Notes under the pieces: model-generated
Database searches by the model: none
What the model was told of the DNA's origin: nothing
The model's input: only the letters and a program-made list of their open reading frames with translations
Shown: piece by piece, positions 1 to 64,000 of the stretch
Position numbering within the stretch: the first letter of the stretch is position 1
Layout of the letters: each line of letters begins with the position of its first letter
Translations under genes and position numbers: made by a program
Assembly: GCA_945787715.1 (NCBI GenBank)
Contig: CALZJE010000007.1
Coordinates: forward strand, 1 to 64,000
DNA: 64,000 bases
Origin: an uncultured Ectothiorhodospiraceae bacterium
GTDB lineage: Bacteria; Pseudomonadota; Gammaproteobacteria; S012-40
Reading direction: 5' to 3'

Positions 1-1
1 G

Positions 2-499
2 TTGCGCATTCCCATCTTCGTCCTTGTGATTGCATCATTTGTTACCATTGTTGAGCTATCAATGAATGCATTTCTTCATGAGCTTTACCTTATCCTCGGT
101 ATTTTTATTCCACTAATTGTGACTAATTGCGTCATCATCGCCCGTGCGGAATCATTCGCCTCTAAAAACAACGTTAAAGCATCTTTTGTCGACGGTCTCA
201 CAATGGGACTTGGTTTTACATCCGTTCTTTTGCTCCTTGGCGCTATGAGAGAAATTATTGGCCAAGGCACGCTATTCTCTCAAGCACACTTGATGTTTGG
301 TGAAAGCTTTAGAGACATGCAAATTATAGTAGTTGAAGATTACAGCGGATATTTGCTCGCCATGTTACCTCCGGGAGCTTTCATTGCTCTGGGATTATTA
401 CTTGCGCTTAGAAATATCATTGAAACAAAACGATTAAATTACCTGGCGAAAGTTGAAAAACCGGCCACAATCGCAGACGATATATCACCGATAAAATGA
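2..499 (+). CDS. rsxE: Rnf/Rsx electron transport complex subunit E, 5' end cut off by the window
   Basis: This is the C-terminal 165 residues of an RnfE/RsxE integral membrane subunit. The Rnf complex couples ferredoxin and NADH redox chemistry to ion pumping across the inner membrane, or, in enteric bacteria, keeps SoxR reduced. The visible part has several hydrophobic helices and the family segments LGIFIPLIVTNCVIIARAE and DGLTMGLGF. The family is about 230 residues long, so about 65 residues lie upstream of base 1; the TTG at position 2 is a codon inside the gene, not a start. The stop overlaps the nth start by four bases (ATGA), the usual rnfE-nth arrangement. Confidence 0.93.
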   Translation: MRIPIFVLVIASFVTIVELSMNAFLHELYLILGIFIPLIVTNCVIIARAESFASKNNVKASFVDGLTMGLGFTSVLLLLGAMREIIGQGTLFSQAHLMFGESFRDMQIIVVEDYSGYLLAMLPPGAFIALGLLLALRNIIETKRLNYLAKVEKPATIADDISPIK

Positions 500-1134
500 A
501 TAAGGTAAAACGTGCAGAAATTTTTAAACGCTTAAAAGCTGAAAATCCCAAACCGACGACAGAACTGAATTACACGACACCCTTTGAATTATTAATAGCC
601 GTTCTTTTATCTGCACAAGCCACAGATGTGAGTGTAAACAAAGCAACCGATAAACTTTACCCTATCGCGAATACACCAGAGGCCATTCTTAAACTGGGCA
701 TTAATGGACTAAAAAATTATATCAAAACAATCGGCTTATTTAATACTAAAGCCGAAAACACCATTAAAACCTGCAAAATACTCATTGAAAAACATGGTGG
801 TGAAGTCCCTCAAACAAGAGCCGAGCTAGAATTTTTACCCGGTGTTGGTCGAAAAACAGCGAACGTTGTTTTAAATACCGCTTTCGGTCACCCTACCATC
901 GCTGTAGATACCCATATTTTTCGGGTTAGTAACAGAACAAAAATTGCTCCGGGTAGAAATGTCGTCGAAGTAGAGCAGAAACTATTAAAATTCATCCCCG
1001 AAGAATACAAACTCGATGCTCATCATTGGTTGATATTACATGGTCGCTATGTCTGCACAGCTAGAAAACCACGTTGTGGTGCATGTGTGATTGAAGATCT
1101 ATGCGAGTTCAAAGACAAAATCGACAACGAATAG
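496..1134 (+). CDS. nth: Endonuclease III, base-excision repair DNA glycosylase/AP lyase
   Basis: Endonuclease III removes oxidised pyrimidines and nicks the resulting abasic site. The 212-residue protein has the expected length. It carries the helix-hairpin-helix LPGVGRKTANVVL with the catalytic lysine, the catalytic aspartate in VDTHIFRVSNR, and a C-terminal four-cysteine cluster spaced C-x6-C-x2-C-x5-C that binds a [4Fe-4S] cluster. The ATG overlaps the rnfE stop, which suggests translational coupling. No lesion is visible, in contrast to recG about 1 kb downstream. Confidence 0.97.
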   Translation: MNKVKRAEIFKRLKAENPKPTTELNYTTPFELLIAVLLSAQATDVSVNKATDKLYPIANTPEAILKLGINGLKNYIKTIGLFNTKAENTIKTCKILIEKHGGEVPQTRAELEFLPGVGRKTANVVLNTAFGHPTIAVDTHIFRVSNRTKIAPGRNVVEVEQKLLKFIPEEYKLDAHHWLILHGRYVCTARKPRCGACVIEDLCEFKDKIDNE

Positions 1135-1307
1135 AGGCGCAACAACTCTTTTTACTTTTTCCGAATTAAAGCTTAATGGGTTATCTATTTATCCCTCCAA
1201 AATAGGTCTCGTTTCAGACAAGAAATTTAAGTCTGTTTATCCTATAATTTACTTCTAGCAATTTTTCAATGTAACCAATTAATTCAATCTTCTTCGAGGT
1301 TTTTAAT

Positions 1308-1739
1308 ATGCTTTTTTCTCATGATCGTAACGAGTTACGCCAGATTTTTTTCTCTGCTTGGCAAAAACATGAGAACAATCTAACGCTAGAACCCATGGAT
1401 CAAGTCATCGTAAATGTTCTAATCCTACACCCCGAATACCACTCTTTTTTCAGCAAGCCTGATAATATAAATAAAGATTTTTCACCCGAGTTAGGCCAAA
1501 CAAACCCGTTCCTCCACTTGGGAATGCACATCGGAATTCACGAACAACTAACTATTAATCAACCCAGCGGAATTAAGGATAAGTACAATATTCTGATGGA
1601 TAAAATGACAGACCCACACGAGGTTGAGCACGTAATGATGGACTGCTTGGGAGAAATGATATGGCGGGCACAAAGAGAAAATCTCCCACCAGATGAGAAT
1701 GATTACAATAGCTGCTTGTTGGAAGCGATTAATAAATAG
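1308..1739 (+). CDS. DUF1841 family protein
   Basis: A 143-residue soluble protein that I recognise as DUF1841, a small family of proteobacterial proteins with no assigned function. It begins MLFSHDRNELRQIFF and has the conserved middle NPFLHLGMHIGIHEQL with several histidines, followed by an acidic, histidine-bearing stretch (DPHEVEHVMMDCLGEMIW). The histidines could suggest metal binding, but that is only inference. It sits alone after nth and is followed by a clear hairpin terminator at 1745-1770. Confidence 0.85.
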   Translation: MLFSHDRNELRQIFFSAWQKHENNLTLEPMDQVIVNVLILHPEYHSFFSKPDNINKDFSPELGQTNPFLHLGMHIGIHEQLTINQPSGIKDKYNILMDKMTDPHEVEHVMMDCLGEMIWRAQRENLPPDENDYNSCLLEAINK

Positions 1740-1744
1740 AGAAA

Positions 1745-1770
1745 AAAAGCTGCAACACTGTGCAGCTTTT
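1745..1770. terminator. Bidirectional rho-independent terminator
   Basis: A 9-bp perfect stem (AAAAGCTGC / GCAGCTTTT) with an 8-base loop, with an A-run on one side and a T-run on the other. It lies between the converging DUF1841 gene (plus) and the small gene at 1774-1998 (minus), so it can end transcription from both sides. Confidence 0.85.
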
Positions 1771-1773
1771 CAA

Positions 1774-1998
1774 TTAATAGCTAAATTCTTCTTCCGCTTC
1801 CTTATTCAAATTATTATGTCTCATCAGTTTCAGACAATCCCATTCCTGCCTGTTGATGACATGTTTACTTCCATCAATATATTCAATCACCATATCGCTA
1901 ATGCCATTTGAATCATATGATGCTAAGCGAACTTTGAATAACTGTCCGGTCAGATTGGTGTACCAATTGTTTATTATAGGATCTTGTTGTGTGTGCAT
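1774..1998 (-). CDS. Small conserved hypothetical protein, possibly DUF6763-like
   Basis: A 74-residue protein starting MHTQQDPIINNWYTNLTG. I chose the ATG at 1998 because a good ribosome binding site (GGGAG) lies 7 bases upstream. The open frame continues to a TTG at 2076, but no binding site precedes that codon. The pattern NWYxNLTGQLFKV...VIEYIDGSKHVI...EW resembles small acidic gammaproteobacterial proteins such as DUF6763, with an N-terminal beta-rich fold; this is a pattern match from memory. Function is unknown. It ends just beyond the shared terminator and is divergent from the damaged recG. Confidence 0.6.
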   Translation of the reverse strand: MHTQQDPIINNWYTNLTGQLFKVRLASYDSNGISDMVIEYIDGSKHVINRQEWDCLKLMRHNNLNKEAEEEFSY

Positions 1999-2169
1999 AA
2001 AACGGCTCCCGTTTACGTCCCTTTTTAGGTTGAATATAATATCAGGGGACAACTTTAAAATCAGCTCAATTTTCAATCTATTGCCGACGATTTTAAACTC
2101 GAATGTTTTATTTTTCCTTATGGCAATGGAGTAATTATTCTGATCAACTCATAAATAATTGTGAATAAA

Positions 2170-3950
2170 CAGCATTGACAATAAAATCAACACACTACAC
2201 CCGATAACCACATCGTCTAAAATACCCGTGAAAGTACAAACAAAAGAACAAGACAATAATAATCTAGATCAACAAACGCTCGTTACTCGTTCGGGTTACT
2301 GATGGCTCTGGGTTTATTCAATTACGTTTTTTCTATTTTTCAAAATCAGTTGAGAACAATCTTTCCAATAAAAAGACAATTCAATGCTATGGCGAGATTA
2401 GAAGAGGCCCAGATGGGTTGGAAATCGTACACCCAGAATACCTGCTCACAAATGAGAAAAAAAACTCATTACTGCAAGATAAACTAACACCAGTTTACCC
2501 GATAACAGAGGGTGTACCACAAAAATCACTCCGAAAAATTATAGATCAAGCTATTTTAAAACTTTCTAAAGAGTCATATTCATTTAATGACCTGATCCCC
2601 CGCCAGCTCATCAAACCTTTAAAACTACCATCTTTAAAAAATGCGATATTTGAACTACACAACCCTTCCCCGACGACAGACAAAAGTATATTTCTTAACG
2701 CGAAACACCCCGCACAAAAACGTCTAATTCTGGAGGAGCTGCTGGCTCATCACCTAAGCATGCGGCAACTTCGCAGTGAAGTACAATCTAACAGTGCACC
2801 GGCATTTTCCTCATCATCTAACCTGTTAGATACATTTAAAGCTCAGCTACCATTCCAGCTCACCAATGCTCAATCACGTGTCATAAAAGAAATTCAGGAC
2901 AATGTTTGCTGTTCGACACCTATGCTACGCTTAGTCCAAGGTGATGTCGGTAGCGGCAAAACAGTAGTAGCCATGGCTGCAGCACTACAAGCCGTTGAAG
3001 CTGATTATCAAGTGGCTTTTATGGCACCCACTGAAATGCTGGCAGAGCAACACTTTGAAAATATTTCCAACTGGACAGAGAAGCTGGATATAAACACTGG
3101 GTGGTTGTCAGGAAAAGTCAAAGCTAGCCAGCGCAAATCAACGCTTGAACAACTACTCATCGGCGAAATACAGATTCTAGTCGGCACACATGCGTTATTT
3201 CAATCTGAAGTGAAATATCAGAAACTCGGTTTGATTATTATTGATGAGCAACATCGTTTTGGCGTGCATCAACGCTTAGCACTAAAAGAAAAAGGCTTTG
3301 GCGGTGGCACCCCGCATCAGCTCATCATGACAGCCACCCCAATACCAAGAACATTAGCGATGACAGCTTATGCGGATTTGGATCTCTCTGTTATCGACGA
3401 ACTGCCAAAAGGACGACAAGGAATTGATACTGTAGTCATTCCGGAACAACGCAGAGAACAAATTATTCAACGTGTCAACGAAGCGTGCAATTCAGGACGA
3501 CAAGCATATTGGGTATGCCCTGTCATAGAAGTCGGCGTCGATGTTCCCAACGCCAGTTTAATGATTATCGACAATGCTGAAAGACTAGGTTTATCGCAAC
3601 TTCACCAACTACGTGGTCGCGTAGGTAGAGGCAGTATTAAAAGTAGCTGCGTTTTATTGTACCAAGGTAAACTTTCGAAAGTCGGCAAAGAACGCTTATC
3701 AATAATGCGGGAGACAAATGATGGATTTGCCATTGCTGAAAAAGATCTTGAAATTAGAGGGCCGGGAGAACTTTTAGGCACAAAACAGACGGGTTTGCTA
3801 CAATTGCGCATCGCTGATATCACACGTGATCAATACTTATTTCCAATCGTGGAAGATTTAGCCAATAAAATAACAACACATTACCCTGAGAATATTCAGC
3901 CACTCATTAATCGATGGCTCAATCATGGCCTGCAATACGGAAATGTTTAA
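2170..3950 (+). pseudogene. recG: recG, ATP-dependent DNA helicase, degraded
   Basis: RecG is a roughly 690-residue helicase that remodels stalled forks and branched DNA. Here a 510-codon frame (from a TTG at 2418) matches RecG from the VHPEY segment onward, with Walker A GDVGSGKT, DEQHRFG, TATPIPRTLAMT and QLRGRVGRG. Three lesions are visible. (1) The frame extends upstream without a start through recognisable wedge-domain sequence (LLVRVTDGSGFIQLRFFYF) to a TAG at 2265; more wedge-like sequence (INTLHPITTSSKIPVKV) continues in another frame, implying a frameshift near 2260-2280. (2) The first 40 or so residues are absent. (3) WVCPVIEVGVDVPNAS joins two sites that in Escherichia coli RecG are about 60 residues apart, which removes motif IV and most of motif V. 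A helicase without these is unlikely to work. Confidence 0.85.
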
Positions 3951-4504
3951 TGCATTACAACTCAGAACCGGTTTGGCACAACGCTAAACCCTTTTTTACC
4001 CACCAAGCTTCCAAAAACCTGAAGAGCTGGATAGTTGAAAGAGGATCTTTAACTCAACGGCTGATAAAAAGTTGCGAAGATTTCAGAGTCGAAGTTTTTG
4101 ATGAGTTTTGGGGGAAACCTGATCTGTCAGAGCAAAAACAACTGCAACAGCCAAATAATAAACTCTGTTTTATTCGAGAAGTCCATCTTTTTTGCGGAGA
4201 CGAACCAGCAATTTTTGCCAGAACAGTTATCCCCCAAAACACATTGAGGGGAGAGCTGCAAAAACTCACTCAACTTGGCGCTCAATCTCTGGGCTCAGTA
4301 TTGTTTGCCAACAATCACATTCAAAGAGGCGCAATAGAGAGTTGTTGTGTAAATAAATCTCACAATATCTATCATCAGGCGCTCTGTTACTCCCATTTTT
4401 TTGATCACCAAGTATGGGCACGCAGATCACCATTTTATTTAAAAAACAAACCTTTATTGGTCAGCGAATATTTTCTGCCAGTTATTGAGAAATTTTCATT
4501 GTGA
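3950..4504 (+). CDS. ubiC: Chorismate pyruvate-lyase
   Basis: UbiC converts chorismate to 4-hydroxybenzoate and pyruvate, the first committed step of ubiquinone synthesis. I place the start at the ATG overlapping the recG stop (TAATG), giving 184 residues; an in-frame ATG at 3914 would add 12 residues inside recG. The arginine in FIREVHL and the glutamate in VSEYFLP match the known substrate-binding residues, and the DEPAIFARTVIP segment is typical. The stop overlaps the ubiA GTG start, so ubiC and ubiA form a coupled pair. Its translation may depend on ribosomes leaving recG, so the end of the damaged recG frame may be kept for that reason. Confidence 0.92.
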   Translation: MHYNSEPVWHNAKPFFTHQASKNLKSWIVERGSLTQRLIKSCEDFRVEVFDEFWGKPDLSEQKQLQQPNNKLCFIREVHLFCGDEPAIFARTVIPQNTLRGELQKLTQLGAQSLGSVLFANNHIQRGAIESCCVNKSHNIYHQALCYSHFFDHQVWARRSPFYLKNKPLLVSEYFLPVIEKFSL

Positions 4505-5382
4505 ACACCCAAACCTTACTGAATCCTAAACAACGGCTACACGAATATGGTTTACTCATGCGCATTGATAAACCTATCGGGATATTATTGCTGCTTTGGC
4601 CGACCTGGTGGGCACTTTGGGTGGCGGCAGAAGGCTTTCCTGATCTTTTGGTGTTTATCGTATTTACCGCCGGTGTGTTTCTTATGAGATCAGCAGGATG
4701 TGTTATCAACGATTATGCTGATCGAAATATTGACGGACAAATTGAACGCACAAAGAATCGCCCACTGGCACAAAAACGTATAAATCCCAAAGAAGCGTTG
4801 CTTCTTTTTGCAGGATTGGCTCTCACAGCTTTTATTCTCGTATTATTTATGAACACTAAAACCATTGCCATGTCTTTTATTGGCGTTTTACTCGCAGGCA
4901 GTTATCCATTTATGAAGCGTTTTACTCACCTACCTCAATTGGTTTTAGGTATTGCGTTCGCCTGGTCAATCCCCATGGCATTTGCCGCACAAACAAATTC
5001 AGTTCCACTAGTGGCCTGGCTACTTTTTATTGCGACAATCTGCTGGACAGTGGCTTACGATACAATGTATGCAATGGTGGATAGAGAAGATGATTTAAAA
5101 GCGGGTGTTAAATCAACCGCCATTTTGTTTGCAGAACATGACAAGCTTATCATTGGTATTTTACAAGCAGCAACATTGCTTCTGCTATTTACCGTCGGTA
5201 TTTATCTTGGATTGAGTAACTTATACTATATCGGACTTTTAGTTGCGGCAGGCTGCGCAGTTTATCAACAATTATTGATTAAACAACGTAACAAGAAAAA
5301 GTGCTTCGTCGCTTTTTTAAACAACAACTGGTTTGGCTTGGCTGTTTTTGCCGGCTTTTTTGGCCATTATCTCATTCAATAA
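4501..5382 (+). CDS. ubiA: 4-hydroxybenzoate polyprenyltransferase
   Basis: UbiA attaches the polyprenyl tail to 4-hydroxybenzoate in the inner membrane. The 293-residue protein has about eight hydrophobic helices and both aspartate-rich motifs: NDYADRNID near residue 70 and DTMYAMVDREDD near residue 190, which bind the magnesium-diphosphate. The start is a GTG overlapping the ubiC stop. Substrate and pathway match its partner ubiC; later ubi genes (ubiH and ubiI) lie at 33.7-36.1 kb in this window. Confidence 0.96.
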   Translation: MNTQTLLNPKQRLHEYGLLMRIDKPIGILLLLWPTWWALWVAAEGFPDLLVFIVFTAGVFLMRSAGCVINDYADRNIDGQIERTKNRPLAQKRINPKEALLLFAGLALTAFILVLFMNTKTIAMSFIGVLLAGSYPFMKRFTHLPQLVLGIAFAWSIPMAFAAQTNSVPLVAWLLFIATICWTVAYDTMYAMVDREDDLKAGVKSTAILFAEHDKLIIGILQAATLLLLFTVGIYLGLSNLYYIGLLVAAGCAVYQQLLIKQRNKKKCFVAFLNNNWFGLAVFAGFFGHYLIQ

Positions 5383-5597
5383 ACTTTCACTTACACATTG
5401 TATTCCTTTGTTTTTAAAAGAGAGTTTCACGATATCAAATTTTTCTGCAATAGTAACAGTGAAAACGAACTCAAAATACTCATTTACTTCGTGTAAACTT
5501 CGTTTTTTCAATCGTTTATGCCTTGCTAGAACGAACACTGTTTTTTCGCACCAGGGTCTCTGTTAATTTGTTTTTTTACAAAAAGTAGTTTTAATTC

Positions 5598-6578
5598 ATG
5601 ACTGGAATTTACGAAATTGCCGCTATTCTCGCTGGCTTTGGTTTGCTCATTTGGGGCGCCGATAAGTTTGTTGATGGTGCTGCAGGTCTGGCACGCACTT
5701 TAAATGTATCAACTCTCATTATTGGATTAGTAATCGTTGGGTTTGGAACCTCTGCACCAGAAATGTTAGTTGCTGGTGTAGCAGGATGGGAAGGAAACAC
5801 GGGCCTCGCAATCGGTAATGCATTAGGCTCCAATATCACTAATATCGCCCTGGTACTTGGTGTAACGGCAGTTATTACGCCACTAATTGTTCAATCACAG
5901 CTACTCAAACGTGAACTTCCGGTGTTATTTTTAATTATGGCAGTAGTGCTAGTACTCTTTTTGGACAAAGAGCTAAGCTTCCTTGATGGCACTATTTTAC
6001 TTTTTGGGTTTGTTGCATTTGTTGCATGGATGGTTCACCTCGGCAAGCAAAGCCAGCAGAATGACCATGACCCCATGGAAGATGAATTTGAAGAAGAAAT
6101 TCCGGATAAGCTTCCAATTGGCAAAGCAATCTTTTGGGTTGTCACTGGTTTAATTGTATTGCTTGTTGGTGCCCGTCTGGTAGTCTGGGGTTCTGTTTCT
6201 ATTGCTCAGTCTATGGGGATTAGTGATTTAGTGATAGGCTTAACCGTTGTTGCAATTGGCACAAGCTTACCTGAGTTAGCGACAACAATAACAAGTGCCC
6301 GCAAAGGTGAACATGATATCGCCATTGGTAATATTATTGGCTCCAACATGTTTAATCTTCTAGGAGTACTAGGTATCCCCGCAGTTATCCACCCGGAAAT
6401 ATTTGAAAATGAAGTGCTCATACGTGATATGCCAGTTATGATTGCGCTTACAATTGCACTCTTTTTCATGGCCAGAGGGATTAATGGTGACCACGGCAAG
6501 ATTACTCGTGCAGGAGGCGTTTGCCTTGTTTCAATATACGTAGCTTATATGGGATTGCTTTTTTATATGTCGACGTAA
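5598..6578 (+). CDS. yrbG: YrbG-type calcium/sodium antiporter
   Basis: A member of the CaCA cation exchanger superfamily, 326 residues, with two homologous halves of about five membrane helices. The alpha-repeats are clear: GFGTSAPEMLVA with GNALGSNITNIALVLG in the first half, and AIGTSLPELATT with GNIIGSNMFNLLGVLG in the second. An acidic cytoplasmic linker (residues 155-170) joins the halves. yrbG commonly heads the kdsD-kdsC-lptCAB cluster, as here. The ion carried cannot be decided from sequence. Confidence 0.93.
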   Translation: MTGIYEIAAILAGFGLLIWGADKFVDGAAGLARTLNVSTLIIGLVIVGFGTSAPEMLVAGVAGWEGNTGLAIGNALGSNITNIALVLGVTAVITPLIVQSQLLKRELPVLFLIMAVVLVLFLDKELSFLDGTILLFGFVAFVAWMVHLGKQSQQNDHDPMEDEFEEEIPDKLPIGKAIFWVVTGLIVLLVGARLVVWGSVSIAQSMGISDLVIGLTVVAIGTSLPELATTITSARKGEHDIAIGNIIGSNMFNLLGVLGIPAVIHPEIFENEVLIRDMPVMIALTIALFFMARGINGDHGKITRAGGVCLVSIYVAYMGLLFYMST

Positions 6579-6643
6579 TATGAGCCCACTGTGTCGACTG
6601 CACCAAAAGCCAATATCAGATTGATTAAATATAGGAATATTAA

Positions 6644-6850
6644 ATGACATCACTATCCTTAACTGTTCTAAATGTAAAATGTGAAGGTTGTGTCAGCAAT
6701 ATCATTAATGGCTTAAGCACTATCGATAGTATTGAAAATGTTGACGTTGATGTAAATGCGGGAATTGTAAAAATTACTGGCACGAATCTGGATGAATCTA
6801 ATATTACGAGCAAGTTAAGTGAATTAGGATATCCAGAAAGCAGCCTATGA
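6644..6850 (+). CDS. Small heavy-metal-associated (HMA) domain protein, CopZ-like
   Basis: A 68-residue single HMA domain with the metal-binding pair Cys13-x-x-Cys16 (VKCEGCVSN) and the usual beta-alpha-beta-beta-alpha-beta pattern. Such proteins bind Cu(I) or Zn(II) and pass it to P-type ATPases. The site lacks the methionine of the classical MxCxxC loop (here NVKCEGC). It is inserted between yrbG and kdsD and shares ATGA with kdsD, so it is probably translated together with an LPS gene. No copper ATPase lies nearby. Confidence 0.85.
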   Translation: MTSLSLTVLNVKCEGCVSNIINGLSTIDSIENVDVDVNAGIVKITGTNLDESNITSKLSELGYPESSL

Positions 6851-7875
6851 ATATTGTATTAAACGAAGTTATGCCATTTAATCCAAACAGAGAAAAACGA
6901 GCAGCCTCTCCTAAAGCGCTGAAAGATATGGGGAGAGCCGTTTTAGAAACTGAAGCAGCAGCGATCAACTTGCTTTTACCTCGCATCAACGATGACTTTG
7001 TAAAAGCCTGCCAAATCATGCTCAACTGCACAGCGCGAATTGTAGTGACGGGCATGGGCAAGTCTGGTCATATCGGCGGCAAAATAGCGGCAACATTAGC
7101 CAGCACAGGTAGCCCTGCATTCTTTGTTCACCCAGGAGAAGCCAGTCATGGCGATCTAGGTATGATCACATACCAGGACGTTGTATTAGCAATTTCCAAT
7201 TCGGGTGAAACAGACGAACTACTGACAATTTTACCGATTATTCAACGTCTTGATGTCCCGCTAATTGCAATGACGGGCAATCCAAACTCAACATTAGCAA
7301 AATCTGCAACTGTTCATATAGATGTCAGTGTTGAAAAAGAGGCCTGCCCACTCGGTTTAGCGCCAACGGCCAGCACAACAGCAACACTAGCAATGGGAGA
7401 TGCACTTGCCGTTGCGCTATTAGAAACTCGAGGCTTTACGGCTGAAAATTTTGCACACTCTCATCCTGGGGGATCGCTAGGTCGACGGTTATTGATTCGA
7501 GTATCGGATATAATGCATACAGGGAATGCCATTCCAGTGGTATCTGAAGATGCAATGGTTAGTGAAGCTCTGTTAGAAATGACCAAAAAAGGCCTCGGAT
7601 TTACAACGGTGGTTGATGACAACAACTTGGCTATAGGAATGTTTACTGATGGTGACTTACGTCGACTATTAGATACACCAAAAGATTTCCGAAACATGAA
7701 AATCACTGATGTTATGATTAAAAACTGCATGACTATCCAGGCTGAGCTACTTGCAGCACAAGCGCTAGAAATCATGCAAAGCCAAAAATTCAATGCCTTC
7801 CCAGTAGTTAATCAGCATAAAGCGCTGGTGGGCGCAATAAATATGCATGATTTACTACGAGCCGGATTTGTCTAA
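6847..7875 (+). CDS. kdsD: Arabinose-5-phosphate isomerase
   Basis: KdsD interconverts ribulose 5-phosphate and arabinose 5-phosphate, the first step of Kdo synthesis for lipopolysaccharide. The 342-residue protein has an N-terminal SIS domain (GMGKSGHIGGKIAATLASTG, ISNSGETDELL, GLAPTASTTA) and two C-terminal CBS domains (from about residue 215). The annotated start gives a slightly long N-terminus for the family (usually about 325 residues), so an internal start is possible. The start overlaps the HMA gene stop; kdsC follows after two bases. Confidence 0.96.
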   Translation: MNIVLNEVMPFNPNREKRAASPKALKDMGRAVLETEAAAINLLLPRINDDFVKACQIMLNCTARIVVTGMGKSGHIGGKIAATLASTGSPAFFVHPGEASHGDLGMITYQDVVLAISNSGETDELLTILPIIQRLDVPLIAMTGNPNSTLAKSATVHIDVSVEKEACPLGLAPTASTTATLAMGDALAVALLETRGFTAENFAHSHPGGSLGRRLLIRVSDIMHTGNAIPVVSEDAMVSEALLEMTKKGLGFTTVVDDNNLAIGMFTDGDLRRLLDTPKDFRNMKITDVMIKNCMTIQAELLAAQALEIMQSQKFNAFPVVNQHKALVGAINMHDLLRAGFV

Positions 7876-7877
7876 CA

Positions 7878-8399
7878 ATGGAAAATATTTTAGAAAGAGC
7901 AAAACTCATTCAATTAGTTATTTTTGACGTTGATGGCGTACTAACTGATGGTCGACTCTATGTAACCGATGGCGGAGAAGAGATCAAAGCCTTTCACTCT
8001 CGAGATGGGCACGGCATGAAAATGTTGCAAGGAACTGGCGTGCACATCGCTATTATTACCGGCCGCACATCAAATATAGTCACCCATCGAATGAACGAGC
8101 TCGGGATAGAGCATGTATATCAAGGTAAAAAAGATAAGTATCCAGCCTTTATTCAGTTGATTGAAAAGCTAGCGCTTGCTCCTGAAGCAGTTGCATATGT
8201 TGGCGATGATGTTGTTGATCTTCCAGTGATGAAGCATGTCGGCCTTGCTGTTGCTGTACAAGATGCACATGATTGGGTCAAAAAACACTCACATTGGCAA
8301 ACACCAAGCAATGGCGGGCGAGGTGCTGCAAGAGATGTTTGTGAATTGATCATGGAGGCGCAAGGGAATTTAAACGCTGTACTTGAAAAATATATTTAG
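7878..8399 (+). CDS. kdsC: Kdo-8-phosphate phosphatase
   Basis: KdsC removes phosphate from Kdo 8-phosphate. The 173-residue HAD-fold protein lacks a cap domain, as this tetrameric family does. The catalytic motif is FDVDGVLTDG (nucleophile Asp and acid/base Asp), followed by ITGRTSNIV (motif II), a lysine in GKKDKYPAF and the metal-binding YVGDDVVDLPV. It is two bases downstream of kdsD and forms an operon with it and with the lpt genes. Confidence 0.96.
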   Translation: MENILERAKLIQLVIFDVDGVLTDGRLYVTDGGEEIKAFHSRDGHGMKMLQGTGVHIAIITGRTSNIVTHRMNELGIEHVYQGKKDKYPAFIQLIEKLALAPEAVAYVGDDVVDLPVMKHVGLAVAVQDAHDWVKKHSHWQTPSNGGRGAARDVCELIMEAQGNLNAVLEKYI

Positions 8400-8438
8400 C
8401 TCAAATAACTCATGAAATATTCAGGCTAGCACCTCTTC

Positions 8439-9011
8439 ATGCAAATAATATCCAGTTCAAAACGAACAACAATATTGATCATTTGTGGCGCAATTTTAGG
8501 ATTTATATTGCTCCAATGGGCAAGCGAGACAACCCAACATTCCGATGAATTAGTTTCTGAGCAAACAGAGGAATCTCCTGACTACTTTATGAGAAACTTT
8601 GCTGTCATCACAACAAGAGAAGATGGCAAGGTCTATCAACGATTAAGAGGTGAAGAGCTCAACCATTATAAAAGTGGTTTAACGCAAATCGAAGAACCCA
8701 AACTAAAACTCAACACTAAAAAACAAACTGTTTGGCAGGCGAGTGCAAATCACGGAGAAGTCACAAATCAAACGGAGCTTACACTTGACGGCGAAGTTAG
8801 TATTGAACAAACTAACAACAAATTTAGACAAGTTTATATCTCAACGAAACAGTTAACCATTAATATGCAATCAAATACAGCAAAATCAAGCTCGCCAGTA
8901 ACTGTTACAACTGATAATGGCGTGATAAATGCCAATGGAATGTTTGCAGATTTAGAACAACAACATGTCCAACTATATTCCGGGGTGAAAGCTGAGTATG
9001 TCAGCAAATAA
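8439..9011 (+). CDS. lptC: LPS export protein LptC
   Basis: LptC is the bitopic inner-membrane protein that receives lipopolysaccharide from LptBFG and hands it to LptA. The 190-residue product has one N-terminal membrane helix (residues 9-28, TTILIICGAILGFILLQW) and a periplasmic beta-jellyroll region with family segments YFMRNFAVITTREDGKV and LDGEVSIEQ. It overlaps lptA by 14 bases. Sequence conservation is low in this family, so position in the cluster supports the call. Confidence 0.92.
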   Translation: MQIISSSKRTTILIICGAILGFILLQWASETTQHSDELVSEQTEESPDYFMRNFAVITTREDGKVYQRLRGEELNHYKSGLTQIEEPKLKLNTKKQTVWQASANHGEVTNQTELTLDGEVSIEQTNNKFRQVYISTKQLTINMQSNTAKSSSPVTVTTDNGVINANGMFADLEQQHVQLYSGVKAEYVSK

Positions 9012-9507
9012 AGCGATTTATTTCCTATTTTTCCTTGTTTTTCCACCCTCACTATTTGCGTTAAATTCAGACAAATACAGTCCCGTTCTCATTGAAGCGG
9101 ACCAGGTAGATATGTCCGATAAATCAGGCATCAGTACTTACACAGGCAATGTAAAACTTACGCAAGGCAGTATACGGATATCTGCGGATAGCATTATCGT
9201 TTTCACCTCCAACAACAAACTACAGCGCTTGATTGCTACTGGTTCGCCAGCAAAGTTTAAACAAAAACCTGATGAAAAGAGCAACGACGTTGAAGCGAGT
9301 GCATTCCACGTTGAGTACTCGACAAAAACAAGCGTGTTAACGTTGCAACAAAATGCTCAACTACAACAAGGTTCAAATATGTTTAGTGGCCATAAAATCG
9401 AATATGACACATTGAATGATGTAATGAGCGCAAGATCAACCGAAAATAAAAAGCAACGAATTCAAGCAATTATTCAACCCGAATCGCTTCCGGTTACACG
9501 CCAATGA
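8998..9507 (+). CDS. lptA: LPS transport periplasmic protein LptA
   Basis: LptA forms the periplasmic bridge carrying lipopolysaccharide to the outer membrane. The 169-residue protein starts with a signal peptide ([14 protein letters not shown], cleavage near residue 22) followed by the OstA-like jellyroll: [19 protein letters not shown], then [16 protein letters not shown]. It overlaps lptC at its start and lptB at its stop (ATGA), consistent with one translationally coupled unit. Confidence 0.95.
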
Positions 9508-10232
9508 CATCCACACTGAAAGCAACAAACATTGTTAAAAAATTCAAATCCAGAACTGTTGTAAACGATGTCTCTGTCCATGTAAATGCTGGGGAAGTGG
9601 TTGGTCTACTTGGCCCAAACGGTGCTGGGAAAACAACCAGTTTTTATATGATTGTCGGCTTGATAAAACCTGACGATGGAAATATTTATTTAAATGATGC
9701 TATTTTAACCAAGCAGCCTCTGCATAGCCGAGCAAAGATGGGAATTGGCTATCTGCCACAAGAAGCATCCATATTTCGAAAACTCACTGTTGATGAAAAC
9801 ATATTAGCAATACTCGAAGTTCGTAAAGAACTTAACAAGCAACAACAGCACGAAAAACTCGAATCATTACTCCAAGAACTTCACATAAGTCATATACGTG
9901 GAAGCCTAGGAATGGCACTATCTGGAGGAGAGCGGCGCCGTGTCGAAATTGCACGCGCTCTGGCAGCAGAACCATTGTTTATACTGCTTGACGAACCTTT
10001 TGCCGGTGTGGATCCTATTTCCGTCATTGACATACAAAAAATTATTCATCATCTTTGCAATAGAGGAATAGGCGTATTAATTACCGATCATAACGTGCGT
10101 GAAACATTAGGAATTTGTAACAGAGCCTATATACTCAATTCGGGTGAGGTAATTGCCCAGGGTACGCCAAATGAAGTTTTAAAAAATAAGCTCGTCAAAG
10201 AAGTTTACTTAGGGGAGAATTTTAGCCTTTAA
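9504..10232 (+). CDS. lptB: LPS export ABC transporter ATPase LptB
   Basis: LptB is the cytoplasmic ATPase that drives lipopolysaccharide extraction with LptFG. All motifs are intact in 242 residues: Walker [11 protein letters not shown]-loop in [13 protein letters not shown], signature [15 protein letters not shown], Walker [14 protein letters not shown], and switch histidine in ITDHNVRET. It is the last gene of the yrbG-to-lptB operon. lptF and lptG are not in the window, as is usual. Confidence 0.98.
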
Positions 10233-10563
10233 AATGAGGAGGCCCTTGTATGAGCAAGAATTCACACAATCCTCTTTTCATACTCCCAAGAAGAGGATAA
10301 GTTGGGTTGAACTTCGCTATTTTTAATGAAAGCTAAACTCCTCTCTATTTGTTTTTAAAAAGTGTATCGATAAAGAAGGAGTAGGCATAGTGATAAAGAT
10401 AAAACAGACATTCTATAGCGAATGAAAATAAACAATTTATTGTCGCACTTTCCAAGGATTCTAATAAGCAGATGACATCCAAGGATTTTTTAAGAAAATC
10501 TATAAATTGCTATAAATTAGTCGTACAATAGCGATAACGCAATAATTATATGAGTGTATACGA
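10233..10563. other. Intergenic region lptB-rpoN (331 bases)
   Basis: No gene is supported here. A weak 7-bp hairpin (TCCTCTT 10270-10276 with AAGAGGA 10291-10297) could end the lpt operon, but no T-run follows it. The remainder is A+T-rich and should hold the rpoN promoter, which I cannot place convincingly. Confidence 0.5.
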
Positions 10564-12054
10564 GTGAAGCAATCATTACAGCTTCGATTAGGGCAACATC
10601 TAACAATGACTCCTCAACTGCAACAGGCTATTCGCTTGCTGCAATTGTCAACGATTGAACTTCAAACTGAAATACAAGAAGCCTTAGAAAGTAATCCTAT
10701 GCTCGAAGAGACTGCAGATGATCAAGAATCGTCTACTGACGATTCGCGCCCAGAACTGAGCCAACGAGATAACGATTCAGACTCCTCATCAGAATTTGAT
10801 ATAAAAGACTCTTCTACCGAATTACAGTCTGAGTCTATGCCATCAGATTTGCCAGTCGACAGTTCCTGGGAAGACACATACGATTACTCACAAGCCGCCT
10901 CCTCAACCACATATAATGCTAGCGACGACAACCTTCGCGATTTTGAAAATAAAAGCTCAAGCGAAAGTACGTTAAATGAACACTTGATTTGGCAAATGCA
11001 ACTCACGCATTTCACTGAAGTTGATATGACTATTGCTTCATCAATTATTGACTCAATAAATGAAGATGGCTATCTAAAAACATCGGTTGAAGAGATCTGG
11101 AATCAACTAAAAGACGATCTTGAAATTGATATCGAAGAAGTTGAAGCCGTTTTACATCGTATCCAAAACTTCGACCCACCAGGCTCTGGCGCCAGAGACT
11201 TAAGAGAAAGCTTATTAATCCAAATAGCCCAACTGGATGGAACTGATCTTCCTTTTTATGAAGAAGCCACTCAATTACTTAAAAACCATTTCGATTTATT
11301 AGCAAACCGTGACTATAACTTACTCATGCGACGCATGAAGCTGACTGAAGATAAGCTAAGAGATGTTATTAAACTTATCCATACATTAAACCCGCGACCA
11401 GGCAATCAGGTAGCCTCATCTACACCCGAATACATAACCCCAGATGTCTACGTTAGAAAAGAAAAGAATAAGTGGATTGTCAGCTTAAACGCAGATACAA
11501 CACCAAAGCTAAACATCAACTCTTTATATGCCGGACTCATTCAACGGGCCGACAAAAGTGCAGACAACACCTATATGCAGGGGCAATTACAAGAAGCACG
11601 CTGGCTAATTAAAAGCCTGCAATCTAGAAATGAAACGCTAATGAAAGTTGCAACCTGTATTGTCGAGCGCCAAAAAGCATTTTTAGAACACGGTGAAGAG
11701 GCAATGAAGGCACTGGTTTTACATGATGTCGCTGAAGAAGTTGGCATGCATGAATCTACCATATCCCGAATTACTAATAAAAAATATATGCATACTCCTC
11801 GCGGCATATTTGAATTGAAATATTTCTTTTCAAGTCATGTGAGCACTGCCAGTGGTGGAGAATGCTCTTCCACAGCGATCAGAGCATTAATTAAAAAACT
11901 TATCGCAGCTGAAGAAGTTAAAAAACCACTAAGTGATAGCAAAATTGCAAAGATCTTGTCAGATCAAGGCATAAACGTCGCAAGGCGAACCGTCGCAAAA
12001 TATCGTGACGCAATGACGATTCCTCCCTCTAATGAGAGAAAACGTTTAGCGTAA
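10564..12054 (+). CDS. rpoN: RNA polymerase sigma-54 factor
   Basis: RpoN directs RNA polymerase to -12/-24 promoters and needs enhancer-binding activators. The 496-residue protein begins with the glutamine-rich region I ([23 protein letters not shown]), then an acidic region II (residues 50-120), the core-binding domain, a helix-turn-helix ([20 protein letters not shown]) and the diagnostic RpoN box [10 protein letters not shown] near residue 475. The start is GTG; no strong ribosome binding site is visible. It is followed by hpf, the conserved order. Confidence 0.98.
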
Positions 12055-12237
12055 ACAAATGAACTCATATCAATTAATGAACGCTAGCAAACAGCAAAAA
12101 CAATTCAAACCGCAAACAGAAATCCTTATCGATATCATGTTTAATGATTTTAGACTCTCAGTTGTTTTTGTGTCGTGCGCTTTACCATTCATTAGTTTGG
12201 GATGATGATACACACACTTTCCTAAGGAGCCAATCTT

Positions 12238-12582
12238 ATGCAAATCGATTTATCAGGCCACCACATTGATCTAACTACACCAATGCGCAATTACGTTAAT
12301 GAAAAAATTGGTCGCTTAGAAAAACATTTTGACCAAGTAACCGACGTCCATGTTGTTCTTAGCGTAGAAAAACTGGTGCAAAAAGCAGAAGCAACGATAC
12401 ACGTTAAAGGTAACAAAATTTTCGCACATGCAGATGAAGAAGACATGTATACAGCTATTGACGCATTGGCAGACAAGCTTGACCGTCAAATAATCAAACA
12501 CAAAGAAAAAATTCAGAACCATCATAGAGGCTCTAGGCCAAACCATGAGCAAGATATAGATATAAATATAGATTCTGAGTAA
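12238..12582 (+). CDS. hpf: Ribosome hibernation promoting factor (short form)
   Basis: HPF binds the 30S subunit and promotes inactive 100S ribosome dimers in slow growth. The 114-residue product has the beta-alpha-beta-beta-beta-alpha fold sequence (ISGHHIDLTTP-like start, VHVVLSVEKLVQKAEATIHV, HADEEDMYTAIDALADKLDRQIIKHK). It lacks the C-terminal dimerisation domain of long HPF, so it is the short gammaproteobacterial form. A ribosome binding site (AAGGAG) lies just upstream of ATG 12238. Confidence 0.95.
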   Translation: MQIDLSGHHIDLTTPMRNYVNEKIGRLEKHFDQVTDVHVVLSVEKLVQKAEATIHVKGNKIFAHADEEDMYTAIDALADKLDRQIIKHKEKIQNHHRGSRPNHEQDIDINIDSE

Positions 12583-12607
12583 CCTTTGCCTAGGCTATTT
12601 ATAAATG

Positions 12608-12660
12608 CTCCAGCGCAACAATAACAAATCTTCCATCGCTCTTGTTATTGAGTGCTGGAG
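12608..12660 (+). promoter_or_regulatory. Long imperfect hairpin between hpf and ptsN
   Basis: Two arms, CTCCAGC(n5)AATAACAA and TTGTTATT(n4)GCTGGAG, can pair as a 7-bp and an 8-bp stem separated by a small internal loop, with a loop of about 13 bases. There is no T-run after it, so it is probably not a simple terminator. It would lie in the 5' untranslated part of ptsN mRNA, 20 bases before ATG 12681, and may act in RNA processing or stability (inference). Confidence 0.6.
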
Positions 12661-12680
12661 AGACTTAATAAGATAGTACT

Positions 12681-13157
12681 ATGAAGCTTGCTAACTTAAT
12701 TACCATAGATAGAGTAGCTTGCGATGTCGACACCGCTAGTAAAAAGCGTGCGTTGGAACATTTAAGCCACTTAATCAGCAACAATACTCCTGAACTCAAT
12801 CCTAATGACGTATTCGAAAGCTTAATTGCAAGAGAACGTTTAGGCAGCACAGGGCTAGGCAAAGGTATTGCGATCCCCCATGGTCGCTTAAAATCGGGCA
12901 ATAAAACCATTGCTGCATTTATTCAGCTGGTTAAAGGTGTGGATTTCGATGCTCCTGATGGAGAACCTGTAGATTTACTGTGTGCTTTGTTAGTGCCACC
13001 TGAATGTTCAGACGAGCACCTGGAAGTACTTGCACTATTATCAGAAATGTTCAGAAATCCAGAATTAAGAGATCGCTTAAGAAGCACACATAACCCAGAA
13101 GTAATTTATGACTTATTAGCTAACTGGTCTTCTAGCCATGGCGAAAATAACGATTAG
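12681..13157 (+). CDS. ptsN: Nitrogen-PTS enzyme IIA
   Basis: EIIA-Ntr is the terminal phosphoryl acceptor of the regulatory nitrogen PTS. The 158-residue protein carries the phosphorylatable His67 in GIAIPHGRLKSG, preceded by the family segment LIARERLGSTGLG. It overlaps hprK by 20 bases. Together with hprK, rapZ, EIIA-Man and NPr it makes a complete regulatory PTS island except for enzyme I, which is not in the window. Confidence 0.97.
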   Translation: MKLANLITIDRVACDVDTASKKRALEHLSHLISNNTPELNPNDVFESLIARERLGSTGLGKGIAIPHGRLKSGNKTIAAFIQLVKGVDFDAPDGEPVDLLCALLVPPECSDEHLEVLALLSEMFRNPELRDRLRSTHNPEVIYDLLANWSSSHGENND

Positions 13158-14022
13158 CGAGTTACTAAAGTTTTTTGAAGACTCGCCCGACTTTCACGTT
13201 ATATACAAATCAAAGCGATGTAAGACCTCCCATTCAACTTTCGATATCAAAATTGGTTATTTAAATCCAATTCGCCCAAATAATATACATGTTATTGGAG
13301 ATTATGAGTTAGCATATATCAACTCATTAACAGCAGCCGAACAACAGAATCTAATTAAGCGATTAACTCACAACAATACTATCGCTTTTGTGTTCAACAA
13401 AGCTGATCCAATTCCTTCATCATTTCTCTCTCAAAATAGTATTTCCGTAATTCACTCCACACAAAGTCTGGAGCAAATTAAAAGCAGCGTACATTACAAC
13501 TTTGGTAACACAATTGAACATGGTTGCTTTGTTGTCGTTTATAATCAAGGTGTATTAATTACTGGTGAAAATGGAATAGGAAAATCAACGTTATTATTAT
13601 CATTGCTAAATAATGGCCACATGTGGGTAGCAGATGACACTCCTGCATTTACATTGAATGATAAAAACGAGATCATTGGTCACGCAGCGCATCAACTAGA
13701 AAATTTTGTTCATATCAAAAATGTAGGTATTATAAATATGGACAATGAATACGGGCGCTCATCCCAATTAAAACAACACAAACTATCAGCAATTATACAT
13801 TTAGCAAATACAAGACATAATTCTAAAGAAAAGCCTCTTGAATTTAATCCGCTAACTTCTAGAGAATTATTGGGAATAAAACTACCAAAGTGGACATTAA
13901 GCATAGATAGCAAAAACCTTGCTTTACTTATTGAGAAATGTGCGCATCAACTAGTACTTCATAGTTGGGGAATATCCGACTCCGTTCAACTAGACGATAA
14001 GCTCAATCACCTTTTAAAGTGA
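13138..14022 (+). CDS. hprK: HPr kinase/phosphorylase, divergent
   Basis: HprK phosphorylates and dephosphorylates HPr-type proteins on serine; in proteobacteria it links the nitrogen PTS to carbon and virulence control. The 294-residue protein has the N-terminal domain, the family HG pair (EHGCFVVVY), Walker A GENGIGKST, the catalytic aspartate pair in WVADDTPAF, and a signature region HIKNVGIINM. Two positions look unusual: the usual GKSE is GKST, and the usual E-x-R-G of the signature reads H-I-K-N. The gene position (ptsN-hprK-rapZ) strongly supports the family, but activity is uncertain. Confidence 0.85.
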   Translation: MAKITISELLKFFEDSPDFHVIYKSKRCKTSHSTFDIKIGYLNPIRPNNIHVIGDYELAYINSLTAAEQQNLIKRLTHNNTIAFVFNKADPIPSSFLSQNSISVIHSTQSLEQIKSSVHYNFGNTIEHGCFVVVYNQGVLITGENGIGKSTLLLSLLNNGHMWVADDTPAFTLNDKNEIIGHAAHQLENFVHIKNVGIINMDNEYGRSSQLKQHKLSAIIHLANTRHNSKEKPLEFNPLTSRELLGIKLPKWTLSIDSKNLALLIEKCAHQLVLHSWGISDSVQLDDKLNHLLK

Positions 14023-14029
14023 AAATACT

Positions 14030-14884
14030 GTGAAATTATTTATTATTAGCGGCCTGTCTGGATCAGGAAAAAGTACCGTTTTACATGTTTTAGAAGACAT
14101 GGGGTTCTTTTGTATCGACAACCTACCTATAGGACTTCTATCCAGTTTCTCCGCTCAAATGATTAGCACACCAGAGCATTTTTACGAGTATGCCGCTATT
14201 GGTATAGATGCACGTAACCGCTCAGAAGATCTCGCTCGATTTCCAACAATACTTAAAAGCTTAAAAGCGGCGGAAATCCCATGCGAAGTTATATTCCTGG
14301 ATGCTGACGACCCGATACTTATTAAAAGATTCAGCGAGACACGTAGAAAACACCCCCTATCCAATGAAAACCTTTCGCTAGCTGAAGCTATTGCAACAGA
14401 GAGAAGATTGCTTGACCCCATCTCTCAACATTCTGACCTTTATTTACAGACAAGCCATACAAACCTATATCAACTCAGAGATCTGATAAAAGATCGTCTA
14501 ACCGATGCTGAAACTAATAGATTATCAATTCTATTTCTTTCTTTTGGATTTAAACACGGCTTACCAGTTGATTCAGATATGGTATTTGATGTGCGCTGCT
14601 TACCCAATCCTTATTGGCAACCACATCTTCGTGAATACACAGGTAAAGACAAACCTGTCGTTGACTTCCTCTCAAGTGAAGAAATGGTTCAAGAAATGTA
14701 TCTCGATTTAAAAAATTTCGTTGATCGCTGGGTACCAAAAATAGAGGCATCTGATCGTGCTTATTTAACCATTGCAATAGGATGCACAGGCGGCCAACAT
14801 CGCTCAGTCTATCTCGTAGAGAAACTCGTTGAATACTTTAGCGAGAAACACGAAGTTATAGCAAGACACAGAGAACTCCAATGA
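14030..14884 (+). CDS. rapZ: RNase adapter / nucleotide-binding protein RapZ
   Basis: RapZ guides RNase E to the sRNA GlmZ in enterics and thereby tunes GlmS and cell-wall precursor supply. The 284-residue protein has Walker A GLSGSGKST at residues 7-15, a Walker B-like segment, and the conserved C-terminal part FGFKHGLPVDSDMVFDVRCLPNP and IGCTGGQHRSVY. The start is GTG. The stop overlaps the EIIA-Man start (ATGA). Confidence 0.97.
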   Translation: MKLFIISGLSGSGKSTVLHVLEDMGFFCIDNLPIGLLSSFSAQMISTPEHFYEYAAIGIDARNRSEDLARFPTILKSLKAAEIPCEVIFLDADDPILIKRFSETRRKHPLSNENLSLAEAIATERRLLDPISQHSDLYLQTSHTNLYQLRDLIKDRLTDAETNRLSILFLSFGFKHGLPVDSDMVFDVRCLPNPYWQPHLREYTGKDKPVVDFLSSEEMVQEMYLDLKNFVDRWVPKIEASDRAYLTIAIGCTGGQHRSVYLVEKLVEYFSEKHEVIARHRELQ

Positions 14885-15282
14885 CAGTTAATATTTTACT
14901 CATTAGCCATGATAATATTGGGCAAACGCTATTAGATGCATCAATTAATACGCTTGGCTTTTGTCCATTAACAGCTGAAGTTCTTTCTATACCAAACAAT
15001 TGCGACCCGGAAAAAAAAATAGAGAACGCTAGAGCTAAAGTTTTAGAACTCAACCAAGGAGAGGGAGTACTGATACTAACTGATATTTATGGCTCAACTC
15101 CGAGCAACATTGCTTGCGCTCTTTCTAACGATGCGGATGTACGAGTGATATCTGGTTTAAATTTACCGATGTTAATTAGAGTCTTAAATTATCCAAATCT
15201 AGATATTGATGAGCTAGTATATAAAGCCGTAACCGGTGGTAAGGAAGGCATAATGGAATGTGGATTTCATCTCCACGATTAA
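14881..15282 (+). CDS. Mannose/fructose-family PTS EIIA protein
   Basis: A 133-residue EIIA-Man domain with the phospho-acceptor His10 in the segment ISHDNIGQ and the core LTDIYGSTPSNIA. In proteobacteria that lack sugar PTS transport this stand-alone EIIA accompanies HprK and NPr and is thought to be regulatory. It is coupled to rapZ. The NPr gene normally follows immediately; here a 920-base stretch with a decayed gene intervenes. Confidence 0.92.
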   Translation: MTVNILLISHDNIGQTLLDASINTLGFCPLTAEVLSIPNNCDPEKKIENARAKVLELNQGEGVLILTDIYGSTPSNIACALSNDADVRVISGLNLPMLIRVLNYPNLDIDELVYKAVTGGKEGIMECGFHLHD

Positions 15283-15354
15283 ACCCACAATCATTAGCCC
15301 TATAAAAAGCTACCACATAACAAATAAGAAACTGAAGTGAAAGAGAATAAAAAA

Positions 15355-15379
15355 GGCAATATTTTTCATAAATATTACC
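15355..15379. terminator. Probable terminator after the rapZ-EIIA-Man genes
   Basis: A hairpin GGCAATATTT / AAATATTACC (one mismatch, 5-base loop) is preceded by an A-run and followed by a short T-rich stretch. It lies between the plus-strand EIIA-Man gene and the minus-strand pseudogene, so it could serve either strand. Confidence 0.55.
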
Positions 15380-15413
15380 TTCTAAGAAATTACAGAATTG
15401 AAGCCCAAATTTT

Positions 15414-15977
15414 TTAGTGCAACATGAACCTGTTTGCTTGCTCTGCGTTCATCGCAGCCTCAAAATGCATCACCGGATAACAGACTATTTGAGAAATCAT
15501 CCTATCAAGCTCTGTCGAACCATCAGGCCAAGCCATATTCCCATGTAACGCATTAATAGCCTCATTATTATAGAGCGGCAATGTTGCTCATAGTAGTTGA
15601 AGCACTAAGCAAGATCGCAAAAGCATTGAAAAAGCCCCCGTTAAAAATCTCATTTCATTCTTCAGCTAATAACGCTTCACCAACCTAAATATAACTAACA
15701 TCATCACTAACTGAAAGTATCAAATCAAGCTGAGTGAACTCAAAACATGTCACGCATTCGCCCATTCTATCATTAAAAATATTTTATAAATCAGGAGCAG
15801 CTTCCTCTCCAGATCCTTAATATATTGTATCATTATCAAGGGATGTATCTGCATGTCTATAGAGACATTTTTCGCACATTACGAGCTTATAACCGCTTGC
15901 TCTATAATAGCCCAAAATACACTATTCGAGTGCTCTTCAGAAATCAAGGCCCCAACAAGACAACGAAACATTGTCAT
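15414..15977 (-). pseudogene. Relic of a protein gene with many stops and frameshifts
   Basis: Reading the minus strand gives convincing protein-like sequence broken by stops. One frame begins MTMFRCLVGALISEEHSNS at 15977; it passes to a second frame (MCEKCLYRHADTSLDN, then MGECVTCFEFTQLDLILS and GGFFNAFAILLSAST) that holds several in-frame stops; a third frame ends NMAWPDGSTELDRMISQI...QANRFMLH-stop at 15414. I count at least two frameshifts and six internal stops. The CxxC pairs suggest that the ancestor may have bound a metal. I do not recognise the family. The relic lies antisense between EIIA-Man and NPr, two genes that usually adjoin. Confidence 0.75.
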
Positions 15978-16201
15978 CTTTAATTAAAAAAAACGGAAAT
16001 AATTCGCTAAAAAAAGTAAGTTTGTACGAATAAGCAAATCAGGAGCCGCCATTACCGATCAATTAACAAACAATGAATAATTACCAATACTTAACAACTT
16101 GAGTCAAATCTTATCATTGGTACTATGGTAAAATTTTGTGTTTAACACTTTTTCAATATTTTAATTACTAACTGTCATCTTCCTAAACTCACGAGAACAA
16201 A

Positions 16202-16471
16202 ATGGCATCAACACCAATCACTATTATCAATAAACTCGGTTTGCATGCCCGAGCTGCTGCTAAATTTGTCACTTTAGCCTCGCAGTTCCAGAGCGAGATA
16301 CAACTTAAAAGGGGCAACAGAACAGTAAATGGTAAAAGTATTATGGGAGTAATGCTTTTAGCTGCAAGTAAAGGAACAGAGCTCGAATTAATTGCTGAAG
16401 GTGAAGACGAAGAGTCCGCTATAACTGCTCTCAACAATTTAGTTTCTGATAAATTTGGCGAAGGCGAATAA
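16202..16471 (+). CDS. ptsO: Nitrogen-PTS phosphocarrier protein NPr
   Basis: An 89-residue HPr-fold protein. The active-site His15 is in INKLGLHARAAAKF, and Ser46 in VNGKSIMGVMLLAA is the usual HprK target position. NPr carries phosphate from enzyme I-Ntr to EIIA-Ntr. It is separated from its usual partner, the EIIA-Man gene, by the pseudogene relic, so it probably has its own promoter in 16080-16200. mgtE follows after 11 bases, as in related genomes. Confidence 0.95.
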   Translation: MASTPITIINKLGLHARAAAKFVTLASQFQSEIQLKRGNRTVNGKSIMGVMLLAASKGTELELIAEGEDEESAITALNNLVSDKFGEGE

Positions 16472-16482
16472 AATACCAACAT

Positions 16483-17832
16483 ATGGAGCAACAATCACAA
16501 AACCAGCAGGAACTTATTACTCGTATTAGCGAACTCATCGCTGACAAAAACTACGTCGAGTCCCAAAAGCAATTAAATGAACTCCACCCTGCTGAAATAG
16601 CCCACCTTCTTGAGTCACTCCCTAAGGAAGAGCGACGAATTGCATGGGAGCAGACCAAATCTGACGCTCGTGGTGATGCATTAACTTACGTTAATGATGA
16701 TGTTCGAAGCGATTTAATTGGTAAAACTGCCCCAGAGGAGCTTATTGCTGCGACAGGGAATTTAGCAACAGATGTGCTTGCAGACATTCTTCCTGATCTG
16801 CCCGAAAAAGTCATAAGTGCACTGCTACATGCTATGGATATTCAAGACAAGCTTCGCCTTGAATCTATTTTAAAATACCCTGAAAACACAGCTGGCGGGT
16901 TAATGAGTATCGATAGCGTAACCATTCGCCCAGATGTAACCTTGGATGTAGTTTTACGCTATTTGAGATTCAGGGGTGAGCTGCCAGACACCACTGACTA
17001 TCTCTATGTTGTTAACCGCGAAGATAGGCTGCTTGGCGCACTTTCATTAAGCGACCTTCTAACTAAACCCGCGGAACTTAGTGTACTCGATGTATATGAT
17101 CCGTCGATAAAATACATCGACGCTAATACTGACGGCCAGGAAATCGCCAACCTATTTGAAAAAAGAGACTTAGTTTCTGCGCCCGTCGTTGATGAAAACC
17201 ATAAGCTACTCGGCCGTATAACTATCGATGATGTTGTTGACATTATCAGAGACGAAGCCGACCACTCAATTCTTAGCCTAGCAGGCTTGGAAGATGAAGA
17301 TATATTTTCCCCTGTGGTCAGAAGTACACGCCGACGTTCGTTGTGGCTCGGCATCAATTTACTAACTGCTCTACTGGCATCTTGGGTAATTGGATTATTT
17401 AGCGCCACCATTGAGCAACTTGTTGCTCTTGCGGTTCTAATGCCAATCGTTGCAAGTATGGGAGGTATTGCTGGCAGTCAAACTTTAACTTTGGTAATAA
17501 GGGGCATTGCTGTTGGCCAGGTTGGGAAAGCAAACGCCAAAAAACTACTCTACAAAGAATTTGCCATTGGCATATTAAATGGGCTTTTATGGGCTACTAT
17601 TATAGGAGTGCTTGCTTATTTTTGGTTTAACAATCCATCACTGGGGATGATACTTGGTTTAGCAATATTTTTTAACTTAGTAGTAGCTGCCGCAGCTGGA
17701 GCAACTATCCCTTTAATACTGCAAAAGGCTGGAGCCGATCCTGCTCTCGCCGGCAGTGTCGTACTAACAACAGTGACTGATGTTGTTGGTTTTTTCGCCT
17801 TTTTAGGATTAGCAGCAATGTTCCTATTATAA
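16483..17832 (+). CDS. mgtE: Magnesium transporter MgtE
   Basis: MgtE is a gated Mg2+ channel. The 449-residue protein shows the three expected parts: an N-terminal superhelical MgtE_N domain (residues 1-130, with LNELHPAEIAHLLESLP), two CBS domains (about 135-255, with YPENTAGGLMSID), and five C-terminal membrane helices including LMPIVASMGGIAGSQT and the metal-sensing end segment TTVTDVVGFFAFLGLA. It begins 11 bases after ptsO, a common pairing in proteobacteria. Confidence 0.97.
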   Translation: MEQQSQNQQELITRISELIADKNYVESQKQLNELHPAEIAHLLESLPKEERRIAWEQTKSDARGDALTYVNDDVRSDLIGKTAPEELIAATGNLATDVLADILPDLPEKVISALLHAMDIQDKLRLESILKYPENTAGGLMSIDSVTIRPDVTLDVVLRYLRFRGELPDTTDYLYVVNREDRLLGALSLSDLLTKPAELSVLDVYDPSIKYIDANTDGQEIANLFEKRDLVSAPVVDENHKLLGRITIDDVVDIIRDEADHSILSLAGLEDEDIFSPVVRSTRRRSLWLGINLLTALLASWVIGLFSATIEQLVALAVLMPIVASMGGIAGSQTLTLVIRGIAVGQVGKANAKKLLYKEFAIGILNGLLWATIIGVLAYFWFNNPSLGMILGLAIFFNLVVAAAAGATIPLILQKAGADPALAGSVVLTTVTDVVGFFAFLGLAAMFLL

Positions 17833-17848
17833 AAAGATCATCAACAAC

Positions 17849-18505
17849 ATGCTCCACATGCGCATAAAAACACCACTATTATTTATATTGTTAATTTGCA
17901 CTAGCTGCCTCACGGCGGAAGAGTCCATTGTTCAAGTCGCCGAATTTTCAAATAACAACATAAATGACTGGATGAAAAAAGAGTTTGATGGCATCACCCA
18001 ATATAATCTCGATCGAGATGAGCGAACAACCGTTCTCAAAGCGCACAGTCACCGCGCAGCTTCCGGGTTAGTAAAAAAAATTCAAATAGATCTGTATCAA
18101 ACCCCGTATATCAATTGGCGTTGGAAAGTTAACAACCCTCTTTTCATACTCAATGAAACAGAAAAGGAAGGAGATGATTATGCCGCAAGAATTTATGTAG
18201 TCATTGATGGCGGCGTATTATTTTGGCGAACATTAGCGCTCAATTACGTTTGGGCAAGCAATAAAGCAGTCAATGATTTATGGACCAGCCCTTACACCTC
18301 CAATGTTAAAATGATTGCCATTGAAAGTGGAGAGCCATTTAAAAAACAATGGAGAAGTGAAAAACGTAATGTTCGCACAGATCTGCGAAAAGCTTTTGGG
18401 CGAGAAATTCGTTTCATCGATGCTGTTGCAATAATGACCGACACCGACAATTCCCAACAGAAAGCCACCGCCTATTATGGTGACATCTATTTCACCAGCG
18501 AATAG
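17849..18505 (+). CDS. Exported DUF3047 family protein
   Basis: A 218-residue protein with a signal peptide (residues 5-22, KTPLLFILLICTSC...), cut near TAEES; the cysteine in CTSCLT could be a lipidation site, but the box is weak. The mature part matches DUF3047, with segments YINWRWKVN, DYAARIYVVIDG and VDAVAIMTDTDN-like strand (IDAVAIMTDTDNS) and the final YYGDIYF. The fold is probably a periplasmic beta-sandwich of unknown role. A second ATG three codons on (17858) is an alternative start. Confidence 0.85.
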   Translation: MLHMRIKTPLLFILLICTSCLTAEESIVQVAEFSNNNINDWMKKEFDGITQYNLDRDERTTVLKAHSHRAASGLVKKIQIDLYQTPYINWRWKVNNPLFILNETEKEGDDYAARIYVVIDGGVLFWRTLALNYVWASNKAVNDLWTSPYTSNVKMIAIESGEPFKKQWRSEKRNVRTDLRKAFGREIRFIDAVAIMTDTDNSQQKATAYYGDIYFTSE

Positions 18506-18565
18506 CTCTCCACATATCTCAAATAAATAGGTAAGATCTCAGAATCAAACTGAGGAGTGCTTTCA

Positions 18566-19123
18566 ATGGCAAAAATTATCTACCCCGATGGTTCTCAAAT
18601 AACGGAGCTATCAGAAATCCAGAATACATTAAGACAAATCGACATCACTTTAAGTCACTGGGAATTACCTGCTGGCGATTCCGAAAAGACTTTACTTGAA
18701 CAAATCAGTTTAAATGATGACGAGAAAGAAACTTTACTAGAAGCAGTAGAGCATCGTTTTGAAGAGCTTAAATCAAGTCAAGGTTACGTAACACGCGACA
18801 TGATCGTTCTTAACGAAAACATACCTGGCCTAGATGAAATGCTAGCGAAATTTAGTAGCATTCACTATCACACAGACGATGAGGTTCGATATATTCTCGA
18901 TGGCAAAGGCTACTTTGGATTTGTCGATAAAAAAGAGAAGCAATTTATGGTTGAAGTCACTGCAGGAGACTATATAAATGTACCGGCAAATGCTGAGCAC
19001 TGGTTCATTCTAGGTGAGTCAAAACGTATAAAAGCTGTCCGTTATTTCATTGATACAACAGGTTGGACTCCTGTTTACACCGATCGCCCGCTCGCATTTA
19101 ACTTAGAAAATACACCACATTAA
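18566..19123 (+). CDS. mtnD: Acireductone dioxygenase (ARD)
   Basis: MtnD oxidises acireductone to 2-keto-4-methylthiobutyrate, the last oxidative step of methionine salvage. The 185-residue cupin has the metal-binding pattern HYHTDDEVRYIL (two His and a Glu) and a third histidine in PANAEHWFILG. I chose ATG 18566 because GAGGAG lies 8 bases upstream; an in-frame start three codons earlier overlaps that site. The bound metal (Fe or Ni) sets the product in known enzymes and cannot be read from sequence. It is followed one base later by the MtnW-MtnB fusion. Confidence 0.95.
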   Translation: MAKIIYPDGSQITELSEIQNTLRQIDITLSHWELPAGDSEKTLLEQISLNDDEKETLLEAVEHRFEELKSSQGYVTRDMIVLNENIPGLDEMLAKFSSIHYHTDDEVRYILDGKGYFGFVDKKEKQFMVEVTAGDYINVPANAEHWFILGESKRIKAVRYFIDTTGWTPVYTDRPLAFNLENTPH

Positions 19124-19124
19124 T

Positions 19125-20894
19125 ATGATAGAAGTTACATACCGTTTTCCGCGAAATATCGACCCACGAAAACAAGCGCAGATGATTGCGATTGGTCAAA
19201 CAGTCGGATCTTGGGGGGCACAATTTTCTCACCGAGAAAAACAACTTCAATCTCACTTAGCTAATGTGCTCGATGTTAAAATCGAAAAAAATGGCAACTC
19301 AATAGCTGTCATCGGTTTTCCTGAAATCAATACAGAAAACGATATTGCCAGCTTGTTAACCATGATCTTTGGCAAGTTCAGTCTTGCAGGCCCTGCCCGC
19401 ATCATTGATATCAAACTCCCAGAAACCTACGGAACAGCTTCAAAATTCGGGATTGAAGGTATTCGCAAAATTACCCAAGTTTATGATCGGCCATTTATCA
19501 TGGGCATTTTCAAACCGGCGTTAGGATTAAGTGCAAGCGATCATGCAGTACTTTTGAGAGAAGCGGCCAGCGCCGGATTAGATATCATAAAAGATGATGA
19601 GATCAATTTTAATTTGAGAACTGCTCCCACATTAGAAAGAGTAAAAGCGTGCGTAAGCGTAATCAATGATATAAAAACAGACACAGGTAAAGAGATACTT
19701 TATGCCGTAAATTTATCAGGCCGCACAGATAAACTCATAGAAAATGCCAAGCAACTTATTAATGCTGGTGCCAATGCGCTACTGTTTAATGCAATTAGTT
19801 ATGGATACTCTTGCCTCGAATCTCTTGCTGCGTCAACAGAAATAAATGTTCCAATTTTTACACACCCCGCTCTTTCTGGTGCTATCGGTGGTGCCACAGA
19901 TAATAGTAGCGACTATGGAATAGATTACAGTGTTTTACTTGGGACGTTAATGGCATACTCCGGTGCAGATGCAGTACTTTTTCCAACACATTACGGCTCA
20001 CTCCCCTTTAACAAGGAGACTGAGTTAAAAATTAGAAATATTTTACGCACTCCGTTATCCTCAAAACGCCCAGCCATACTTCCAGTGCCCTCCGCTGGCA
20101 TTCATCCGGGCATAATCGGTAGAGCCTTTCGAGATTATGGAAATGATGCAGCTTTTAATGCTGGTTCCGCTATTTTTGACCACCCTGATGGCGCACATGA
20201 AGGTACTAAAGCATTTTTTCAGGCACTCAAACTCGCACAGCAACATAAACCGATTAAACTAGAATCAACTAGTGACGCTGCACTTCAAGTAGCCTTATGT
20301 CACTGTGCAGAGAGTTTTTATTCTCGAGGTTGGATGTTGGGAACAGCAGGCAATCTCAGTGCGCGAATTGACGATGACAGCTTTCTAATTACCGCAAGCG
20401 GCAAAGCTAAAGGTCAGTTATCAGAAACCGACTTCGTTACTATCAATTTACTATCTGGCCAAGAAACTGATCCTGCTCACAATCTGTTATTAAATAATAA
20501 ACCATCAGCTGAAACCTCCATTCACCAAACCATTTACAATCTGTTTCCAGCAGCTAATGCCTGTTTTCATATTCATTCAGTTGACGCATGCTTAGCAACT
20601 CATCCATATGCCAATCAAAACGAATTATTGCTATCCAATCTTGAAATGATAAAAGGATTTGATGTTTGGGAAGAAGAACCAAATATCAATTTACCACTTT
20701 TCGATAATTATTTAGATGTTCCACAAATATCAAAAGAGATTGAAAAAAGATTTGTAATCAATCCACCAGAAATCGACGCGCTGATGATCAAAAACCACGG
20801 TATCACCGTATGGGGCAATAGCATCCAACAAGCATTTAATCGGATTGAAATACTAGAGTTTTTAATGTCTTTCTTGGTAAAAGTATCAAAGTAA
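19125..20894 (+). CDS. Fusion of RuBisCO-like 2,3-diketo-5-methylthiopentyl-1-P enolase (MtnW) and methylthioribulose-1-P dehydratase (MtnB)
   Basis: One uninterrupted 589-codon frame. Residues 1 to about 375 form a RuBisCO-like protein: Lys84 in FGKFS matches the catalytic base proposed for Geobacillus MtnW, Lys130 is in IFKPALGL, and Lys156-Asp158-Glu159 in GLDIIKDDEI match the carbamylated lysine and Mg2+ ligands. PSAGIHPG and FPTHYGS are also typical. Residues about 385-589 are a class II aldolase-fold MtnB: GTAGNLSAR, ITASGKAKG, PSAETSIH, zinc ligands His482 and His484 in CFHIHSVDA and His558 in KNHGITVWG. Both halves look complete. The two activities are consecutive (dehydration, then enolisation). 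It follows mtnD by one base. The phosphatase MtnX and isomerase MtnA are not in the window. Confidence 0.9.
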   Translation: MIEVTYRFPRNIDPRKQAQMIAIGQTVGSWGAQFSHREKQLQSHLANVLDVKIEKNGNSIAVIGFPEINTENDIASLLTMIFGKFSLAGPARIIDIKLPETYGTASKFGIEGIRKITQVYDRPFIMGIFKPALGLSASDHAVLLREAASAGLDIIKDDEINFNLRTAPTLERVKACVSVINDIKTDTGKEILYAVNLSGRTDKLIENAKQLINAGANALLFNAISYGYSCLESLAASTEINVPIFTHPALSGAIGGATDNSSDYGIDYSVLLGTLMAYSGADAVLFPTHYGSLPFNKETELKIRNILRTPLSSKRPAILPVPSAGIHPGIIGRAFRDYGNDAAFNAGSAIFDHPDGAHEGTKAFFQALKLAQQHKPIKLESTSDAALQVALCHCAESFYSRGWMLGTAGNLSARIDDDSFLITASGKAKGQLSETDFVTINLLSGQETDPAHNLLLNNKPSAETSIHQTIYNLFPAANACFHIHSVDACLATHPYANQNELLLSNLEMIKGFDVWEEEPNINLPLFDNYLDVPQISKEIEKRFVINPPEIDALMIKNHGITVWGNSIQQAFNRIEILEFLMSFLVKVSK

Positions 20895-21136
20895 ATCCTT
20901 AACCACTCTTTCTTCCATAATTTTCTTCCATAATCCCTGTAAAGCTTAATCATTAGAATAGTTGCAGGCACACTGTGCATAAGTAGATCAAAAATATCTA
21001 ATGGCTTACTTAATTCTCCATTCACTAACATTCTTACTTTTTCAACAATATGAGGCTCCGGCATAAATGGTGCTCCCAATAAGATTATGCTACCTAAGGC
21101 GAGAGGTAGCATCGGTAATTTGTCGATCCATTTCAT
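20708..21136 (-). CDS. Small membrane protein with an antisense read-through tail
   Basis: The first 75 or so residues look like a conserved small protein often labelled RND-transporter-like, with one clear hydrophobic segment (LPMLPLALGSIILLGAPF) and then PEPHIVEKVRML, GELSKPLDIFDLLMHSVPATILMIKLYRDYG. The frame does not stop where relatives would and continues through KKEWLRIYFDT... for another 60 residues, 187 bases of which are antisense to the end of the MtnW-MtnB gene. The tail is probably non-conserved read-through after loss of the original stop. Function is unknown. Confidence 0.65.
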   Translation of the reverse strand: MKWIDKLPMLPLALGSIILLGAPFMPEPHIVEKVRMLVNGELSKPLDIFDLLMHSVPATILMIKLYRDYGRKLWKKEWLRIYFDTFTKKDIKNSSISIRLNACWMLLPHTVIPWFLIISASISGGLITNLFSISFDICGTSK

Positions 21137-21283
21137 AGTGTTACCTTATAAATAGTGAGTGTCATCCGCTGTAAACATGCTATTAGTGGCTAAACTGTGA
21201 ACCTAATCTCATTTTATTGGTCAAATTTTATCCAGCCAATCAGTAATACATCTTCTAGTGATTTTTACCAAAGGAGCGCCATC

Positions 21284-21469
21284 ATGACCGAAAAAGACAC
21301 GGCATCCATAGAAACAATTCCTTGCGAAATCTGCCTTAACGAAATCCCCAATTCAGCCACGCTTAACTCAGAATTTGATACCTATGTGTCAAATTATTGT
21401 GGCCTTGAGTGCTACGAACAATGGCGTGAAAAACAGATAAGTAACGAATTAACGAAAAAAACTAACTAG
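21284..21469 (+). CDS. DUF3330 domain small zinc-ribbon-like protein
   Basis: A 61-residue protein starting at ATG 21284, 7 bases after the ribosome binding site AGGAG; the open frame extends further up, but without support. It carries CEICLNEIP and YCGLECYEQW, two Cys-x-x-Cys-type pairs expected to hold zinc. Members of this family are short and of unknown function. Its end overlaps the convergent lnt stop by 8 bases. Confidence 0.8.
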   Translation: MTEKDTASIETIPCEICLNEIPNSATLNSEFDTYVSNYCGLECYEQWREKQISNELTKKTN

Positions 21470-22976
21470 CTTTTTTCTTTGAGCGGCCTAAGAAGATACC
21501 AAAGCCAAGGATAAAAGATGCAACTAAAACTACCGGTATATTAGTAAATACGGCATATGGCGTCATGCCTGTCATCGGCTGAACAGTATCTGTTAACACG
21601 TCTGTTTCAAACTGGGGCGAGGCCGATTGGATTCGTCCTTTTTCATTGATAAATGCCGAGACGCCGGTATTCGTAGATCTCACTAAAGGCCGTGCAGTTT
21701 CATAAGCCCTCATTTGTGCAATTTCTAAGTGTTGGTGTGGAGCCAATGAATCCCCGAACCATGCATCATTACTGGTATTAATTAACAACGTGGCATCAGG
21801 TAGTGCTTCGGCAATTTCTTCCCCAAAAATATCTTCGTAACAGATCGAGATCCCTGCGGGTTGTCCGGCAACCTTAAGGATAGTACTTTCTCGCTCACCC
21901 GAACTAAAATTAGACATGGGAATATCAAACAAGTCGATAACTCCACCCAGATAATCCTTAAGTGGTAAATATTCGCCAAAAGGAACAAGATGCCTTTTAT
22001 CATAAAAGGATTCCTGCATTCCCAAGCTCATCATTGAATTAAAGTGTTGTTTGGTTTTAATATTGTAGACAGGAATACCAACAAGCAACTCAGAACTATT
22101 CATTCGCGCTTCTTGAGCTAACTCTTTCAAAAAAGGCTCAACTTGGTGATAGAGAGCTGGAATGGAAGTTTCAGGCCAGATAACTAAATCACTTCCCCAA
22201 TTTTCTCGACTTAATTCAGTATATAATTTTAGTGTAGGTATGCGTTGCTCGGGTAACCACTTTTGATCTTGAGAAATATTGCCTTGCACCATGCTGATTT
22301 TTATTGGATCACCAACAGGTTCGCTCCAATCAACATTATTTAGAATTGCAGAGCTTCCCCAGATAAAAAGAATGCCTGGTAAAGCAAACTTCGTAGCAGC
22401 CTTTCCTGTTAACAACCAATAAACAACAAGGCCAGCAGTAAGTGCCAACGCATATGATATTCCATATACTCCAAACACTGGCGCTAAACCTTCAAGCGGC
22501 AGTCCCAGTTGACTATACCCAACAGACAACCATGGGAAACCTGTAAATAACCATCCTTTAATCCATTCAAATAGCACCCAGACAGAGGGAACAATAATAA
22601 TAAATTCACGCGCGATTTGATGTGTACCGCGATCAGCAAATCTCCGTGCTACATATCCTGTAATTGCAGGATAAAGCGCCAGGAACATAACAAATAAAAT
22701 AGTGAGCCCAATAGAGAGGGGAACACTAATGCCTCCAAACTGATTCATGCTGATATGAACCCAAGACACACCAAAACCAAACATTCCTAAACCGTATAAC
22801 CAGCCTCGAAAAAAAGCACGTCCTTTCGAAATCTGCGCCCAACAAAGCATGATTAAAATTATTGAGAGTAACGCAATAATAGAAAAACCAAATGGCGCAA
22901 ATGCTAATGGCATTAAAAGACCAGCAATAACCGCTAGCACGTCTCCATGCCAGGACTTTAAAAAATTAATGTTCAC
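21462..22976 (-). CDS. lnt: Apolipoprotein N-acyltransferase
   Basis: Lnt adds the third acyl chain to lipoproteins in the inner membrane. The 504-residue protein has about six N-terminal membrane helices and a periplasmic nitrilase-type domain from about residue 225, with the triad Glu269 (WPETSIP), Lys327 (YDKRHLVPFGEYLP) and Cys379 (ISICYEDIFGE), and a last membrane helix near residue 485. The start is a GTG that overlaps the corC end by 11 bases. It is the last gene of the miaB-phoH-ybeY-corC-lnt group. The lipoprotein carbonic anhydrase at 36.5 kb is a likely substrate. Confidence 0.97.
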   Translation of the reverse strand: MNINFLKSWHGDVLAVIAGLLMPLAFAPFGFSIIALLSIILIMLCWAQISKGRAFFRGWLYGLGMFGFGVSWVHISMNQFGGISVPLSIGLTILFVMFLALYPAITGYVARRFADRGTHQIAREFIIIVPSVWVLFEWIKGWLFTGFPWLSVGYSQLGLPLEGLAPVFGVYGISYALALTAGLVVYWLLTGKAATKFALPGILFIWGSSAILNNVDWSEPVGDPIKISMVQGNISQDQKWLPEQRIPTLKLYTELSRENWGSDLVIWPETSIPALYHQVEPFLKELAQEARMNSSELLVGIPVYNIKTKQHFNSMMSLGMQESFYDKRHLVPFGEYLPLKDYLGGVIDLFDIPMSNFSSGERESTILKVAGQPAGISICYEDIFGEEIAEALPDATLLINTSNDAWFGDSLAPHQHLEIAQMRAYETARPLVRSTNTGVSAFINEKGRIQSASPQFETDVLTDTVQPMTGMTPYAVFTNIPVVLVASFILGFGIFLGRSKKKAS

Positions 22977-23856
22977 GATTTGAATTTAGGACTTTTGAGG
23001 ATTTTTCTTCACGACCGGCTCCAATTGTTAATTGAAGTAAATGGATACGACGTTTGTCTGCACGTAGAATTGTAAAATGAAATCCATCAATATCAACAGA
23101 CTCACCTCTGGATGGCAAGTGACCAAAGGAATTCATTATCAACCCACCGATGGTATCGAATTCATCTTCATTTAAAGATGCATCAAAATATTCATTGAAT
23201 TCTTCAATTGGGGTTAATGCTTTTACAGAAAAGTGATCACTACTGTATTTCATGATGAACGTATCTTCATCAATATCGTATTCGTCTTCTATTTCACCGA
23301 CAATTTGCTCTAAAACATCTTCAATAGTAACGAGACCTGCAACACCACCATATTCGTCCACAACAATAGCCATATGGTTACGGTTAGAACGAAACTCTTT
23401 GAGCAACACGTTCAATCGTTTACTTTCTGGAATAAAAATTGGTGTACGCATTAAATCTTTAATATTGAACTTGGCATTTTCACCATCTGCAAAATAGCCT
23501 AACAGATCTTTTGCGAGTAATATTCCTTCGATTTCATCTCGGTTTTCACCGATGACAGGAAACCTAGAATGGCCAGACTTAATAACCGCCGGTAAAAATT
23601 CTTCAGGTGGGAGGCTCTGATTAATCACTTCCATTTGCGAGCGGGGGATCATGATATCGCGAACATGCATTTCAGAAACCTGCATAACGCCTTCAATCAT
23701 CGCCAACGAGTCAGCTTCTAATAAATTGCGCTGCTCTGAATCACGTAATAATTCAACTAATTCTTTACGATCGCGTGGTTCACCCGTCAAAGCTTGAGTA
23801 ATCTTTTCAAACCATGATCGCGACTCACCCGCGCTATTCGGTCGATCTTCCTTCAT
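22966..23856 (-). CDS. corC: CorC-type CBS/transporter-associated domain protein
   Basis: A 296-residue soluble protein with two CBS domains (MHVRDIMIPRSQMEVI and AIVVDEYGGVAGLVTIEDVLEQIVGEI) and a C-terminal CorC_HlyC domain (FDTIGGLIMNSFGHLPSRGE). In Salmonella CorC is linked to Mg2+ and Co2+ efflux. The conserved place between ybeY and lnt supports the call. It overlaps ybeY by four bases. Confidence 0.96.
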   Translation of the reverse strand: MKEDRPNSAGESRSWFEKITQALTGEPRDRKELVELLRDSEQRNLLEADSLAMIEGVMQVSEMHVRDIMIPRSQMEVINQSLPPEEFLPAVIKSGHSRFPVIGENRDEIEGILLAKDLLGYFADGENAKFNIKDLMRTPIFIPESKRLNVLLKEFRSNRNHMAIVVDEYGGVAGLVTIEDVLEQIVGEIEDEYDIDEDTFIMKYSSDHFSVKALTPIEEFNEYFDASLNEDEFDTIGGLIMNSFGHLPSRGESVDIDGFHFTILRADKRRIHLLQLTIGAGREEKSSKVLNSNREH

Positions 23857-24320
23857 ATTGATTCCATAACAGAATATGGGTTTTTATACCCTAACTTGCT
23901 GAGAATGTTTATTTCTTTTTCTTCCATTATTTCTGCTTCATTTTCCTCAACATGATCATACCCTAATAAATGAAAAACTCCATGTACAACCATATGCGCC
24001 CAGTGTGCTTCGAGTGATTTTTTTTGTTCTTTTGCTTCTTTTTCAACCACATTTGCACAAATAACTATATCACCTAATAATGGCAAATTTAATTCTTCCG
24101 GCAATTCTGCGGGAAAAGATAGCACATTTGTTGAGCCTGTTTTTTGACGGTACGTCTCATTAAGCGAGGAAATTTCCTCCTCATTACACAATCGAAGTGT
24201 TAGCTCTGAATGTTCTTGATCTGATAAAACTGTTTCTACCCATAAGCGCAACTCTTCATCGGAGGGTAAATCAGACGAATTGTCATTCACATCCCGCTGA
24301 ATATCTAAATCGATACTCAC
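23853..24320 (-). CDS. ybeY: Endoribonuclease YbeY
   Basis: YbeY takes part in 16S rRNA 3' maturation and ribosome quality control. The 155-residue protein has the signature zinc site HMVVHGVFHLLGYDH (three histidines) and the family segment TNVLSFPAELPEE with GDIVICANVV. It overlaps both neighbours, phoH and corC, by four bases, so the set is translated as a unit. Confidence 0.97.
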   Translation of the reverse strand: MSIDLDIQRDVNDNSSDLPSDEELRLWVETVLSDQEHSELTLRLCNEEEISSLNETYRQKTGSTNVLSFPAELPEELNLPLLGDIVICANVVEKEAKEQKKSLEAHWAHMVVHGVFHLLGYDHVEENEAEIMEEKEINILSKLGYKNPYSVMESI

Positions 24321-25324
24321 GACTTCTCCTTTTTGTCATGTACTTCATAAGCTGCAACCACGCGCTGCACTAAAGGATGTCGAACAACATCTTTCTTGTC
24401 GAAAAAGGTGAAACTAATACCCTGCGTGTCATCTAATATATCAACAACTTGATGTAACCCAGATTGATTCTTGTTGGGCAAATCAGTTTGAGTCATATCA
24501 CCTGTGATAACTGCTTTAGAACCAAAGCCCAATCGGGTGAGAAACATCTTCATCTGTTCCCGAGTCGTATTTTGCGCTTCATCGAGAATAACAAATGCCC
24601 CATTAAGCGTGCGACCTCGCATAAATGCCAAAGGAGCAACTTCAATAATGTTTTTCTCGATTAACTTTGAGACTGTTTCGAAACCAAGCATTTCATACAA
24701 TGCATCGTAGAGTGGCCGTAGATAAGGATCAATTTTTTGAGACAAATCTCCCGGTAAAAACCCCAGTCGCTCCCCGGCTTCCACCGCGGGGCGCGCTAAA
24801 ATCAATCGGCTAACCGAATCATCTTCCAGTGCTTTAACAGCTGCGGCAACCGCTAAATAAGTCTTTCCTGTTCCTGCTGGGCCAATACCAAAATTAATAT
24901 CGCAAGTTTCAATTTTTTGTAGATATTTGCACTGGTTTTCACCTCGCGCTTTTATTGGCTTGCTACGCAAAGATAGTGTAACTTCTTTAATCTCTTCTTT
25001 TGTCTCGTCTTTCAAAAGCAACTCGATTCCTGACTCTTGTAAATGTAATTGCACTTTAGGCGGCGTTAGCGCAAGGCGTTTTGTCTCTTTATAAAGATTG
25101 TTGATTACGGCTTGAGCTTGCTTAATTGGTAAAATATTTCCTGTTATCTCAAACAAGCTCCCGCGATGTTTTATGACAACGTTTAGGCGCGATTCGATTT
25201 GATGCAGATGTTCATCGAATTGACCGCATAGCCCAGCAAGTCGATTATTATCTTCTGGAGACAAACGAAAACTTAGTGTTTTCATGGATGCTTTACTTGA
25301 AAGGGTACTTGCTAACTCAGACAC
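24317..25324 (-). CDS. ybeZ: PhoH-like protein (YbeZ), P-loop ATPase
   Basis: A 335-residue PhoH family ATPase with an N-terminal KH-like part (residues 15-80) and the ATPase core: Walker A GIGPAGTGKTYLA, ARPAVEAGERLGFLPGDL, Walker B AFVILDEAQNTT, and TGDMTQTDLP. In Escherichia coli YbeZ interacts with YbeY and is thought to act in RNA metabolism. The coding overlap with ybeY fits that link. Confidence 0.96.
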   Translation of the reverse strand: MSELASTLSSKASMKTLSFRLSPEDNNRLAGLCGQFDEHLHQIESRLNVVIKHRGSLFEITGNILPIKQAQAVINNLYKETKRLALTPPKVQLHLQESGIELLLKDETKEEIKEVTLSLRSKPIKARGENQCKYLQKIETCDINFGIGPAGTGKTYLAVAAAVKALEDDSVSRLILARPAVEAGERLGFLPGDLSQKIDPYLRPLYDALYEMLGFETVSKLIEKNIIEVAPLAFMRGRTLNGAFVILDEAQNTTREQMKMFLTRLGFGSKAVITGDMTQTDLPNKNQSGLHQVVDILDDTQGISFTFFDKKDVVRHPLVQRVVAAYEVHDKKEKS

Positions 25325-25347
25325 GATTTAGTTTTCACTCTTTATCA

Positions 25348-26697
25348 TTAATTAATCCTTGTTAGTGTTTCTGCATTAATCATTTCACCGCGCAAAGAAT
25401 TCGGTAAAGCTTCTGTAATTTTCACATCAACAAATTGACCGATTAAGTCTGCAGATCCATTAAAATTAACAACTCGATTATTCTCAGTTCTGCCAGCGAT
25501 TTGAGAGCGGTCTTTTTTCGAAAGGCGTTCAACCAGTATTCGCTGCGTCGTTCCCACCATTTCTCGACTAATTTCTGCAGCTTTCTGAAGAATTCTCGCC
25601 TGCAGTATAGACAATCTCTCCTTCTTAACTTCTAGAGAAACATTATCTTCCAAACCTGCTGCCGGCGTTCCTGGACGAGCGCTATAAATAAAGCTAAATG
25701 AGTGATCAAATCCGATATCTGCAATTAAATTCATCGTTGCTTCAAAATCAGCATCCGTTTCTCCGGGAAAACCAATAATAAAATCTGAAGACATGCTCAA
25801 TCCTGGGCGGGCTTCTCTCAAGCGTCGAATCTTCGATTTATACTCCAATGCTGTATGCCCACGTTTCATGGCAGCAAGAATTCGGTCCGAACCACTTTGC
25901 ACAGGTAAATGTAAATGACTAACCAGCTCTGGAACTTCAGCAAATGCCTGAATAATGGAATCATTCATTTCAACCGGATGCGAGGTTGTAAACCGAATTC
26001 GTTCAATACCCTCGATAGCAGCAACATAGGAAATCAACAAACCTAAATCTGCTATTTCGCCATCATGTGTCGTACCACGGTAGGCATTAACATTTTGCCC
26101 CAGCAAATTAACTTCGCGCACACCTTGAGCTGCTAGTTTTGCCACTTCGGCCAGCACATCATCAAATGGGCGACTAATTTCTTCTCCACGCGTATAAGGC
26201 ACAACACAAAATGTACAATATTTGCTACAACCTTCCATGATAGAAACAAAGGCTGTTGGGCCATCTGCCTTTGGCTCAGGTAATCGATCAAATTTCTCAA
26301 TTTCTGGAAACGAGATATCCATAACAGATAGATTAGTAGCCTTGACTTCGCTATACATTTCCGGTAATCGATGTAAGGTTTGTGGACCAAAAACCATATC
26401 AACATAAGGTGCACGTTCGCGAATTGCCGCCCCTTCTTGACTAGCAACACAGCCACCGACTCCAATAACCAAATCGGGATTTTTGGCCTTAAGCTCACGC
26501 CAACGGCCTAGCTCAGAAAAGACTTTCTCCTGCGCTTTTTCTCTTATTGAGCAAGTATTTAGAAGAAGAACATCGGCGTCTTCTGGGCTGTTAACACGTA
26601 CCATATTATCTGATTCGTTGAGTACATCTGCCATTTTTTCCGAATCGTACTCATTCATCTGGCAACCATGTGTTTTTACGTAAATTTTTCGAGGCAT
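25348..26697 (-). CDS. miaB: tRNA-2-methylthio-N6-dimethylallyladenosine synthase
   Basis: MiaB is a radical-SAM enzyme that adds the methylthio group at A37 of tRNAs. The 449-residue protein has the N-terminal UPF0004 domain with three cysteines ([33 protein letters not shown]), the radical-SAM cluster site [23 protein letters not shown], and a C-terminal TRAM domain. It is 23 bases upstream of phoH and heads the minus-strand operon. Confidence 0.98.
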
Positions 26698-27022
26698 ATT
26701 AATTAATAAATCACTATTGTTTACTTTTATCGAAGAGCAAAAGCAGGTCCGACATTAGTTTAATGTAAGCTTCCGCCTGTACGGGCGCATATATTGCAAA
26801 TCTTAACAAATCTAAGAATCTGAGGGTATAGTTAACAGGTATAATCGTTTGTAGTTTATGCGCGTCTCCGCTGAGAGAGATTAATCAGCATTCATCATCA
26901 AACTAGGAATTGATTAATGTTTATCTGATACTTACGTCACTTTGAGCAAAAAATAAGCAGAAGTTGATTGCGCAATACTAAATTACCCCAGCATTCCCGT
27001 AAAAAATCTAAAGAGTTAAAGC
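26698..27022. other. Intergenic region between divergent miaB and the MltB-like gene (325 bases)
   Basis: No gene is supported. It must hold the promoters for both divergent genes. A CTGAGAGAG stretch near 26869-26878 recalls a piece of a TPP riboswitch, but the rest of that structure is absent. Confidence 0.5.
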
Positions 27023-28054
27023 ATGTTAGCACACAAAAAGTTATGCCAATCGATATTCTGCCTTTGCATTTCAGTCGCCCTGTTTAACAACGCAATTGCG
27101 ATTGAATCAACACAAAAAATCGACAGAAGCTTTGATAGTTGGGTTGATCGTTTAAAAAATCAAGCTTTCTCTAAAGGCATTTCTGAAGAAACCATCAACA
27201 ATGCTTTCTTTGATGTTCAACAACTGCCCTCCACAAACTACAATATCACTAAGCAAGTTAATAACTACTCACTTTTAGAAAGGTCAATATCTCCTCAGCA
27301 AATACGATTTAATAAACAATTACTCAATCAATACCGAGATGTTTTATTTGAAATTAAACATCTATTTGGTGTTGATGAAGAAGTGATTATTTCAATTTGG
27401 AGCATGGATAAGCAGTTATCAGCAAGTGCTCAACCGCATTCTGCCGTCAATATTTTTAGCAGCCTTAGCTACCAGCAGCCAAGCAACAAAAAGTTACAAA
27501 ATGAGTTGTTTCAAGCACTCAAAATAATAGACGATGGCCAAGTAAGTGCTGATAAGCTAAGAAGCGATTCCACGGGAAAAATTGGATCAATTAATTTTAA
27601 TCCTACTCAATTCAGAACTTTCGCGGTTGATTATGATGGCGACGGAACAACAGACCTATGGAAAAGCCACGCAGATATTTTTGCATCAACAGCGAATTTT
27701 TTAGCTAGCATTGGCTGGAAAGCAAATCAACCTTGGGGTGTAGAGGTAAAAATTCCCGAGAAGCTGGATAAAAAGATAATTAGCATGAATTCGCAACGGT
27801 CATTATTAAAGTGGCATAAGCTCGGACTGCGGATGAGAGACGGTTCAGACTTTTCTCATAGTAAACATTTAGCGTCACTAGTAAAGCTTAATGAAGCCTC
27901 CGGTAGACACTTTCTTGTTTTCGACAACTATTTTGCTTTATTGCGCTGGAAAAGATCGCCAGAATTTGCACTTGCTACTGGCATGATGATTGACGAAATT
28001 AAACAACATAAATTGACTTCGCCACTCACTCCGTTTGCTGAAGTTAACGAATAA
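27023..28054 (+). CDS. MltB-family lytic transglycosylase homologue with altered active site
   Basis: A 343-residue exported protein (signal peptide, cut near AIAIES at residue 27) with the MltB/SLT_2 fold. Family landmarks are FGVDEEVIISIW, the later TQFRTFAVDYDGDGTTDLWKS and ANFLASIGW. Where active enzymes have the catalytic glutamate after the IIGVE-type strand, this protein has Asp129 (IWSMDKQ), and the conserved GSWAGAMGQ loop is replaced by STGKIGSIN. It is therefore probably a non-catalytic peptidoglycan-binding protein, or an enzyme of changed activity. The gene stands alone and is otherwise intact. Confidence 0.8.
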   Translation: MLAHKKLCQSIFCLCISVALFNNAIAIESTQKIDRSFDSWVDRLKNQAFSKGISEETINNAFFDVQQLPSTNYNITKQVNNYSLLERSISPQQIRFNKQLLNQYRDVLFEIKHLFGVDEEVIISIWSMDKQLSASAQPHSAVNIFSSLSYQQPSNKKLQNELFQALKIIDDGQVSADKLRSDSTGKIGSINFNPTQFRTFAVDYDGDGTTDLWKSHADIFASTANFLASIGWKANQPWGVEVKIPEKLDKKIISMNSQRSLLKWHKLGLRMRDGSDFSHSKHLASLVKLNEASGRHFLVFDNYFALLRWKRSPEFALATGMMIDEIKQHKLTSPLTPFAEVNE

Positions 28055-28091
28055 CCAACAACCGCCTTAGGAGCTTACTCGTCTAGGGCTT

Positions 28092-28976
28092 TCATAACTC
28101 TGCTAATAACTTATTCCCCATAACAATAGCCTGCCTTTCGTAACCTCCGCCAAATAAATTGAAATGATTAATGAGGTGGTACAGGTTGTATAAATTCTTG
28201 CGTACAACATAACCATCATCAAGCTTCGCAGCCGCATTATAAGCTTCATAGAAATCAGTGCTAAAACCACCAAACAACTCAGTCATTGCGATATCAGCTT
28301 CCCTATCACCAAAGTAAGTGGCTGGATCGAATATCATTGGCTCGCCATTACTGGCAAAAGAATAATTCCCTGACCATAAATCACCATGCAGTAAACTGGG
28401 CTGCGGTGAATAGGATGTAAAAAAACGTTCCAAATTATCACATAATTTATCAACGACTTTTGCAAGCTCTCGACTCGCTCCCCGCTTTAGCGCTAGAGAG
28501 AGCTGAAAACCCAATCGATGAGAGCGATAAAATGACACCCAATCACTATTTTGTGTATTGATTTGCTCAGTCAAGCCAATCGTATTATCGCGAAACCAAC
28601 CAAATTTCTCAGCAGAATATTGATGCATTTTTGCAATTTTCTGTGCCAGCTTCGCTTGAGAAGAATTGCCTCTTGAAAGAGCGAAGTCAACATACTCCAA
28701 GACTAGGAAAGAATAACTTCGGGTATTGTTGTAGCAGATTGGTACAGGCACTTTAATAGTGTTAGATTTTTCAATTTCACGTAGGCCTTCATATTCGGCT
28801 TCAAACATATGCGAACGATCAGCGCTATTTATTTTAACAAAATATTTACTCTCAGGGCTTTCTAAAACATACGCATCACTAATATCACCGCCACTGATCG
28901 ATCTACTATTTATCACAAAAAACTCTTGTGACGTAGCGGATTCAATTTCTTTGCTGATAACAGACCAGTCCATCAT
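28092..28976 (-). CDS. Fructosamine/ketosamine-3-kinase family protein
   Basis: A 294-residue aminoglycoside-phosphotransferase-fold kinase of the fructosamine-3-kinase family, which phosphorylates sugar amines on glycated proteins so that they break down. Visible features are the ATP-binding lysine strand (KYFVKINSADRSHMFEAE), the catalytic loop LLHGDLWSGN and the metal site FDPATYFGDREADIAM. It converges on the MltB-like gene with a 38-base gap. The natural substrate is unknown. Confidence 0.92.
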   Translation of the reverse strand: MMDWSVISKEIESATSQEFFVINSRSISGGDISDAYVLESPESKYFVKINSADRSHMFEAEYEGLREIEKSNTIKVPVPICYNNTRSYSFLVLEYVDFALSRGNSSQAKLAQKIAKMHQYSAEKFGWFRDNTIGLTEQINTQNSDWVSFYRSHRLGFQLSLALKRGASRELAKVVDKLCDNLERFFTSYSPQPSLLHGDLWSGNYSFASNGEPMIFDPATYFGDREADIAMTELFGGFSTDFYEAYNAAAKLDDGYVVRKNLYNLYHLINHFNLFGGGYERQAIVMGNKLLAEL

Positions 28977-29081
28977 TGGATCACTCGGCTTAAACCTAAA
29001 AAAATGGGTCGGACATGAGATTAAAGTGCAATCAATTGGTTTGAATGTGCTGTAACTCAGCGAACAACCGGTTTATCTAGA

Positions 29082-29534
29082 TTAACTCAGTGAAAGAATG
29101 GTTTCCCATTCTGTTTTAGTTACGGGCATTATTGAAAGGCGACTACCTTTACGAACGAGCGGCATATTCTGTAAAGCTGTTTGCTTTTTCAACTCTTCTA
29201 AACTAATTGTACGCTCAAATTTTTTTACAAATCCAACACTTACCATAAACCATCTGGGCCTTTCAACGGTACTTTTTGGATCATAATATTTGCTTTCAGG
29301 ATCTAATGCAGAGAAATCAGGATGCCCCTCTTTAAGTACCTTCATAATGCCGACAATCCCAGGTACTTTGCAACTTGAGTGATAAAAAAAGACCTTGTCA
29401 CCTTTCTTCATTTGGTCACGCATCATGTTTCTCGCTTGATAATTGCGCACACCATCCCAAGGTTCTACTTTTACATTTTTCAGGTCGTCTATTCCGAAGA
29501 CATCAGGCTCTGACTTCATCAACCAATATTTCAT
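29082..29534 (-). CDS. EVE domain-containing protein
   Basis: A 150-residue EVE (PUA-like) domain protein of the thymocyte nuclear protein 1 type. It starts MKYWLMKSEPDVFGIDDL and contains WDGVRNYQARNMMRDQMKKGD and FFYHSSCKVPGIVGIM, which form the aromatic-lined pocket for modified bases. EVE proteins are thought to bind modified nucleotides in DNA or RNA. It lies 3 bases downstream of the 5-formyl-THF cyclo-ligase gene, the usual ygfA neighbourhood. Confidence 0.93.
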   Translation of the reverse strand: MKYWLMKSEPDVFGIDDLKNVKVEPWDGVRNYQARNMMRDQMKKGDKVFFYHSSCKVPGIVGIMKVLKEGHPDFSALDPESKYYDPKSTVERPRWFMVSVGFVKKFERTISLEELKKQTALQNMPLVRKGSRLSIMPVTKTEWETILSLS

Positions 29535-29537
29535 AAA

Positions 29538-30125
29538 CTAAAACCGAATTAATCTGGTTGGGGTAACAATTGCGTCTACTGGAACATCCCAGGGGTCACT
29601 TTGCAATATATCAACTTGTTGAAAATCATAAGCGACACCGATCAATCTCGGTTTTTTCCAGACGCTACGAAATCGTAAAAATTCAAAGCTACGATCATAA
29701 TATCCTCCTCCCATCCCCAGGCGATTACCAATTCCGTCAAACGCAACCAGAGGCATTAAAACCAGGTCTAGTGCATTTGATTTAAGTTGTTCTTTTATAG
29801 GTACAACTGGCTCGGGGATATCATACTTATTATTTGAGAAGTGGGATTTCGAATGATAATGGGAAAAATGCATTCTTCTACCACCAAATCCAAATAATAC
29901 CGGCAAATAACATTTTCGATTTTTATGCCACAAGTGGGCAATTGTTGGAGAGAGAGGAATTTCACCATCATTGGCAAGATAAGCAGCAACTCGATGACTT
30001 GCTTGAAAAGCGGAATAATTTTTTAGCTGTTTTAACACATCAAAACCAGCAGCTTGCTGCACTGATTCAGTTAATTCGCTTCGTTGCTGACGCATCTTTT
30101 TACGAAGTGCTTTCTTAGAAATCAA
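29538..30125 (-). CDS. ygfA: 5-formyltetrahydrofolate cyclo-ligase
   Basis: The enzyme converts 5-formyl-THF to 5,10-methenyl-THF. The 195-residue protein has the N-terminal basic segment KKALRKKMRQQRSEL, the ATP-binding part and the typical loop GNRLGMGGGYYDRSFEFLR. It lies directly downstream of 6S RNA on the same strand, the arrangement found across gammaproteobacteria, where read-through from the 6S promoter feeds ygfA. Confidence 0.95.
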   Translation of the reverse strand: MISKKALRKKMRQQRSELTESVQQAAGFDVLKQLKNYSAFQASHRVAAYLANDGEIPLSPTIAHLWHKNRKCYLPVLFGFGGRRMHFSHYHSKSHFSNNKYDIPEPVVPIKEQLKSNALDLVLMPLVAFDGIGNRLGMGGGYYDRSFEFLRFRSVWKKPRLIGVAYDFQQVDILQSDPWDVPVDAIVTPTRLIRF

Positions 30126-30160
30126 AATAATCTCGCAAAGAAATTATCTAACATTAAAGA

Positions 30161-30342
30161 GGTGCTCTCCACTTATGCCGTTGGCCCCGTCCTCCTTGAA
30201 CCCAAAGGTTCAAGTGGGAACAGCAACTAAGAATTAGGCTTTCCATCGAGTGGACATGCACACATCTATTAGATTTCAGCTCCCGAGGTATAACGTATCG
30301 GCTCAAGAAATTTCGGGAAACACGAACACAGCAGAGAACACC
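30161..30342 (-). ncRNA. ssrS: 6S RNA, regulator of sigma-70 RNA polymerase
   Basis: A 182-base element on the minus strand. It has the 6S hallmarks: terminal arms GGTGTTCTC and GAGAGCACC that pair over 9 bp, the conserved TTGAGCCGATA of the 5' half, AAGCCTAATTCTTAG in the central region, and CTTGAACC...GGGTTCAAGG hairpin in the 3' half. 6S RNA mimics an open promoter and holds RNA polymerase in stationary phase. Placement between zapA and ygfA on the same strand is the classic order. The ends are set by the pairing arms and may be off by a few bases. Confidence 0.93.
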
Positions 30343-30607
30343 AAGACTTAAAACTTGAATTACCTAACCACTCGAAAGCTCATAATCTGTGAACAATATC
30401 GAGTTAAGTACGATAAGTTTATTTTAACAAATAAAAACTAAATAAACCTAAAATATTTTAAAAATTTATCTACAACGAATTATATATTACTGCGATCATC
30501 ATTGCTTGGCAAAAAAACAGTTTAGTAGCCAGAAAAATCCTTAATTCATTGACATAAAAAATAATGCCTTTTTTGTAAGTAAACGCAGAACTAAAAATAA
30601 ACATTGA
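30343..30607. other. Leader region between zapA and 6S RNA
   Basis: A+T-rich, no gene supported. It should contain the 6S RNA promoter(s) on the minus strand immediately upstream of 30342, but I cannot fix the -10 and -35 boxes. Confidence 0.45.
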
Positions 30608-30919
30608 TTACACAAGTAAACTGGGACTATCGTCAAGCGCAAGTTCTATTCGATCCTGCAACCCTTCCACTCTATTTTTTAACAATTTATTACGCTCATG
30701 CTCAAGAAATTTCTGCTGAAGCAATTCGTGTGAAATATTTAAAGCTGCCATTACAGCAACCCTCTCACTACCTACAACTTTACCATTACCTTTAACATCA
30801 CGCATTTTCTCATCAAGATACTCAGCCGATGCTAAGAGGGCGTCTTTCTCATTTTCAGCACAAGCAATGCGATATTCTTTGCCTAATATTTCAACAGCAA
30901 CAGCAACTGATTTTTCCAT
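30608..30919 (-). CDS. zapA: Cell division protein ZapA
   Basis: ZapA bundles FtsZ filaments at midcell. The 103-residue product has the beta-strand start VAVEILGKEYRIAC, the segment LLASAEYLDEKMRDV and a long C-terminal coiled coil (about residues 55-95). It lies three bases after the TIGR02449 gene and upstream of 6S RNA, as in related genomes. Confidence 0.95.
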   Translation of the reverse strand: MEKSVAVAVEILGKEYRIACAENEKDALLASAEYLDEKMRDVKGNGKVVGSERVAVMAALNISHELLQQKFLEHERNKLLKNRVEGLQDRIELALDDSPSLLV

Positions 30920-30922
30920 AGC

Positions 30923-31156
30923 TCACACCTCTGGCTCCATCTCTTTTAACCGATTCAACATTGATTCCACACGAGACCGTGCTAATTCGTTTTTACCTAG
31001 CAATTCACTTCTCTCTTCCAGCAATGAAGCTTGACGAGCTCTTAATGCTATATTTTCAGCCTTTAACTCATCGCACAACCGAATTAATAAATTTAACTTT
31101 TCTTCAAATCGGTCCAACTCTAAGCCATCAAAGTTGTTAGAAGTGTACTTGCTCAT
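30923..31156 (-). CDS. TIGR02449 family coiled-coil protein
   Basis: A 77-residue protein, almost wholly coiled coil (LDRFEEKLNLLIRLCDELK...RARQASLLEERSEL) ending in a short acidic tail. It matches the TIGR02449 family of small proteins encoded next to zapA in gammaproteobacteria. A role in division with ZapA is inferred from position only. Confidence 0.88.
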   Translation of the reverse strand: MSKYTSNNFDGLELDRFEEKLNLLIRLCDELKAENIALRARQASLLEERSELLGKNELARSRVESMLNRLKEMEPEV

Positions 31157-31176
31157 TTTCCACTACCATAATTGCT

Positions 31177-31390
31177 AGGAGGCTGTCCGAGAATAGAAGT
31201 CGACCAGTTTATTGCTCCTGTAAAACTGGCACTTCCGCCATCTGTGGCGGTCGTAACGAGGGAAAGTGATTTTGAATCAGATTTTTTGATCGTTTGAGAC
31301 CAATAGCCGTAGCTATTCGTCGAAAAGGATCAGGAAATCTGATCAAAATGAATTTTCCGCAGCAGGTTTTCTATTCTCGGACAGCCTCCT
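31177..31390. mobile_element. Hairpin MITE with 20-bp perfect terminal inverted repeats
   Basis: The 214-base element begins AGGAGGCTGTCCGAGAATAG and ends with its exact reverse complement (31371-31390). It codes for nothing. Inside are further nested inverted repeats: CCGCCA/TGGCGG near 31232-31247, and ATCAGATTT (about 31277) with AAATCTGAT (about 31335). The GAGGCTGTCC-type end is common among IS families that make small non-autonomous derivatives, so a transposase elsewhere in the genome probably moves it. No clear target duplication is visible. The end sequence recurs once at 61460-61474. Confidence 0.85.
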
Positions 31391-31789
31391 GGTTGTGTAC
31401 GAAAACAAATCATATCGCGTCATGCAAATACAATGCTGTTTCACCAAAAACTACCAAAACAAACTCAAAACAAACTCAAAACAAGATTTAAAAGCCAATC
31501 ATTTACATTTCAGGTTACTTTTCAATCTATATTAAAGTGACACGCGAAGTAAAGTAGTTATTCTTTTGTATGTAAATTAAAGTGTAAACAGAGAAAGCTA
31601 TGGTCAGATATTAACATGTAAATGAACCAACAAAAACAACATCAGACCAGCTATTTTAGAGAATCCAACCGTCTCCAATTGCACCAACTAATGGTATACT
31701 CATTAATTCCATTACCGTAACACGTAACTAACCATACAAACAGCTCACGTCGTACAAAAAAAAGCCACAGCGAAATATTGAGAGAGAGA
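31391..31789. other. Intergenic region upstream of ygfB (about 400 bases)
   Basis: A+T-rich, no gene seen. It includes a short direct repeat of AACAAACTCAAA at 31459-31479. It should hold the promoter of the ygfB-pepP-ubiH-ubiI operon. Confidence 0.45.
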
Positions 31790-32359
31790 ATGTCTGAACA
31801 TAACATAAGCTACGAAGCCATCGATGATGCACTGTTAAAACTAGATGCCATAAACGAAGCCTCCGAAGCCCATGGCGCACTTTGTGGGATGATTTGCATT
31901 AGCGGAACGGGTGATATTAATAATTGGTTAACTCATATTCTTGGAAAAGTCGATGCCAATGACATAGAGTTGGGTGATTCTGAAAGCATTCTTCAAACAT
32001 TGCACGACAAAACAGTCGCAGTTTTGACACAACAAAACTATGAACTCGAATTGTTAATTCACAGTGACGATGATTCTCTCGATGTACGCATTGATGACCT
32101 TTGCAATTGGTGCCAAGGCTTTCTCTATGGATTAAGTGTTGCCGGTTTGACTGACATTAAAAAATTACCTAACGACGCTAGTGAAATTTTGCAAGACATG
32201 ATGGATATTAGTAAAGCGGGTTACGATTCAGAAGACGATGAAGAAGAAAATGAAGCAGCATTTGCTGAAATCGTAGAGTATTTACGCATAGGCGTTTACC
32301 TCATATTCAATACATTTAATGGCAATGGTTTAACATCAGACACCACAGTACTACACTAA
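31790..32359 (+). CDS. ygfB: UPF0149 family protein YgfB
   Basis: A 189-residue acidic alpha-helical protein of the UPF0149 family, first in the ygfB-pepP-ubiH-ubiI order. Family segments are SEAHGALCGMICISG near residue 27 and DLCNWCQGFLYGLSVAG near residue 102, followed by an acidic DSEDDEEENEAAFAEIVEYLRIG stretch split by the usual hinge. I chose ATG 31790 behind a GAGAGAGA site; a TTG four codons earlier is less likely. The function is not firmly known. Confidence 0.92.
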   Translation: MSEHNISYEAIDDALLKLDAINEASEAHGALCGMICISGTGDINNWLTHILGKVDANDIELGDSESILQTLHDKTVAVLTQQNYELELLIHSDDDSLDVRIDDLCNWCQGFLYGLSVAGLTDIKKLPNDASEILQDMMDISKAGYDSEDDEEENEAAFAEIVEYLRIGVYLIFNTFNGNGLTSDTTVLH

Positions 32360-32364
32360 TCTAA

Positions 32365-33666
32365 ATGAATAAAAGAGAATATAAACAACGTCGCAACTCA
32401 TTGATGAAGCATCTTGGCAAAAACTCCATCGCTATCATCCCAACCGCTTCTGAAAAAACACGTAACCGAGACAGCCACTTTCCGTTTCGACCGGATAGCG
32501 ACTTCGTCTATCTCACAGGCTTCAAAGAGCCTGAATCTGTTGCTGTATTAATCCCTGGACGAAAAAACGCTCAGTATGTTTTGTTTTGCCGTGAAAATGA
32601 CAAAATAATGGAGATTTGGAACGGTCGCCGTGTTGGATTAGAAGGAGCCAAAGCAGATTACAATGTTGAAGAAGTATATCCGATCGATATGCTCGATGAA
32701 GTGCTTCCACAATTGCTTGAAAACCGTGAGCGCGTTTTTTATTCCATTGGCAACGATGAAAGCTTTGATAAGCGGCTCATTGAATGGGTCAACAAAGTTA
32801 GGTTAAAAGCCCGCGCAGGCATAGTAGCACCACAAGAGTTTATCTCACTAGATCATCTCGTGCACGAAATGCGTTTATTTAAAAGCCCCGCTGAAATACG
32901 CACCATGCGTAAAGCTGCAAATATCGCCTCTGAAGCACATATAAAAGCAATGCAGGCCTGCAAGCCCGGGATGCGAGAGCACGCTGTAGAAGCAGAAATT
33001 TCTCACACATTTACAAAGCATGGTTGCCCACCCGCGTATACATCAATCGTAGGTGGTGGAGAAAATGCCTGTATTTTACACTACAACGAAAATGACGCCG
33101 AATTAGAAGATGGACATTTATTGCTCATCGATGCAGGTGCAGAGCAGGATTGCTATGCTTCTGATATCACTCGAACCTTCCCGGTCAATGGCAAGTTTAG
33201 CACTGAACAAAAAATTATCTACGAAATTGTTCTCAAAGCACAATTAGCAGCAATCAAAAAAGTAAAACCCGGCAATCATTGGAATCAACCTCACGAGGCG
33301 GCGGTACGCGAGTTAACAAAAGGGCTAATTGAAATTGGACTACTGAAAGGTGATTCGAAAAAGTTAATCGAAAATGAAGCCTACAAAACATTCTACATGC
33401 ATCGTACCGGACATTGGCTGGGAATGGATGTGCATGACGTCGGTGATTATAAAATCAATGGCAAATGGCGCCCATTAAAACCGGGGATGGTACTTACCAT
33501 TGAACCAGGCTTATACATTGCCGCTGGCACGAAAGGTGTTGCCAAAAAGTGGTGGGATATTGGTGTACGCATTGAAGACGACGTACTCGTAACCGAAGAC
33601 GGATACGACGTGCTCTCTAAAAAAGCACCCAAGACTGTAGAAGAAATAGAAAAAATAATGGCGTAA
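32365..33666 (+). CDS. pepP: Xaa-Pro aminopeptidase P
   Basis: PepP cleaves the first residue from peptides with proline at position 2. The 433-residue protein has the N-terminal AMP_N domain (residues 1-160) and the pita-bread catalytic domain with all five dimanganese ligands: Asp and Asp in LLIDAGAEQDCYASDITRT, His in HRTGHWLGMDVHDVG, Glu in LTIEPGLYI and Glu in VRIEDDVLV. It lies five bases after ygfB. Confidence 0.97.
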   Translation: MNKREYKQRRNSLMKHLGKNSIAIIPTASEKTRNRDSHFPFRPDSDFVYLTGFKEPESVAVLIPGRKNAQYVLFCRENDKIMEIWNGRRVGLEGAKADYNVEEVYPIDMLDEVLPQLLENRERVFYSIGNDESFDKRLIEWVNKVRLKARAGIVAPQEFISLDHLVHEMRLFKSPAEIRTMRKAANIASEAHIKAMQACKPGMREHAVEAEISHTFTKHGCPPAYTSIVGGGENACILHYNENDAELEDGHLLLIDAGAEQDCYASDITRTFPVNGKFSTEQKIIYEIVLKAQLAAIKKVKPGNHWNQPHEAAVRELTKGLIEIGLLKGDSKKLIENEAYKTFYMHRTGHWLGMDVHDVGDYKINGKWRPLKPGMVLTIEPGLYIAAGTKGVAKKWWDIGVRIEDDVLVTEDGYDVLSKKAPKTVEEIEKIMA

Positions 33667-33668
33667 AT

Positions 33669-34910
33669 ATGACAAACGCAGAGCGGCCCAAAGAAAATCA
33701 ATTTGATGTTGTCATCATTGGTGGAGGCATGGTTGGCGCCAGTATGGCGTGCGCTTTAGCTTCGTTGCCAATTAAAATCGCAATTATTGAGGCTTACCCT
33801 TTCCGCTCAAACAATCAACCAAGCTACGACGCTCGAAGCATTGCCCTCGCCTATGGCAGTAAAATTATTTTTGAAACACTGGGGTTATGGGAGTCGCTTC
33901 AACAAAATGCCACCCCTATAGAACATATCCACATTTCAAATAAAGGTCAATTTGGTGTAACACGCTTGCATGCAAAGGATGAGAATCTTGAAGCACTTGG
34001 TTATGTCATTGAAAATCGCTTGCTGGGTAATAGCTTACTCGAAAAATTAAACCAATACTCCAACATTCATTTAATCTGCCCGGCAAAACTGGATGACTTA
34101 AACATTCACGACGATTATGCTGAATTAAATATTACACAAAACGACCAAGCCATTCGTTTACAAAGCAAACTTGTTATCGGTGCGGATGGCGGCAATTCAA
34201 AAGTTCGTGAAATAATAGACATTCCCGAAAAAACCAAAGCCTACAAGCAAACCGCTATCATCAGTAATGTCTCACCAGGAAAACCTCATGACAATATCGC
34301 TTATGAGCGATTTACTAATCAAGGGCCTATTGCGCTGCTTCCTATGAGCGATAACCGTTGCTCGCTGGTGTTAACGGTTAACGACGAAAACAAAGATGAA
34401 GTCATGGCAATGGACGATACTCTGTTTTTACAATATCTCGAAGAACGCTTTGGATTTCGCACCGGCGGATTCAAAAAAACCTCCAAACGCCATGCTTACC
34501 CCTTATCACTCATGCGAATAGAAGAACACTATAAGCCTCGAGCTGTTATCATAGGCAATGCAGCACACACACTTCATCCCATTGCTGGGCAAGGATTTAA
34601 CCTTGGCCTGCGTGATGTGGCTGTATTAGCTGATACACTCGCCAATGCAATCGTCGAACAGAAAGATGTCGGCGAAACCTCAGTGCTCGAAAATTACGCC
34701 AAGCTACGCAGTAAAGATCAGAAAAAAGTCGCCTTCATCACCGACAGCCTCGCAAAAATTTACTCTAATGACTTTTTCCTAATAGCAAAAGCACGGAGTA
34801 AAGGCTTAGCTGTGACAGATATAATGCCGACCATTAAACATCGCGTTGCAAAAGAGGCGATGGGCTTAGCGGGCAAATTACCAAAATTATCGAGAGGCTT
34901 GCCACTGTGA
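33669..34910 (+). CDS. ubiH: 2-octaprenyl-6-methoxyphenol hydroxylase
   Basis: UbiH is an FAD-dependent aromatic hydroxylase of ubiquinone synthesis. The 413-residue protein has the FAD-binding GxGxxG fold (VVIIGGGMVGASMACAL), SLARSIALAYGS-like segment (DARSIALAYGS), the DG motif VIGADGGNSKVRE and the second FAD motif GNAAHTLHPIAGQGFNLGLRD. The start is two bases after pepP; the stop overlaps the next gene's GTG. Confidence 0.95.
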   Translation: MTNAERPKENQFDVVIIGGGMVGASMACALASLPIKIAIIEAYPFRSNNQPSYDARSIALAYGSKIIFETLGLWESLQQNATPIEHIHISNKGQFGVTRLHAKDENLEALGYVIENRLLGNSLLEKLNQYSNIHLICPAKLDDLNIHDDYAELNITQNDQAIRLQSKLVIGADGGNSKVREIIDIPEKTKAYKQTAIISNVSPGKPHDNIAYERFTNQGPIALLPMSDNRCSLVLTVNDENKDEVMAMDDTLFLQYLEERFGFRTGGFKKTSKRHAYPLSLMRIEEHYKPRAVIIGNAAHTLHPIAGQGFNLGLRDVAVLADTLANAIVEQKDVGETSVLENYAKLRSKDQKKVAFITDSLAKIYSNDFFLIAKARSKGLAVTDIMPTIKHRVAKEAMGLAGKLPKLSRGLPL

Positions 34911-36127
34911 CGAAAAATAGCGAATTCGACATCATCATTGTTGGTGGCGGGATGGTAGGTGCTGCATTAGCTTGTGCATTAGGTAAAATAGATTTAAAAA
35001 TAGCGCTAGTTGATCGCTTCAAACCTACACTTGATTGGCCTATTGAAGGTTATGAACTGAGAGTGAGTGCGCTCACCTATGCTTCCCAGCAAATTCTCGA
35101 AAAAGTGGGTGTCTGGGAGAAGATGAAACAGCGCAGAGTGAGCCCATTTACCGACATGCACGTATGGGATGCAACCGGTAACGGAGAGATCAAATTTCAT
35201 AGCGAAGATATTGGCAAACCCCATTTAGGTCACATCGTTGAAAACCGAGTGACCCTTGGTGCGTTATTCGAGAAACTAGAAGAGCTTGATAATGTAGAAT
35301 ACCTTCAACCCATTATAGCCTCCTCAATCCATAGCGAGATTGAAAAAACCGAATTACATTTAGAAAACGGCGAAATCCTCAGTGCAAAATTGATCGTCGG
35401 TGCTGATGGCGGCAGGTCGTGGGTACGAGACCAAGCAGGCATACAATTAGATGTACGCAACTATGAACAAAAAGGCCTGGTTACTACTGTTAAAACAGAA
35501 CATCATCATAAAAATACCGCAAGACAACGTTTTCTACCCACAGGCCCATTAGCATTGCTCCCTTTAACAGATGGTTACTGCTCCATTGTGTGGTCTACCA
35601 GTCACGAAGAAGCTGATCGTTTAGTTGAGATTGATGAGAAAGATTTCATCAAAGAACTCGAAGTCGCTTTAGGAGAAACAGAGTTAGGGCATATTGAATC
35701 ATGCGCTCAACGTGCCGCTTTCCCACTCATTAAACAACATGCTGAAAAATATTGTGCAAATCGATTAGTCCTGGTTGGTGATGCAGCCCATACTATTCAT
35801 CCACTGGCAGGACAGGGTGTTAACCTAGGATTACTGGATATAGCCACACTTGCGGAAGAAATTATAAGCGCGACACAAAAACGAAAAGATATTGGCAGCC
35901 AACAAGTTTTACGACGATACGAACGTCGAAGAAAAAGCGACAACACATTAATGCTAAACTCAATGGATGGCTTTCATCTGCTATTTGCAAACAACAATAA
36001 TATCCTATCACTGACGAGAAATATTGGCTTAACTATCACCAACAGTATTACGCCATTGAAATCAAAACTCATTGAACATGCAATGGGGATTGATAAAAAG
36101 ATTCCATTTGTTCAACAGCAGGTATAG
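34907..36127 (+). CDS. ubiI: UbiI/VisC-family ubiquinone hydroxylase
   Basis: A second FAD-dependent hydroxylase of the UbiH/F/I family (406 residues). It has DIIIVGGGMVGAALACALG, VGADGGRSWVRDQAGI and GDAAHTIHPLAGQGVNLGLLD. In the pepP-ubiH order the third gene is normally ubiI (C5 hydroxylase), which decides the name; UbiF-type C6 activity cannot be excluded by sequence alone. The start is a GTG overlapping the ubiH stop. Confidence 0.9.
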   Translation: MTKNSEFDIIIVGGGMVGAALACALGKIDLKIALVDRFKPTLDWPIEGYELRVSALTYASQQILEKVGVWEKMKQRRVSPFTDMHVWDATGNGEIKFHSEDIGKPHLGHIVENRVTLGALFEKLEELDNVEYLQPIIASSIHSEIEKTELHLENGEILSAKLIVGADGGRSWVRDQAGIQLDVRNYEQKGLVTTVKTEHHHKNTARQRFLPTGPLALLPLTDGYCSIVWSTSHEEADRLVEIDEKDFIKELEVALGETELGHIESCAQRAAFPLIKQHAEKYCANRLVLVGDAAHTIHPLAGQGVNLGLLDIATLAEEIISATQKRKDIGSQQVLRRYERRRKSDNTLMLNSMDGFHLLFANNNNILSLTRNIGLTITNSITPLKSKLIEHAMGIDKKIPFVQQQV

Positions 36128-36146
36128 ACTAAAAACCAATCTCTCC

Positions 36147-36413
36147 TTACATACCTGAACGAAGCCTCGTACCTCGAATAAGCGACATAGTAATTTCATC
36201 CGAACTGAATTTATTTGGAAAATACGCGCCAGAAATCTTAGCGTCATGAATGCTAGATGCATCCAATCCTTGAAGATCAATCGTGCGAAAATCACAGTGG
36301 GTTAAATCACACGTTTTACCTTTGTTTTTATAGTGATTAAACTCCTTAATTTTTCCATCGCGCAATAATTGATACATTGCGTCTTTCTTGATTTCCGGTT
36401 CTTTAGCGATCAT
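36147..36413 (-). CDS. Small pentapeptide-repeat-like protein
   Basis: An 88-residue protein. The first 35 residues are helical and basic (KKDAMYQLLRDGKIKEFNHYKNKG), followed by a short run of pentapeptide-repeat-like units (CDLTH CDFRT IDLQG LDASS IHDAK ISGAY). I recall similar short proteins in gammaproteobacteria, of unknown function. It converges on ubiI with a 19-base gap. Confidence 0.75.
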   Translation of the reverse strand: MIAKEPEIKKDAMYQLLRDGKIKEFNHYKNKGKTCDLTHCDFRTIDLQGLDASSIHDAKISGAYFPNKFSSDEITMSLIRGTRLRSGM

Positions 36414-36545
36414 AAGATAATCTCACATTCAATGATTCTTATCTTGTATCGACTTCATTTAAGCTTTCTTAATTCCGAACCAAAATTTCATGGAAGAGAA
36501 ACATAAAAATATGCTCAGCTTAGCGCGTTTTTAAAATCAAAACAT

Positions 36546-37310
36546 TTACATACCAACAACACGATCATTCAGGGGCTGAATCGGGCGAATACTATTTGCA
36601 AAGATAGAAGTAAATGCAGCTACTTGGGCATCTGAAACAGAAATATGAGTTGTTAAAACATTCCAGTTCACGCCTTCAGAACAAGGTGGCGTTGTCAAAG
36701 AACCACTGTAATTAAAGTAACCTTTATTTGTTGGCAAAACCGTGTTCACATCAATGGTACCTGTAACTGTCGCATCACCTTTAGTCGTAGGCATTGAATC
36801 CCAAATTGGTTTTAAAAATTCGTTCTCGCCATCTTTGTCAAACAATACTCCAACCACAGCTAGCTGGCCATCATCTGGAGATTTGTGGACCAAATGCGCC
36901 ACTAAATCAGCATGCTTGCCGTAAACTTGATGCTCACTTGGACTATGGAAATGAAATTGAAGAAGCTCATACTTCTTGCCACTAATCACAGCATAACTAC
37001 CTGGCGCATAGTTAACTTGAATGGTGTGGCCGTTATTAACCACTTTAGAATCAGTTGACTTACCATAGTGGAATTCAATGGGCTTCAAACCCATGTCTTT
37101 TTCACCAGTAATATTAATTGGTGACTGAGACTTGCCAGTGCTACATGTTTTATATTCATCGTTCAAAGAACCCCAGCTCTCAGGTCCGCCCTCACCTTCA
37201 TAGCTCCAATGTGTGACATGATGACCATCCTTACCAGCGTGATGATCACCACCTATACCACAGCCTGCAATAATAATTGCAATGCTCAAGCCTAATAACG
37301 TTTTATTCAT
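36546..37310 (-). CDS. Alpha-type carbonic anhydrase, predicted lipoprotein
   Basis: The enzyme interconverts CO2 and bicarbonate in the periplasm. The 254-residue protein (start chosen at MNKTLLG) has a lipoprotein signal peptide ending IIAGC, so lipidation at that cysteine is likely. Zinc ligands are the two histidines of LLQFHFHSPSEH and the histidine in ADLVAHLVH; SQSPINI and SLTTPPCSEGVNWNVL are family motifs with a likely disulfide from C of YKTCST to the TPPC cysteine. A histidine-rich linker follows the lipid cysteine. Confidence 0.95.
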   Translation of the reverse strand: MNKTLLGLSIAIIIAGCGIGGDHHAGKDGHHVTHWSYEGEGGPESWGSLNDEYKTCSTGKSQSPINITGEKDMGLKPIEFHYGKSTDSKVVNNGHTIQVNYAPGSYAVISGKKYELLQFHFHSPSEHQVYGKHADLVAHLVHKSPDDGQLAVVGVLFDKDGENEFLKPIWDSMPTTKGDATVTGTIDVNTVLPTNKGYFNYSGSLTTPPCSEGVNWNVLTTHISVSDAQVAAFTSIFANSIRPIQPLNDRVVGM

Positions 37311-37428
37311 CTTATGTTTACCTAACAAATAATAAATTTACGTGAAAATATGAAATTCTCTTAATCCTAATTATGATGACATTATCTATCGAAATAAAGT
37401 CAATCTTTGTACGTCCGCTATTCTATTA

Positions 37429-38145
37429 ATGAACAATCTTCCACAATACTCACTCAAAAACGATCACGAAAAAAATCATTTTGATTCTCCAATTTTCGTT
37501 TTGGGACTTCCTCGTTCAGGCACATCGTTAGTTGCCGGTGCTTTGAAAATATGTGGAGCTTGGCTGGGGGATACGGTGCCCGGTGGTGGCGAGGAAAATC
37601 CCAAAGGGTTTTTTGAGAACATTTATCTCCGAGAGCAAATCAATAAAAAGATTCTTGGCGCCCTACAAGTTGATCCTCTTGGGGTTCAGTCGTTGCCAGA
37701 ATTGAACAGCTTACCACCTGTTGAAGGGCTGGAAGAATTGATCAAAAAGGGACTTTTAGAAGATGGGTATGATTTCACTCAACCCTGGTTATTCAAAGAT
37801 GCAAAACTCACCTTGCTCTGGCCCCTATATCTGAAAGTTTTCCCAAAAGCACATTGGGTAATAGTACGCCGAGAAGACGAACACATTATTTCATCCTGCC
37901 TAAATACATCATTTATGAAGAAACAAAGTATTGACCCCAAATTCTGGAAAAAATGGATCGATGAATATCTAACCAGGTTAGATGCATTGAAACAGTCTAA
38001 CTGCACATGCTCGGAGATATGGGCACCCTCAATAATTGATGGTGATTTAACCGAATTAAAAAAAATCTGTCATACTTTGGGTTTGACATGGGACAACAAT
38101 GCATTGAAGGAATTTGTTACCCCAACTTATTGGCACTTCAAATAG
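37429..38145 (+). CDS. Sulfotransferase family protein
   Basis: A 238-residue protein with the 5'-phosphosulfate-binding loop FVLGLPRSGTSLVAGAL near residue 23, the 3'-phosphate-binding strand HWVIVRREDEHIISSCL near residue 140 and a C-terminal region typical of prokaryotic sulfotransferases. Such enzymes move sulfate from PAPS to carbohydrates or proteins; the acceptor is unknown. The gene stands alone between the carbonic anhydrase and purD. Confidence 0.82.
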   Translation: MNNLPQYSLKNDHEKNHFDSPIFVLGLPRSGTSLVAGALKICGAWLGDTVPGGGEENPKGFFENIYLREQINKKILGALQVDPLGVQSLPELNSLPPVEGLEELIKKGLLEDGYDFTQPWLFKDAKLTLLWPLYLKVFPKAHWVIVRREDEHIISSCLNTSFMKKQSIDPKFWKKWIDEYLTRLDALKQSNCTCSEIWAPSIIDGDLTELKKICHTLGLTWDNNALKEFVTPTYWHFK

Positions 38146-38222
38146 TTCTAACGTCTTTCCCCTCTTTGTGAATCACCACCTATGATGTAAAATCATCCGC
38201 TTGATCAAACACATTAGCGTTT

Positions 38223-38294
38223 GTTGGCGTTTGAGTTTCGTCACTGTTGCGTCTAAAAAATCGCCTCCGGCAGTGACGAAACTCAAACGTCAAC
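38223..38294. repeat. Large inverted repeat, 24-bp arms with one mismatch
   Basis: The left arm GTTGGCGTTTGAGTTTCGTC plus ACTG and the right arm CAGTGACGAAACTCAAACGT plus CAAC pair over 24 positions with a single mismatch and a 24-base loop. It lies between the sulfotransferase gene and purD. No T-run follows, so a plain terminator is less likely than a small mobile hairpin repeat or a processing site. Confidence 0.8.
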
Positions 38295-38352
38295 AGATCC
38301 TAACCTTTATACATAAATATATCGGTATAAAAGGCATCAAAAAGGAAAGAAC

Positions 38353-39642
38353 ATGAAAATCCTGGTAGTTGGTAGTGGTGGCCGCGAGCATGCGTTAGCC
38401 TGGAAAGCATCACAATCCCCAAACATTGAAAAAATTTTTGTTGCACCAGGTAATGCGGGCACGGCTATTGAGCCAAAGCTCGAGAATATAAAAATTGATG
38501 TTACCGATATTGAAGCATTAATTAATTTCGCCAAATCAGAAAATATCGAGCTCACAATTATCGGTCCCGAAGCGCCACTCGTGATAGGCATTGTCGATGC
38601 ATTTACCGAAGCCGGGCTAGCCTGTTTCGGACCAAGCAAAGGCGCCTCTCAATTAGAAGGCTCAAAAGCATTTACCAAAGATTTTCTCGCTCGCCATAAT
38701 ATTCCAACTGCCGCTTATGGCAACTTCACGGTGATAGATGAAGCCGTCGAGTATGTGAAAAAGGCAGGTGCACCAATTGTTGTAAAAGCTGACGGTTTAG
38801 CCGCCGGTAAAGGCGTTATCCTCGCGCAAACAGAAGAGGAAGCAATACAAGCAATTAATGACATGCTCGCTGGCAATGCATTTGGTGACGCAGGCCATCG
38901 TGTTGTCATTGAAGAATTTTTATACGGAGAAGAAGCCAGCTTCATCGTCATGGTTGATGGGAAAAATATTTTACCACTTGCTACTTCTCAAGATCACAAA
39001 GCACGTGACAATGGTGACACCGGACCAAATACTGGTGGCATGGGTGCCTATTCACCCGCTCCTGTTGTGACACAAGAAATTCACAATCGCATCATGGACG
39101 AAGTTATCAAGCCAACGGTTAAAGGCATGGCAAGCGAAGGTAACCCATATATTGGCTTTCTCTATGCTGGCATTATGGTCGCACCCGATGGCACGCCAAA
39201 AGTATTAGAATATAACTGCCGATTTGGTGATCCTGAAACTCAACCAATTATGATGCGTTTGAAATCCGACCTTGTTGGCCTTTGCCAGGCAGCACTTGCA
39301 GGGAAGCTTAATGAAACAACTGTCGATTGGGATTCTCGCTGTTCACTCGGGGTCGTACTTGCCGCAGGTGGTTATCCTGACAAGTATGACAGAGGAGACG
39401 AGATCAAAGGCCTCGGTCAAGACAACGGTATTGATGAAAAAATCTTTCACGCTGGCACTAAAGAGCAAGATGGAAAAATCGTCACTGCGGGGGGACGTGT
39501 TTTATGCGCGGTGGGCTTGGGAGATACCGTTTCCGAAGCACAAGATGCTGCCTACGCTCTTACCCAGAAAATCGATTGGAACAATGTCTATTATCGAACA
39601 GACATTGGCCATCGAGCAATCAAACGCGAACAAGGTAATTAA
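38353..39642 (+). CDS. purD: Phosphoribosylamine-glycine ligase
   Basis: PurD performs the second step of purine synthesis, making GAR. The 429-residue protein shows the N-terminal VVGSGGREHALAWKA, the ATP-grasp segments ADGLAAGKGV and GEEASFIVMVDG, NTGGMGAYSPAPV, and the metal-binding EYNCRFGDPETQ. purH, its frequent neighbour, is not next to it here. Confidence 0.98.
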   Translation: MKILVVGSGGREHALAWKASQSPNIEKIFVAPGNAGTAIEPKLENIKIDVTDIEALINFAKSENIELTIIGPEAPLVIGIVDAFTEAGLACFGPSKGASQLEGSKAFTKDFLARHNIPTAAYGNFTVIDEAVEYVKKAGAPIVVKADGLAAGKGVILAQTEEEAIQAINDMLAGNAFGDAGHRVVIEEFLYGEEASFIVMVDGKNILPLATSQDHKARDNGDTGPNTGGMGAYSPAPVVTQEIHNRIMDEVIKPTVKGMASEGNPYIGFLYAGIMVAPDGTPKVLEYNCRFGDPETQPIMMRLKSDLVGLCQAALAGKLNETTVDWDSRCSLGVVLAAGGYPDKYDRGDEIKGLGQDNGIDEKIFHAGTKEQDGKIVTAGGRVLCAVGLGDTVSEAQDAAYALTQKIDWNNVYYRTDIGHRAIKREQGN

Positions 39643-39678
39643 ACCGGAAAATTCATGAAATATCCGAGTTAAATAAAC

Positions 39679-40239
39679 TTGAACCGTATCAACATAAAAA
39701 AAGCTGTCAATGCATTAAAGTCGGGAGGCGTTATCGCCTACCCGACAGAAGCTGTATTTGGTTTGGGTTGTGACCCAATGGATAAAAAAGCAACGCAGAA
39801 ATTGCTTCTATTAAAGAATCGTTCCGAACAAAAAGGATTAATTTTAGTTGCAGCAAATTTTGCTCAACTCCAACCTTATCTAACAACACTGTCACCCGTG
39901 CTTTTTGACAAAGTGATGCAATCTTGGCCTGGCCCAATTAATTGGCTATTGCCGGTCAATCCATCATCACCCAAATATTTACGTGGCAAATTTAATCTAC
40001 AAGCTGTGCGCATAAGCAATCATCCTATCGTACAAGCATTATGCAATGCGTTTGGTGGTGCAATTGTTTCCACTAGCGCCAATACCAGTCGACGACCTGC
40101 GGCAAAAACCGCTTTACAAGTACGCAGTTACTTCACTAATCAGTTAGACTATGTGGTAAATGAAACAGTGGGGGATCAAAAAACACCCTGCGAAATTCGA
40201 AACAGCCTGACGGATCGCATTATTCGCACAGGAAAATGA
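39679..40239 (+). CDS. tsaC: Threonylcarbamoyl-AMP synthase
   Basis: TsaC makes threonylcarbamoyl-adenylate for the t6A modification of tRNA. The 186-residue SUA5/YrdC domain has KSGGVIAYPTEAVFGLGCDP, KNRSEQKGLILVAA, WPGPINWLLPV and GGAIVSTSANTSRRPA. It is the short form without a Sua5 C-terminal domain. The apparent start is TTG. hemF follows after 9 bases, a common pair. Confidence 0.95.
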   Translation: MNRINIKKAVNALKSGGVIAYPTEAVFGLGCDPMDKKATQKLLLLKNRSEQKGLILVAANFAQLQPYLTTLSPVLFDKVMQSWPGPINWLLPVNPSSPKYLRGKFNLQAVRISNHPIVQALCNAFGGAIVSTSANTSRRPAAKTALQVRSYFTNQLDYVVNETVGDQKTPCEIRNSLTDRIIRTGK

Positions 40240-41169
<930 letters not shown>

Positions 41170-41262
41170 TAATAGAACATCAAACAAGCTATTGAATTAT
41201 TTTCCATAGCAAGCTAGTACTTAAAATAATTTTAAGATAAGATTCATTAATAGGGAAATCGA

Positions 41263-42591
41263 ATGAGTGCCGCTAAGAAACATGCTACCTTCCTACGCAT
41301 AGTTGTAATTCTTATAACATTGTTATTTAGTGCCTCATCCGGTTTCGCTAACCCATCCTCAGCCAATCAGTCCACAAAAACTATCACCATTGTTTACACT
41401 GGCAATCTTGATGGCGAACTTGAGCCATGCGGCTGTAGCGAAGGTGGCGACAAAGGCGGCCTCAAACGTCGCGCTCAGGGCATCGATGAACTGCGCGCAG
41501 AAGACCCGGATCTTTTCCTTATTTCTGCTGGCGGTCTACTCATTAGTGAGATCCAGGAAGATAAACTAAAAAGCGAATACATTCTAAAAGGCATGACAGC
41601 GCTTGATTACGATGCGATTGGCGTGCAATGGAAAGATCTCGCATATGGACAAGATTTCTTAACCAAACACAAACTACCTCTAGTGATTAGTAACAGCAGC
41701 AATTCTAATTTCTCTCAAAAAATTATATTTCGAAAAGATAATAAAGAAATTGCTTTCTTTAGCTGGTTAAACCCTTCTAAAAATATGCAAGAAAACCTGG
41801 TTTTCAAAAACACTGAAAAATTAAAACAAGCGTTAGCCGAAGCAAAAAATAAGAAACAGCTGACTACACTAGCAACCACCTATTCATTAAAATCTGCTCA
41901 GAAAAAATTACCACTTGAAAATGTAGATTTACTTATCATCCGTTCAAAATACGAACTTTATAGCGAGCCACAACAACTAGGCAACATGCTCGTTATTCAA
42001 CCTGGATCTCGAGGAATGCGCCTCGGTAAATTAAACTTCTCGGTTAACACTGCCAATAAAATTACCTACTGGCAGCACAAAATAATTCCTCTGCCACCTG
42101 AAGTAAAAGACGCACCACGCATGCAAGCTTGGTATGATGAATACAATACAAAAGTAAAAGAAGATTACCAAAAAGCGACAGCGCTCCGTAAAGCATTAGA
42201 AACGGGAGAGAGCATCTATGCCGGTGCAGATGCATGCCAAAGCTGTCACAAAAAGCAACATGACAAATGGAAAGACTCTCGCCATGCTGAAGCTTTTTAC
42301 GCACTTCAAGATGCGGGTAAAGCCTTCGACCCAAATTGCATTGGCTGCCACACTGTAGGTTTCAAAAAAAGCGGCGGTTTTCTTAACGCAACACTTACTG
42401 GAAACCTAATGCATGTACAGTGTGAAAATTGTCATGGCGCAGCAAAAGAACATGCTAGCTCAGGTGGTCAGACACCAGTAAGCAATACAGATTGGCCGAA
42501 AGAAAAAATGTGTGGCCAGTGTCATGTTCAAAAACATAGTCCAGATTTTGTTTTTGAGAAATATTGGCCAAAGATAGAACATGACAAGTAG
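41263..42591 (+). CDS. Fusion of metallophosphatase-like domain and tetraheme cytochrome c
   Basis: A 442-residue exported protein (signal peptide ending SSGFANPSS). The first 300 residues resemble the 5'-nucleotidase-type metallophosphatase family but lack the DxH and GNHD metal motifs; the start instead reads IVYTGNLDGELEPCGCSEG followed by GGLKRRA. From about residue 320 there are four CxxCH haem sites (CQSCH, CIGCH, CENCH, CGQCH), with extra histidines (DSRHAEAFY, CHGAAKEH) as likely axial ligands, as in cytochrome c554-type domains. It is probably a periplasmic redox protein; its partner is unknown. Confidence 0.82.
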   Translation: MSAAKKHATFLRIVVILITLLFSASSGFANPSSANQSTKTITIVYTGNLDGELEPCGCSEGGDKGGLKRRAQGIDELRAEDPDLFLISAGGLLISEIQEDKLKSEYILKGMTALDYDAIGVQWKDLAYGQDFLTKHKLPLVISNSSNSNFSQKIIFRKDNKEIAFFSWLNPSKNMQENLVFKNTEKLKQALAEAKNKKQLTTLATTYSLKSAQKKLPLENVDLLIIRSKYELYSEPQQLGNMLVIQPGSRGMRLGKLNFSVNTANKITYWQHKIIPLPPEVKDAPRMQAWYDEYNTKVKEDYQKATALRKALETGESIYAGADACQSCHKKQHDKWKDSRHAEAFYALQDAGKAFDPNCIGCHTVGFKKSGGFLNATLTGNLMHVQCENCHGAAKEHASSGGQTPVSNTDWPKEKMCGQCHVQKHSPDFVFEKYWPKIEHDK

Positions 42592-42639
42592 GTTTTTCAA
42601 AAAGAGGTTTTTCAAAAAGAGGTTTTTCAAAAAGAGGTT
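42590..42639. repeat. Tandem repeat, three 15-base units plus a partial
   Basis: The unit AGGTTTTTCAAAAAG is repeated perfectly at 42590-42604, 42605-42619 and 42620-42634, followed by a broken copy. It starts inside the stop codon of the cytochrome gene. Because the unit is 15 bases long, any read-through would add five-residue repeats. Confidence 0.9.
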
Positions 42640-43011
42640 TCTTATAGCATAAGTAATATAAACAATTAGGGAACAATATATACTCCACAAACCAAACTAT
42701 ACATGCAACCTATTAAAGTCATTGCACTAGAACTACCTCGAGTAGGCTGGCCATTCATAAAATCAACCAGGTTATTAACATTCCCAATGTTACCTCGCTA
42801 CACCTATTCTAAATAATCTTAACCTTCCAGGGACACAGATCCGCCCAAGTATTGGCAGTCGAGAAGCCACCAACAAGAAAACATTCAAAAGCGTATATTT
42901 AAACTCTTATTGACTGAACTATGTAATTCTTAATGAATCGCTGAGGATCTATACGCATTGTAAAGAAAGTTTGTTATATTTCTACAATGGATGATAACGA
43001 GGGAGTGTCAT
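42640..43011. other. Intergenic region before frmA (about 370 bases)
   Basis: No gene supported on either strand. It should contain the frmA promoter. I found no operator palindrome for a formaldehyde regulator of the FrmR type. Confidence 0.45.
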
Positions 43012-44121
43012 ATGAAAGCAAGAGCTGCAGTTGCTTGGGCGGCAAAACGTCCACTAGAAATTGAAGAGATTGAAGTAGAAGGCCCCAAAGAAGGTGAAGT
43101 TTTACTAAGAGTCATTGCTTCCGGTGTCTGCCATACCGATGCATTTACATTGTCTGGCGACGACCCTGAGGCTGCGTTTCCTTGCGTTCTCGGTCATGAA
43201 GGCGGCTGTGAAGTTGTTGAGTGCGGGCCTGGCGTCAAAGACTTATCTGTCGGTGATCATGTTATTCCGCTTTATATTCCCGAATGTGGTATGTGTGAAT
43301 ATTGTCATTCAACAAAAACCAATTTATGTCAATCTATCGCGTCGACCGTATGGACCGGTTATATGCCCGATGGCACACGGCGCTTCTCTAAAAACGGGTC
43401 GCCGATTTTTCATTATATGGGATGTTCTACATTCTCTGAATATACCGTTGTTCCAGAAATTGCGTTGGCTAAAATCAATAAAGCAGCACCGCTCGATAAA
43501 GTCTGCTTGCTAGGATGTGGCATTACCACAGGAATAGGCGCAGTACTAAACACAGCCAAGGTTGAAGCAGGTTCAACTGTTGCTGTTTTTGGCTTAGGGG
43601 GAATAGGGCTCTCGGTGATTCAAGGTGCAACGATGGCAAAAGCCGAACGAATTATTGCAATAGATGTTAACTCAAGTAAATTCGACATGGCAAAAGCATT
43701 AGGTGCTACCGATTGCATTAATCCCAAGGAAATAAACGGAAGCTTAGTAGAATTCATCATTAATATGACTAATGGTGGTGTAGATTATTCCTTTGAATGC
43801 ATTGGTAACGTAGAGGTCATGCGAGAAGCGCTTGAGTGCTGTCACATGGGATGGGGAGTTTCTACTATCATAGGTGTAGCAGGCTCAGGCCAAGAGATAC
43901 ACACTCGCCCGTTTCAACTTGTTACCGGCAGAACATGGAAAGGAACCGCATTTGGCGGCGTAAAGGGTCGATCTGAACTTCCCGCTTATGTAGAACAATA
44001 TATGCAAGGAAAGATCGTCATTGACGAGCTAGTGACACATACCATGCCGTTGGAAGAAATTAACAAAGCGTTCGAATATATGCATGAAGGCAAAAGCATT
44101 CGATCAGTTATTATCTTTTAG
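43012..44121 (+). CDS. frmA: S-(hydroxymethyl)glutathione dehydrogenase (class III alcohol dehydrogenase)
   Basis: FrmA oxidises the glutathione-formaldehyde adduct to S-formylglutathione with NAD+. I chose ATG 43012, preceded by GAGGGAG; the frame is open seven codons further up. The 369-residue enzyme has catalytic zinc ligands in GVCHTD and GHEGG, the structural zinc cysteines in [17 protein letters not shown], the coenzyme fold [15 protein letters not shown] and [10 protein letters not shown]. It forms an operon with frmB. Together they clear formaldehyde made from methyl groups or C1 substrates. Confidence 0.97.
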
Positions 44122-44128
44122 GTGATTT

Positions 44129-44962
44129 ATGCAAAAAATTGAAACAGTTAAAGAATTTGATGGCTGGCTCTCGCGCTACACTCACGAGTCTGAATGTTGT
44201 AATTGTGAAATGACATTCTCGATATATTTACCACCACAAGCAGAAACACAGGTTGTACCTAGTTTGTATTGGTTATCAGGATTAACCTGTACCGATGACA
44301 ATTTTCGTGTGAAGGCCGGGGCTCAACGCTATGCTGCAGAACACGGATTGGCGTTAATCATTCCCGATACAAGTCCAAGAGGTGAAGAAGTTCCAGACTC
44401 ACCTGACCGATATGATTTGGGAAAAGGAGCAGGATTTTATATTGATGCTACTCAAAATCCATGGCACAAAAATTATCAAATGTATAGCTACATAACAAGA
44501 GAACTACCCAAATTGATTGAACAGTTTTTTCCAGTTAATGGAAGAAAAGGAATTTTCGGCCATTCAATGGGAGGACATGGAGCATTAATATGCGCTTTGA
44601 AAAATCCAAAAATGTACCAAAGCGCTTCAGCACTTTCACCCATATGCCATCCTACTAAATGCCCATGGGGTAAAAATATTTTTAAAGAATATTTGGGTAG
44701 CGATATTAGTCAGTGGTCAGCTTATGATGCCTGTAACTTAATAGCAAAAAGTTCTGAAGTGATACCGTTTCTAGTAGATCAAGGTACGAATGACGAATTC
44801 CTAGAAGAACAATTAATGACGAGCGAACTACAGTCTACGTGTGAAGATTACAACTACCCACTAGAGCTAAGAATGAGAGAAGACTATGATCACAGCTATC
44901 ATTTCATTGCGACTTTTATTGGCGAACATATTCAATATCATGCGAACATCTTACATGAGTAA
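44129..44962 (+). CDS. frmB: S-formylglutathione hydrolase
   Basis: FrmB hydrolyses S-formylglutathione to formate and glutathione. The 277-residue esterase-D-type alpha/beta hydrolase has the nucleophile elbow GHSMGGHGAL, the segment YWLSGLTCTDDNF, PDTSPRG, the acid Asp in DQGTNDEFL and the catalytic His in YDHSYHFIATF. It starts 7 bases after frmA and is followed by a strong terminator. Confidence 0.97.
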   Translation: MQKIETVKEFDGWLSRYTHESECCNCEMTFSIYLPPQAETQVVPSLYWLSGLTCTDDNFRVKAGAQRYAAEHGLALIIPDTSPRGEEVPDSPDRYDLGKGAGFYIDATQNPWHKNYQMYSYITRELPKLIEQFFPVNGRKGIFGHSMGGHGALICALKNPKMYQSASALSPICHPTKCPWGKNIFKEYLGSDISQWSAYDACNLIAKSSEVIPFLVDQGTNDEFLEEQLMTSELQSTCEDYNYPLELRMREDYDHSYHFIATFIGEHIQYHANILHE

Positions 44963-44971
44963 GATGCACAA

Positions 44972-45013
44972 TGGGTAGTGGAGTAAACAACTCCATTGCT
45001 CGCCTTTTTTTTT
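44972..45013 (+). terminator. Rho-independent terminator of frmAB
   Basis: A 13-bp stem including several G-T pairs (44972-44984 with 44990-45002; loop AAACA) is followed by CC and a run of nine T. It starts ten bases after the frmB stop. Confidence 0.9.
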
Positions 45014-45345
45014 GGAGATATCTACTGGTTATGCATCTTTCATGTCCCCATCAATACCAGTTTTCTTGAACTATTTTCCTGCTTCTCCTTCCCATCTCGT
45101 AGCAAGCGAGACATTCTTTTTGCCCATGTTTCACCAATTTTTCTAACACAACAATTTACTTTCAGAATTTTCGAAACTGTTAAGTTTCGTCAAATCAATA
45201 GTTTGGGAATTGTTTTGAAACAATAATCCCATATACTTATCTCTAAACAGATACACACACTCTTTTGTGAACAAAGTTTGATGATCAACAAAAAGAACTA
45301 TAAATTTTTGTTAACTTAATTTAAAACGTTTAGGAGATGATAAAA
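45014..45345. other. Intergenic region before the DUF481 gene (about 330 bases)
   Basis: No gene supported. The promoter of the DUF481 gene must lie in the last 150 bases; no operator was recognised. Confidence 0.45.
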
Positions 45346-46059
45346 ATGCGTAACTATTTAGCAATTGCAGTAAGCGGAATAATGTTAACAGGCACGGCTT
45401 TGGGCAACGCCCAAGCAAATGACGAATGGAAAGGGGATGCCGAGTTAGGGTTATTGTTAACAGATGGAAATACTGAAACACGAACAACCAATGCAAAATT
45501 TAAAATTCAAAATGAACGTGACAAATGGCGACATACACTTAGCTTAGAAGCACTAAATTCTGGAGATAGCGAAAATACCACGTCAGAGCGTTATACAGGC
45601 AAAGGCCAAACTGCGTATAAATTTAGCAAATTCAACTACGCTTTTGCAGAAGGTAATGGTGAGCATGATCGATTTAGCGGTTACGATTATCGAGCAAGTA
45701 TAGTGCTTGGTTATGGGCGTCGTCTAATGGATGAAAAAGATATGCGTTTGGACGTTGAGCTTGGTCCTGGTTATCGTGAAAGCAAACCCGATGCGACTAA
45801 ATCAGAAGGTGAAGGTGTATTCCAAATTGGTGGAAAATTCGACTGGGACATTAGCAAAACAACTTTATTTACACAAGAGTTGAACTCACAAATTGGTGAA
45901 GATGCGACTATTAGCAAATCGATTACTTCATTAAGCGCACAGATTGTTGGGAATATGGCCATGAAAACATCATTAACAATACGAAATACTTCAGATGTGC
46001 CTGAAGGTATTGAAAAAACAGATAGCGAGTTAGCTGTGACACTGGTTTATAGCTTCTAA
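45346..46059 (+). CDS. DUF481 family outer-membrane beta-barrel protein (YdiY-like)
   Basis: A 237-residue secreted protein (signal peptide ending GNAQAND) whose mature part is alternating short strands typical of an outer-membrane barrel of the DUF481 family: GDAELGLLLTDGNTET, YAFAEGNGEHDRFSGYDYRASIVLGYGRRLM, with the terminal phenylalanine (LVYSF) usual for proteins assembled by Bam. I chose ATG 45346, which has TAGGAG at a proper distance; the ATG at 45337 is too close to it. Some relatives bind salt or are acid-induced; the role here is unknown. Confidence 0.88.
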   Translation: MRNYLAIAVSGIMLTGTALGNAQANDEWKGDAELGLLLTDGNTETRTTNAKFKIQNERDKWRHTLSLEALNSGDSENTTSERYTGKGQTAYKFSKFNYAFAEGNGEHDRFSGYDYRASIVLGYGRRLMDEKDMRLDVELGPGYRESKPDATKSEGEGVFQIGGKFDWDISKTTLFTQELNSQIGEDATISKSITSLSAQIVGNMAMKTSLTIRNTSDVPEGIEKTDSELAVTLVYSF

Positions 46060-46063
46060 GTTA

Positions 46064-46230
46064 AACCTAGATTAATCAGTTGATTCACGATTTATAGCAC
46101 AATCATTTGATTTGCTTAGCTATATGAAAAGCATTTGATTCACCAACCAGGTGAACGCAAAATTTTTCACTACGCTAATCAAACCAACTGCTTGCACTCT
46201 AAATTCGCGCCCAACTGATTAATCTAGGTT
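46064..46230. mobile_element. MITE-like element with 19-bp perfect terminal inverted repeats
   Basis: A 167-base non-coding element beginning AACCTAGATTAATCAGTTG (46064-46082) and ending with the exact reverse complement (46212-46230). It sits immediately after the DUF481 gene. Short A+T-rich ends and the absence of coding sequence suggest a non-autonomous element; it may also act as a transcription end for the DUF481 gene. Its termini are unrelated to those of the element at 31177-31390. Confidence 0.75.
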
Positions 46231-46355
46231 AAACCATTCATCCTGCGTTCAGCTCTGAGTAAGTATAGTATTGATTCGTTATTGCAAGGCAAATCATTAT
46301 AAAAGCATCCCTCATTCGTTTGTTTGCTTGCTCAGAGTTTTTTTAGGAGATAATT

Positions 46356-46805
46356 ATGGCTACTATTACAATTCCGAAGCGCGATCTAAGAGAAAGAAGT
46401 ACACCAAACTTATTGCAAGTTATCGGCTTCGATCAAATACAATTAAACGTGCTGTATGTAAACTTTGGTAAGTCGGATAGCAATTTTTTATATTCCGCTC
46501 TTCAAAGTGAATCAAATTCAGAATTTATACTTGCTGATAATTATGCTCAAGCAGCTCGACTAATTAAGCACACTAGTTTTGATCTAATCGTAATAAACTT
46601 TAAATCCCCCAACTTAAAAACATTCAATTTTCTAGCTGATGTTAGAATCGATATCCAGAGTAAAGCAATACCAGTAATAGGTGTATATCCCAGACAGTTA
46701 TTAAAGGACTCGGGGGATATCATTGAAATCGAATTTGATGATGTTGTTCTAAAACCCGTCTCTATAGATAGCTGGATCCATTCAGTAAAAAAAATACTTT
46801 ATTAA
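46356..46805 (+). CDS. Receiver-domain-like protein lacking the phospho-acceptor aspartate
   Basis: A 149-residue protein with the alternating beta-alpha order of a CheY-like receiver from about residue 30: NVLYVNFGKSDSNFLYSAL, a middle strand FDLIVINFKSP, and VVLKPVSIDSWI with the conserved lysine. In the middle strand the aspartate is replaced by asparagine (IVINF for the usual VLLDL), and the acidic pair at the first strand end is N-F-G. It cannot be phosphorylated in the normal way. A TAGGAG site precedes ATG 46356. It converges on the histidine kinase gene with a 5-base gap. Confidence 0.75.
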   Translation: MATITIPKRDLRERSTPNLLQVIGFDQIQLNVLYVNFGKSDSNFLYSALQSESNSEFILADNYAQAARLIKHTSFDLIVINFKSPNLKTFNFLADVRIDIQSKAIPVIGVYPRQLLKDSGDIIEIEFDDVVLKPVSIDSWIHSVKKILY

Positions 46806-46810
46806 ATTCT

Positions 46811-49387
46811 TCAGACATGCAGTTTCTTGAATTCAAGAATAAACTCAGAACCTTTCCCTGGTTCACTGAGTACTTTGATATTGCCTTGATGCTTGTTAAC
46901 CACTGTTTTCACAAACGTTAGGCCCAAACCAACACCACTAGCGATATTTTTAGTTGATGGCATACGCTGATAGCGACCAAACAGTTTTTCAAGGCTTTCT
47001 TTCTCTATTCCATAACCTTGATCTTTAAACGTACAAATAATCTTTTCATCGTTCTCCACAATGTTGATGATAAGCTCAGTATGCGCCGGACTGTATTTAA
47101 TTGCATTTGAAATCAAGTTTATGAATGTTCTTTCAATAAGATCAAAATCACCCATGATTTCGATACTTGGAGAAGAATAATTCGAATTTATCGTGATATT
47201 TTTCTTCTTCGATAAAGCCCATTGCTGATCAATGGCATTATCACAAATGCTTACTAAGTTGATTTCTTCAAGGCTTAATTCGCTAATGTTCTCCGCCCTG
47301 GCAAACTGAACAAATCCTTCTGCCAGACTGAGCGCACGTGAATTAAGAATTCTTAGCCGTTCTAAAAATACTTTTTGTTCATCACCTTGATCACGGCTCT
47401 TGGCTAAATCAAGTTCTGAATTAGTGGAAACAAGTGGAGCTCGCAAATCATGCGATAAGAAATTAATTAACTCTTCTCGTTGACGCTCCTGCTCTTTTAA
47501 TAAGCTGATATCTGAAATATTAATGATTAATCCACTTAACTTCTGAAAACCATCAATGATAGGACTGGTCTTCATAATTATGGACAATCCGCTATCAGTG
47601 ACTGACTGAACAGAAAATGCAGTGTATGACTTGATAGATTGAAATATCTTGTTTTTCAGTGTGCTGCTGTCAATACCGGATTGATCGAGTAAAGTGAGCA
47701 AGGGCTTTCCAATAAATTCCTCACTCTCAGGCAAGTTAAGAATTTTTATCGCTTCGTGATTAATGTTAACAAGAGTACCAAATTGATTGGTAATTAGAAC
47801 GCCATCCGGCATTTGCTCAATGCTTTCGTCAATAACTTTTCGCATTAAGCGCAATTGATTTGTTGCGTCTTTGACATCTTCCACACGTTGTTGAACAACT
47901 TCAATGGTACCTTTACCTTCTACTGAGGAACTGGCAATAACATTAAAAACAAATTGTTCGATGAGCTCTTGTTGGGTAGGGTTAAGATTTATCGCTCTAG
48001 GCCAATTGATATAGCAATCCCAACCACTGTTAGTTATTTTTGTGCGCAACACGTTATTGTTATCCGAATATTTTTCACCATATTCAAACCGATGTATTGT
48101 GCCAGGTACAAATATCTCGAGCCCAATAACAGGAATCATTTTGGAGAGAAATTCAAATTCAGAGTTTATGGAATAAGTTACCTGGTATTTAAGCGCAGCT
48201 TTTTCGGAGTTTAAAAGTACAAGTTCCTCATTGAGCGATTTAATGGCGTAGTCTAATCGGCGCCAACTCCATAGTGGAAAACTGCCAAGTAATACGATAA
48301 TGGTAGCCATGGGCGGAATCCATACATATTGATATCTCATAAGCAGGATTGCAAGAAAGGCAGTGCTCATCACCAAAAATCCCGCTGTTAATAGAGCCAT
48401 GAGAGGAGGTAAGCGAGGATAAATAAATACTGGTATTAATATTAATATTAATCCGATGATTAATGTTATGTTGTCTTCCGATTTTGTTATAAAACTGTTG
48501 CTACGCAATCCGTGAAATATTGTTGCGTTGATTTCTACTCCCGGCATTGCATGCCTTTGCCCAGAAACAGGAGTAGGTAATACATCACCTAATCCGGTAG
48601 CAGTCGCACCGACAAATATTATTTTGTCATCTAAAAAACTTAATGGGTAACTCGGCGATAAAACATCTGCAAATGAAACACGATTTAAATGTCCGGGAGG
48701 ACCAATATACGGTATATAAACGTGATAGTCTCGAACCCATATATTGGGATTTTCGGCTCCAATATTTTGATTTCTAGTACCTGGAATAAAAGTAATGTCA
48801 CGATCATAGACAAGTCGATAGAGTGGTAAGGCTATGTTATCCCAGTGTGGCTGCCCCAACCCCTCTTTCAAATAGGTGCTTCTAGCAATACCATCTTGAT
48901 CCAACTCTACATGCACATGCCCCAACTCCCGCGTTACATTTGCTAATTCAGGAATGGGTAACGTTTCAATGAGCTGACCATTTAGTCTATTTTGCTCAAC
49001 CAACACCGGCATGATAATCCGATCATTATTTTTAACGGCTTCGATGAGTTCTAAATCACTGATAGGATCGTTGTAATTAATCTCTGAAAAAATTAGATCA
49101 AGCACAATTCCTTTAGCTTTAGTTTGCGAAAGCTTATTAATTAATTCAGCGTGGAGGCTACGCGGCCATGGCCAGCGGCCAAACTGCCTCAAACTTTGTT
49201 CATCAATGTCGATGATGACAATATCATCTGGCGCGGGTTTTGACCAATACTTAATATGCGCATCATAGATAACATTATCTATACGCCACAGTGCATCACT
49301 GAAAAATAATGCGCAATAACTGACAACTAAAACAATCGCAAACTTGAGTTGCTCAGTGCGCAATAATCGCCGTGGTTTACTGGACAT
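46811..49387 (-). CDS. CHASE2-PAS sensor histidine kinase
   Basis: An 858-residue membrane kinase. Order: one N-terminal membrane helix (about 17-35), an extracytoplasmic CHASE2 domain (about 40-295, with DIVIIDIDEQSLRQFGRWPWPR), three membrane helices (about 303-375), a coiled or GAF-like region, a PAS domain (about 515-630, starting VIDESIEQMPDGVLIT), then HisKA with the phospho-histidine in FLSHDLRAPL, and HATPase boxes NLISNAIKYSP, DQGYGIEKESLEKLFGRYQR and GVGLGLTFV. Its upstream neighbours are a LysM-FecR protein and a response regulator on the same strand. Confidence 0.95.
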   Translation of the reverse strand: MSSKPRRLLRTEQLKFAIVLVVSYCALFFSDALWRIDNVIYDAHIKYWSKPAPDDIVIIDIDEQSLRQFGRWPWPRSLHAELINKLSQTKAKGIVLDLIFSEINYNDPISDLELIEAVKNNDRIIMPVLVEQNRLNGQLIETLPIPELANVTRELGHVHVELDQDGIARSTYLKEGLGQPHWDNIALPLYRLVYDRDITFIPGTRNQNIGAENPNIWVRDYHVYIPYIGPPGHLNRVSFADVLSPSYPLSFLDDKIIFVGATATGLGDVLPTPVSGQRHAMPGVEINATIFHGLRSNSFITKSEDNITLIIGLILILIPVFIYPRLPPLMALLTAGFLVMSTAFLAILLMRYQYVWIPPMATIIVLLGSFPLWSWRRLDYAIKSLNEELVLLNSEKAALKYQVTYSINSEFEFLSKMIPVIGLEIFVPGTIHRFEYGEKYSDNNNVLRTKITNSGWDCYINWPRAINLNPTQQELIEQFVFNVIASSSVEGKGTIEVVQQRVEDVKDATNQLRLMRKVIDESIEQMPDGVLITNQFGTLVNINHEAIKILNLPESEEFIGKPLLTLLDQSGIDSSTLKNKIFQSIKSYTAFSVQSVTDSGLSIIMKTSPIIDGFQKLSGLIINISDISLLKEQERQREELINFLSHDLRAPLVSTNSELDLAKSRDQGDEQKVFLERLRILNSRALSLAEGFVQFARAENISELSLEEINLVSICDNAIDQQWALSKKKNITINSNYSSPSIEIMGDFDLIERTFINLISNAIKYSPAHTELIINIVENDEKIICTFKDQGYGIEKESLEKLFGRYQRMPSTKNIASGVGLGLTFVKTVVNKHQGNIKVLSEPGKGSEFILEFKKLHV

Positions 49388-49414
49388 TTATTAAAATAAT
49401 TGAGTTATAAATGC

Positions 49415-50761
49415 TTATTCACTGATGAGCAGCGAATAGTATTCGCTAAATGGGCCCAGCTCATCATTTGATGAAATTGCTGCTACGCGCCAGAAATAAT
49501 TCCCTTCTGATAATGGTGCGGAAATACGAAAAAACTGTTGTTCAATCACTTGATCAATTATGAGATCTGAAAAATCGTTAGTTGATGAAACTTGCACACG
49601 ATAGCCTTTCACGTTATCAATGCGAAACCAGTGAAACGTTGGCTTATTCGTCTGTACTTCATCACCATTGCTTGGTGAGTTTAGTTTTGGCTGTGCCAGG
49701 GCATCAGTGGAAGCAAAACCTGCATTAAACTTATGTATTGCAGTTAATCCCTGCAAACCAATTTTATCAATTGCTCTCACAAACAAGATATATTTTCCAT
49801 TTTTGGGTAATGAAACTTTCACGATTGGTTGATGAGATTTAGAGGTAAATACGATATTGTTATCATCATCCTGCGTGCGAATTTCTACATAATAACTCAT
49901 AGCATCACTTACCGAAGGCCAACTAAACTTTATATCTTTACTCATGAGCATTGGTTCTAAATACGCTAAATTCGCTTTAGGTAACAATTTAATTGGCGGA
50001 GAAGGTGGCTTTCCTACTTCTGCGACCGTACCAAAACCCGCGTTTAATACGCTTTCCCCTTGAGGATTACTCACCAAAACCGTACCCTCATCAACACTAC
50101 TCAACATGCTAGTTTCATTAGGTACCTGTAAATGAAATTTAGTACCGCGAACCGCAGCTACTGCTGCAGGGGTCATGATTTCAAATCGGCTTTGTGGCTT
50201 TTGAAATGGAATCACATCGGAAGAAATGTTTCCTCGCTTTAACCTCATTTGTGTATCTACGATCGCCGCTTTATCAACATAATTAATTTGATTTAGCATA
50301 AGTATGCTATCAGACTTTACAGCCATGCGAGAACCATCAGCAAATTCGATAATGGCATAACTTTGATCGGCTGTTTGAATTTGGTATCCATTATTTAGTG
50401 GTAAATTGTCTATGACCTCAATTCTAATACCGGCCTTATTCACAACTGCTACCGTTCCTTGAGTTGCAATGAGCCTGGCAGATTTAGGTTGATTACTTAA
50501 CCAAGTGTAGGGGATATGTATTTTTGTGCCAGGTTGTAATCCTTGCGGGTTAGTGACTTTGTTGTATTCTTGCAGTTTTTTCCAGTCATTAACATTGATT
50601 AAAAACCGCTGAGAAATGTTCCAAATCGAATCTCCAGGGCGAGTAGTATATACCCAATCCTCCGAATGAGCGGTGGGCATAAATAAAAGAAGCAGTAATG
50701 TTAAAAGAACGACCTGTTTAATACTAAGCACTGTTTTTTGCATCATTTTCGCTATCATCAC
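49415..50761 (-). CDS. Exported LysM and FecR-domain protein
   Basis: A 448-residue protein with a signal peptide (VVLLTLLLLLFMPTAHSED), a LysM peptidoglycan-binding domain (WVYTTRPGDSIWNISQRFL, residues 36-85), a FecR domain (about 100-240, with IIEFADGSRMAVKSDS and AAVRGTKFHLQV), and two fibronectin-like repeats (FSWPSVSDAMSYYVEI and FHWFRIDNVKGYRVQV). It probably senses or supports envelope state for the adjacent CHASE2 kinase; this is inferred from context. The annotated GTG start overlaps the regulator gene by 38 bases; ATG 50746 or 50743 is possible. Confidence 0.9.
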   Translation of the reverse strand: MMIAKMMQKTVLSIKQVVLLTLLLLLFMPTAHSEDWVYTTRPGDSIWNISQRFLINVNDWKKLQEYNKVTNPQGLQPGTKIHIPYTWLSNQPKSARLIATQGTVAVVNKAGIRIEVIDNLPLNNGYQIQTADQSYAIIEFADGSRMAVKSDSILMLNQINYVDKAAIVDTQMRLKRGNISSDVIPFQKPQSRFEIMTPAAVAAVRGTKFHLQVPNETSMLSSVDEGTVLVSNPQGESVLNAGFGTVAEVGKPPSPPIKLLPKANLAYLEPMLMSKDIKFSWPSVSDAMSYYVEIRTQDDDNNIVFTSKSHQPIVKVSLPKNGKYILFVRAIDKIGLQGLTAIHKFNAGFASTDALAQPKLNSPSNGDEVQTNKPTFHWFRIDNVKGYRVQVSSTNDFSDLIIDQVIEQQFFRISAPLSEGNYFWRVAAISSNDELGPFSEYYSLLISE

Positions 50762-51449
50762 TCACGTTTTCTAGTCGATAACCATGTCGATAAATCGAAG
50801 TAAGCTTCCACCCATTAGCTGGCCGTAATTGCAATTTAGTGCGCACAATACTGATATGCGTATCTACTGTTCTGGTATTTAAATCTGACCTTAATCCCCA
50901 AATGCGCTCTAAAATGTGTCCGCGGCTTAATACGCATCCGATGTTTTCAAACAAAAACAACGCCACTTGAAACTCTCTGCTCGTCAGTTTTATTGCAGTA
51001 TCATGCAAGTAAATCGTTTCGTTTTTTTTATCAAATACGTATGGCGGAAAACTTAGCCGCGATTCATTCGCAGTATTTGTTTCGACGCGACGTAACGTTG
51101 CATTTATTCGAGCATACAACTCATTTTGCCTAAGCGGTTTAATAAGATAATCGTCAGCGCCAGCTTCCAAGCCCATGACAATATCATTTTCGCTATCCCT
51201 GCTCGTCGTAAATAAAATGGGGGATTGAATATTATATTCAGCACGTAGCTGTTTAACGATATCTATACCGTTTGTATCGGGCAATTCCCAATCAACGAGA
51301 TACAGATCAAAGCTATCATTAGCTACGCGTCGTAATAAGCTGATTCCAGTTTCAAAATGATGACAGAAATAACCCTTGTCTTTTAGCCAGGCGCTGACTA
51401 ACTCAGCTTGTGACACATCATCTTCAAGTAAGGCAATTCTCAACTGCAT
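50724..51449 (-). CDS. OmpR/PhoB-family response regulator
   Basis: A 241-residue two-domain regulator. The receiver has the acidic pair LLEDDVSQ, the phospho-acceptor in YLVDWELPDTNG and the lysine in YLIKPLRQ. The C-terminal winged helix shows LTSREFQVALFLFENIG and RTVDTHISIVRTKL. I chose ATG 51449 with GAGAGGA just upstream. It is the first gene of the regulator, FecR, CHASE2-kinase set and is the likely target of that kinase. Confidence 0.95.
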   Translation of the reverse strand: MQLRIALLEDDVSQAELVSAWLKDKGYFCHHFETGISLLRRVANDSFDLYLVDWELPDTNGIDIVKQLRAEYNIQSPILFTTSRDSENDIVMGLEAGADDYLIKPLRQNELYARINATLRRVETNTANESRLSFPPYVFDKKNETIYLHDTAIKLTSREFQVALFLFENIGCVLSRGHILERIWGLRSDLNTRTVDTHISIVRTKLQLRPANGWKLTSIYRHGYRLENVSDDSENDAKNSA

Positions 51450-52059
51450 CCATGATCCTCTCAATGTACGCTATTTTGACCACAGGGCGAAGTGGTGTTT
51501 ATATATTCGAATTGTACATAGATTTCTTGCCCGTTGGAAACGTAATTTGGATTAACTAATTCATAACAACAAAAGGAAATATCCTGAAATCGGTTGTAAA
51601 TAACTCGCTTTTACGGAATATTCACTGAGCAGGTGCTTACCCTACCAACCATAGATTGATGCTATTTGACTGTCGTGAATGTTAGAAATTATAAAAAAAC
51701 TTCAATCCCTCATTCCTACTTTTGAGAGAGAAAATTGGGAATAGGTTGTTGCAACTCCACAATTTGGAAGAAAGCAATCACAAAAAAATAGATGCAAGAT
51801 CACGAAAACTATCTAACTGTGGGCGCAGATATTTGATCAACGATGTTCATATAAAAAAAATGCCTGTTTATTCTACACTTTTTTAAATATCTACATACAG
51901 CGACACCAGCGCTATCATCTAATATCTAAACAGACGCGAAATAAAAACGTACAAATAGATTCACGTCTATCTTTGTTAGCTTGACATCCACCTCAAACAG
52001 GCGGATAAATTTACATGATTTAGAAAAATCCAGCCTTACATACCACGGAGGTTATCGTC
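51450..52059. other. Intergenic region between divergent regulator and phosphoesterase genes (610 bases)
   Basis: No gene supported in six frames. The region is A+T-rich and must contain promoters for both divergent genes. I saw no strong palindrome or repeat. Confidence 0.45.
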
Positions 52060-53733
52060 ATGTCAGAGAATAGCGAATTTCTTACAAAAGAAGATATTTC
52101 TACGCCCGTTGCAGATCAACCCAATGAACCGGATAGTGGCTCGGTCATTTTAAGCCAAGCATATAAAAGTGCCGGACCCAATCGAAATAACCGACTATGT
52201 GTTGTCATCAGCGATATACATTTAACCGATGGCTCCGTTGGCATCCAAAATCTCAGCAATAAGGCATGGGATGATTTTTTCAATAAGATTGAAGACACAT
52301 GCCGGAATAAACAAATAAAGGAAGTTCATCTTATCTTCGATGGTGATTTTATTGATCTTATACGGAGTGGTGAGTGGGCGGATGAGAATTTTTATCCTTG
52401 GCAGCGAAATGACGACGGTGAATTGTTCAATAATATTATTAATCGTATTACTCGAAAAATCCTGGAAGTCCATGCGTATTTCTTCTCTCTATTGAGAAAC
52501 TTTGATTCAACGATAAAAGATAAATGTGAATCAGTTGAATCTACAAAGACTATCATCATACTTGGCAATCATGATAAAGAGATCCTCTTAGTTAATGATG
52601 CCCTCGCTTACTTCTACGAACAAGCACTAGGGAGAACTGCCGAAAGTTTTACAGATGGGGAACGGCGGCATATTGGGCGCATGTATGGTGATAAAGATAT
52701 GTTTCTTACTGACAAGAGCCGTGTGCCCTATTTTCCTTTTTATCATGCTGATAAGGATTTCCGTTTATTCACCACACATGGGCAATGGCGAGACTCAGAA
52801 AACAGCGTTGCAGTAGAAGCTGAAGGGGGTAAGCCTGGCTGGAGTGCAGATGATGGTTGGCAACCTCAAGTCTGGTCCCAGCTCAACTATCGCCCTTTTA
52901 TAGAATCATGCTTTGGTGACACTGTTGCTGCTGGAGTGCTATCTACTTTTATTTTCAAGACCAAGAGAGAGTTGGCGAGCAAGAACATTGTTGTTAACCG
53001 GCTCAATCACATCCTTGATGAACTCGATCTTTATCGCCCATCATATCTCGCTGTACAAAGAATTATTGAAGAATCCAAAGCTATGCGGAAGGCGAAAAAA
53101 GATATTGCAGCAGTGGAAGTAATCGAGAAAAATTTGATGTCATGCGTTGTGTGCTGGTTGAGTTGGGATTTTACACACCAAAGCGCATCAAAAAAGCTTA
53201 AATTTCCTCTCTTGTTTGCACGATTCATATTAAAAGCACTAAAAATATTTGGCAAGAAAATCGAGCTAAGCGCAATTCTATGGGGAATGAAAGGCTTTGC
53301 CAGATTAAGCCATCAGCGTAGATCCGGTGTTGATTTGAAAAAAATGCGTACGTTCCCAGGTTTTCAACCACCTTTTAGCAATAATGGTTTTCAAATTCAT
53401 GGTGAGGGCCACACCCATAATCCGCTTGAAGAAGAGGCCAATTTAAACAGCCAACTTAGTGAAGCCACCAGAGTAAAATATAACACAAATTTTACATACG
53501 TGAATTTCGGGGCTTGGCGTGATCAAATTATTGCCCGAAAGGACAAAGGTTATCGCCGCAGAGGCATGTTAAGAACATTTAATATTCTTGATTTGAACGC
53601 ATCAGATGATGCACCTAATCAGTTAGGTCGGCAATTTTCCTTTTACACTCAGGATGTAGCTATCTGGAGAGATTCACTTGACCGCATAGAAGAGAAAGAA
53701 ACGAGAGAAGAGGCTACACAGGTTAACGCTTAG
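52060..53733 (+). CDS. Large calcineurin-like metallophosphoesterase
   Basis: A 557-residue cytoplasmic protein (no signal peptide) with every metallophosphoesterase motif: VVISDIHLTDG, IFDGDFIDLI, IILGNHDKE, FTTHGQWRDSE and a final EGHTHNP. Between the fourth and fifth motifs lies a long helical insertion (about residues 280-420, with a hydrophobic patch at WLSWDFTH and FARFILKAL), which makes it much larger than common family members. The substrate is unknown. It has a good site (GGAGG) before ATG 52060 and converges on glgC. Confidence 0.88.
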   Translation: MSENSEFLTKEDISTPVADQPNEPDSGSVILSQAYKSAGPNRNNRLCVVISDIHLTDGSVGIQNLSNKAWDDFFNKIEDTCRNKQIKEVHLIFDGDFIDLIRSGEWADENFYPWQRNDDGELFNNIINRITRKILEVHAYFFSLLRNFDSTIKDKCESVESTKTIIILGNHDKEILLVNDALAYFYEQALGRTAESFTDGERRHIGRMYGDKDMFLTDKSRVPYFPFYHADKDFRLFTTHGQWRDSENSVAVEAEGGKPGWSADDGWQPQVWSQLNYRPFIESCFGDTVAAGVLSTFIFKTKRELASKNIVVNRLNHILDELDLYRPSYLAVQRIIEESKAMRKAKKDIAAVEVIEKNLMSCVVCWLSWDFTHQSASKKLKFPLLFARFILKALKIFGKKIELSAILWGMKGFARLSHQRRSGVDLKKMRTFPGFQPPFSNNGFQIHGEGHTHNPLEEEANLNSQLSEATRVKYNTNFTYVNFGAWRDQIIARKDKGYRRRGMLRTFNILDLNASDDAPNQLGRQFSFYTQDVAIWRDSLDRIEEKETREEATQVNA

Positions 53734-53758
53734 CGTCAAAAAGCGTACAATTCTGATC

Positions 53759-53789
53759 CTTTGCGTTCTGAATACAACAGAGCGCAAAG
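53759..53789. terminator. Hairpin between converging phosphoesterase and glgC genes
   Basis: A 12-bp stem (CTTTGCGTTCTG / CAGAGCGCAAAG, one G-T pair) with a 7-base loop. It has no long T-run on either side, but its place between two converging genes fits a bidirectional transcription end. Confidence 0.7.
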
Positions 53790-53810
53790 TATAATGCAAT
53801 CTACTCTAAC

Positions 53811-55031
53811 TTAATCGAACTTGTAACCGCGAGGAATAACCACTATGCCGTTCTCAGAAATTGTGAACCGCTCAGCGTCTTTTTCTTTATCAATCCCAAT
53901 CATTTCACCATCAGGTATGACGACATTTTTATCGATAATGCATCGATTGAGCACCGCACGCTTTCCTACTCTCACATTATTGAGTACCAACGAGTTTTGA
54001 ATGTTGGCCTCGTCGCCAATAAATACATCTGAAAATAGTATAGAGTGCTGAACACAACCACCAGATATAACAACACCACTAGAGGCGATAGAGTTAATGA
54101 ACATTCCCTCATTACCTTCATCACCGGGAACAGTTCTGCAGGGCGGGTGTTGTGATTGATAGGTTCTTATCGGCCAGTCGGACTGATATAAGTTCATAGG
54201 AGGGATGGGGTTTAATAAATCCATATTTGCATCATAGTAACTATCGATGGTACCCACATCTCGCCAGTACTCGTCAGGTGTTACCCGACCTTGCGTGCTG
54301 CCAAATTTGAAAGCAGATACCCGCTCGGATTTAATTAGCTTAGGGATAATATCGTGCCCAAAGTCATGCTTAGAGTCACTATCCTCTGCGTCTTCCGCTA
54401 ATGCTTTTAGCAAAGTTCCCATAGAGAAGATATAAACACCCATGGAGACTAATGCATGATCTGGATTACCCGGAACAGGAACGGGCGAAACTGGCTTTTC
54501 GTTAAACTCTCTTACCCTGGATGATCCATCTATTCCAATAACACCAAATGCACTTGCTTCTGCGACCGGGACTTCCCGACAAGCAATTGTTAATGCGGCA
54601 TTTGTTTCTTTATGAACATTAAGCATCGCTGCATAGTCCATGCGATAGATATGATCACCTGACAAGACGATTACCCAGTCCGCTTCGCTACGTTCTAATA
54701 AATAGGTGTTTTGATGGATTGCATCTGCGGTTCCCTCATACCAATTTTCGCCTCTTCGCATTTGAGGTGGCACGGTTGTTATATATTCACCCAATTCTGG
54801 ATTAAAAATCGACCACCCGTCACGAATATGCTTTTGTAGTGAAAAGGACTTGTACTGAGTTAAAACAAGAACTCTTCTCACCCCAGATTGAACACAGTTA
54901 GTCAGTGTAAAATCGATGATTCGATATTTTCCACCAAACGGTACCGCTGGTTTTGCTCTTTCCTTTGTTAAAGGATGCAATCTAGAGCCAACACCTCCCG
55001 CTAATATCACTGCAACTGCATTATCAATCAT
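53811..55031 (-). CDS. glgC: Glucose-1-phosphate adenylyltransferase
   Basis: GlgC makes ADP-glucose for glycogen synthesis. The 406-residue protein has the nucleotide-binding start AVILAGGVGSRLHPLTKERAK, the segment RIIDFTLTNCVQSG, GTADAIHQNTYLL, VLSGDHIYRMDY, and the glucose-phosphate site FNEKP; a left-handed beta-helix ends the protein. The expected partners glgA and glgB are not in the window. The upstream gene on the same strand encodes a glycogen-binding protein. Confidence 0.97.
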   Translation of the reverse strand: MIDNAVAVILAGGVGSRLHPLTKERAKPAVPFGGKYRIIDFTLTNCVQSGVRRVLVLTQYKSFSLQKHIRDGWSIFNPELGEYITTVPPQMRRGENWYEGTADAIHQNTYLLERSEADWVIVLSGDHIYRMDYAAMLNVHKETNAALTIACREVPVAEASAFGVIGIDGSSRVREFNEKPVSPVPVPGNPDHALVSMGVYIFSMGTLLKALAEDAEDSDSKHDFGHDIIPKLIKSERVSAFKFGSTQGRVTPDEYWRDVGTIDSYYDANMDLLNPIPPMNLYQSDWPIRTYQSQHPPCRTVPGDEGNEGMFINSIASSGVVISGGCVQHSILFSDVFIGDEANIQNSLVLNNVRVGKRAVLNRCIIDKNVVIPDGEMIGIDKEKDAERFTISENGIVVIPRGYKFD

Positions 55032-55113
55032 AATAATTTGCTTTTTTAATTCAAATTCTAAGCTTATAGAAAACTTCTAGCAATCAAGCTAGCTCCAGGA
55101 CAACTGAAAGTAA

Positions 55114-55416
55114 CTATACGACAACGACTGAGTTTTCGGCATCAGTGTATTCTGTAGGAACGTACTTATCGGCATTAGAATCATTTATCCACGCTTTGCC
55201 ATCAATTAAGTATCGAAATTGGTATTCAGTTCCGACGTCTAAATCTATGACTGAAGTGAATGAGCCATTCTTCAGCTTTTTCATTTTATGTTTTTTCTTA
55301 TTCCAGTTATTAAAGTCGCCGACAATGCTTACATTTTTAGCATTTCCAGCAGCCTCTTTTGGAAGCGCAAAACTTACTTTGCAAACTGGTTTAGTTTTTA
55401 GGTATTGTTTCTTCAT
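55114..55416 (-). CDS. Stand-alone CBM48 glycogen-binding domain protein
   Basis: A 100-residue protein that is almost entirely one isoamylase-N/CBM48-type domain: VSIVGDFNNWNKKKHKMKKLKNG, then SVIDLDVGTEYQFRYLIDG and WINDSNADKY. The tryptophans and the FRYLIDGK strand are those that contact alpha-glucan in AMPK-beta-type modules. It has a basic N-terminus (KKQYLKTKP) and no catalytic domain. It lies 24 bases after glgP and 82 bases before glgC on the same strand, so it probably helps to place or tune these enzymes on glycogen. Confidence 0.9.
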   Translation of the reverse strand: MKKQYLKTKPVCKVSFALPKEAAGNAKNVSIVGDFNNWNKKKHKMKKLKNGSFTSVIDLDVGTEYQFRYLIDGKAWINDSNADKYVPTEYTDAENSVVVV

Positions 55417-55440
55417 TTTAAGTTACTCCGTTAAGGCTAT

Positions 55441-57945
55441 TTACATTTTCCAAATATCATTATTATACTCTTGAATTGTGCGATCCGTAGAAAACTTTCC
55501 ACTACGCGCTGTATTCAATATACTCATCTTCGTCCAGTTCTTCTGATCTTTATAAGCACTAGAAACTTCTGCCTGAGCATCGATATAACTTCTAAAATCG
55601 GCAGCAGTCATCCAATGATCATTCGGATTCTTGATCGAGTCAATTATCTCATTAAATATTCCATCTTCGAAACGGTTGAAATGTCCAGTTTCGAGCAGAC
55701 GCATAACTCGGGAAAAATCGTCATCACCATCGATGATATCCTGAGGATGATAAGATTTTTTCATCTCTTCGACTTCATTGGCTTTCAAACCAAACAAGAA
55801 GAAATTCTCTCCCCCCACTTCCTCTAGAATTTCAATATTTGCACCATCGAACGTACCAATCGTTAACGCACCATTCATCATAAACTTCATATTACCTGTT
55901 CCTGATGCTTCTTTTCCCGCCGTTGATATCTGTTCAGAGAGATCGGTACCCGGCGCAATAATTTCCATTGTGGTTACACGAAAGTTTGGTAGGAATATCA
56001 CTTTTAAAAGGTCTCCTACAGCGGGGTCGCTATTAACGACACCTGCTACATTATTAACTAACTTAATAATGCGCTTTGCCATAAAATATCCCGGCGCGGC
56101 TTTACCACCAATAAAGACACAACGTGGCACTATACCTTTCGTATCTCCTCGTTTAATACGATCATAAAGGTGTATGACATGAAGTACGTTTAACAACTGA
56201 CGTTTATATTCATGAATCCTTTTTACTTGCGTATCAAATAGCGCATTTACGTCTATATCAATTCCACAGTCTTTTTTAGTCAGTTCGACTAAACGTTGCT
56301 TACATGCCAATTTGGCTTTTTTCCACTCTGATTGAAATTTGGAATCATCGGCAAATTTTTCCAGTCTTTTCAGCTCAGATAAATTGGTCACCCATCCATC
56401 ACCAATTGTTTTTGTAATCAACCCAGACAAATGAGGATTAGCATGCGCAAGCCAACGTCGCGGTGTAACACCATTGGTTTTATTGACAAACTTTTCTGGC
56501 CATAATTCGTAAAAATCTAAAAATAAACCAGATGTCAAAAGATCAGTATGTAGTTGAGCAACGCCGTTTATCGAAAAGCTACCCACTATTGCTAGATGAG
56601 CCATACGAACAAACTGTACAGGGCCTTCCTGAATGATTGACATCCGTGTTTGCCGTTCCACCTCTCCAGGCCATTTACAGGCAACCTTTGAGAGGAAAAG
56701 TGCATTGATTTCATAAATAATATCAAGCAAGCGTGGCAATAATTGCTGAAAGAGTGGCACTGACCATTTCTCTAACGCCTCAGGTAGCAGTGTATGGTTA
56801 GTGTAAGCTAAAGAACTTGATGTAATTTCCCATGCGTCGTGCCATTCCAATCGATATTCATCAACCAACAAACGCATAAGCTCTGCGACTGAAAGTGTTG
56901 GATGGGTGTCATTCATTTGGATACAGTTATTTTTTGCAAACTCGCTAAAGTCATCGCCATGTGACTCTTGCCACCTTCGCAAAACGTCTTGCAAGCTAGC
57001 AGATGCTAAAAAGTACTGTTGTTTCAAACGTAACGCTTTACCATTTTCACTCTCATCGTTGGGATACAGTACCATTGAGATATTTTCTGCTTCGTTTTTA
57101 GCAGCGACCGCTTCTGTATATCCACCAGCGTTAAACTCACTCAAGTCAAATTCATCGGTCGCAGAAGCGCTCCAGAGACGAAGTGTATTGACGGTTTCAT
57201 TTTTATAACCAGGAATTGGGATATCGTAGGGTACAGCAAGCACATGGTTTGCGTTAGCCCAACGATGGCGAGTTTTTCCACTATCATCCGTATAGGTTTC
57301 AGTGTGGCCGTCAAAACGAATTAGCTGCGTATGCTCTGGTCGCTCTATTTCCCAAGGATTGCCGTCGCGTAACCAGCGATCCGGCTCTTCAACTTGATCA
57401 CCATCAATAATTTTTTGCCGAAACATACCGTATTCGTAACGAATACCATAACCCATGACTGGCAGCTGCAATGTAGCACAACTGTCCAGAAAGCAAGCTG
57501 CTAATCGACCTAGACCACCGTTCCCCAAACCTGCATCAGGTTCAGCTTCTGCGACCTCTTCCATGTAAATTCCTAAGTCGAGCAGTGCTTGTCGTGTATC
57601 TTCTTCGACATCGAGATTCAATAATGTATTACCTAAAGCTCGGCCCATGAGGAATTCGAGCGACAGGTAATAAGTTCTCTTATTCTTGTTTGCTTTAGTT
57701 GCATAGCGCGTATTCTTCCAACGCTCAAATAAACGATCTCTCAGGGTAAGCGCTAATGCCATATAAGAATAGTGCAATGAGCGGCAGTATCGGTTTCTAC
57801 CCAATGTATGCGCAAAATACCGACGAAAGTCTTCCTGAATATCTTCCGAGTTCATCCCTAAAGCCGTTAGCTCTGTTAATGACTCAACAGGTGTACTTTT
57901 AACCAATTCTTTCCCGTAGTATTGAGGATGTATTGATTTTGACAT
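55441..57945 (-). CDS. glgP: Glycogen/starch phosphorylase
   Basis: GlgP releases glucose 1-phosphate from glycogen. The 834-residue protein covers the full family length, with YYLSLEFLMGRALGNTL, EPDAGLGNGGLGRLAACFLDS, TNHTLLPEALEKW, RIHEYKRQLLN and the PLP-binding segment EASGTGNMKFMMNGAL. It is the first gene of the minus-strand glgP-CBM48-glgC set, which pairs breakdown with the synthesis of ADP-glucose. Confidence 0.98.
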   Translation of the reverse strand: MSKSIHPQYYGKELVKSTPVESLTELTALGMNSEDIQEDFRRYFAHTLGRNRYCRSLHYSYMALALTLRDRLFERWKNTRYATKANKNKRTYYLSLEFLMGRALGNTLLNLDVEEDTRQALLDLGIYMEEVAEAEPDAGLGNGGLGRLAACFLDSCATLQLPVMGYGIRYEYGMFRQKIIDGDQVEEPDRWLRDGNPWEIERPEHTQLIRFDGHTETYTDDSGKTRHRWANANHVLAVPYDIPIPGYKNETVNTLRLWSASATDEFDLSEFNAGGYTEAVAAKNEAENISMVLYPNDESENGKALRLKQQYFLASASLQDVLRRWQESHGDDFSEFAKNNCIQMNDTHPTLSVAELMRLLVDEYRLEWHDAWEITSSSLAYTNHTLLPEALEKWSVPLFQQLLPRLLDIIYEINALFLSKVACKWPGEVERQTRMSIIQEGPVQFVRMAHLAIVGSFSINGVAQLHTDLLTSGLFLDFYELWPEKFVNKTNGVTPRRWLAHANPHLSGLITKTIGDGWVTNLSELKRLEKFADDSKFQSEWKKAKLACKQRLVELTKKDCGIDIDVNALFDTQVKRIHEYKRQLLNVLHVIHLYDRIKRGDTKGIVPRCVFIGGKAAPGYFMAKRIIKLVNNVAGVVNSDPAVGDLLKVIFLPNFRVTTMEIIAPGTDLSEQISTAGKEASGTGNMKFMMNGALTIGTFDGANIEILEEVGGENFFLFGLKANEVEEMKKSYHPQDIIDGDDDFSRVMRLLETGHFNRFEDGIFNEIIDSIKNPNDHWMTAADFRSYIDAQAEVSSAYKDQKNWTKMSILNTARSGKFSTDRTIQEYNNDIWKM

Positions 57946-58324
57946 TTATCATTACCGCCTTTTCATATCCAGTTTCGTGTCCATTTTTAAATATTTTTAT
58001 TTCAGCTACATGTACAGCTTGAGTTTTTAAAATCACTAAGGTAATTCCGTTATTGCTGGTCAAATCTATTTATTCTAGGTTTAATAATATTCAGTAGGTG
58101 CTATCAATGGTTTTACGAAACTTCGGATGATATTTGATAACATCAGTTTGATAACATCAGCAAGAGACAAGCCATATAGAGAATTGACAGAGTAGCGCTA
58201 AAAAAACCGCACTTTATATTATATTCAGCGCATTGTGTAGTAGATGTAAGATTTTTTCTGCTTTAGCATCAAATTAAATGCACTATCTTGATAATAGTTC
58301 ATAGGTTTAGGCATCATTTTGATG
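57946..58324. other. Intergenic region between glgP and rlmG (about 380 bases)
   Basis: No gene supported. It contains a tandem direct repeat of TTTGATAACATCAG at 58133-58146 and 58147-58160, and a small hairpin GCATCA-TTT-TGATGC near 58312 at the rlmG end that could terminate rlmG. The glgP promoter must lie here too. Confidence 0.5.
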
Positions 58325-59473
58325 CTAAAACTTTTTCACGCCATTTATTGATTTCACAATCATGAACTTCTTATTGCTTGCCACTTCAGTACAATTTCCG
58401 AACATTTTTTTCAAAATCGAGAAGTAGCCTAAATGCTTATTCCCGATAATCCAAAGCTCTCCGCCTTTTTTAAGCGCAATTTTGGATTCATTAAACATTT
58501 GTCGTGCTATAAAATCACCCACAGCATTGTGCTGATGAAAGGGAGGATTGTTCAAAATAACATCAATACTATTTTCTTCTATCCCACTCAAGCAATCAGT
58601 AACCTCAAAACGAGCTTTTCGTGTATCGCCAAATGCTGCTTTGAAATTCTGCTCTGCAGAAGCCACTGCCATATATGACTCATCAACAAAAACTAGTTCA
58701 CTCTCAGGTGAGCGATCCGCGGCGATTAATCCGACCACACCATTCCCACACCCCAAATCGACAATTGTTTTTCCTCCCTCTACTTTAGGAATATGCTCCA
58801 GAAAAAACCGTGTACCAATATCCAAGCTTTCTTGGGAAAAAACACTGGAATGATTAAAGATTTGGTATTGTGTCCCTTCGAGTAGATAACTTTTTGGGTA
58901 TGGGTTTTCATCAACACGAATAGCAGTGTCAAGTTCAGAGAAAATCAATCGAGCTTTTTTACGAGCCAGTGATGTGCGCGTGGAGCCGATAACCGTTTCG
59001 AAAAGATTAAGCGTTGAATTGTGAATGCTTTTCACCATCCCCGCACCGATGACAACCGAATCCGTGTTTAGGTGAGGCCGTAATCGTATTAATTGATCTT
59101 CAAGCAATGCGAGGCATTTTGGGATCTTAATAATGACAACATCAAATTTACCCGATAATGGCTCTAGACTGGCGGCCAACTTCACACGATCGGCAGCCAG
59201 TTTATTATCAGCTAGATTAGTCAAAACACTTTGATGCGCCAAATATGAATCTGACTGCATCAAGGGCCGATATTGAGACAACGAGACAGATAGTGCACCA
59301 AAACTATCGTTGATGATCAACAGCGAGCGGGAATCACGAACAATATTTTGCTCGACAAGATAGTTTAATACATACTCATCAGCAGCATCCCAAGCTCGTA
59401 AAGTTTCATTTTTACGCTTTGGAAAACGAGAAAGTGAAAACTCTCCCTGCGTTACACTTAAAATATCTGCCAA
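58325..59473 (-). CDS. rlmG: 23S rRNA (guanine-N2) methyltransferase RlmG
   Basis: RlmG methylates G1835 of 23S rRNA. The 382-residue protein has an N-terminal pseudo-methyltransferase half (with NETLRAWDAADEYVLNYL near the start) and a C-terminal active half with the SAM motif VDLGCGNGVVGLIA near residue 241 and the catalytic NNPPFHQ near residue 307. It could be confused with RsmC, but the start and the HQ after NNPPF fit RlmG better. Confidence 0.9.
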   Translation of the reverse strand: MADILSVTQGEFSLSRFPKRKNETLRAWDAADEYVLNYLVEQNIVRDSRSLLIINDSFGALSVSLSQYRPLMQSDSYLAHQSVLTNLADNKLAADRVKLAASLEPLSGKFDVVIIKIPKCLALLEDQLIRLRPHLNTDSVVIGAGMVKSIHNSTLNLFETVIGSTRTSLARKKARLIFSELDTAIRVDENPYPKSYLLEGTQYQIFNHSSVFSQESLDIGTRFFLEHIPKVEGGKTIVDLGCGNGVVGLIAADRSPESELVFVDESYMAVASAEQNFKAAFGDTRKARFEVTDCLSGIEENSIDVILNNPPFHQHNAVGDFIARQMFNESKIALKKGGELWIIGNKHLGYFSILKKMFGNCTEVASNKKFMIVKSINGVKKF

Positions 59474-59531
59474 AAAAATGCCTCTTTTATATAATAATCC
59501 ATCTACAATCAGCGATTATATCCTGGATCAC

Positions 59532-60521
59532 TCATCCAGCAGGGAATTTCTTTTTCCGATTATGTGCCACGGTAAAATCGAGTTCCGGCCCGCGCGGAAT
59601 AATCCGTGTTGGATTAATGCTTTCATGACTCCAATAATAATGCGTCTTGATATGATCCAAGTTCACCGTTTCTGCGATACCCGGGTGCTGATATAGCTCT
59701 CGCAAGTAATTAGACAAATTGGGATAGTCAGCAATCCGTCGCAAATTACATTTGAAATGACCGACATATACCGCATCAAATCGAATCAATGTTGGGAACA
59801 GACGCCAATCGGCTTCAGTGATTTGCTCGCCAACTAAATAACATTGCTTATCAAGTATTGCCTCTAGCTGATCTAGCGCATTAAATAAGTTGGTAAAGGC
59901 TTTTTCGTAGGCCAACTGTGATCGGGCAAATCCTGTTTTATACACACCATTGTTGATATCGTCATAGATCATAGTATTGATCTTTTCAATTTCACCTCGC
60001 AGCGCCTCGGGAAAGTAGTCATCCTTAACATCGGTAAATTCATTGAACGAAGAATTAAGCATTCTGATAATTTCAGAAGATTCGTTATTGACTATTGTAT
60101 TGAGTTTTTTATCCCATAAAACTGGGACTGTGACAACGCCACCATATTGAGGCGCCACTTTGTGGTATAGCTCATAGAGAAATTTAGCATTAAAAAGCTG
60201 ATCACCTGTTGCTCCCGGAAATTCATCAAAATCCCAGCTCTCGTGCCCCATTTTTGGATTAACAACAGAGACACTGATAACATCTTCTAGCTTTTTAAGC
60301 TTTCGAAAAATTAAGGTTCGATGTGCCCACGGGCAAGCATAGGAAACGATAAGATGATATCTACCTGCTTCAGCATTAAAGCCACCACTGCCAGATTTTC
60401 CTGGAGAACCATCCGGTGTAATCCAGTTTCTAAATTGAGAATCCCAACGAATGAACTCACCTTCTTCAATGGGGAAATCTAACTGATCTCGCAGCAACTC
60501 TTTCGCGCGACTATTTGTCAT
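59532..60521 (-). CDS. yqjG: Glutathionyl-hydroquinone reductase (YqjG/Xi-class GST)
   Basis: Members reduce glutathionyl-hydroquinones with glutathione. The 329-residue protein shows the nucleophile in YACPWAHRTLIFRKLK near residue 69, the N-terminal RWDSQFRNWITPDG, NNESSEIIRML, and C-terminal all-helical GST part ITEADWRLFPTLIRFDAVYVGHFKCN. I chose ATG 60521 because GGAG lies six bases upstream; a TTG four codons earlier overlaps this site. Confidence 0.92.
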   Translation of the reverse strand: MTNSRAKELLRDQLDFPIEEGEFIRWDSQFRNWITPDGSPGKSGSGGFNAEAGRYHLIVSYACPWAHRTLIFRKLKKLEDVISVSVVNPKMGHESWDFDEFPGATGDQLFNAKFLYELYHKVAPQYGGVVTVPVLWDKKLNTIVNNESSEIIRMLNSSFNEFTDVKDDYFPEALRGEIEKINTMIYDDINNGVYKTGFARSQLAYEKAFTNLFNALDQLEAILDKQCYLVGEQITEADWRLFPTLIRFDAVYVGHFKCNLRRIADYPNLSNYLRELYQHPGIAETVNLDHIKTHYYWSHESINPTRIIPRGPELDFTVAHNRKKKFPAG

Positions 60522-60848
60522 GTCGGTCTCCAATTAGCTAATCAGTATCTACAGAACATTATTGCTCAAAAGCTACTGTGCAATAAGGGTATTATCGAAC
60601 ATTAAGAACAAGAATTTCGATGGATTGAGCATCCACAGAAAAGAATCCCTTGCTTGAGAAGTGTAAGTTAAAATGGGGGGACGGATGAATCTCCTTCTCG
60701 GCTACTTGTCAAGAAGGAGATTCTTGATCATCCTAGAAAAAGCAGTTGGACGCGCAAATAGAATGCAGGATATTGTTTTTTCATATAGCTAGACGAAACA
60801 AGAGCCTATGTTATATTTCGTGGATCAACTACTTTTTTTAGGATCACA
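60522..60848. other. Intergenic region between yqjG and yceI (about 330 bases)
   Basis: No gene supported. The only strong structure is a hairpin at 60688-60722, listed separately. Confidence 0.45.
60688..60722. terminator. Hairpin with 11-bp perfect stem
   Basis: AATCTCCTTCT pairs perfectly with AGAAGGAGATT across a 13-base loop. It lies downstream of yceI on the minus strand, but 125 bases from its stop and with no run of T beyond, so it could be a distal transcription end or a regulatory hairpin in the yqjG leader. Confidence 0.55.
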
Positions 60849-61415
60849 TTAGCGCGTTGCTTCAACTTCTAGTTGAATACTTATATCATCGCCAATTGCC
60901 GGCAGACCATACTTCATCCCGAAATCCGAACGCTTGAATTTAGTCGTTGCATCAAAGCCACAAACTTCGTTAATTTTCTTATTAAAAGGGTGTTTACCAC
61001 AATTAATACTGGCTACATCAAGAACCACCGGTTTCGTCACACCCAATATTGTTAAATCACCTGTAATGGTTGCGCTTTTCTTGTCGTGGAATTTAACATT
61101 TGTCGATTTAAACGTCATTGAGGGAAACTCAACCACATTGAAAAAGTCTGGCGAACGAAGGTGATCATCGCGTTTTTTAAAGCCAGTATTTATCGATTTT
61201 GTAGCGATTGTCACTTCAACGGCACCAGTACCTTTTGCTAAATCCATTTCCAAAGAACCTTTTGTACTTTGAAATTGACCATGCATTGTTGAAAATCCCA
61301 AATGACTAACCGTAAAATTTGGATAAGTATGCATGGGATCGACTTCATAACTTGCTGCAAAGGCCATATTTATTGGTAAGACTACAGCCAAACATCCTAG
61401 TAACAACTTCTTCAT
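60849..61415 (-). CDS. yceI: YceI family periplasmic protein
   Basis: YceI-like proteins are lipocalin-fold periplasmic proteins that bind polyisoprenoid-type lipids. The 188-residue protein has a signal peptide (LLLGCLAVVLPINMAFAAS), then YEVDPMHTYPNFTVSHLGFST, and the C-terminal strands LTILGVTKPVVLDV and RSDFGMKYG typical of the family. I chose ATG 61415, which has AGGAG eight bases upstream; the longer frame to 61442 is not supported. Confidence 0.95.
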   Translation of the reverse strand: MKKLLLGCLAVVLPINMAFAASYEVDPMHTYPNFTVSHLGFSTMHGQFQSTKGSLEMDLAKGTGAVEVTIATKSINTGFKKRDDHLRSPDFFNVVEFPSMTFKSTNVKFHDKKSATITGDLTILGVTKPVVLDVASINCGKHPFNKKINEVCGFDATTKFKRSDFGMKYGLPAIGDDISIQLEVEATR

Positions 61416-61459
61416 TATTTTCTCCTGATTAATAAAGTCCAACTCATAAATTTAACTAA

Positions 61460-61474
61460 GAGGCTGTCCGAGAA
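61460..61474 (+). mobile_element. Isolated copy of the MITE terminal repeat
   Basis: GAGGCTGTCCGAGAA matches bases 3 to 17 of the left end of the MITE at 31177-31390 exactly. No facing copy of the repeat was found between here and 62000, so it is probably the remnant of a deleted element. Confidence 0.65.
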
Positions 61475-61544
61475 GAGAGAGCCGCCTCTGCTCATCTTAA
61501 AAGACTTCATAATGAGTCAATTAATTCAATATTTACTGAAAATA

Positions 61545-61775
61545 TTATTTGTTATGGCTTCCATCACAAAAAGGGATGTTACTACTTTTACCACAGCCAC
61601 AAACGAATATATTACCTTCTTTTTCTGGCGTATGGGCCAATGGTTCGATCCCAGTCCCACTATGGGCTCCACTACAAAACGGTGGATTTGTTGATCTGCC
61701 ACATTGACAAAGATAGACAGTTTCACCCTCTTTCCCAGGTATTGTATAGGGACTCCCTAGATCGTACATTGCCAT
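61545..61775 (-). CDS. Tandem CDGSH iron-sulfur protein
   Basis: A 76-residue protein with two CDGSH-type sites. The second is canonical (Cys59, Cys61, Cys70, His74; CGCGKSSNIPFCDGSH). The first has the same three Cys and one His (Cys23, Cys25, Cys34, His38), but the box reads CSGAH. Each should hold one [2Fe-2S] cluster. Such small proteins are taken to be redox or cluster-transfer proteins. A ribosome binding site (AGGAGG) precedes the ATG. Confidence 0.93.
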   Translation of the reverse strand: MAMYDLGSPYTIPGKEGETVYLCQCGRSTNPPFCSGAHSGTGIEPLAHTPEKEGNIFVCGCGKSSNIPFCDGSHNK

Positions 61776-61969
61776 CAGTTTCCTCCTGAGGAATTTTTAC
61801 CCACTGTTAAAAGATCTCTGCATAAAGTGATTTTCTTAGCCAAAACCTGTTTGTGAAGAGTATAGCTGATAAAGTTATTCATTATTTCCGAATAACAACT
61901 ACAATATAGGACAAGAAATTAAAGATTTAAATTAGAAATACTTGAAAAACTCATTCGAATAATCCGAAC

Positions 61970-62893
61970 ATGCGACTACAACACCATATTGATGCTTTAC
62001 TCGTGCTTGATGCCATTGATCGTCGCGGTAGCTTTGCTTCTGCTGCAGAAGAGCTTCATAGAGCCACATCGTCGGTGACTTATGCCATTCAGAAGCTGGA
62101 AGAGGCACTCGATGTAAAGTTATTTGATCGTAGAGGCCATCGTTCAATATTGACTTCTGCTGGGCAAGAGCTATTACGTGACGGCCGGTTACTGATAAAC
62201 TCCATTCAAAATATCGAACATAGCGTAAAACTAATTGCTTCTGGCTGGGAGGCTGAATTACGAATCGCCATCAATGATATTGTTCCACAACATCACGTAT
62301 TAAATATACTCGAAGAATTTTATGACGAAACACCACAAAATACTCGTATTCGCCTAATCTCAGAAACCTTCCTTGGTCCTTGGGATGCGTTGATATCCGG
62401 TAGAGCTGACTTCGCGATTGGCATACCGAGCGACGTTTTAACAACAAACAATTTTCACTCACACCCACTGGGGCATGTGGAATTTGTCTTTGTTGTTGCA
62501 TCACACCATCCGCTCGCTCATCATCACGCACCAATAAACGCTGATAATTTGCGGGGCTATCGCGCAGTAGCTGCCGCTGATAGCAGTCGAATACTACAAC
62601 CGAGAACATTCGGATTAATACAAGATCAGCCTGTGTTAACAGTACCTAACCAGATTATGAAATATCAAGCAATCAAGCAGGGCATGGGTGTTGGTCATCT
62701 CCCCCGACACATGATTGAAAAAGATCTGGATGAGGGAATTTTATTAAAGAAAGATCTTGAATCTGATGGTGACACTAAACATATTCTGCGGTTTGCATGG
62801 CCATCGGCACAAAAGGGAAAAGCCTCGCAATGGTTGAGAAGTAGACTATCGAATGAAAACAAACCTATTCCATGGTTTTCCAGCAGCGTATAA
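61970..62893 (+). CDS. LysR-family transcriptional regulator
   Basis: A 307-residue LTTR with an N-terminal helix-turn-helix (FASAAEELHRATSSVTYAIQKLEEAL), the usual LFDRRGHRSILTSAG segment and a C-terminal substrate-binding domain. It is closest in feel to regulators of the YafC/LysR drug-response kind, but I cannot assign an effector. The gene is divergent from the CDGSH gene across a 195-base gap, which suggests that it may control that gene. Confidence 0.9.
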   Translation: MRLQHHIDALLVLDAIDRRGSFASAAEELHRATSSVTYAIQKLEEALDVKLFDRRGHRSILTSAGQELLRDGRLLINSIQNIEHSVKLIASGWEAELRIAINDIVPQHHVLNILEEFYDETPQNTRIRLISETFLGPWDALISGRADFAIGIPSDVLTTNNFHSHPLGHVEFVFVVASHHPLAHHHAPINADNLRGYRAVAAADSSRILQPRTFGLIQDQPVLTVPNQIMKYQAIKQGMGVGHLPRHMIEKDLDEGILLKKDLESDGDTKHILRFAWPSAQKGKASQWLRSRLSNENKPIPWFSSSV

Positions 62894-62973
62894 GAAGCGA
62901 ACTCCACGATTATCTGATTAATGTATAATTGACCCTTTGATTTGATGATAAAAATATTATTGAGGATATTCCA

Positions 62974-63819
62974 GTGAAATTAAGCATTTCGGAATTCAGA
63001 GACCTTAAACATAAAAGTATTACCCTACTTGGTATGTCTGGCGTCGGGAAAACACGTTTGTCAGATATTCTAATGAAAGGAGACTGGTTTCACTATTCTG
63101 GCGATTATCGAATCGGTACGCGTTATCTCGGAGAGGCAATTCTAGATAACATTAAATTACAGGCCATGCAGATTCCCTTTCTTCGAGATTTATTACGCAC
63201 TGATTCTATTTACATCCAAAATAACCTCAGTGTTAACAATCTTTCGCCCGTATCCAGTTTTTTAGGCAAGCTTGGCAATCCCGAATTGGGCGGTCTTCCA
63301 CTCGATGTTTTCAAGCGCCGACAAAATTTACACCGCAAAGCAGAAATAGCAACTATGTATGATGTGCCAGAATTCATTGAAAAGGCACATAAAATATATG
63401 GGTATAATAATTTCATCAACGATGCCGGTGGTAGCCTGTGCGAACTAGATGATAAAAGTGTTATGGAACTGCTCGCAAAACACACACTGATATTATATAT
63501 ACAAGCCAGCGAATCAGACGAACAAGCTTTAATTAAACGCGCCATGAGTGATCCAAAACCACTCTATTACCGTGAGCAGTTCTTACAAGAGCAACTATCT
63601 ATATATATGAAAGAAAACAATCTGGAATATGTTGCGTTAATTAATCCTGATGAGTTTGTTCGCTGGATCTTCCCTCGCCTATTCTATTCACGAATTCCGA
63701 GGTATGAAGCAATTGCAAAAGAATATGGATACACTGTAACAACAGAAGAAGTCGGTAAAGTAACCGACGAAAAGAGCTTTTTACAAATGATTGAAACAGC
63801 TATTGACCGTCAATCATAA
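62974..63819 (+). CDS. P-loop ATPase/kinase-like protein upstream of metA
   Basis: A 281-residue soluble protein with a Walker A motif LGMSGVGKTRLSD at residues 19-31 and a short kinase-like lid region (RIGTRYLGE); FINDAGGSLCELDD may hold a Walker B-like acid. It resembles a nucleotide or shikimate-type kinase fold, but I do not recognise a defined family. The start is a GTG with GAGG upstream. It lies 15 bases before metA, so a link to methionine biosynthesis is likely but not shown. Confidence 0.75.
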   Translation: MKLSISEFRDLKHKSITLLGMSGVGKTRLSDILMKGDWFHYSGDYRIGTRYLGEAILDNIKLQAMQIPFLRDLLRTDSIYIQNNLSVNNLSPVSSFLGKLGNPELGGLPLDVFKRRQNLHRKAEIATMYDVPEFIEKAHKIYGYNNFINDAGGSLCELDDKSVMELLAKHTLILYIQASESDEQALIKRAMSDPKPLYYREQFLQEQLSIYMKENNLEYVALINPDEFVRWIFPRLFYSRIPRYEAIAKEYGYTVTTEEVGKVTDEKSFLQMIETAIDRQS

Positions 63820-63834
63820 CGATAGAGATTTGCC

Positions 63835-64000
63835 ATGCCGCTAGTTGCCCATTCTTCATTACCTACTTTTGAGCGCCTTAAAGAAGAAGGCGAAACAATA
63901 ATCCCAAACGATTTTGCCGTTCATCAAGATATTCGCGAACTTCATATTGGATTGCTCAATATGATGCCTGATGCTGCACTTACTGCAACAGAACGTCAAT
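63835..64000 (+). CDS. metA: Homoserine O-succinyltransferase/acetyltransferase, cut off by the window end
   Basis: The first 55 codons of a MetA-family acyltransferase, which activates homoserine for methionine synthesis. The visible segment RELHIGLLNMMPDAALTATERQ is the family's conserved start (compare LNLMP..K..TE.Q in other MetA proteins). The preceding start context is ATG 63835. Whether the acyl donor is succinyl- or acetyl-CoA cannot be decided without the active site. The gene continues past base 64000. Confidence 0.88.
   Translation, partial: MPLVAHSSLPTFERLKEEGETIIPNDFAVHQDIRELHIGLLNMMPDAALTATERQ

Follow-up and report, generated by a model that had tools for sequence, protein, structure and literature searches.

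A probable natural fusion of the RuBisCO-like enolase MtnW with the methionine salvage dehydratase MtnB in a gammaproteobacterial draft genome

Organization of the mtn Locus

The window analyzed here is a stretch of 64,000 nucleotides from contig CALZJE010000007.1 of an uncultured Ectothiorhodospiraceae bacterium, the genome of which we refer to as G000. Two adjacent genes on the plus strand were assigned to the methionine salvage pathway, with the following features:

18566..19123, plus strand: mtnD, acireductone dioxygenase of 185 amino acids (Pfam ARD, 1.8e-28; PDB 4qgl, 2.4e-29)
19125..20894, plus strand: mtnWB fusion gene, 589 amino acids, a single ATG-to-TAA frame with two families in frame
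19125..20288, plus strand: MtnW half, approximately residues 1-388, predicted RuBisCO-like DK-MTP-1-P enolase (MtnW structures, catalytic columns)
20274..20327, plus strand: junction helix, residues 384-401 (AlphaFold model, junction spacing, alignment of relatives)
20286..20891, plus strand: MtnB half, approximately residues 388-589, predicted class II aldolase-fold MTRu-1-P dehydratase (TIGR03328, PDB)

The sequence-only reading of this region had described a stop-free frame of 589 codons joining a RuBisCO-like enolase to MtnB, and Pfam and NCBIfam place both families in it. It had also assigned the two enzymes to successive steps of methionine salvage with mtnD adjoining, in agreement with the MtnW and MtnB family matches and with the position of mtnD at 18566-19123. 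The mtnD gene is the first gene of the unit and has a GAGGAG ribosome site at positions 18552-18557. The ATG codon of mtnWB (19125) is located 1 nucleotide past the mtnD stop codon, and the two genes are therefore probably translated together.

No SAM riboswitch or other RNA control element was found at the locus, the only RNA match being to 6S RNA elsewhere in the window (Rfam RF00013; 30162-30340, minus strand), and a promoter scan gave results no better than those of shuffled sequences. A gene for a DUF3047 protein (17849-18505) was located between mgtE and the mtn genes, and similar proteins occupied the equivalent place in genomes G003, G011, and G012. A frame of 142 amino acids on the minus strand (20708-21136), the N-terminal part of which resembles a small membrane protein, overlapped the 3' end of the fusion gene by 187 nucleotides; the overlap may be spurious.

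Sequence Features of the MtnW and MtnB Halves

The RuBisCO_large domain of Pfam matched residues 109-391 of the fusion protein (1.3e-27), and the NCBIfam mtnW models covered residues 4-391. The best solved relatives by both sequence and fold were 3fk4, 2zvi, 4nas, and 2oek, and the structural relatives of this half are the MtnW enolases of Bacillus, Geobacillus, and Alicyclobacillus. The scores of 378 and 311.7 bits were below the NCBIfam mtnW equivalog cut-offs of 409 and 513.6 bits, respectively, as was also the case for the unfused, operon-embedded MtnW proteins of Gammaproteobacteria, and the cut-off probably reflects the Bacillus-type MtnW. We refer to this half as a putative MtnW-like enolase of a gammaproteobacterial branch.

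The C-terminal half matched the Pfam domain Aldolase_II at residues 390-582 (4.9e-36) and the NCBIfam model TIGR03328 (mtnB) at residues 392-587, with a score of 184.9 bits that exceeds the curated cut-off of 137.05. The best solved relatives were the MTRu-1-P dehydratases in PDB entries 2irp and 4m6r, which include Aquifex aq_1979.

The catalytic residues listed in the sequence-only reading (Lys84, Lys156, Asp158, Glu159, His482, His484, and His558) were all invariant in alignments that included Bacillus and Priestia proteins as well as the separate MtnW and MtnB proteins of the relatives. K84, K156, D157, D158, and E159 were identical in the 9 aligned MtnW sequences, and H482, H484, H558, E507, and K510 in the 11 aligned MtnB sequences, where the zinc histidines and the catalytic glutamate were also aligned with 4m6r. 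The codon for the FGK lysine, K84, is located at 19374-19376 and the metal-site lysine motif KDDE (K156-D157-D158-E159) at 19590-19601. In the MtnB half, the HxH zinc ligands are encoded at 20568-20570 (H482) and 20574-20576 (H484), the distal H558 at 20796-20798, and the catalytic E507 within the EMIKG motif at 20643-20645. The roles of these residues in the two halves (metal-site lysine, general base, zinc ligands, and acid-base glutamate) we take to be established family knowledge.

It was also noted that contig 170 (L110 3-878) contained a gene, cut by the contig end, for a form I-like RuBisCO large subunit, so named from its sequence. A genuine RuBisCO thus probably coexists with the RuBisCO-like enolase in the G000 genome.

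Structure of the Junction

In G003, which is the nearest unfused relative, mtnW ends with LKEALKKWGEV followed by the stop codon and overlaps with mtnB, which starts with MGGSLMFDDSIADAICVIAKDFHQRGWM in a different frame. The corresponding sequence of the fusion gene reads KPIKLESTSDAALQVALCHCAESFYSRGWM. The distance from the conserved DHP motif in MtnW to the RGWM motif in MtnB was 147 nucleotides in the fusion gene, compared with 197 nucleotides in G003 and 207 nucleotides in G038, such that the fused junction is approximately 50 nucleotides shorter than in G003. The other 2 frames at the junction contained no readable W tail or B start, and the codon-position composition was regular over the whole frame from 19125 to 20894.

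Both halves had been described as complete, which is nearly correct, although about 8 residues at the C-terminal end of MtnW (the KKWG tail) and the first 10 to 15 residues of MtnB are absent or merged in one helix. An AlphaFold model, inferred from an alignment of 31 rows from which plasmid records were left out, had a mean pLDDT of 88.5 and contained two confident domains; the MtnW fold was confirmed. In this model, the C-terminal helix of MtnW continues as the first helix of MtnB (residues 384-401), without a separate linker domain, while the pTM value of 0.68 means that the mutual placement of the two domains is not firm.

The nonsynonymous divergence (dN) to G003 was 0.28 for the W half and 0.37 for the B half, comparable to the values among unfused genes. 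Synonymous sites were saturated and dN/dS ratios to the relatives were for this reason not computable; given the dN values, both halves appear to be constrained, and no sign of decay was seen in either.

Gene Order in Related Genomes

Genomes from the order, from its class and phylum, and from two related orders were searched, and 33 loci with a close MtnW were identified. The gene order mtnD-mtnW-mtnX-mtnB was observed at 28 of these, including G006, G183, and G290 with its family f173, while one locus was cut by a contig end. At 3 loci, mtnX was gone and mtnW adjoined mtnB. In G003, as described above, the two genes overlap in different frames; its locus, L003, matches L027 from a metagenome-assembled genome labelled Ectothiorhodospiraceae. 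In G337 (L057 1501-2619), the mtnW product was shortened to 372 amino acids and lacked about 25 C-terminal residues, with mtnB located directly after and no mtnX. In G038 (L056 1489-3303), where mtnX is absent as well, mtnW and mtnB are in the same frame and are separated by a lone TAG codon followed by the ATG of mtnB. The remaining locus, 1 of 33, is the fusion in G000. In Bacillus, the genes are ordered W-X-B-D.

The W and B phylogenies were congruent, both placing G000 with G003 and these two with G006, with moderate support (90/89 for W and 86/81 for B), and G038 clustered near G183 in both trees. The genome G004 of the same genus, estimated to be 80% complete, contained no close MtnW and did contain MtnC, and thus provides no second species with the fusion.

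We also examined whether the fusion is widespread and already characterized, as the sequence-only reading had considered, and found no second fused copy in approximately 820 genome searches (with repeats), including the class and phylum samples, and no description in the papers searched. A plasmid search matched only unfused mtnW genes of Bacillus and Priestia, a DNA search uncovered no fusion elsewhere, and a pattern scan of a large genome collection revealed no second fusion among the matches listed. Long open frames at loci L008, L009, L059, and L086 were rejected as fusions, their lengths running from stop to stop. Fusions of W and B may exist elsewhere.

Methionine Salvage Genes in the Fusion Genome

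The absence of MtnX from the gene set, which had been pointed out earlier, extends to the whole genome, where no MtnX was recognizable. Of the other genes proposed for a genome check, mtnA was present elsewhere and MtnC was not recognizable; a gene for MTAP was present elsewhere as well. For the aerobic methionine salvage pathway, genes were found for the conversion of MTA to MTR-1-P (MTAP), the isomerase (MtnA), the dehydratase and the enolase (MtnWB), and the dioxygenase (MtnD). No match in the genome was obtained to the MtnX protein of G006, nor to the MtnX-like superfamily model at an E value of 0.01, and no match to MtnC was detected in the fusion genome. Within the order, no genome contained both MtnC and a close MtnW. 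With neither MtnX nor MtnC, the step from HK-MTPenyl-1-P to acireductone is left without an assigned enzyme in G000 and in G003. The missing mtnX is a real and recurrent gap.

The genome encodes several HAD phosphatases, the best names for which were histidinol-phosphatase, a phosphoglycolate-type phosphatase or MupP, and GMP/IMP nucleotidase. A MupP/Gph-like HAD phosphatase gene was located about 4 kb from mtnA. Any of these could substitute for MtnX; none was convincingly linked to methionine salvage.

Alternative Explanations for the Joined Frame

The fusion is known from one draft assembly of 227 contigs, and the nearest relatives have separate genes, as would be expected if the organism had separate mtnW and mtnB genes and an error of sequencing or assembly had merged them. 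This possibility had been raised together with the fusion itself, and the data do not support it. A one-base slip would have kept both the spacing and a readable W tail and B start, neither of which is seen at a junction that is about 50 nucleotides shorter than in G003, and the regular codon-position composition throughout the frame also argues against an error. A deletion fits these observations and a base-call error does not; a one-base frameshift artefact was ruled out, and we consider an error in the join to be highly improbable.

A second MtnB product could be made, in addition or mainly, by internal initiation at Met404, an in-frame ATG (SRGW-ATG) that has GAGG four bases upstream and lies where the conserved MtnB core begins, or the chain could be cleaved. 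However, a product starting at Met404 would be missing both the first helix and the RGW motif, the latter being kept in all gammaproteobacterial operon MtnB proteins compared; the spacing to GAGG is short, and no stop codon or other start has been kept. We regard separate production of MtnB as very unlikely. It is also unlikely that the fused protein has lost or changed one activity, be it for another substrate or by taking over the phosphatase step. The absence of mtnX and mtnC would be consistent with such a change, as would the enolase activity gained by the MtnB domain of Tetrahymena MtnBD (PMC3698126), but the catalytic residues are conserved in both halves, neither half contains a phosphatase domain, and Tetrahymena MtnBD was reported not to catalyze the phosphatase reaction (PMC3698126).

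Discussion

The mtnWB gene is very probably a genuine, vertically evolved gene fusion that followed the loss of mtnX, its product most likely being a bifunctional enzyme. According to this scenario, the ancestral operon would have been mtnD-mtnW-mtnX-mtnB. An ancestor shared by G000 and G003 would have lost mtnX, so that mtnB came to follow mtnW without a gene in between. Some 50 nucleotides spanning the W stop and the B start may then have been deleted, bringing both into one frame, in G000 only. The simplest history would include separate losses of mtnX in G038 and in G337.

If produced as a stable full-length protein, the C-terminal half would dehydrate methylthioribulose-1-P, and the resulting DK-MTP-1-P would be enolized to HK-MTPenyl-1-P by the RuBisCO-like N-terminal half. 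The phosphate would be removed by a phosphatase not recognizable as MtnX or MtnC, after which MtnD would oxidize the acireductone to the methionine precursor. More tentatively, and with somewhat less than even confidence, we suggest that this bifunctional enolase/dehydratase followed the loss of mtnX and that dephosphorylation in the pathway is carried out by an unrelated phosphatase or by the fused enzyme, with about three occurrences of mtnX loss with W-B juxtaposition pointing to an unrecognized HK-MTPenyl-1-P phosphatase in these bacteria.

The domain order W-B runs opposite to the pathway, in which MtnB acts first and MtnW second. It is plausible that the reactive diketone is passed more efficiently from MtnB to MtnW in one chain, and linkage would provide equal expression and a short path for this labile compound. 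In known structures, MtnW forms dimers and MtnB forms tetramers, and the fused chain should consequently form a larger assembly unless one of the contacts has been lost.

Within the searched collections and papers, this would be the first case in nature of a RuBisCO-like protein fused to its pathway neighbor, and intermediate evolutionary stages of the fusion are still visible in living relatives. The mtnX gene seems dispensable in several MtnW lineages, and the identity of the phosphatase in MtnW bacteria that have neither MtnX nor MtnC thereby becomes a testable question. The fusion further makes it possible to ask, in a natural enzyme, whether a physical link between MtnB and MtnW reduces the escape of the reactive diketone.

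Fusions have been described for MtnB-MtnC in plants and for MtnB-MtnD and MtnA-MtnK in Tetrahymena (PMC2759508, PMC3698126, PMC6302742). The literature searched, which included few subscription journals, contained such related fusions only and no MtnW-MtnB fusion. In plant MtnBC, the dehydratase is likewise joined to the enzyme for the next step or steps, but MtnC is a HAD enolase-phosphatase that performs both steps, whereas the enolase in G000 is RuBisCO-like, N-terminal, and without a phosphatase (PMC3698126, PMC2759508). Tetrahymena MtnBD resembles the case studied here in that MtnB is fused to another salvage enzyme in a genome that lacks an intermediate enzyme; however, the partner is MtnD and it was the MtnB domain that acquired enolase activity, while G000 has a real MtnW domain (PMC2759508, PMC3698126).

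The unfused gammaproteobacterial D-W-X-B operons (G006, G183, and f173) and the Bacillus mtnW-mtnX-mtnB-mtnD operon share the enzymes, the active-site residues, and the linkage with G000, but encode W and B as separate chains with mtnX between them, whereas in G000 the two are fused and mtnX is gone. Closest in layout is G038, which has also lost mtnX from the locus and, with W and B sharing a reading frame, is a single codon away from an independent fusion; its TAG codon and the immediate ATG of mtnB keep two chains where G000 has one. As far as can be judged from sequence, the MtnW-MtnB protein of this one assembly is a new domain combination inside a known pathway.
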